Source: a virus
Reading direction: 5' to 3' (one strand)
IMG/VR virus record: IMGVR_UViG_3300032607_000481
Coordinates: 1-23,104 of that record
DNA: 23,104 nt
Shown here one piece after another: positions 1-23,104 of the stretch (the first letter of the stretch is position 1; each line of letters opens with the position of its first letter). The notes beneath the pieces were generated by a model. It saw nothing but the letters and a program-made list of their open reading frames with translations. It searched no databases and was not told the origin of the DNA. A program made the translations under genes and the position numbers.

Positions 1-150
1 AACAACGATATAGGTATGGCTATAAAGTATCTTTGGCGTAACGGACTAAAGAGAGAAGAAGGCATGAGCAAGAAGGAGAAGCAGATTGAAGACATTAACA
101 AGGCTATCTTTTTTCTTAAAGATGAAATCTATCGTTTGGAGAATTTCTAA
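1..150 (+). CDS. DUF3310-like phage protein, C-terminal part
   Basis: The reading frame is open from the left edge and ends at a TAA at 148-150, giving the last 49 residues of a longer protein. The visible part contains a G-M-A-I-K-Y-L-W-R-N-G motif followed by a charged helix, which resembles the DUF3310 (SaV-like) family common in phage nucleotide-metabolism regions. Molecular function of that family is not well established. The stop overlaps the next start by one base (TAATG), so the two are probably translationally coupled. The start lies outside the window. Confidence 0.7.
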   Translation, partial: NNDIGMAIKYLWRNGLKREEGMSKKEKQIEDINKAIFFLKDEIYRLENF

Positions 151-479
151 TGGCTAAGCATAAAAAATATGATTTACCAGAAATTGCAAAAAAGTTTCAG
201 AGAGTATATGAGTATGAGCTTCCAGAAGGTGTCACTATAGTCAAGGGTGATATTATTAAGATTAAAGGCAAAAACTCCGCTGGCGTTGGCGAGTGGGGAG
301 AGACGTTTAAGTTTGATAGCTTCGTCACTAATACCGATACTGGAGTTACATGGATTGAATGTTTCGAAATGTATCGCGGTAGAGCAGGAGTGCAACGAGC
401 ATTTTATCCAGAAAGAATTAAACGAATTCCTGTAAGGAGGAAGCGTGTCAGTAGAACTAGATCTAATCAACCATCTTGA
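150..479 (+). CDS. Hypothetical phage protein, 109 aa
   Basis: The ATG overlaps the upstream TAA, with a GGAG about 8 bases upstream. The product is 109 residues with a basic N-terminus, a beta-rich centre and a very basic C-terminus (about residues 89-105, rich in Arg and Lys). No family was recognised. The last 35 bases overlap the start of the small-terminase-like gene. The position just upstream of the terminase genes is compatible with a packaging or head-related role, but that is only context. Confidence 0.7.
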   Translation: MAKHKKYDLPEIAKKFQRVYEYELPEGVTIVKGDIIKIKGKNSAGVGEWGETFKFDSFVTNTDTGVTWIECFEMYRGRAGVQRAFYPERIKRIPVRRKRVSRTRSNQPS

Positions 480-978
480 TGAGGTAAACACTGTTGTAGA
501 GCAGTACCTTAAAGGTGATGACCCAACAAAGATTTCTAAGACTCTTGGTATGCCCAGACAGAAAGTTGTCAAGCTAATTGAAGAGTGGCAGAAAATGGCA
601 TCTCAGAACGATGTTATTCGGGGCCGAGCCAAGGAAGCACTAGTAGCAGCCGATACCCACTATAGTAAACTAATTAGCAAAGCATATGAAGTAATTGAAG
701 AAGCTAATACTATGGCCAATCTTAATGCTAAGACCACAGCGATCAAGCTAATCCTTGACATTGAGTCCCGCCGCATCGACATGCTTCAAAAAGCTGGACT
801 ACTAGAAAACAAAGAGCTTGCAGATGAGATGGTAGAAATTGAACGTCGTCAAGATGTCCTTATTGGAATTCTTCGTGACGTAGCTTCTGAGTATCCCGAA
901 GTGAGAGATGATATTATGCGTAGATTATCTAGCGTATCTAAAAATGATGAGGTGTTAACAATTGTCAATGTTCAATGA
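445..978 (+). CDS. Terminase small subunit-like protein
   Basis: The GTG start at 445 has a strong AAGGAGG at 434-440. The 177-residue product has a helix-turn-helix-like segment at about residues 25-50 (P-T-K-I-S-K-T-L-G-M-P-R-Q-K-V) followed by long helices. This is the usual build of a small terminase: DNA-binding N-terminus and oligomerising helical body. It overlaps the large terminase gene by 17 bases. The call rests on the fold pattern and on the neighbour, not on a family signature I can name with certainty. Confidence 0.7.
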   Translation: MSVELDLINHLDEVNTVVEQYLKGDDPTKISKTLGMPRQKVVKLIEEWQKMASQNDVIRGRAKEALVAADTHYSKLISKAYEVIEEANTMANLNAKTTAIKLILDIESRRIDMLQKAGLLENKELADEMVEIERRQDVLIGILRDVASEYPEVRDDIMRRLSSVSKNDEVLTIVNVQ

Positions 979-2749
979 CTTCCTTGACGTTCTAAAGGAT
1001 AATCAATTTAATGAAATGCCTGTGGATGCAAAGACGTTTGTAGAAGGTGAAGACTATCTAGGACAGCCACCGCTCTCTGTTGTTCAGTACGATATTGTAG
1101 AGGCCATGAGTCAGATCTATCGTATTGAAGAGCTGCAAGAGATTATGGGCATGGCCGAGGGTACGAAGTACTTTAAAAAATACACCAAGAATGAAATTAT
1201 TCTACAACTAGGCAAGGGTAGCGGTAAAGACTTTGTATCTACCGTAGCTTGTGCATACGTTGTATACAAGCTGCTGTGCTTAAAAGATCCTGCCAGGTAC
1301 TATGGGAAACCTTCTGGTGATGCTATAGATATTATTAATATCGCTATTAACGCGCAACAGGCAAAGAATGTTTTCTTTAAGGGCTTTAAGTCAAAGATTG
1401 AGCGCTCCCCTTGGTTTGCTGGAAAGTACTATGCAAAGGCAGACTCCGTTGAGTTTAATCATTCTATTACTGTTTACTCTGGACACTCTGAGCGTGAGTC
1501 TCATGAGGGGCTAAACCTTCTTGTTGCTATTCTGGATGAGATCTCTGGTTTCGCACAGGAAGTTGCCACAGGAAATGAGCAGGGAAAGACTGCCGATAAC
1601 ATCTACAAGGCCTTCCGCGCATCTGTAGACTCTCGCTTTCCCGACTTGGGTAAGGTTGCCTTGCTATCTTTTCCTCGTTATCCAGGCGACTTTATCTCCC
1701 AAAAGTATGATGCTGTTATTCTTGAAAAAGAAGTCGTCACCAAGACTCATAAGTTTATTATGAATGAAGAATTGCCAGAAAGCATGGAGGGAAACTCTCT
1801 AGAAATTACTTGGGATGAGGATACCATTATCTCTTACAAGTATCCAGGCATGTTTGCGATTAAGCGTCCTACGTGGGTAGTAAACCCTACTCGTAAAATT
1901 GATGACTTTAAACTTGCTTTTTATACTGACTTGGGAGATGCCATGCAGCGTTTCGCATGTGTCCCTACCTATTCGTCAGACGCATTCTTTAAGCAGATAG
2001 ACAAGGTTCGTTCGTCAATGACTCTTCGCAATCCTTTAGATAACTTTAGAAGGTTTGACGAGACGTTTATCCCCGATCCAGACAAGACTTATTTCGTTCA
2101 TGCTGACCTTGCACAACTTCATGACAAGTGTGCGGTAGCAATTGCTCACGTAGACAAGTGGGTAAATATTCAGGTAATTAAAGATTACCAACAAGTAGCA
2201 CCAATCGTAGTGGTAGACGCTGTAGCATGGTGGGAGCCAAAGGTAGAAGGCCCCGTAAACCTCTCTGAGGTAAAGCAGTGGATTCAAAACCTTCGTCGTC
2301 TAGGTTTTAATATTGGAATGGTTAGCTTTGACCGCTGGCAGTCCTTTGATATCCAGAATGAGCTAAAGCAGGTTGGCATGAAGACAGAGACAGTATCTGT
2401 AGCTAAGAAGCACTATGAAGATATGGCTATGCTTATTTATGAAGACCGTCTCGCTATGCCGTCTATTGACTTATTGTTTGAAGAGCTAACGGAGCTTAAG
2501 ATTATGAAGGGTAATCGCGTTGACCACCCTCGTAAAAAGTCTAAAGACCTTGCAGATGCTGTATGTGGAGCAATCTTTGGAGCTATCTCTCACACTCCAA
2601 AAGATCAGAACCAAGTTGTAGAGGTTCACACGTTTAGAGATCGTCCAAAGTCTACAATGGAGATTGGACTTAATGACCATAACGTGATAGGCTTTAGACC
2701 CATGACAGAAGAAGTTAGAGATTACCTCGATCACTTCAAGATGATTTAA
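962..2749 (+). CDS. terL: Terminase large subunit (packaging ATPase-nuclease)
   Basis: This 595-residue protein powers DNA packaging into the prohead and cuts the concatemer. The ATPase part shows Walker A G-K-G-S-G-K-D at residues 84-90 and Walker B with D192-E193 (L-V-A-I-L-D-E-I). The RNase H-like nuclease part shows candidate metal ligands D382 (H-A-D-L-A), D457 (S-F-D-R-W) and D529/D532 (D-L-A-D-A-V). The TTG at 962 is preferred because GAGG at 949-952 lies 9 bases upstream; ATG at 968 is an alternative. No portal gene follows: the next gene is nrdI. Family identity is secure. Confidence 0.95.
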   Translation: MSMFNDFLDVLKDNQFNEMPVDAKTFVEGEDYLGQPPLSVVQYDIVEAMSQIYRIEELQEIMGMAEGTKYFKKYTKNEIILQLGKGSGKDFVSTVACAYVVYKLLCLKDPARYYGKPSGDAIDIINIAINAQQAKNVFFKGFKSKIERSPWFAGKYYAKADSVEFNHSITVYSGHSERESHEGLNLLVAILDEISGFAQEVATGNEQGKTADNIYKAFRASVDSRFPDLGKVALLSFPRYPGDFISQKYDAVILEKEVVTKTHKFIMNEELPESMEGNSLEITWDEDTIISYKYPGMFAIKRPTWVVNPTRKIDDFKLAFYTDLGDAMQRFACVPTYSSDAFFKQIDKVRSSMTLRNPLDNFRRFDETFIPDPDKTYFVHADLAQLHDKCAVAIAHVDKWVNIQVIKDYQQVAPIVVVDAVAWWEPKVEGPVNLSEVKQWIQNLRRLGFNIGMVSFDRWQSFDIQNELKQVGMKTETVSVAKKHYEDMAMLIYEDRLAMPSIDLLFEELTELKIMKGNRVDHPRKKSKDLADAVCGAIFGAISHTPKDQNQVVEVHTFRDRPKSTMEIGLNDHNVIGFRPMTEEVRDYLDHFKMI

Positions 2750-2769
2750 TAGAACGGATGGTATACTAG

Positions 2770-3166
2770 ATGTCCTTGGACATTATTTATTATTCTAATC
2801 GTTCCGAAAATACGAAGAAATTCGTAGACAAGCTATCCTGTGATCGCTCGTTCAGGCTCCCCGTAAAATGGGATGCTGGCGTGCCGTTTCTTGTTGGTAA
2901 ACCATACGTTTTGTTTGTTCCAACATATGGTAGTGGTAGCGATAACCATAGTATTCCAAAGTCGGTAAAAGAATTTCTCAACATAAGCTCTAATAGGGAT
3001 CTCCTACGTGGGATTGTGGGCTTCGGGAACACTAACTTTGGAAATAGCTATTGCAAGGCAGCAGACCTGATTGCTGGAAAAACAGGTGTCCCCATTTTAG
3101 GCAAGGTAGAACTTTTGGGTATGCCAGAGGATGTAGAAAACATATTAGAGAGATTACGGGAATTAA

Positions 3167-3180
<14 letters not shown>
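2770..3180 (+). CDS. nrdI: NrdI flavodoxin-like protein of class Ib ribonucleotide reductase
   Basis: NrdI is the flavoprotein that supplies the oxidant for assembling the dimanganese-tyrosyl radical cofactor of NrdF. The 136-residue product has the flavin-binding pattern of the family: [12 protein letters not shown] near the N-terminus, F-V-P-T-Y-G-S-G in the middle and G-F-G-N-T-N-F-G-N later. It is the first gene of nrdI-nrdE-nrdF and overlaps nrdE by 14 bases. A GGATGG about 8 bases before the ATG can serve as ribosome binding site. A TATACT at 2762-2767 is too close to the ATG to fit the leaderless pattern seen elsewhere. Confidence 0.93.
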
Positions 3181-6243
<3,063 letters not shown>

Positions 6244-6244
6244 A

Positions 6245-7477
6245 GTGACGTTCTATCAAAATTTAAACGAGGCGGACTCCGAGATATACAACTTAGTACA
6301 GAAGGAGATGCAAAGACAGAACAACACCCTAGAGATGATTGCAAGCGAGAATTTTGTTCCGATGTCCGTACTTGAGGCCCAGGGTAGCATTCTCACCAAC
6401 AAGTACGCCGAAGGTTATCCAGGCAAGCGTTACTATGGTGGCTGTGAGTTTGTGGATGAAATTGAGGAAATTGCTATAGCTAGAGCTAAGGATCTCTTTA
6501 AAGCAGAATATGCAAACGTTCAGCCTCACTCTGGTTCCACTGCTAATGCTGCAATCCTACATGCAATAGCTAATCCTGGAGATAAAATCTTGGGTATGGA
6601 GTTGGATCATGGCGGACACCTTACTCATGGTATGAAGCTGAACTTTTCAGGTAGGGTCTATAATCCTATTTCTTATGGCGTTGATTCTAAAACTTCCCTA
6701 ATTGACATGGACGAAGTAAGAAGTCTTGCTATACAACATAAGCCAAAAGTTCTAATCGCTGGATGGTCTGCCTATTCTAGGCACTTAGATTTTAAAGCTT
6801 TTAGAGAAATTGCTGATGAAGTTGGGGCAGTACTCTGGGTAGATATGGCACACTTTGCAGGTCTTGTTGCTGCAGAGTTACACCCATCTCCAATTCCTTA
6901 TGCTGATGTTGTCTCTACTACAGTTCATAAGACTTTAGGAGGACCCCGATCAGGAATGATCTTGAGTCGTGACGAGTCTTTGGCTAAAAAACTTAATTCC
7001 GCTGTCTTTCCTGGTCAACAAGGGGGACCGTTAATGCATGTGATTGCTGCAAAAGCTGTTGCATTTAAGTTAGCAGCAACAGAAGAGTTTAAAGATAAAC
7101 AAAAAAGAACCATTAGTGGTGCTAAGATTGTTTCTAAAAAACTTGTTGATGCTGGAATTAATGTTTTAACGGGAGGAACCGACGTTCACTTGCTGATTGC
7201 AGATCTCTCTAACTCTGAATTAAGCGGTATCGATGCAGAAAATCTATTACATGAATCTGGAATCACTGTTAATCGTAATGCGGTTCCCTTTGACCCCAGG
7301 CCAGCAATGGTTACTTCTGGAATCAGAGTGGGCACATCTGCACTAGCTACTAGAGGCTTTTCGGATAAAGAGTTTGAAGAGGTGGGAGAGATCATGGCTA
7401 ATGTTTTAACAAGCTCCATCGACACCTCAGAAGCCAGAGACAGCGTTTTAAAGCTCTGCTCTAGTCCCATATATTAA
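6245..7477 (+). CDS. glyA: Serine hydroxymethyltransferase
   Basis: GlyA converts serine and tetrahydrofolate into glycine and 5,10-methylene-tetrahydrofolate. From GTG 6245 the protein is 410 residues, full length for bacterial SHMT. It shows the N-terminal I-A-S-E-N-F motif, [13 protein letters not shown] at about 54-66, D-M-A-H-F-A-G near 200-206, and the pyridoxal-phosphate lysine K229 in [11 protein letters not shown]. The GTG begins one base after the nrdF stop with a GGAG upstream, so it is an operon member. An in-frame ATG at 6200 lies inside nrdF and is less likely. The product would feed ThyX, encoded at 17792-18484. Confidence 0.94.
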
Positions 7478-7490
7478 TAACAATTAGTGC

Positions 7491-7525
7491 TTGACAAAGA
7501 TAAGAAAGAAGTGTATTCTAATATC
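7491..7525 (+). promoter_or_regulatory. Sigma70-type promoter of a leaderless gene
   Basis: TTGACA at 7491-7496, a 17-base spacer and TATTCT at 7514-7519 make a near-consensus housekeeping promoter. Exactly six bases follow before ATG at 7526, so the predicted transcript begins at or very near the A of that ATG. No Shine-Dalgarno sequence fits between them. It lies just downstream of glyA and would drive the next small gene. Confidence 0.75.
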
Positions 7526-7714
7526 ATGAGAGAAACAGTTGAAGAGATTGAGCTATTAGATTGGATTCAGGTGGGTGTTGACAAGGGGTGGGTTTCTCCT
7601 GCTTTTTGCAACACTCATGATGGTGATGCATATATGACTGAGGACGAAGAGAAGGAATGGGAAGACGGGGGAGATCCATGTATGCCCGTTTTGAAGTTGC
7701 TTAATCAGTTCTAA
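7526..7714 (+). CDS. Hypothetical acidic protein, 62 aa, leaderless start
   Basis: The gene begins at ATG 7526, directly at the predicted transcription start of the promoter at 7491-7519; an in-frame start at 7487 would overlap the promoter and is rejected. The 62-residue product is acidic, with M-R-E-T-V-E-E-I-E-L-L-D-W at the start and a stretch rich in Asp and Glu near residues 35-48. No family was recognised. It sits between glyA and the tRNA cluster and has its own promoter, which suggests a timing different from the nrd-glyA unit. Confidence 0.65.
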   Translation: MRETVEEIELLDWIQVGVDKGWVSPAFCNTHDGDAYMTEDEEKEWEDGGDPCMPVLKLLNQF

Positions 7715-7725
7715 CGTGCTACACT
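7697..7725 (+). promoter_or_regulatory. Promoter candidate for the tRNA cluster
   Basis: TTGCTT at 7697-7702, 17 bases, then TACACT at 7720-7725 preceded by TG one base upstream (an extended -10). It overlaps the 3' end of the 62-aa gene and points into the Asn-Gly-Asp-Thr tRNA cluster, which otherwise has no evident promoter. Confidence 0.5.
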
Positions 7726-7777
7726 TATGAACAAGCAGGGTACGGCTGCTTCCCGAATGGGGCAATTCCGTACATAA

Positions 7778-7849
7778 TGATCACTAGCTCAACGGCAGAG
7801 CTTCCGACTGTTAATCGGATGGTTCCTGGTTCGAATCCAGGGTGGTCAG
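7778..7849 (+). tRNA. tRNA-Asn (GTT)
   Basis: A full cloverleaf can be drawn. The acceptor arms TGATCAC and GTGGTCA pair over 7 bp with one G-U, and the anticodon loop CTGTTAA contains GTT. The T arm holds GGTTCGAATCC. The discriminator is G7849 and the terminal CCA is not encoded, so it must be added after transcription. Confidence 0.93.
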
Positions 7850-7872
7850 CAAATATAATTAAACAGAGATAA

Positions 7873-7944
7873 GGGAATGTCGTATAATGGCTATTACCTC
7901 AGATTTCCAATCTGAAGACGAGAGTTCGATCCTCTCTATTCCCT
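7873..7944 (+). tRNA. tRNA-Gly (TCC)
   Basis: Acceptor GGGAATG pairs with TATTCCC (one G-U). The anticodon stem-loop is TCAGA-TTTCCAA-TCTGA with anticodon TCC, reading GGA. The T arm GAGAG-TTCGATC-CTCTC is perfect. CCA is not encoded. GGA is a disfavoured glycine codon in high-G+C actinobacteria. Confidence 0.93.
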
Positions 7945-7947
7945 CTA

Positions 7948-8007
7948 GGATCTCATGTCCAGAGGATTAACTATCCACTAATGCAGAAATGTTTACGCCA
8001 TGAGTCC
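7948..8007 (+). other. Structured spacer between tRNA-Gly and tRNA-Asp
   Basis: GGA-T-CTCATG at 7948-7957 can pair with CATGAGTCC at 7999-8007: nine base pairs with one bulged T, closing a loop of about 41 bases. Inside is a small hairpin GGAT-TAACT-ATCC. The size (60 bases) and closed outline resemble a tRNA, but no T arm or anticodon loop can be assigned. It may be a decayed tRNA, a processing element or a small RNA. Confidence 0.35.
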
Positions 8008-8011
8008 TTTT

Positions 8012-8085
8012 GATTTTGTAGCTCAGTTGGTTAGAGCGCCGCCCTGTCACGGCGGAGGTCGCGGGTTCAAGTCCCGTCAGAATCG
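8012..8085 (+). tRNA. tRNA-Asp (GTC)
   Basis: Acceptor GATTTTG pairs with CAGAATC. The anticodon stem-loop is CCGCC-CTGTCAC-GGCGG with anticodon GTC, reading GAC and GAU. The T arm is GCGGG-TTCAAGT-CCCGT. The D arm GCTCAGTTGGTTAGAGC is canonical. The discriminator is G and CCA is not encoded. Confidence 0.95.
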
Positions 8086-8145
8086 CTATGAGGAATTAAT
8101 CACCTCAGAGCTGAATATACACGGTACGGAATCTATATCCTGATT

Positions 8146-8246
8146 GAAGGCAGGGAATGGAGCCTTCCGCTCTAGGGATGCGAAACCTAGGTCTGCATCT
8201 AGAGGAGTACTAGATAGGGGTAGAGGATTGATTATCTTACTACCCC
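8146..8246 (+). other. Three consecutive hairpins in the tRNA-Asp to tRNA-Thr gap
   Basis: The 190-base gap between tRNA-Asp and tRNA-Thr holds no convincing gene. It contains three neighbouring perfect or near-perfect hairpins: GAAGGC/GCCTTC (8146-8167), CTCTA-GG-GATGC/GCATC-TAGAG (8170-8204, GG bulge) and GGGGTAG/CTACCCC (8217-8246). A smaller TGAGG/CCTCA hairpin lies just upstream. An alternative CTAGG/CCTAG pairing competes with the middle stem. Together they suggest a structured non-coding RNA or a processing spacer; no known RNA family was recognised. Confidence 0.4.
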
Positions 8247-8275
8247 ACACAACCATTCGGATGGAAAAACAAAAT

Positions 8276-8350
8276 GCCTTCTTCGTATAATGGCTAATAC
8301 TTCACTTTTGTAATGTGAAAATAACAGTTCGATTCTGTTAGAAGGCTCCA
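8276..8350 (+). tRNA. tRNA-Thr (TGT) with encoded CCA
   Basis: Acceptor GCCTTCT pairs perfectly with AGAAGGC, and the T arm AACAG-TTCGATT-CTGTT is perfect. The anticodon loop TTTGTAA gives TGT, reading ACA; the base pair closing the loop is a U-U mismatch. The CCA tail is encoded at 8348-8350, unlike every other tRNA in the window. Confidence 0.92.
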
Positions 8351-8362
8351 ATGTCAGAATAC

Positions 8363-8380
8363 TACCGAAAACGGTATAGT
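8363..8380 (+). terminator. Weak terminator-like hairpin after the tRNA cluster
   Basis: TACCG-AAAA-CGGTA is a perfect five-pair hairpin at 8363-8376, followed by TAGTTTT. The stem is short and the T run broken, so termination would be partial at best. It lies between the CCA of tRNA-Thr and the next gene. Confidence 0.35.
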
Positions 8381-8406
8381 TTTGACACAAACGGAAAGGC
8401 ATCACA

Positions 8407-8625
8407 ATGACAATGAATCATGGAATAGATACAAGAGCTAAATACATCTTGTACTGTGAAAGCTATGCTGCTGCTGCAAACTATGCAACAAAGCAACGTT
8501 GGCATATGAACGATTGGCGACACCTTACTGATGACGTATCACCAGGAAGAGTGATAGTATTTGTAAGAGAGCGAAAGGTAGATCCCAACTTTGAAAACTT
8601 GCAACAAGTGCAACCAACTGCTTAG
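8407..8625 (+). CDS. Hypothetical protein, 72 aa
   Basis: This small protein (M-T-M-N-H-G-I at the start) has a Tyr/Ala-rich centre and a W-H-M-N-D-W-R-H segment followed by a beta-like R-V-I-V-F-V-R. The ATG at 8407 has GGAAAGG upstream; ATG 8413 is an alternative. No family was recognised. The 3' end overlaps the endonuclease VII-like gene by 35 bases, indicating co-transcription. Confidence 0.6.
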   Translation: MTMNHGIDTRAKYILYCESYAAAANYATKQRWHMNDWRHLTDDVSPGRVIVFVRERKVDPNFENLQQVQPTA

Positions 8626-8962
8626 CATTTCAAATTTTGCTAGGCACAGTGGAGCAACATACTTACGTCCAGAATGTCGTGATTGCAACAACCAGTTATC
8701 CAGAGACCGCAAGACACTGCGTAAAGAGTTTGGAGATGCCCCAGAAAATTATGTTTGTCCTATTTGTCTTAAAGCAGAGGAGCGGCTGGTTGGCAAGGCT
8801 GGAAAAGCTGGTGTGTGGGTATTAGACCACAATCATAAAACCAGAACATTTCGTGGCTATCTTTGTCACGGGTGCAACAGGGGGATCGGTTCGTTCCAGG
8901 ACGACATAGACATGTTGCAAAGAGCAATTAATTATTTAAAGGAAACAAATGGCAGCGTATGA
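8591..8962 (+). CDS. Endonuclease VII-like HNH nuclease
   Basis: The 123-residue product matches the recombination endonuclease VII family. It has an N-terminal zinc ribbon (C4-x2-C7, C29-x2-C32), a second pair C56-x2-C59, the catalytic L-D-H-N-H at 78-82 and G-Y-L-C-H-G-C-N-R-G-I-G at 89-100, ending in the usual D-x-D-x-L-x-x-A-I-x-Y-L helix. In T4 the prototype resolves branched DNA; small relatives in actinophages are often annotated as HNH or homing-type nucleases. TTG 8591 is the likely start, as it keeps the first zinc pair, with AAAGG about 11 bases upstream. Confidence 0.87.
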   Translation: MKTCNKCNQLLSISNFARHSGATYLRPECRDCNNQLSRDRKTLRKEFGDAPENYVCPICLKAEERLVGKAGKAGVWVLDHNHKTRTFRGYLCHGCNRGIGSFQDDIDMLQRAINYLKETNGSV

Positions 8963-9125
8963 GTATAAGTGTTTAGTCTGTGAGGTATCTTTTTTAAAGG
9001 TTCGTGGGATTAGTTCTCCTCCAGAAGACTACTTCTGTGAAACTTGCGACTCGTCACTAAAGAGAGTATACTCTACAGTAGGAGTTGCTTTTGCAGGTAG
9101 CGGTTTTTATTCAAATGACAAGTAG
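8949..9125 (+). CDS. FmdB-like zinc ribbon protein, 58 aa
   Basis: ATG 8949 follows AAGGAAA and gives a 58-residue protein beginning M-A-A-Y-E-Y-K-C-L-V-C. C8/C11 and C30/C33 form the two zinc knuckles, and the C-terminus A-F-A-G-S-G-F-Y-S-N-D-K is the family's hallmark ending. FmdB-type proteins are widespread small regulators of unclear molecular function. It overlaps the endonuclease VII-like gene by 14 bases, and its stop codon lies in the ribosome binding site of the next gene. Confidence 0.88.
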   Translation: MAAYEYKCLVCEVSFLKVRGISSPPEDYFCETCDSSLKRVYSTVGVAFAGSGFYSNDK

Positions 9126-9135
9126 GAGTTCTCTC

Positions 9136-9399
9136 ATGGTTGATGTACAAGAAGAAGATGTTGTAGTTGCTAAAAAAGAGGGTAGAGAACTCACTCTTAA
9201 TGATCGTTGTGACTCATGCAATGCAGCATCATATGTAAAGGTAACAGGAGTAACAGGAGATCTTTTATTTTGTGGGCACCACTATAACAAGATTATGAAC
9301 AATCCCGATAGCCAGGAAAAAATGATTGCATTCGCCTTCGATGTTCTTGATGAGCGAGATTACCTTCTTGGTGAAAACCGACTAAAGAGTGATGATTGA
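9136..9399 (+). CDS. DUF7455-like zinc-binding protein, 87 aa
   Basis: ATG 9136 is chosen because TAGGAG at 9123-9128 lies seven bases upstream; in-frame starts at 9085 and 9118 fall inside the FmdB-like gene. The core D-R-C-D-S-C-N-A-A-S-Y-V (C25, C28) and L-L-F-C-G-H-H (C46, H48, H49) is a compact zinc site typical of DUF7455 proteins found in actinobacteria and their phages. Its function is not established. This family supports an actinobacterial host. Confidence 0.82.
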   Translation: MVDVQEEDVVVAKKEGRELTLNDRCDSCNAASYVKVTGVTGDLLFCGHHYNKIMNNPDSQEKMIAFAFDVLDERDYLLGENRLKSDD

Positions 9400-9405
9400 G
9401 AGCTT

Positions 9406-9792
9406 ATGGAATACTTAATTGGATCATTAGTAGCCTTGGTTGCTGTAACTATTGTAGCTGTTCTTCTTAGACGAATACCTCGTCCAGAATTATCAAAGAT
9501 AACCTACAGCCAAAGCCATATTCACAACCTAGTAGCCCCATACTTGTTTTCAAATAAAGAAATAAAAGATACGGTGCCAACTCAGGCAACGAACCATTTA
9601 AAGAAAACCTATGTCCGTGTTTTAATTTTAAACAAGCTTGCATACTGGATAAGAGATAACGTATGCTATGTAGCAAGTGTAGAAAATGGAGAAGTCTTAA
9701 GAGATACTGCACGTCAGGTTGACACAATGACCATGACTAAGATAGAATTAGAGCAGATGCAAGTCATCGTAGAAAAATTAACGGAAGGTTGA
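9406..9792 (+). CDS. Hypothetical membrane-anchored protein, 128 aa
   Basis: Residues 1-21 form one strongly hydrophobic helix followed by R-R, so the protein is probably inserted with a short N-terminus and the rest in the cytoplasm. The remaining hundred residues are mixed alpha/beta with no recognised motif. GAGAG lies just upstream of ATG 9406. The gap to the neighbouring gene is four bases. Confidence 0.65.
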   Translation: MEYLIGSLVALVAVTIVAVLLRRIPRPELSKITYSQSHIHNLVAPYLFSNKEIKDTVPTQATNHLKKTYVRVLILNKLAYWIRDNVCYVASVENGEVLRDTARQVDTMTMTKIELEQMQVIVEKLTEG

Positions 9793-9796
9793 TCCC

Positions 9797-10150
9797 ATGA
9801 TCGTAGGAGTAGAGGGTAGTCGTAATTTTACAGACTACAGTATTTTCTTGAGGGGTATGCGAACAGCCTTGTCTAGTATGAAAGAGAACGACAAGCAGTT
9901 TACTATTATGTCTGCTGGACCAGTGAGAACTAATGAAATGGTTATGGAGTTTTCAAATGTTTCTGAGCGCACTCTTAAATCTTTAGGGATCAAGGTTAAA
10001 GTTGTAAAGGTTCCTCATAAGTGGTTCTTAAAGAATATGCATGTGATTGATCACTTCTTGTATTTTACATTGCCAAAGGAAACAATATCTGAACTTGTCC
10101 GTGAAGCCGAGGATAAGGATGTAGATGTTGGAGTATACCGATATCCCTAA
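9797..10150 (+). CDS. SLOG-like (DUF2493/YspA-type) protein, 117 aa
   Basis: The start M-I-V-G-V-E-G-S-R-N-F-T-D-Y resembles the G-S-R-x-F-x-D-Y signature of YspA/DUF2493 proteins of the SLOG superfamily, which bind nucleotides or nucleotide-derived ligands. A Rossmann-like alternation of strands and helices follows. GGAAGG lies about eight bases upstream. The gene overlaps the deaminase-like gene by 26 bases, and pairing with a nucleotide enzyme suits a nucleotide-sensing or nucleotide-handling role. The ligand is unknown. Confidence 0.6.
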   Translation: MIVGVEGSRNFTDYSIFLRGMRTALSSMKENDKQFTIMSAGPVRTNEMVMEFSNVSERTLKSLGIKVKVVKVPHKWFLKNMHVIDHFLYFTLPKETISELVREAEDKDVDVGVYRYP

Positions 10151-10532
10151 ACGCCTTAGCAGGAGCGAGAAGGCTTTTCTGTCCGTAGCTAGATACTTAG
10201 CTTCAAAATCTTCTTCTAGACAAACACACGGAGCAATTCTTGTAAAGTCTGGAAGAGTTATAGGTACTGGGTTTAATAAAGACACTAACAATCCCTTCTC
10301 AGTATCCCCCGAGCATATAAAAAGCCATTGCTCACGTCATGCCGAAATAGAAGCTATACGTGATGCTAATTGGAATGTAAAGGGTGCCGTTCTGTATGTT
10401 GCCAGGATTAATAAGCAGGGTATAGATCGAAATAGCAAGCCTTGCACACGTTGCCAGACTGTTATTAAAGAAACAAAAATCAAAAAAGTTATATATACAG
10501 AGAGTAAAGATAATGCAAATTACATCGCTTGA
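10125..10532 (+). CDS. Cytidine/deoxycytidylate deaminase-family enzyme
   Basis: The zinc site of the family is complete: H72-A-E74 and P106-C107-x-x-C110. At 135 residues it is the size of a compact dCMP- or cytidine-type deaminase. Deaminating dCMP would yield dUMP, the substrate of the ThyX encoded at 17792-18484, so dCMP deaminase is the preferred reading. A cytidine, guanine or other base deaminase cannot be excluded. ATG 10125 lies within the SLOG-like gene with AAGGAT just upstream. Confidence 0.78.
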   Translation: MLEYTDIPKRLSRSEKAFLSVARYLASKSSSRQTHGAILVKSGRVIGTGFNKDTNNPFSVSPEHIKSHCSRHAEIEAIRDANWNVKGAVLYVARINKQGIDRNSKPCTRCQTVIKETKIKKVIYTESKDNANYIA

Positions 10533-10722
10533 ACAGATGGAACAAATCGTCAAGATCAATCGTGCCCTTAGCTGGGACGGTTGGACAGTTGTAAGCTCCT
10601 ACCCATCCGACAATGGAGGCACGTCAAAAGACGGAGCCTTGGTTAAGGGTAAGTGGCACGTTCAGCGTAGGTTTACGCCTGACATGGCTGGATGGAATAT
10701 CCCTAGCAAATTTGTGAGGTAA
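10513..10722 (+). CDS. Hypothetical protein, 69 aa
   Basis: This small protein (M-Q-I-T-S-L-E-Q-M-E at the start) carries a W-D-G-W-T-V-V segment and an aromatic, basic C-terminal half (K-W-H-V-Q-R-R-F). It resembles short proteins seen in actinophage gene clusters, but I know no function. It overlaps the deaminase gene by 20 bases and ends one base before whiB. Confidence 0.65.
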   Translation: MQITSLEQMEQIVKINRALSWDGWTVVSSYPSDNGGTSKDGALVKGKWHVQRRFTPDMAGWNIPSKFVR

Positions 10723-10723
10723 T

Positions 10724-11017
10724 ATGAATAAGAACCAATGGAAAGACGACGGCGCATGTCGTGGTGAAGACACAAACTTATTCTTTGATATCTATGAAGA
10801 GAATGAAGATCGAAGACCAGAAGTAGATGCTATGTGTGCTGCGTGTCCTTTGGCTAGACAGTGCTTTGCGGTTGCAGTCTCTCAGAAAGAGTGGGGAGTC
10901 TGGGGAGGTATCTATGTCGAAAATGGCAAAATCTCCAGGGAATACAATAAACATAAAACCAAAGCTGACTGGGCTAACACTTGGTCATACCTAACTACAG
11001 ACACAAAGGAACAGTAA
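10724..11017 (+). CDS. whiB: WhiB-family iron-sulfur transcription factor
   Basis: The four iron-sulfur cysteines are present: C12 and C38-x-x-C41-x5-C47, followed by the conserved turn G-V-W-G-G at 58-62. WhiB-like proteins are confined to actinobacteria and their phages and act on transcription by binding the housekeeping sigma factor. At 97 residues the length is normal, but the basic C-terminal DNA-binding tail is modest. ATG 10724 follows GAGGT. This is the strongest single host clue in the window. Confidence 0.93.
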   Translation: MNKNQWKDDGACRGEDTNLFFDIYEENEDRRPEVDAMCAACPLARQCFAVAVSQKEWGVWGGIYVENGKISREYNKHKTKADWANTWSYLTTDTKEQ

Positions 11018-11256
11018 TGTACACAACAGCAATGGCTAGAGCCTTTCGGTCCCTACGGGGACCGAGGGGTTTTACCTTAGAAATAGTAGACAATGAAAAC
11101 TTTATAACAGTACGAGCAGACACAAAGCAATTCTTTCTTTTAGGCGACACAGACAAGCGTTTTGCTGTAGAGTATATGATGAGAGTCAAAAAGGCTCTGG
11201 AAGATAATGGAGCTATTGTGTTGTTAGTTCGAGAAGGAGCAGGAGAACCAGAATGA
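11017..11256 (+). CDS. Hypothetical protein, 79 aa, with a hairpin in its 5' coding end
   Basis: ATG 11017 overlaps the whiB stop (TAATG), with AAAGGA at 11005-11010. The 79-residue product has a basic N-terminus (R-A-F-R-S-L-R-G-P-R-G) encoded by the hairpin described at 11041-11073, then a small alpha/beta body. No family was recognised. Coupling to whiB suggests joint expression unless the internal hairpin intervenes. Confidence 0.65.
   Translation: MYTTAMARAFRSLRGPRGFTLEIVDNENFITVRADTKQFFLLGDTDKRFAVEYMMRVKKALEDNGAIVLLVREGAGEPE
11041..11073 (+). promoter_or_regulatory. UACG-tetraloop hairpin with T run inside a coding region
   Basis: CGGTCCC-TACG-GGGACCG at 11047-11064 is a perfect seven-pair stem with an extra-stable C(UACG)G tetraloop. 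It extends outward by six further pairs (three of them G-U) to 11041-11070, followed by TTT. Its shape is that of an intrinsic terminator or attenuator, yet it lies at about codons 9-18 of the gene after whiB. Confidence 0.5.
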
Positions 11257-11669
11257 ATATATTAGACTTGATTGCGTATGTGACTTACTCTGCCGTAGCT
11301 GCTGCTTTGATTGTAATGCTTGTTAAAAGCAAGATTAGGCATAAAAAGCTATTGGCTGATAGCCTTCAGCTTGCCTTAGATAAGGTCATTCTTTTAAAAA
11401 TGATGGAAGACCTGGCTCAAAATAAAGAAGACGAGTCTGTAGAAAAAACAGAAGGTTTTCTAAAGTTTGTTTCGGATTCTCGTGACTGGGCTTTTGATTA
11501 TATCCAAAAAGCGCAAACATCTGTTCAACAATTTGGCAATACTATAGAGCCAATGCTTGCTGAAGATTTTTTGGGTATTGAAAACATTAACGATCTAGCC
11601 AAGGCATACGCTAACCTCATAACTATTCTTCCCGAAAACAATAAAGGTATTAAGAATGACAAAGTTTAA
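11253..11669 (+). CDS. Hypothetical membrane-anchored helical protein, 138 aa
   Basis: One hydrophobic helix at about residues 5-24 is followed by K-S-K-I-R-H-K-K, then a long helical, probably coiled-coil, cytoplasmic part to the C-terminus. The layout is similar to the 128-aa protein at 9406-9792, but no sequence similarity is apparent. AGGAG and GGAGAA precede ATG 11253, which overlaps the previous gene by four bases. Function unknown. Confidence 0.65.
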   Translation: MNILDLIAYVTYSAVAAALIVMLVKSKIRHKKLLADSLQLALDKVILLKMMEDLAQNKEDESVEKTEGFLKFVSDSRDWAFDYIQKAQTSVQQFGNTIEPMLAEDFLGIENINDLAKAYANLITILPENNKGIKNDKV

Positions 11670-11862
11670 TCTAGATAGAAATAATGTTCCAGAAGTAGTT
11701 TTTGATAACTCTTGGCCATTAAGGCCAGAAGGTAAGGACGCTATTTATCAGGTGGGGGAATGGTCCTTGTGTGAGTGTGATGATGCCGAACCACAAGATG
11801 CTCTTAACGCTATCTATTCTTGGATCGCCTGGTATGAGTTTCTAACTAAAGACAGTAAGTAG
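11656..11862 (+). CDS. Hypothetical protein, 68 aa
   Basis: This acidic small protein (M-T-K-F-N-L-D-R-N-N at the start) contains a C-E-C-D-D-A-E motif and a W-I-A-W-Y-E-F segment. It overlaps the preceding gene by 14 bases and is the last gene before the inverted repeat and promoter at 11870-11890. No family was recognised. Confidence 0.6.
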   Translation: MTKFNLDRNNVPEVVFDNSWPLRPEGKDAIYQVGEWSLCECDDAEPQDALNAIYSWIAWYEFLTKDSK

Positions 11863-11869
11863 TCCTGGC

Positions 11870-11929
11870 TCACCTAACAGGTGATATAATTATGTTATGA
11901 ATAGATTGGACGTTTTAAGTGCCTTATAG
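11870..11929 (+). promoter_or_regulatory. Inverted repeat plus TATAAT promoter and mini-ORF
   Basis: TCACCT-AAC-AGGTGA at 11870-11884 is a perfect inverted repeat abutting TATAAT at 11885-11890. Six bases later ATG 11897 opens a ten-codon frame, M-N-R-L-D-V-L-S-A-L, ending at 11929, over the GTG start (11919) of the next gene. No good -35 is visible (TCCTGG at the right distance), so the repeat could be an operator or activator site. The mini-ORF may be a leader peptide or accidental. Confidence 0.5.
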
Positions 11930-12290
11930 TATAGGTGGCAAGGGAGACAGTATTGGCTGTGAAGGCTATGGAGTCCTTGACCAAAGTGGAAAAGTTGTTG
12001 GATGTCATGCAACACGCTCGGAAGCAGAGATGCACGTAGCCGAATCGTATAAAAATCTTGAGGATGTAAAGGCTGACGGGGTGGCTTCTGTTAATCCTTC
12101 ATTCACTATTGATCCAAAATATCCAGGGGTAGGGATTAAGCGTCCGTCACAAGGAGGACCCACCACTGGTAGTAAAATAAAGAGCAAGTATGGAAAGAAA
12201 CCAAAGAGTATAAACCCTGGTCGTAACTCTGATAACAATTCGTCCGCTGGATCAATTTCTTCTGGAGGGCCTGGTGGTTCTCTTGGATAA
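11919..12290 (+). CDS. Virion-associated protein, probable, 123 aa
   Basis: GTG 11919 is the assigned start. The N-terminal part (G-V-L-D-Q-S-G-K-V-V-G-C-H-A-T-R, then a helix) looks like a short domain I associate with phage head-maturation proteins. The second half is low-complexity, rich in Gly, Ser, Pro and Lys, and probably disordered. It overlaps the next gene by 17 bases. Placement before the tail genes supports a virion or assembly role, but the call is tentative. Confidence 0.55.
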   Translation: MPYSIGGKGDSIGCEGYGVLDQSGKVVGCHATRSEAEMHVAESYKNLEDVKADGVASVNPSFTIDPKYPGVGIKRPSQGGPTTGSKIKSKYGKKPKSINPGRNSDNNSSAGSISSGGPGGSLG

Positions 12291-13047
12291 CGAAATTCAC
12301 GAAGAGGGCCACATGGTTACTGGAATGACAACAGAGGGTATGGTTGTTGGTCGTGTAGAGCACGTAATGCTTGAGGGTGGAACCTATGGTGTTCCTGGAA
12401 CAGAGTATGCTATTGAGTCAACACCAGAAGACCCTGCTATGGCTGTAAGAGTCTATGAAGAGGATGATGGTGTCTGGTATCCAACAGCCTATTCCATTGG
12501 TATGCTTTCTAGTAACGCAACCATGATTGATGTTGAAGTTGGCATTGAAGATGACCAAGACATTAATGAATTAGAAAGACTGGCCAAGGCTTCTCCTTGC
12601 TGGGATGGTTACGTCATGCGTGGCATGAAGCCAGGAAAGAACGGCTCAAGCGTACCAAACTGTGTTCCAGTAAAAAAGTATGAAGACGCGCTCATGGCTA
12701 AGGTGGATAGTTATTCTCCTAATGCTGGGATGAAGTCTGCTGCTAAACGTTCGCTAAAATGGAAAGAGCAGGGAAAAGCTGCTGGTGCTGGAACCCCTAT
12801 TGGATGGGGCAGAGCAACAGACATTGTTGCTGGAAGATCAATGTCTCTGTCTACAGTTAAGCGCATGTACTCTTTCTTTGCTCGTCACGAAGTAGACAAG
12901 CAGGGTAAAGACTTTAACAACACTTCTAATCCTAGCAATGGTCGTATCATGTGGGATGCCTGGGGCGGAAATGCGGGTTTTTCATGGTCAAAATCTATTG
13001 TTGAGGGTGACAAAAAGTTTTGGCAAGGCTCTGCCTTTGGTAAATAG
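12274..13047 (+). CDS. Probable virion or head-assembly protein, 257 aa
   Basis: Three parts can be seen. Residues 15-90 are a beta-rich module (V-V-G-R-V-E-H-V-M-L-E-G-G, then V-P-G-T-E-Y). Residues 108-132 contain P-C-W-D-G-Y and V-P-N-C-V-P with paired cysteines. Residues 148-250 contain Y-S-P-N-A-G-M-K, R-M-Y-S-F-F-A-R-H-E-V-D-K and a W-D-A-W-G-G-N-A-G segment, known to me from phage structural-region proteins of undefined function. GTG 12274 has GGAG at 12263-12266; TTG 12283 is an alternative. Confidence 0.6.
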   Translation: MVLLDNEIHEEGHMVTGMTTEGMVVGRVEHVMLEGGTYGVPGTEYAIESTPEDPAMAVRVYEEDDGVWYPTAYSIGMLSSNATMIDVEVGIEDDQDINELERLAKASPCWDGYVMRGMKPGKNGSSVPNCVPVKKYEDALMAKVDSYSPNAGMKSAAKRSLKWKEQGKAAGAGTPIGWGRATDIVAGRSMSLSTVKRMYSFFARHEVDKQGKDFNNTSNPSNGRIMWDAWGGNAGFSWSKSIVEGDKKFWQGSAFGK

Positions 13048-13053
13048 ATGTGT

Positions 13054-13065
13054 TAAACTTAGTAT
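13054..13065 (+). promoter_or_regulatory. Possible leaderless promoter (-10 only)
   Basis: TAAACT at 13054-13059 is followed by six bases and ATG 13066, the same geometry as at 7514-7526. There is no recognisable -35, and no Shine-Dalgarno sequence precedes the ATG. Confidence 0.4.
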
Positions 13066-13344
13066 ATGACAACTCACAATCTTTATTCCGTTAGCAACAT
13101 AACGGCAACGCCCATAACTCCTGGCAAGGACTCTGGTTTTGATATTACCATTCAAAACGTTTCTGCAGTTGGAGATCTTTATTTAGGTTCTTCTACAGTA
13201 TCTTCAACCAACTATGGTTTTAAACTTGTTCCTGGAGCAGCTTTTTCTGTAGAGCTTGCTGGAGAAGATGACTTGTTTGCTATTGCTTCTCAAGAAAACA
13301 CTCAGGCTGCGGTTCTTCGCGTTAATCTTGAAAGATCCTTTTAA
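13066..13344 (+). CDS. Small virion protein, probable, 92 aa
   Basis: The sequence is beta-rich and Ser/Thr/Gly-rich (S-N-I-T-A-T-P-I-T-P-G, L-Y-L-G-S-S-T-V-S), typical of tail or capsid-decoration proteins. No Cys and few charges are present. It overlaps the tail-fibre-like gene by one base (TAATG), so the two products are made together and may form one structure. No family assignment is possible by eye. Confidence 0.6.
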   Translation: MTTHNLYSVSNITATPITPGKDSGFDITIQNVSAVGDLYLGSSTVSSTNYGFKLVPGAAFSVELAGEDDLFAIASQENTQAAVLRVNLERSF

Positions 13345-14279
13345 TGGCTAAATTTAGTTCTGGACCAGCCAAAAGTGGAATCCCCACGGAATCTCTTGGA
13401 CAGCCAGATGGTGTGGCAACGCTTGACCTCAATGGCCTTGTTCCACAGTCACAGATTCCTGCTGTTGCTATTACAGACACTTTTGTTGTTGCGTCTCAAT
13501 CGGCAATGCTTGCTTTGACGGCACAAACTGGTGACGTTGCCGTGCGTAGCGACCTATCAAAATCTTTTATCCTTAAAGGTACTAGCTCATCAACATTAGC
13601 TGACTGGCAGGAGCTTCTGACCCCAGCTAGTGGTGTCTCTTCTATTACTGCAGTTTCCCCTCTTACAGGTGGAACGATTACAGCTAACGGCTCAATTGGT
13701 ATTAACCAGGCGGCTCTTGTCATTGCCCCGTCTCAGGTTACAGGGACAGCAATTATTGCTGGAGATACAAGGCTTCTCCCCTCGGGTGGGGCAACAGGGC
13801 AAGTCCTCTCTAAAACTTCCTATACCAACTACGCAGCCGCGTGGGCATACCCCCCAGCGGCACCGTTGGAGAGAAAAGAAGTCTCTGCGTCTGGGGCTGT
13901 ATATTTATCAGTTGCAAATACATTCTATCCGACTGCTACAAATTCAGTTTATACATTGACTGCTGGTACATGGCTGATTACAGGCTCTGTTCTTGTAGAG
14001 ACCCCAGCTAACACTGCTGCCTTTATCACTATTCGTGTGGGAAATGCTAGTAATGGGTACATGGGGGGCACCGAGGTTTCAGTTCCCGCTATGGGCTCTG
14101 GGATTAAGGGCTATGCAACAATTCCTGTTTCAACAGTGTGGAGCACGTCTGGTGAGTTAATCCGAGTTGAAGTTGCATCAACGGTCGCTGGGTGTGCTAT
14201 GTTGCCGACACCAGTCCACAATAACAACGGCTACTTAGATGGTAGTTCGTCTATGTGGTTTGCTGTAAAAATTGCGTAA
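13344..14279 (+). CDS. Tail fibre or receptor-binding-like protein, 311 aa
   Basis: The N-terminal part carries the common tail-fibre motif G-V-A-T-L-D-L-N-G-L-V-P-Q-S-Q-I-P at 23-39, followed by a trimeric-fibre-like repeat region. The middle has a G-D-T-R-L-L-P-S-G-G-A-T-G-Q-V-L-S-K segment typical of fibres. The C-terminal third is a beta-sandwich-like domain (Y-T-L-T-A-G-T-W-L-I-T-G-S-V-L-V) of the kind used as receptor-binding or collagen/C1q-like heads. It is the last gene before the terminator at 14306-14336. Confidence 0.8.
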   Translation: MAKFSSGPAKSGIPTESLGQPDGVATLDLNGLVPQSQIPAVAITDTFVVASQSAMLALTAQTGDVAVRSDLSKSFILKGTSSSTLADWQELLTPASGVSSITAVSPLTGGTITANGSIGINQAALVIAPSQVTGTAIIAGDTRLLPSGGATGQVLSKTSYTNYAAAWAYPPAAPLERKEVSASGAVYLSVANTFYPTATNSVYTLTAGTWLITGSVLVETPANTAAFITIRVGNASNGYMGGTEVSVPAMGSGIKGYATIPVSTVWSTSGELIRVEVASTVAGCAMLPTPVHNNNGYLDGSSSMWFAVKIA

Positions 14280-14305
14280 GTTAAAATCACTAGAGATATA
14301 GAAAA

Positions 14306-14336
14306 ACCCCTTAGCTAATAACTAGGGGGTATTTTC
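14306..14336. terminator. Bidirectional intrinsic terminator
   Basis: ACCCCTTAG and CTAGGGGGT pair over nine bases around a seven-base loop (14306-14330). The stem is followed by ATTTTCT on the plus strand and TTTTTCTAT on the minus strand. It separates the tail genes (plus) from the tmRNA 3' end (minus) and can serve both. Confidence 0.8.
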
Positions 14337-14339
14337 TAT

Positions 14340-14663
14340 TGGTGGAGATGTGGGGAGTCGAACCCCAGTCCTAATCTATCGTAACTGTACTTCTACATGT
14401 TTAGGCAACTACCTTGGGAGTCAGAGTCACATTGCCGATGCTCTGATCTTTCAACTATAACCATCTAACTAAGGTATCTTCGTTATTTTAAGAACTAGCT
14501 GCTCAGTGAAGACGCTGCTGGCTAGGTGCTTTAGCTACTTTAGGCTGCTAGAGCGAATTGGGATTTGTCTGCACTTATCCGATTACCCCAAGTTTAAGAG
14601 TTTGGGATGGTCTCTACATGCTTCTCCAATTACGGAATGATCAGTCGAAAACCTTTCATCCCC
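14340..14663 (-). ncRNA. ssrA: tmRNA (transfer-messenger RNA)
   Basis: The gene is a one-piece tmRNA of 324 bases. The 5' end GGGGATG pairs with CATCTCC near the 3' end, followed by A and an encoded CCA. The T arm GACTGGGGTTCGACTCCCC and the GGTTTTCGAC motif near the 5' end are canonical. The tag reading frame lies at 14540-14572: GCA GAC AAA TCC CAA TTC GCT CTA GCA GCC TAA, giving A-D-K-S-Q-F-A-L-A-A, with the A-L-A-A proteolysis end. tmRNA with SmpB rescues stalled ribosomes. I see no smpB here, so the host SmpB would be used. It is flanked by HNH and tail genes. Confidence 0.95.
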
Positions 14664-14676
14664 ATACGCTATTAAG

Positions 14677-14940
14677 TTATGACTCTAGTGTATCATGTTC
14701 TCGTTCAAAAGTCCTAACTTTGTGACAATTAGAGCAAACAACTTCACACTTTGCTACCTCTTGCCAAGCAGACTCAAGGCCATACTTCTTTAAGACACGG
14801 TATACGTTGTCGATTTTTTTGCTTCCTGGCAAATGATCAAACTCTAGGACGTAGTGAGGGAAAAACAATCCACAGTCAGTGCATCCATTGTCTTCTTTAA
14901 ATTGACGGAATATTGGAAGGTACGAAGAGGCTAAAGTCAT
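14677..14940 (-). CDS. HNH-type nuclease, 87 aa
   Basis: The product has a zinc-HNH layout: C20-x-x-C23, D35-H36 (L-E-F-D-H-L) and C69-x-x-C72-H73 (V-C-S-N-C-H-K-V-R-T). Such short proteins are often free-standing homing nucleases. The stop lies 13 bases upstream of the tmRNA 5' end on the same strand, so both could share a transcript. The start ATG at 14940 lies nine bases after a TATACT in the palindrome at 14948-14961. The target is unknown. Confidence 0.8.
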   Translation of the reverse strand: MTLASSYLPIFRQFKEDNGCTDCGLFFPHYVLEFDHLPGSKKIDNVYRVLKKYGLESAWQEVAKCEVVCSNCHKVRTFEREHDTLES

Positions 14941-14947
14941 CTTACGA

Positions 14948-14961
14948 CTAGTATATACTAG
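14948..14961. promoter_or_regulatory. Palindromic divergent -10 region
   Basis: CTAGTATATACTAG is a perfect 14-base palindrome between the HNH gene (minus) and the Stealth-like gene (plus). It presents TATACT on both strands. On the plus strand TATACT (14954-14959) is six bases before ATG 14966, the recurrent leaderless geometry. No clear -35 is seen on either side. Confidence 0.5.
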
Positions 14962-14965
14962 ATTG

Positions 14966-15652
14966 ATGGACTACGTATATACCTGCAGAAGCGGCGACAA
15001 TGAAGAGCTGCGGTATTCAATAAGATCATTAGTAAAGAACCTACCAGAGGTAAACGTATGGATTGTTGGGGATGCCCCATCTTGGTATACGGGAAGTATT
15101 GTTCGTGTTGATCGTCTTAATCAGAAATATAAGACCGTTCGTAATAATCTTGATGTTTTGTCAAAGACAGATGAAATTAACGAACAGTTTGTTCTGATGA
15201 ATGATGACTTTTTTGTTACTAGGCCAATGGACAGCATAGAAGTTTGGCATGGAGGCAGTCTCCTTGAGCGGTACAATCGTCGATTAGACTTAGAGGGGTA
15301 TAGCACATACGCCAAGTATTTAATCGACACTTACAATACTATTAGTCATTTTGGGATAGAAGATCCCCTGTATTACGAGCTTCATACCCCACTACCAATG
15401 ACAAAATTATCGTTATCACACGCGGTAACAAGGCCAGGACTCTGGAGATCTATCACAGCCAATGCAAATGCCATAGGTGGCAAGCAAATGGAGGACGTAA
15501 AAGTCTATGCTGCTGGAACGATGATGTCACGAGCACACAGAGAGCAAGACACGTCTACTTATTTATCTACTGATGATGGGTCTTTTGAAAAGTTATACAA
15601 AGAAAGGCTCCGAGACGAATTCCCAGAGCCTTCCTTATACGAGTCTATTTGA
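14966..15652 (+). CDS. Stealth-like sugar-phosphate transferase protein
   Basis: ATG 14966 is preferred over TTG 14963 because of the -10 spacing. The 228-residue product has the order of motifs of Stealth proteins: V-Y-T-C at the start, D-N-E-E-L-R-Y-S-I-R-S-L at 11-22, V-W-I-V-G-D-A-P-S-W at 31-40, and L-M-N-D-D-F-F at 77-83, where the Asp residues are expected at the active site. Stealth proteins transfer hexose-1-phosphate units in capsule synthesis. The C-terminal part is shorter than in full-length members. It runs tail-to-tail into a glycosyltransferase gene. Confidence 0.72.
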   Translation: MDYVYTCRSGDNEELRYSIRSLVKNLPEVNVWIVGDAPSWYTGSIVRVDRLNQKYKTVRNNLDVLSKTDEINEQFVLMNDDFFVTRPMDSIEVWHGGSLLERYNRRLDLEGYSTYAKYLIDTYNTISHFGIEDPLYYELHTPLPMTKLSLSHAVTRPGLWRSITANANAIGGKQMEDVKVYAAGTMMSRAHREQDTSTYLSTDDGSFEKLYKERLRDEFPEPSLYESI

Positions 15653-16604
15653 TTATACGATAAAACTCTTGCTCTACTACGTCTAGCTGGTCATAGTATG
15701 CATCTGACACTTCTTTAGATCTTTTTATCCCAGCTTTAGAAAACTCATCATACAATTCTTTATCGTCTAGACTTTTAATCGCCTCTACGTATGCTGCAAC
15801 GTCATCATGTTGTGCAAATATTCCTGCATAGGCAAGAGATTCTTTTAATCCTATGGTTGGAGAAGCAATGACAGGAATGCCAGAACAGCAAGCCTCTAGC
15901 GCCACACGCCCCCAGCTCTCGTAAGACGAAGGCATTAGAACTATCCGACTCTTACCATATACCTTTAACACATCTGGTGAATTATCATATAAGGTAACAT
16001 TTGGCAGGTCTTCTGGGTATCCTATTTGTTCCCCATAGGCTCCCATAACACCAATAAACTTTCGTTCAGGAAATATTCTAGCCAACTGCCAAAAAATTTT
16101 GCCACCCTTAGCCTCATTCATATTAATAAGGGTAATGGCCTCACGAGTAGTCTCTACTTTGTATCTGGTCGGATCTGTGGGGGGGTAAAGAATTACAGAC
16201 GGAATATTAAATGGTACGGTCCTTTTAATCCAATTAGAATTAGCAATAGCTAGATCTGCACTACGAGAGTTTATCTTGTTATATGAAAGCTGCTTGTCGT
16301 TGTGGACAAGGTGAACGATTGGCTTTTTATATCTCTGAGACATTTGCACAGCCTTAGACGTATAGTTCAAATGAGTAATGATGATATCTGCCCACTCAAA
16401 ATTATCTCTAACGTCTGGATTAGCGCTGTCAAGTATGGGAATACCCTCATACTCTGTTGCTCCTGGATTTTTTGTTATAACTCGACATTCATGACCTTTT
16501 TCTGCAAGACCATAAAGTATCTGATGAAGCATTGCTTCCGCTCCTGCATTGTGGTTTGGGAAATACCCATGTACATATGCTACAATTTTTAGTGATTTAT
16601 TCAT
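15645..16604 (-). CDS. GT4-type glycosyltransferase
   Basis: The 319-residue product has the GT-B fold layout. It has an N-terminal A-G-A-E-A-M-L acceptor-side loop at 20-26 and a C-terminal nucleotide-sugar site M-P-S-S-Y-E-S-W-G-R-V-A-L-E. That last stretch holds the E-x7-E motif (E229, E237), followed by S-G-I-P-V-I-A-S. It would transfer a sugar from a nucleotide-sugar donor to an unknown acceptor. GAAGGG precedes the ATG. Its 3' end overlaps that of the Stealth-like gene by eight bases in a convergent pair, so antisense contact is possible. Confidence 0.88.
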   Translation of the reverse strand: MNKSLKIVAYVHGYFPNHNAGAEAMLHQILYGLAEKGHECRVITKNPGATEYEGIPILDSANPDVRDNFEWADIIITHLNYTSKAVQMSQRYKKPIVHLVHNDKQLSYNKINSRSADLAIANSNWIKRTVPFNIPSVILYPPTDPTRYKVETTREAITLINMNEAKGGKIFWQLARIFPERKFIGVMGAYGEQIGYPEDLPNVTLYDNSPDVLKVYGKSRIVLMPSSYESWGRVALEACCSGIPVIASPTIGLKESLAYAGIFAQHDDVAAYVEAIKSLDDKELYDEFSKAGIKRSKEVSDAYYDQLDVVEQEFYRIIK

Positions 16605-16623
16605 AGTGACCCTTCTAGTCGTG

Positions 16624-16695
16624 TGCCCCTGACAGGATTCGAACCTGCGGCCTGATGGGTAGAAACCATATGCTCTTCCGCTGAGCTACAGAGGC
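16624..16695 (-). tRNA. tRNA-Arg (TCT)
   Basis: Acceptor GCCTCTG pairs with CAGGGGC. The anticodon loop TTTCTAC gives TCT, reading AGA; the outermost anticodon-stem pair is a mismatch. The T arm CAGGTTCGAATCCTG is regular. CCA is not encoded. AGA is a rare codon in high-G+C actinobacteria. Confidence 0.9.
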
Positions 16696-16723
16696 AAAAA
16701 GAAAGGGGACCCAAAGGCCCCCG
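16696..16723 (-). terminator. Intrinsic terminator after the membrane-protein gene
   Basis: On the minus strand GGGGCCTTTGGGTCCCC forms a short G+C-rich hairpin (one mismatch) followed by TTTCTTTTT. It lies directly downstream of the 285-aa gene and directly upstream of tRNA-Arg, so the tRNA is either read through to or has its own promoter. Confidence 0.65.
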
Positions 16724-16737
16724 TCCCTGTGTATTAA

Positions 16738-17595
16738 TTATAGCTTAAGTGCTCTAGCAAACACAACTCGTGAAGCCATTTTGCTAGCACTAATAATGGC
16801 AATTGGTGCGGCTACGCTCAAGACAAGCCCTGCCCAAACCTGTGGATTGGAAACATCCCAAGCCCAGAAGTCCAGGGTGTGGAACCCATTAGCAAGAACA
16901 GCAATACCACCAAAGGCAACCATACCTGCCATAGCTCCCCATGTCTTTTCAGGCTTACCGTCATCGTCTACACGAGAAGCAAGAACAAGATAAGCAACCA
17001 AGAAGACCATATACATCAGCTCAATGAAGAAGAAGAACAGTCCACTCATCCATGTACCAGAGAGTCCAACAAAAGCGGCTACTGCTGTAATACCGTTAAA
17101 GGAAACAATGGCCGAAGAAATAAAGGCAATGCCTACAGCAATGATCCATGCAAGGAGGATAACCTTTTGATCAACCTGAATCTTTGGTGCACGCTTTGAT
17201 TCTTGAAGTTCATAACGCTTTGCCTTATCAATGACAGAGTTAGACACTAGGGGAGGTTCCCACGGAGTATCCTGAAGGGTGTCATCAATAGGGTCAATCG
17301 ATGTGACCTGTCCAATGACGTTAGCAAGACCATCGTAATGTGTCGTTGTTGGTGTCGGCAAGGGCATTCCCATGGCCTGTTCTTCTAGTCTTGTATTTTT
17401 AGCAGCTTGCTCTGAAGCTGACTGACGATAGGAATCTACCAATGCATCGACAGCTGCCTGTTCTGGACTAGGGACGATTGTTTCTGGATTGATAGCGGGA
17501 ATATCCACGTTATTAATGTTCTGTTCCATTTTTCTCTTACCTTCTCTTGGTATGTTTACGGGAGGGTTAAATCTTCTATTAGAATTAGTTGTCAT
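16738..17595 (-). CDS. Multi-pass membrane protein with disordered N-terminus
   Basis: AGGAGG precedes ATG 17595 and the protein has 285 residues. About the first 135 residues are polar, Pro- and Gln-rich and probably cytoplasmic and disordered. Four hydrophobic helices follow at roughly 146-168, 173-203, 217-240 and 248-270. The helix pattern is loosely like DUF2637/SpdB-type actinobacterial membrane proteins, but the match is weak and unverified. It lies between tRNA genes with its own terminator and a TATAAT at 17610-17615, suggesting an independent unit. A holin role is possible but not indicated by any motif. Confidence 0.7.
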   Translation of the reverse strand: MTTNSNRRFNPPVNIPREGKRKMEQNINNVDIPAINPETIVPSPEQAAVDALVDSYRQSASEQAAKNTRLEEQAMGMPLPTPTTTHYDGLANVIGQVTSIDPIDDTLQDTPWEPPLVSNSVIDKAKRYELQESKRAPKIQVDQKVILLAWIIAVGIAFISSAIVSFNGITAVAAFVGLSGTWMSGLFFFFIELMYMVFLVAYLVLASRVDDDGKPEKTWGAMAGMVAFGGIAVLANGFHTLDFWAWDVSNPQVWAGLVLSVAAPIAIISASKMASRVVFARALKL

Positions 17596-17625
17596 TATGC
17601 CTCCTAGCTATTATATCATTATTAG

Positions 17626-17706
17626 TGCCTCATAAGGGACTCGAACCCTTATATCTTGCGATAGCGAATTTTAAGTCCACCGTGTATGCCATTCCACCAA
17701 TGAGGC
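17626..17706 (-). tRNA. tRNA-Leu (TAA)
   Basis: Acceptor GCCTCAT pairs perfectly with ATGAGGC. The anticodon loop CTTAAAA gives TAA, reading TTA, and a variable arm of the length expected for leucine tRNA (CTATCGCAAGATAT) follows. The T arm AAGGGTTCGAGTCCCTT is regular. CCA is not encoded. TTA is the rarest leucine codon in high-G+C actinobacteria. Confidence 0.93.
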
Positions 17707-17710
17707 AATG

Positions 17711-17784
17711 TGGGGTGTGCGGGACTTGAACCCGCGACCGACGAATTATGAGTTCGCTGCTCTAACCAGCTGAGCTAACACCCC
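17711..17784 (-). tRNA. tRNA-Met or tRNA-Ile2 (CAT)
   Basis: Acceptor GGGGTGT pairs with ACACCCC. The anticodon stem-loop is GCGAA-CTCATAA-TTCGT with CAT. The T arm is GCGGG-TTCAAGT-CCCGC. The paired first acceptor position and lack of three G-C pairs under the anticodon argue against an initiator tRNA. Elongator Met and lysidine-modified Ile2 cannot be told apart by eye. CCA is not encoded. Confidence 0.9.
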
Positions 17785-17791
17785 AAAACCC

Positions 17792-18484
17792 CTAAGCCAA
17801 TGTCTTAAGAGTTTCTGGGAAAGCTGTTGAGGATAGATCCCTAACGGCCTTCGCATATTCTTGGATTTCTACCTGAGCATCGTGGCCCAGACGCTGGTCC
17901 AAGAAAGTTAACACACCCTGGAGAGATGTGGTCCAACGCCAACGGACGTACATACCATAGGCAGGAAGAAATAGACGTGCAAGCTCAGGAGCCACACCAT
18001 CATCCATAGCCTCATGGTACTTGGCTGTCCCATAAGAAATAGTCTCAATAAGCTCAGTAAAGTACTTAGCCCCAAGCTCTACGTCAATAGGCTCTCCGCT
18101 ACCCTGCTTGCTATTTTCGGGGGCACTTCGCCACTCATCAGCAAGAGGTACATAGAACTTCTCATCTTCAGTAATATATCGACGAGAGGACTCGTTCCAA
18201 CCATTCTGGTCATCGATATGCGTAGAGGATACAGCATACTTCCACCACTGACGAGCAACAAACAATGGTGCATAGACCTCAAAGGTTAGAGCTGCATGTC
18301 GTAATGGAGATGTGTGTCCCTCACGAATAAGGAACTGCAATAGCTTTGCATCTCGTGGTTCAAACTCTGATGACTCCTTATCATAACTAACTCGTGCTGC
18401 GTTAACAACAGAAAGGTCGTCCCCCAAGGTGTCTACTAGACGAACATATCCTTCGTCTAATACGTTAATTGAATCTCCTTGCAT
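17792..18484 (-). CDS. thyX: Flavin-dependent thymidylate synthase ThyX
   Basis: ThyX methylates dUMP to dTMP with methylene-tetrahydrofolate and reduced FAD. The 230-residue protein has N-A-A-R-V-S-Y-D, the E-G-H-T-S-P-L-R-H motif, R-Q-W-W-K-Y-A-V at 78-85 and W-N-E-S-S-R-R-Y near 96-103, then a C-terminal L-P-x-Y-G-M-Y-V-R-W-R-W. The usual R-H-R-x7-S signature is altered to W-K-Y with an insertion before N-E-S-S-R-R-Y. ATG 18484 is preferred, with GGAAG eight bases upstream; ATG 18499 is an alternative. GlyA could supply its folate. Confidence 0.9.
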   Translation of the reverse strand: MQGDSINVLDEGYVRLVDTLGDDLSVVNAARVSYDKESSEFEPRDAKLLQFLIREGHTSPLRHAALTFEVYAPLFVARQWWKYAVSSTHIDDQNGWNESSRRYITEDEKFYVPLADEWRSAPENSKQGSGEPIDVELGAKYFTELIETISYGTAKYHEAMDDGVAPELARLFLPAYGMYVRWRWTTSLQGVLTFLDQRLGHDAQVEIQEYAKAVRDLSSTAFPETLKTLA

Positions 18485-18486
18485 CT

Positions 18487-18636
18487 TTAAAACTTCCATT
18501 CACAGTTGATTGAGTTTATAATTCCTAGGGCTTCTTTAGAGTTAATGCAGTTATCGTAATAATCTTGCAAGACCTCTGCAATAGCATACATGGGCTTGCT
18601 TTGAGTGTCAAGTTCAGACATATCAATTACTGGCAT
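18487..18636 (-). CDS. Hypothetical protein, 49 aa
   Basis: This frame starts M-P-V-I-D-M-S-E-L-D-T-Q-S-K-P-M and ends two bases before the preferred thyX start, with its last codons carrying the thyX ribosome binding site. It overlaps the next upstream gene by 14 bases. The packed arrangement supports a real gene. The product is a mainly helical small protein of no recognised family. Confidence 0.55.
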   Translation of the reverse strand: MPVIDMSELDTQSKPMYAIAEVLQDYYDNCINSKEALGIINSINCEWKF

Positions 18637-18958
18637 TTTTACTCATCTTTCGTACAACGTATTCTTCATCAATGAACATCCAGCTGTCTCCCCACTTCTC
18701 GTACTGATCGACAAAGAATTTAATCCTACGACCACAGAAATGACTCCAATACCTCTTAAATGGGTTATTGGTTTGCTTAATGCATACCATGTCTTGGCCA
18801 AAATCATGTTCTGTGTCTTCTAGATCAGGCTCTACTAGTGCAGTTGCATAATAGCCTAGTTCTTCATCTGTGTAGGGGATGTCATACGCAATGTTTAGTG
18901 TTGAAATGTCTGCGGGATCAAAACCAATTGGCTTTAGTGGCTCAATGAGATCGCTCAT
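18623..18958 (-). CDS. Hypothetical protein, 111 aa
   Basis: TGGAG lies about eight bases before the ATG at 18958. The acidic protein (M-S-D-L-I-E-P-L-K-P at the start) has a central N-N-P-F-K-R-Y-W-S-H-F-C-G-R-R-I-K-F-F-V segment and W-M-F-I-D-E-E-Y near the C-terminus. No family was recognised. It heads the thyX group: three genes overlapping or nearly touching. Confidence 0.65.
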   Translation of the reverse strand: MSDLIEPLKPIGFDPADISTLNIAYDIPYTDEELGYYATALVEPDLEDTEHDFGQDMVCIKQTNNPFKRYWSHFCGRRIKFFVDQYEKWGDSWMFIDEEYVVRKMSKNASN

Positions 18959-18983
18959 GCGATTATCTCCATACTTGGAAGGG

Positions 18984-19005
18984 AAAGCATAAGAATATAT
19001 GCTTT
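18984..19005. terminator. Inverted repeat between two minus-strand genes
   Basis: AAAGCATA-AGAATA-TATGCTTT is a perfect eight-pair inverted repeat in the 52-base gap between the 70-aa gene and the 111-aa gene. On the minus strand it is followed by TTTCCC, so it could end the upstream transcript weakly. The stem is A+T-rich, so it may instead be a protein-binding site. Confidence 0.4.
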
Positions 19006-19010
19006 AATTG

Positions 19011-19223
19011 CTATACTCTATTGTACATTATGCCAACAGATAAGTCAATAGCAGATAAGAACGAGTCTCCGTCTAAAGCTGCCTGTAATATCTTTATCTG
19101 TGCAGGTACTGTATTCTTCAACATGCATTCATCACACATGTGGTCAGGCTCAAAGCCTCTTACGTCAATGATCTCAAGCCTTTTTAATGCCTGGGTAATC
19201 AATGCTCTTTCAACTTCATTCAT
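19011..19223 (-). CDS. Hypothetical protein, 70 aa, with C-x-x-C pair
   Basis: TAGGAT lies just before the ATG at 19223. The product begins M-N-E-V-E-R-A-L-I-T-Q-A-L and carries D-H-M-C-D-E-C-M-L-K in the middle, a single C-x-x-C with a nearby His that may bind a metal. The flanks are helical. No family was recognised. Confidence 0.6.
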   Translation of the reverse strand: MNEVERALITQALKRLEIIDVRGFEPDHMCDECMLKNTVPAQIKILQAALDGDSFLSAIDLSVGIMYNRV

Positions 19224-19232
19224 GTCTTAATC

Positions 19233-19361
19233 CTACCAGATATAGGGGTACGTGTCAAGTTCGGGGGTAGGGCTACAAACAGAGCAGTCTCTCATGCATG
19301 AGTGATCTATGTCATTACAGACACATCCCATACACAAGAGACCGCTACAGTTTGTACACAT
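19233..19361 (-). CDS. Cysteine-rich microprotein, 42 aa, leaderless start
   Basis: The 42-residue frame has eight cysteines (C2, C5, C10, C13, C15, C22, C26, C29), beginning M-C-T-N-C-S-G-L-L-C-M-G-C-V-C and ending P-Y-I-W. The spacing suggests one or two zinc knuckles. ATG 19361 sits six bases after TATAAT, with no ribosome binding site, so it is probably read from a leaderless mRNA. It lies in a gap otherwise without a gene. No family was recognised. Confidence 0.6.
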   Translation of the reverse strand: MCTNCSGLLCMGCVCNDIDHSCMRDCSVCSPTPELDTYPYIW

Positions 19362-19367
19362 ATCTAC

Positions 19368-19396
19368 ATTATACTATGCTTGAACAGTTTCGTCTA
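19368..19396 (-). promoter_or_regulatory. Promoter of the cysteine-rich microprotein gene
   Basis: On the minus strand TAGACG (19396-19391), 17 bases, then TATAAT (19373-19368), then six bases to ATG 19361. The -35 lies in the last codons of the upstream 88-aa gene, so the microprotein has its own promoter within the cluster. Confidence 0.6.
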
Positions 19397-19640
19397 CAGC
19401 CACAGTTTCATCCAAGAATGTAGTAAGGACAAAACCTGCATCCGCAACATTCTCAATCTGAATGCCGCTAACGTCTACATCCAAGTCTTCAAGCGTTAGC
19501 TCAACTCGTCCACCAAGCTTGGCGACAACAAGACTAAGAAGCTGTGAGGCATAGTCCAGTCGTTGACGATAATCCTCAAGGGCTTCTTCAAGGGCCTCTT
19601 CAAGCGTTGCTTCTTTTGGAGCTTCAATTGTTTCTGTCAT
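19374..19640 (-). CDS. Hypothetical acidic protein, 88 aa
   Basis: AGAGGAA precedes ATG 19640. The N-terminal half is a strongly acidic helix (E-A-T-L-E-E-A-L-E-E-A-L-E-D, a heptad-like repeat), and the C-terminal half is beta-like with V-E-L-T-L-E-D-L-D-V-D-V. No family was recognised. It could be a small acidic host-modulating or DNA-mimic-like protein, but that is speculation from charge alone. Confidence 0.65.
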   Translation of the reverse strand: MTETIEAPKEATLEEALEEALEDYRQRLDYASQLLSLVVAKLGGRVELTLEDLDVDVSGIQIENVADAGFVLTTFLDETVAVDETVQA

Positions 19641-19999
19641 TATATTCCTCTTTCATTTTGATAGGCGTTAGCCTTTGATTCCTCAACTGTAGCATACGAT
19701 ACCCCCCAGCAGCAACCATCACAACCATGAATGTTCTGATAGCTCTGATTGACAGAGGCAAGGTATTTAGCTGAGTCGTGGTCTGGATGACCAATGTAGT
19801 GTTCGCAAATGCGCTCCAAGATGCCACGATCTTCTCTCCAGTTCATCGGGGCATTGACAAGAGCATGTTCGCTAGGATGATTATGTATGGCACAGTCGTG
19901 GTCAGCACATGCAGACACATCATGAACCCCAGTCATGGTTCCATAATTTTTTATGTAAGTATAATATCCAGTGTCAGGATCTTTACTCAGAATCATCAA
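19640..19999 (-). CDS. Conserved actinophage-type Cys/His-rich protein, 119 aa
   Basis: The product has a recognisable phage pattern: A-D-H-D-C-A-I-H-N-H-P-S-E-H, then N-W-R-E-D-R-G-I-L-E-R-I-C-E-H-Y-I-G-H-P-D-H-D, then H-G-C-D-G-C-C near the C-terminus. I have seen this combination in actinophage hypothetical proteins; function unknown, probably metal-binding. Its stop overlaps the start of the 88-aa gene by one base. Confidence 0.7.
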   Translation of the reverse strand: MMILSKDPDTGYYTYIKNYGTMTGVHDVSACADHDCAIHNHPSEHALVNAPMNWREDRGILERICEHYIGHPDHDSAKYLASVNQSYQNIHGCDGCCWGVSYATVEESKANAYQNERGI

Positions 20000-20132
20000 G
20001 AGCCTTCTTAGCTTCTAGGCGTCTATTCATTTCCCTTAGCAACTCGTGAGGGCTTGCTATAGGGCTCATTTCAGCCTTAAGCTTGTTCCATTCCTCGGTA
20101 GTGATCATGACTGCTGGCACTTCGTCATTCAT
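19983..20132 (-). CDS. Hypothetical protein, 49 aa
   Basis: The frame begins M-N-D-E-V-P-A-V-M-I-T-T-E-E-W-N and is helical to its end at a TAA overlapping the next gene's start by 17 bases. GGGGTAA lies upstream of the ATG. It is short and unrecognised, but close packing on both sides supports it. Confidence 0.5.
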   Translation of the reverse strand: MNDEVPAVMITTEEWNKLKAEMSPIASPHELLREMNRRLEAKKALDDSE

Positions 20133-20284
20133 CGATTACCCCAAAATGCAACAAAAAGGTGGTGCCCCCAGTGAAGATCTATTGTCCAGGTTGACCCTGA
20201 AAACTTGGTAGGCTTGTACCTGTCAAGAGTTATCCCAAAAAAAATATTCTGGGCATCGGCAGTACGGTAATGTTTAAAACGCAT
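20129..20284 (-). CDS. Hypothetical protein, 51 aa
   Basis: The frame begins M-R-F-K-H-Y-R-T-A-D-A-Q-N and ends G-H-H-L-F-V-A-F-W-G-N-R. It overlaps the previous gene by 11 bases and the following one by 4. It is basic and aromatic with no known family. Without it a 141-base gap would be left in an otherwise gapless cluster. Confidence 0.5.
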   Translation of the reverse strand: MRFKHYRTADAQNIFFGITLDRYKPTKFSGSTWTIDLHWGHHLFVAFWGNR

Positions 20285-20618
20285 TTTTCTCAGCTCTCAT
20301 TTTCGATTCTAGATACTGAATGTCTATTTCAGCATTTCTAACAATAGCATCTAGGATAAACCTTTGCATATCTGTTGCACCCTCGGCCTCATAATAGTAT
20401 CGAAGTCCAAAGAACTTCTCTTTAACCTGAATAATCCGATACTTAGGATAAACATACTTCATTGCTTCATGAGTACGTTTAATGATTTCATACCATGGGT
20501 CGGTCTGTCCAAATGTTTCAACATATACACCATTCACGGTTTGAATTTGCTTCTTGCTGAGCCTCTCGTTAGTCCACTCAATACAAAAGCCAGCTGTAAG
20601 TCCTCTAATATTCTTCAT
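20274..20618 (-). CDS. Conserved phage protein with V-K-E-K-F-G-L-R-Y motif, 114 aa
   Basis: The product contains W-Y-E-I-I-K-R-T-H-E followed by Y-R-I-I-Q-V-K-E-K-F-F-G-L-R-Y-Y-Y, a motif found in many phage hypothetical proteins of unknown function. The ATG at 20618 has no ribosome binding site but stands six bases after TAGACT, so it probably begins a leaderless mRNA. Confidence 0.7.
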   Translation of the reverse strand: MKNIRGLTAGFCIEWTNERLSKKQIQTVNGVYVETFGQTDPWYEIIKRTHEAMKYVYPKYRIIQVKEKFFGLRYYYEAEGATDMQRFILDAIVRNAEIDIQYLESKMRAEKNAF

Positions 20619-20624
20619 GAGCCT

Positions 20625-20653
20625 AGTCTATCAAAGAGATGGGGGATAGTCAA
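20625..20653 (-). promoter_or_regulatory. Leaderless promoter of the 114-aa gene
   Basis: TTGACT (20653-20648), 17 bases, TAGACT (20630-20625), six bases, ATG 20618 on the minus strand. The -35 lies in the 3' end of the gene upstream. Spacing is identical to the promoter at 7491-7519. Confidence 0.7.
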
Positions 20654-20822
20654 GCTCTTCATCCCAAGTTAAAAGATATTTCTCATACATTTTCATCAGG
20701 GCATCGTCGTACTGTTCATCGGTCATGTCGTCACGAACATCCCTATGCCAGGCCTGTTTCTGTGCAGCCTTAGAGATAGGGCTATCGTAATGGTAAAACA
20801 TATCACCACTCATCTTGTTCAT
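20631..20822 (-). CDS. Hypothetical protein, 63 aa
   Basis: ATG 20822 overlaps the upstream stop (TAATG), so it is preferred over GTG 20834. The product has M-S-G-D-M-F-Y-H-Y-D-S-P near the start, then a helical, acidic part, and ends D-Y-P-P-S-L. No family was recognised. Confidence 0.6.
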   Translation of the reverse strand: MNKMSGDMFYHYDSPISKAAQKQAWHRDVRDDMTDEQYDDALMKMYEKYLLTWDEELDYPPSL

Positions 20823-20995
20823 TACCAAAACCACAGGCTATCTGCTTCTTGCTTGGATGGTCTTGCAACCAAGATGTTCTGGTATCTGATCTGTTCGTCA
20901 AGCCTCTTAGTTTCAGCAACGTAATGTTTTTGAATACTTCGACTGACCACCCAGAAGATAGCAGCAATGACTACTAAACCTAAGAGTCCTATCAT
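20822..20995 (-). CDS. Small membrane protein, 57 aa
   Basis: ATG 20995 is chosen because GGAGGGG lies six bases upstream; an in-frame ATG at 21010 has no such site. One hydrophobic helix at about residues 2-18 is followed by a charged tail. It may be a small inner-membrane protein; a role in lysis cannot be shown. Confidence 0.6.
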   Translation of the reverse strand: MIGLLGLVVIAAIFWVVSRSIQKHYVAETKRLDEQIRYQNILVARPSKQEADSLWFW

Positions 20996-21120
20996 TCTGA
21001 ACCCCTCCATGGACGCTGAACCAATAGCACCCAGATCTTGTTGAACTCTTGAACAGACAGACCACCGCCAATAGCAATCTTGAGAACATCTACTCTCGCA
21101 CTGTTTATATCATACTTCAT
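20992..21120 (-). CDS. Hypothetical protein, 42 aa
   Basis: The frame begins M-K-Y-D-I-N-S-A-R-V-D-V-L-K and contains G-G-G-L-S-V-Q-E-F-N-K. AAGGAT lies upstream, and the TGA overlaps the next ATG (ATGA), the usual coupling signal. It is a small, probably helical protein of unknown function. Confidence 0.55.
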   Translation of the reverse strand: MKYDINSARVDVLKIAIGGGLSVQEFNKIWVLLVQRPWRGSE

Positions 21121-21132
21121 TAGATATCATCC

Positions 21133-21354
21133 TTACGGGCTAGGTAGCTCTTTAACTTGACGAATGATCCCTACAACTTCTCTAGGTGTTAGATAGCCTA
21201 CTATACCCTCAGTAATGGGAGTGTTGTAACATAGAGCGTTACCTCTGAGTACCGCGATTTCATACAAGCCTTCCTTGTGGCCAAGGCTTATGTCATTACG
21301 AATGACGGATACTCCATAGCCATTAGAAAACTTCCAGCGACGATGATAGTTCAT
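21133..21354 (-). CDS. Hypothetical protein, 73 aa
   Basis: AGAGGAGA precedes ATG 21354. The protein is beta-rich: G-Y-G-V-S-V-I-R-N-D, then Y-E-I-A-V-L, and L-T-P-R-E-V-V-G-I-I-R-Q-V at the C-terminus. It resembles small phage proteins that begin with an R-R-W-x-F-x-N-G-Y-G pattern, function unknown. Confidence 0.62.
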   Translation of the reverse strand: MNYHRRWKFSNGYGVSVIRNDISLGHKEGLYEIAVLRGNALCYNTPITEGIVGYLTPREVVGIIRQVKELPSP

Positions 21355-21539
21355 TATATCTCCTCTATAAGTGGTTGTCTAATTCGGTATACTAAATTCT
21401 TTCGGTCTTCTTCAAGACTTTCTCCGCTCCAGTCCTCTGCCATAATGATGTTAAGGATGCGAATTCGTTCTTGATCTTTTCCGACCGATACTCCATGCCG
21501 GAAGATGCCAAGATCGTCATCTTTTTCTGGTTTAAACAT
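21354..21539 (-). CDS. Hypothetical protein, 61 aa
   Basis: ATG 21539 (M-F-K-P-E-K-D-D-D-L-G) follows GAAGAGGA and is preferred over an in-frame start at 21602 that would lie within the upstream gene. The product is charged and helical with S-L-E-E-D-R-K-N-L-V-Y near the end. It overlaps its neighbours by eight and one bases. No family was recognised. Confidence 0.6.
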   Translation of the reverse strand: MFKPEKDDDLGIFRHGVSVGKDQERIRILNIIMAEDWSGESLEEDRKNLVYRIRQPLIEEI

Positions 21540-21780
21540 TATCGTCCTCTTCAATGCTAATAATTGGTGTAGACAGAGCCCACTCATTCTTTCCTGCAAC
21601 ATAAAGCCTTAGACCAACAGTCAAGGGCAGTTTCTCAGTAGCGAATATCTCAGAGTGTGTCCTGACATCATTACTTATACAGTACATAAGCCAAACTTTC
21701 TGGTGATAGTTTCCGTTTTTACTCCAGTATCCTCTGGGAGTGATCTCGTATACAGATCCTGATTCAGTTGTAATCTTCAT
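21532..21780 (-). CDS. Hypothetical beta-rich protein, 82 aa
   Basis: ATG 21780 overlaps the TGA of the membrane-protein gene upstream (TGATG); TTG 21783 is an in-frame alternative. The sequence M-K-I-T-T-E-S-G-S-V-Y-E-I-T-P-R-G-Y-W-S suggests a small beta-barrel. It ends in an acidic tail. No family was recognised. Confidence 0.6.
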   Translation of the reverse strand: MKITTESGSVYEITPRGYWSKNGNYHQKVWLMYCISNDVRTHSEIFATEKLPLTVGLRLYVAGKNEWALSTPIISIEEDDNV

Positions 21781-21977
21781 CAACGCTTCTTTAAATTAAT
21801 TGAAACAAAAACAATGGCAAGGAATACAACGCCGATTGTAAGGGGAATCCAGAAGGGGGCCAATACCCACCACCAAGACCATGCAATAACACCCGTAAGC
21901 TTAAGAGTGATAAAGATCAATAGCAATACCGTAAGGAACCAAGAATTGCCCAGCTTAACTTCTACATTTTTTGTCAT
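21780..21977 (-). CDS. Small two-helix membrane protein, 65 aa
   Basis: Two hydrophobic helices at about residues 13-30 and 35-58 and a basic end K-K-R mark a small membrane protein. It is the first gene of the minus-strand cluster and begins next to the divergent promoter region. GAGGAT upstream could be ribosome binding site or -10. It has the size of a small holin, but this is not shown. Confidence 0.62.
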   Translation of the reverse strand: MTKNVEVKLGNSWFLTVLLLIFITLKLTGVIAWSWWWVLAPFWIPLTIGVVFLAIVFVSINLKKR

Positions 21978-21983
21978 AGCATC

Positions 21984-22063
21984 ATCCTCTCACATCGTTG
22001 AGTGTGTGTCAAGTAAAACATGTTAGGCAATCTATTGACAAACCTTTATTCTTGACATAGAAT
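21984..22063. promoter_or_regulatory. Divergent promoter region
   Basis: On the plus strand TTGACA (22035-22040), 17 bases, TAGAAT (22058-22063), then six bases to ATG 22070. On the minus strand TTGACA (22012-22007), 17 bases, GAGGAT (21989-21984), then six bases to ATG 21977. The two -35 elements are 22 bases apart, back to back. The plus promoter is good; the minus -10 is weak and may only be a ribosome binding site. Confidence 0.6.
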
Positions 22064-22082
22064 AATAACATGAAGGAAAATA

Positions 22083-22241
22083 ATGGCTAGGGGAACATCA
22101 CTCTTTGGGTGGTGTCTTCCTGGCAGTAGACACTCTGATTGCATTGTAGTTATTCATTGGCCAAAAGAAACATTCTGTGCCTGTGTGTGTCACAAGCCTA
22201 AGAGTCTTCGCGGTAGACCTCGCAAGAATTCGGCGGAATAA
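22083..22241 (+). CDS. Hypothetical Cys-containing protein, 52 aa
   Basis: AAGGAAA lies just before ATG 22083. The product is basic, begins M-A-R-G-T-S-L-F-G-W-C and holds F-C-A-C-V-C-H-K, a cluster of cysteines with His that could bind metal. A mini-frame M-K-E-N-N-G starts at 22070 at the predicted transcript start and overlaps the beginning of this gene. No family was recognised. Confidence 0.55.
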   Translation: MARGTSLFGWCLPGSRHSDCIVVIHWPKETFCACVCHKPKSLRGRPRKNSAE

Positions 22242-22289
22242 AGTTCGGTGAGTATTACCACGACAACATACCACATATACATTACACAT

Positions 22290-22310
22290 GACGCTATGGA
22301 TTATAGTGTC
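22290..22310 (+). promoter_or_regulatory. 5' leader hairpin
   Basis: GACGCTAT-GGATT-ATAGTGTC forms eight pairs (one G-U) and is followed by GAGGTTTTA. It lies in the 92-base gap between two genes, about 24 bases before ATG 22334. It may be a weak terminator or a leader structure controlling the next gene. Confidence 0.4.
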
Positions 22311-22333
22311 GAGGTTTTACTTAAAGGAGAATT

Positions 22334-22621
22334 ATGAATACATGGATGACTCAATACAATGTTTTACACAAATATGCTCGGAATGTTGCACGTTCCTTTG
22401 ATAATGAAATTGAGGCTAAAGAGTGGGCATTCGCTATGAATTTTCACCGAGACCTTTATGTCGTTGAGAAGTTTAACCCATATAAGAGTGTTCATCGTTT
22501 TGAAATTATTGACGAAACTGGACGATCTCGTTTGTATGCAGGGGTTGACATTGAGGTATCTATACAGGATAATGGTTATACCATGAAAGTATTTGTAGAC
22601 GAAAGAGGAGACGGTGAGTAA
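22334..22621 (+). CDS. Hypothetical protein, 95 aa
   Basis: AAGGAG precedes ATG 22334. The product begins M-N-T-W-M-T-Q-Y-N-V-L-H-K-Y-A and has an alpha/beta pattern with A-K-E-W-A-F-A-M-N-F-H and a C-terminal beta stretch Y-T-M-K-V-F-V. No family was recognised. It is the first gene of a tight run of four that continues past the right edge. Confidence 0.65.
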   Translation: MNTWMTQYNVLHKYARNVARSFDNEIEAKEWAFAMNFHRDLYVVEKFNPYKSVHRFEIIDETGRSRLYAGVDIEVSIQDNGYTMKVFVDERGDGE

Positions 22622-22814
22622 GAAATCGCTATTGCAAGACAAGTATTCCGCTGACGCAGAACGTGTTGTCAGTCTTATTACCCAAAGCGAGATAAAGCAA
22701 CGAGAGCAAGCAGCCTATGACAGGGGCTACCGACGTGGCTACATCTTGTCCGCTATCTTTTTATTCATCGGTATGGTTGTTTATTCTATCATTAAGGCTT
22801 GGTTAGGCTCATGA
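22614..22814 (+). CDS. Small membrane protein, 66 aa
   Basis: GTG 22614 follows GAGGAG. The first part is a charged helix (D-R-G-Y-R-R-G-Y), followed by one hydrophobic helix at about residues 43-61. It overlaps the preceding gene by eight bases and the next by four (ATGA). Probably anchored with its N-terminus in the cytoplasm. No family was recognised. Confidence 0.62.
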   Translation: MSKKSLLQDKYSADAERVVSLITQSEIKQREQAAYDRGYRRGYILSAIFLFIGMVVYSIIKAWLGS

Positions 22815-22966
22815 CACAAAAAGAATTAGAAGACGTGTTTGCTGCTAATGCAGCATTTACAGAAACTCTATCGGGAATGCTTAACGGATTAATCAATTCG
22901 GGATTTTCTCGTGAAGTAGCAGAACAGATCATTCTTATGACACTGAAAGGAAAGAAAGATGAGTAA
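22811..22966 (+). CDS. Hypothetical protein, 51 aa
   Basis: The ATG overlaps the previous TGA. The product begins M-T-Q-K-E-L-E-D-V-F-A-A-N-A-A-F and is almost wholly helical, with G-F-S-R-E-V-A-E-Q-I-I-L near the end. Its stop overlaps the next gene's start by eight bases. It resembles short helical actinophage proteins of unknown role. Confidence 0.58.
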   Translation: MTQKELEDVFAANAAFTETLSGMLNGLINSGFSREVAEQIILMTLKGKKDE

Positions 22967-23104
22967 AGTAAAAGTTGGCGACCGTGTTCGAGTTGTTGTT
23001 GAAGGCACCGTCCAAAATATAACTCTAAATGAGCATGTTCAGGTTTGTGGCGTGTATTACTACTTCGATGAAAACAGCAAGGTCGGTCTCGTCTCGATTG
23101 AGGT
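22959..23104 (+). CDS. Small beta-barrel-like protein, N-terminal part
   Basis: ATG 22959 follows GGAAAGAA. The frame is open to the right edge. The visible part M-S-K-V-K-V-G-D-R-V-R-V-V-V-E-G-T-V has the look of an SH3-like barrel, as in many short phage proteins. The C-terminus lies outside the window. Confidence 0.6.
   Translation, partial: MSKVKVGDRVRVVVEGTVQNITLNEHVQVCGVYYYFDENSKVGLVSIE

Follow-up and report, generated by a model that had tools for sequence, protein, structure and literature searches.

The 23,104-base IMG/VR virus record analysed here (the window), a phage fragment, carries on its minus strand what appears to be a gene for tmRNA (ssrA), which raises the questions of whether the gene is real, where it came from and what it might do for the virus. 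ARAGORN called a complete, one-piece tmRNA of 324 nt at nt 14,340–14,663, and the Rfam covariance model RF00023 matched the same interval over its entire length (positions 1–374 of 374) with 119.2 bits (E 2e-46), against a curated cut-off of 47 bits. The initial annotation, which had recognised a complete phage-encoded tmRNA at this position from the letters alone and had named a covariance-model search as a check, is borne out by both programs. The RNA begins with GGGGAUG (nt 14,657–14,663) and ends with CAUCUCC (nt 14,344–14,350) followed by ACCA, forming an acceptor stem of seven pairs of which the third is the alanine identity pair G3-U70; the T arm reads UGGGG UUCGACU CCCCA and completes the tRNA-like domain. 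The terminal CCA is encoded (minus strand, nt 14,340–14,342), as had also been claimed. RNA positions 92–124 (minus strand, nt 14,540–14,572) hold an internal open frame that starts at the resume codon GCA and runs through a degradation signal to a stop (GCA GAC AAA UCC CAA UUC GCU CUA GCA GCC UAA), specifying the tag ADKSQFALAA.

Judged by its terminase, the window probably derives from a Stanwilliamsviridae-like actinophage. This protein shows 53.3% identity over 99% to that of Streptomyces phage Phredrick (Stanwilliamsviridae) and up to 85% identity to those of environmental contigs. The window also encodes NrdI, both ribonucleotide reductase subunits, a serine hydroxymethyltransferase (SHMT), a deaminase, WhiB and ThyX, together with seven tRNAs called by ARAGORN. 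Freshwater studies have employed WhiB to mark actinophages (PMC6802176, PMC9878933), and the label 'freshwater' is used here on the strength of the kind of relatives found and of those two papers rather than of a sample record. The SHMT gene (nt 6200–7477) follows nrdI and the genes of both reductase subunits, and its product is about 70% identical to Microbacteriaceae proteins, a resemblance that is a possible lead to the host and is taken as a lead only.

Matches to RF00023 above the cut-off were present in two of 80 records with a related terminase (G001, G002), and in one of the eight such relatives with records of at least 70 kb. The tmRNA would therefore seem to be dispensable in the group, with the proviso that the records may be fragments. 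Further tmRNA contigs were recovered with two DNA patterns, and two of the ten matches to one of these patterns (L270 and L277), which turned out not to be tmRNA, were dropped. Nine contigs are independent of the window (L271, L272, L273, L274, L275, L276, L278, L311 and L330). L083 and L084 agree with the window in tag, gene spacing and compared proteins and were not counted as independent, while L085 and L086 represent the same places as L272 and L274. Across the ten loci, the window included, the tmRNAs are 322–334 nt long.

An alignment of these ten phage tmRNAs comprised nine distinct rows, since the tmRNA sequences of L275 and L278 do not differ and were counted once. In the 52-pair structure, which includes the PK1 pseudoknot, 97.2% of cells were paired, 33 of the 52 pairs showed two-sided changes and the covariation score was 0.549; none of 500 shuffles reached any of the five measures. 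Control structures slid along the alignment gave 32.5–42.3% paired cells and 4–9 pairs with two-sided changes, a comparison that favours the 52-pair structure on paired cells because it was partly derived from the same sequences. The acceptor and T stems are fully paired (100%) in all ten RNAs; acceptor pairs 4, 5 and 6 change on both sides, and G3-U70 is constant in 10/10. Both PK1 helices and helices of the later pseudoknot regions also covary, the outer helix of the last pseudoknot, misaligned here, having been left out of the count. In L311 most of PK1 is broken as aligned, which suggests imperfect conservation or a faulty alignment at that point. Compensatory changes alongside a constant G3-U70 point to selection on the RNA itself, and since all ten RNAs share the fold with such changes, chance is far exceeded; the tmRNA gene of the window is confirmed as genuine.

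Conservation extends to the sequence upstream of the gene. An extended -10-like element, TGATACACT (minus strand, nt 14,687–14,695), begins 32 nt ahead of the tmRNA 5' end and lies within the 3' end of the upstream gene, which encodes an 87 aa HNH endonuclease (minus strand, nt 14,677–14,940; PHROG HNH families). The pattern TGnTAYACT is found at -27 or -32 in all ten loci, while the window has four matches to it over 46,208 strand positions; because the loci are related, its presence in every one is a case of conservation and not of ten independent matches. A scan for a two-hexamer sigma-70 promoter returned none. Beyond the 3' end lies a terminator-like hairpin followed by a U-run (minus strand, nt 14,306–14,330; -15.5 kcal/mol, z -3.74), with an energy that was equalled in none of 200 shuffles. 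The hairpin is near-palindromic, which explains why the pattern scan listed it on the plus strand only, and it can be used by the tail-like gene encoded there as well. The HNH gene is directly upstream on the same strand, 8–33 nt from the tmRNA, in every locus, and beyond it nine loci have a Stealth-like gene (the window being counted through L083); the tenth locus, L276, breaks off a short way upstream of the tmRNA, and the longer copy L372 was read only as sequence. In the window, the stretch at nt 14,963–16,604 specifies a GT4 glycosyltransferase and a Stealth_CR2-like protein that scores below the Pfam threshold; both flank the tmRNA block.

The tag had been described as ending in ALAA, and this holds across the set, all ten phage tags terminating in [FY]ALAA. 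Those of the nine other contigs are AKYTPEEYALAA (four contigs), AKYNAEYALAA (two), ADKSSYALAA, ASNQSTYALAA and ANDKTKYALAA, and the sequence around the resume codon, AUAAGUGC, is invariant in the alignment (n = 10). In trans-translation an alanine delivered by the tRNA-like domain precedes the encoded residues, and the ten codons of the window would therefore add an 11-residue peptide. The initial annotation regarded ten residues as short for an actinobacterial tag, a view that did not survive a survey of 69 actinomycete loci, and tag length was rejected as a novelty. Tags of ten codons or fewer occur in 11 of the 69 (six with ten codons, five with eight), so that a ten-codon tag is ordinary; in a separate set of 58 loci, mostly Microbacteriaceae, the tag has 12 codons in 57 cases and 17 in one. 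The 69 were drawn from 134 genomes of the class with a match, 29 as automatic best scorers and 40 by hand, the latter including many small genomes or weaker scorers, and for L391 and L402 the second ARAGORN call was used, the first being implausible. The tag of Escherichia coli tmRNA likewise has ten codons, and the two Streptomyces phage tags that were read have 9 and 11. A search of genome contigs with the back-translated window tag (serine as TCN only) gave no exact match in cells, and none of 396 genomes of the phylum matched a more permissive pattern, ADK...ALAA in conjunction with AUAAGUGC; the searches covered TCN serine codons and this one context.

As tmRNA genes are common attachment sites for phages, the gene might have been a recent copy of a host ssrA, picked up via such a site or created by an assembly chimera. 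However, BLASTn with the phage tmRNA matched only 20 of 394 actinomycete genomes, and then over no more than about 32–38 nt at the 3' end, several of these matches being to tRNA-Ala. In a 56-row tree, nine freshwater phage rows (L278 was left out) formed one group (support 100/99) apart from the 45 sampled cellular tmRNAs, which made up another (94/88), and two Streptomyces phages formed a group of their own (99/93); long-branch and composition warnings apply to how these clades attach to one another. The same HNH and Stealth-like neighbours recur in independent contigs, and a Pfam scan of 20 window proteins revealed no integrase. A recent host copy was accordingly rejected as having next to no chance of being correct. 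The restriction of BLASTn matches to the 3' end, together with the separate phage clade, indicates an old phage gene instead.

The reading we favour, with a probability of about 0.8, is that the gene is a vertically kept phage ssrA performing canonical trans-translation with the alanyl-tRNA synthetase (AlaRS), SmpB and proteases of the host, a function that we infer from what the sequence provides: full tmRNA anatomy, a conserved fold, an ALAA tag, a promoter-like element and a terminator-like hairpin. In the infected actinobacterium, transcription would start from the -10-like element in the HNH 3' end, RNase P would trim the 5' end, and host AlaRS would recognise G3-U70 and charge the RNA with alanine. 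Bound by host SmpB, the phage tmRNA would then serve ribosomes stalled on broken mRNAs: the unfinished protein, once tagged, would be passed to host proteases, and the freed ribosome would return to phage translation. The role proposed in the initial annotation, the freeing of stalled ribosomes during infection, is plausible. No SmpB was detected in nine phage records with an E-value limit of 1, which is loose given that the control search matched 12 of 14 genomes, including two from archaea, and host SmpB would therefore be needed. Counting against this explanation are the scarcity of the gene among the terminase relatives and the finding that 134 of 148 sampled actinomycetes carry an ssrA of their own at a stringent threshold.

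It is unlikely, by comparison with canonical rescue, that the RNA acts as a decoy or inhibitor which titrates host SmpB or AlaRS, or absorbs an RNA-cutting defence of the host, with tagging beside the point. There are precedents for such a role: according to PMC4131195, phage DS6A carries little beyond the tRNA-like domain, and a molecule of this kind is a strong inhibitor of tmRNA, perhaps because it titrates SmpB; the tRNA set of BE1 phages could, as PMC5764925 suggests, counter a tRNA-based degradation defence. A pure decoy would not need an intact mRNA-like part, yet here that part is complete, with resume context, open tag, stop and ALAA all kept, and the helices of the pseudoknot regions are maintained by compensatory changes. 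It is very unlikely that the tmRNA is a passenger of little benefit in a mobile cassette, moving between phages jointly with a homing-type HNH gene. The invariable upstream HNH gene and the patchy presence of tmRNA among relatives would suit such a cassette, as would the correlation between HNH and tmRNA identities (r 0.41, Mantel p 0.007). The selection seen on the RNA itself argues otherwise, as does the existence of an HNH relative without tmRNA (L082) and of a tmRNA, that of Phredrick, which is not beside an HNH gene, and the Stealth-like neighbour common to the loci fits common descent as well as movement. A distinctly unlikely variant is that HNH and tmRNA are one selected transferable unit of freshwater actinophages, in which the tmRNA promoter lies in or next to the HNH 3' end, the nuclease would cut rival phages (or the host ssrA) lacking the block, and the phage tmRNA would then assume the rescue of ribosomes in infected cells, adding its own tag. 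In another relative without tmRNA (L087, nt 1593–2062), a distant HNH gene is directly followed by tRNA-Arg(TCT) and adjoins a Stealth-like gene; an HNH gene and an RNA gene may thus be a recurring pair.

The tmRNA of the window is real, yet tmRNA genes of actinophages are already known in related viruses. The presence of such genes in a few actinophage groups, as stated in the initial annotation, was confirmed by published reports for BE1 Streptomyces phages and cluster C mycobacteriophages. BE1 phages have one tmRNA each (PMC5764925), as do Phredrick and Spelly (PMC10793280), the BE-cluster helper phages MindFlayer and MulchMansion also have one (PMC10690885), and by 2014 eight mycobacteriophages, DS6A and Bacillus phage G had been listed with a tmRNA (PMC4131195). 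The Stanwilliamsviridae Streptomyces phages Samisti12 and Phredrick resemble the window in having a related terminase, a single tmRNA per record over the cut-off, an ALAA-type tag and G3-U70. Their tmRNAs are shorter (269–270 nt versus 324), with the tags ANSKFAFALAA and ANSNFALAA, and fall on long branches apart from the freshwater group in the tree; unlike that of the window, the Phredrick gene sits within a large tRNA array with no HNH gene adjoining. Another comparison is with the cluster C mycobacteriophages, to which Bxz1 belongs. Like the window, cluster C phages (Bxz1, Momo, McGee) are actinophages with a tmRNA (PMC4131195, PMC4472892, PMC9583779), but they are described as myoviruses with 31–34 tRNAs (PMC4472892, PMC9583779). 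The ssrA of Actinomycetes shares RF00023, an ALAA-type tag and the overall plan with the phage copies, whereas its full-length matches are longer (about 356–401 nt versus 322–334 nt) and the tree places the phage tmRNAs outside the cellular clade.

In the open-licence PMC literature no report of tmRNA in freshwater actinophages was found. The present data add ten well-supported phage tmRNAs that represent one old freshwater actinophage lineage, in which the start signal is conserved and the HNH neighbour is constant; this argues that selection has maintained the gene and that it is no stray copy from a host. The set can also be used in comparative tests of how a phage benefits from a ribosome-rescue RNA of its own.

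Two observations concern permuted tmRNAs. A 33-nt match to Synechococcus cyanophage S-CRM01 (HQ615693.1) was rejected as a related one-piece tmRNA: the phage has a permuted, two-piece tmRNA of the cyanobacterial type (L177, nt 2782–3091; RF04321, 82.5 bits, cut-off 47), which is absent from the annotated features listed there. Since the match is to the acceptor piece of that RNA, the simplest account of the identity is conservation of the acceptor and T arm. Among 74 viral-contig loci (L279–L352), some possibly host contamination or prophage flanks, ARAGORN called a tmRNA in 58, and 52 of these were permuted, mostly with ANDN-type tags such as ANDNFAPVDYALAA.
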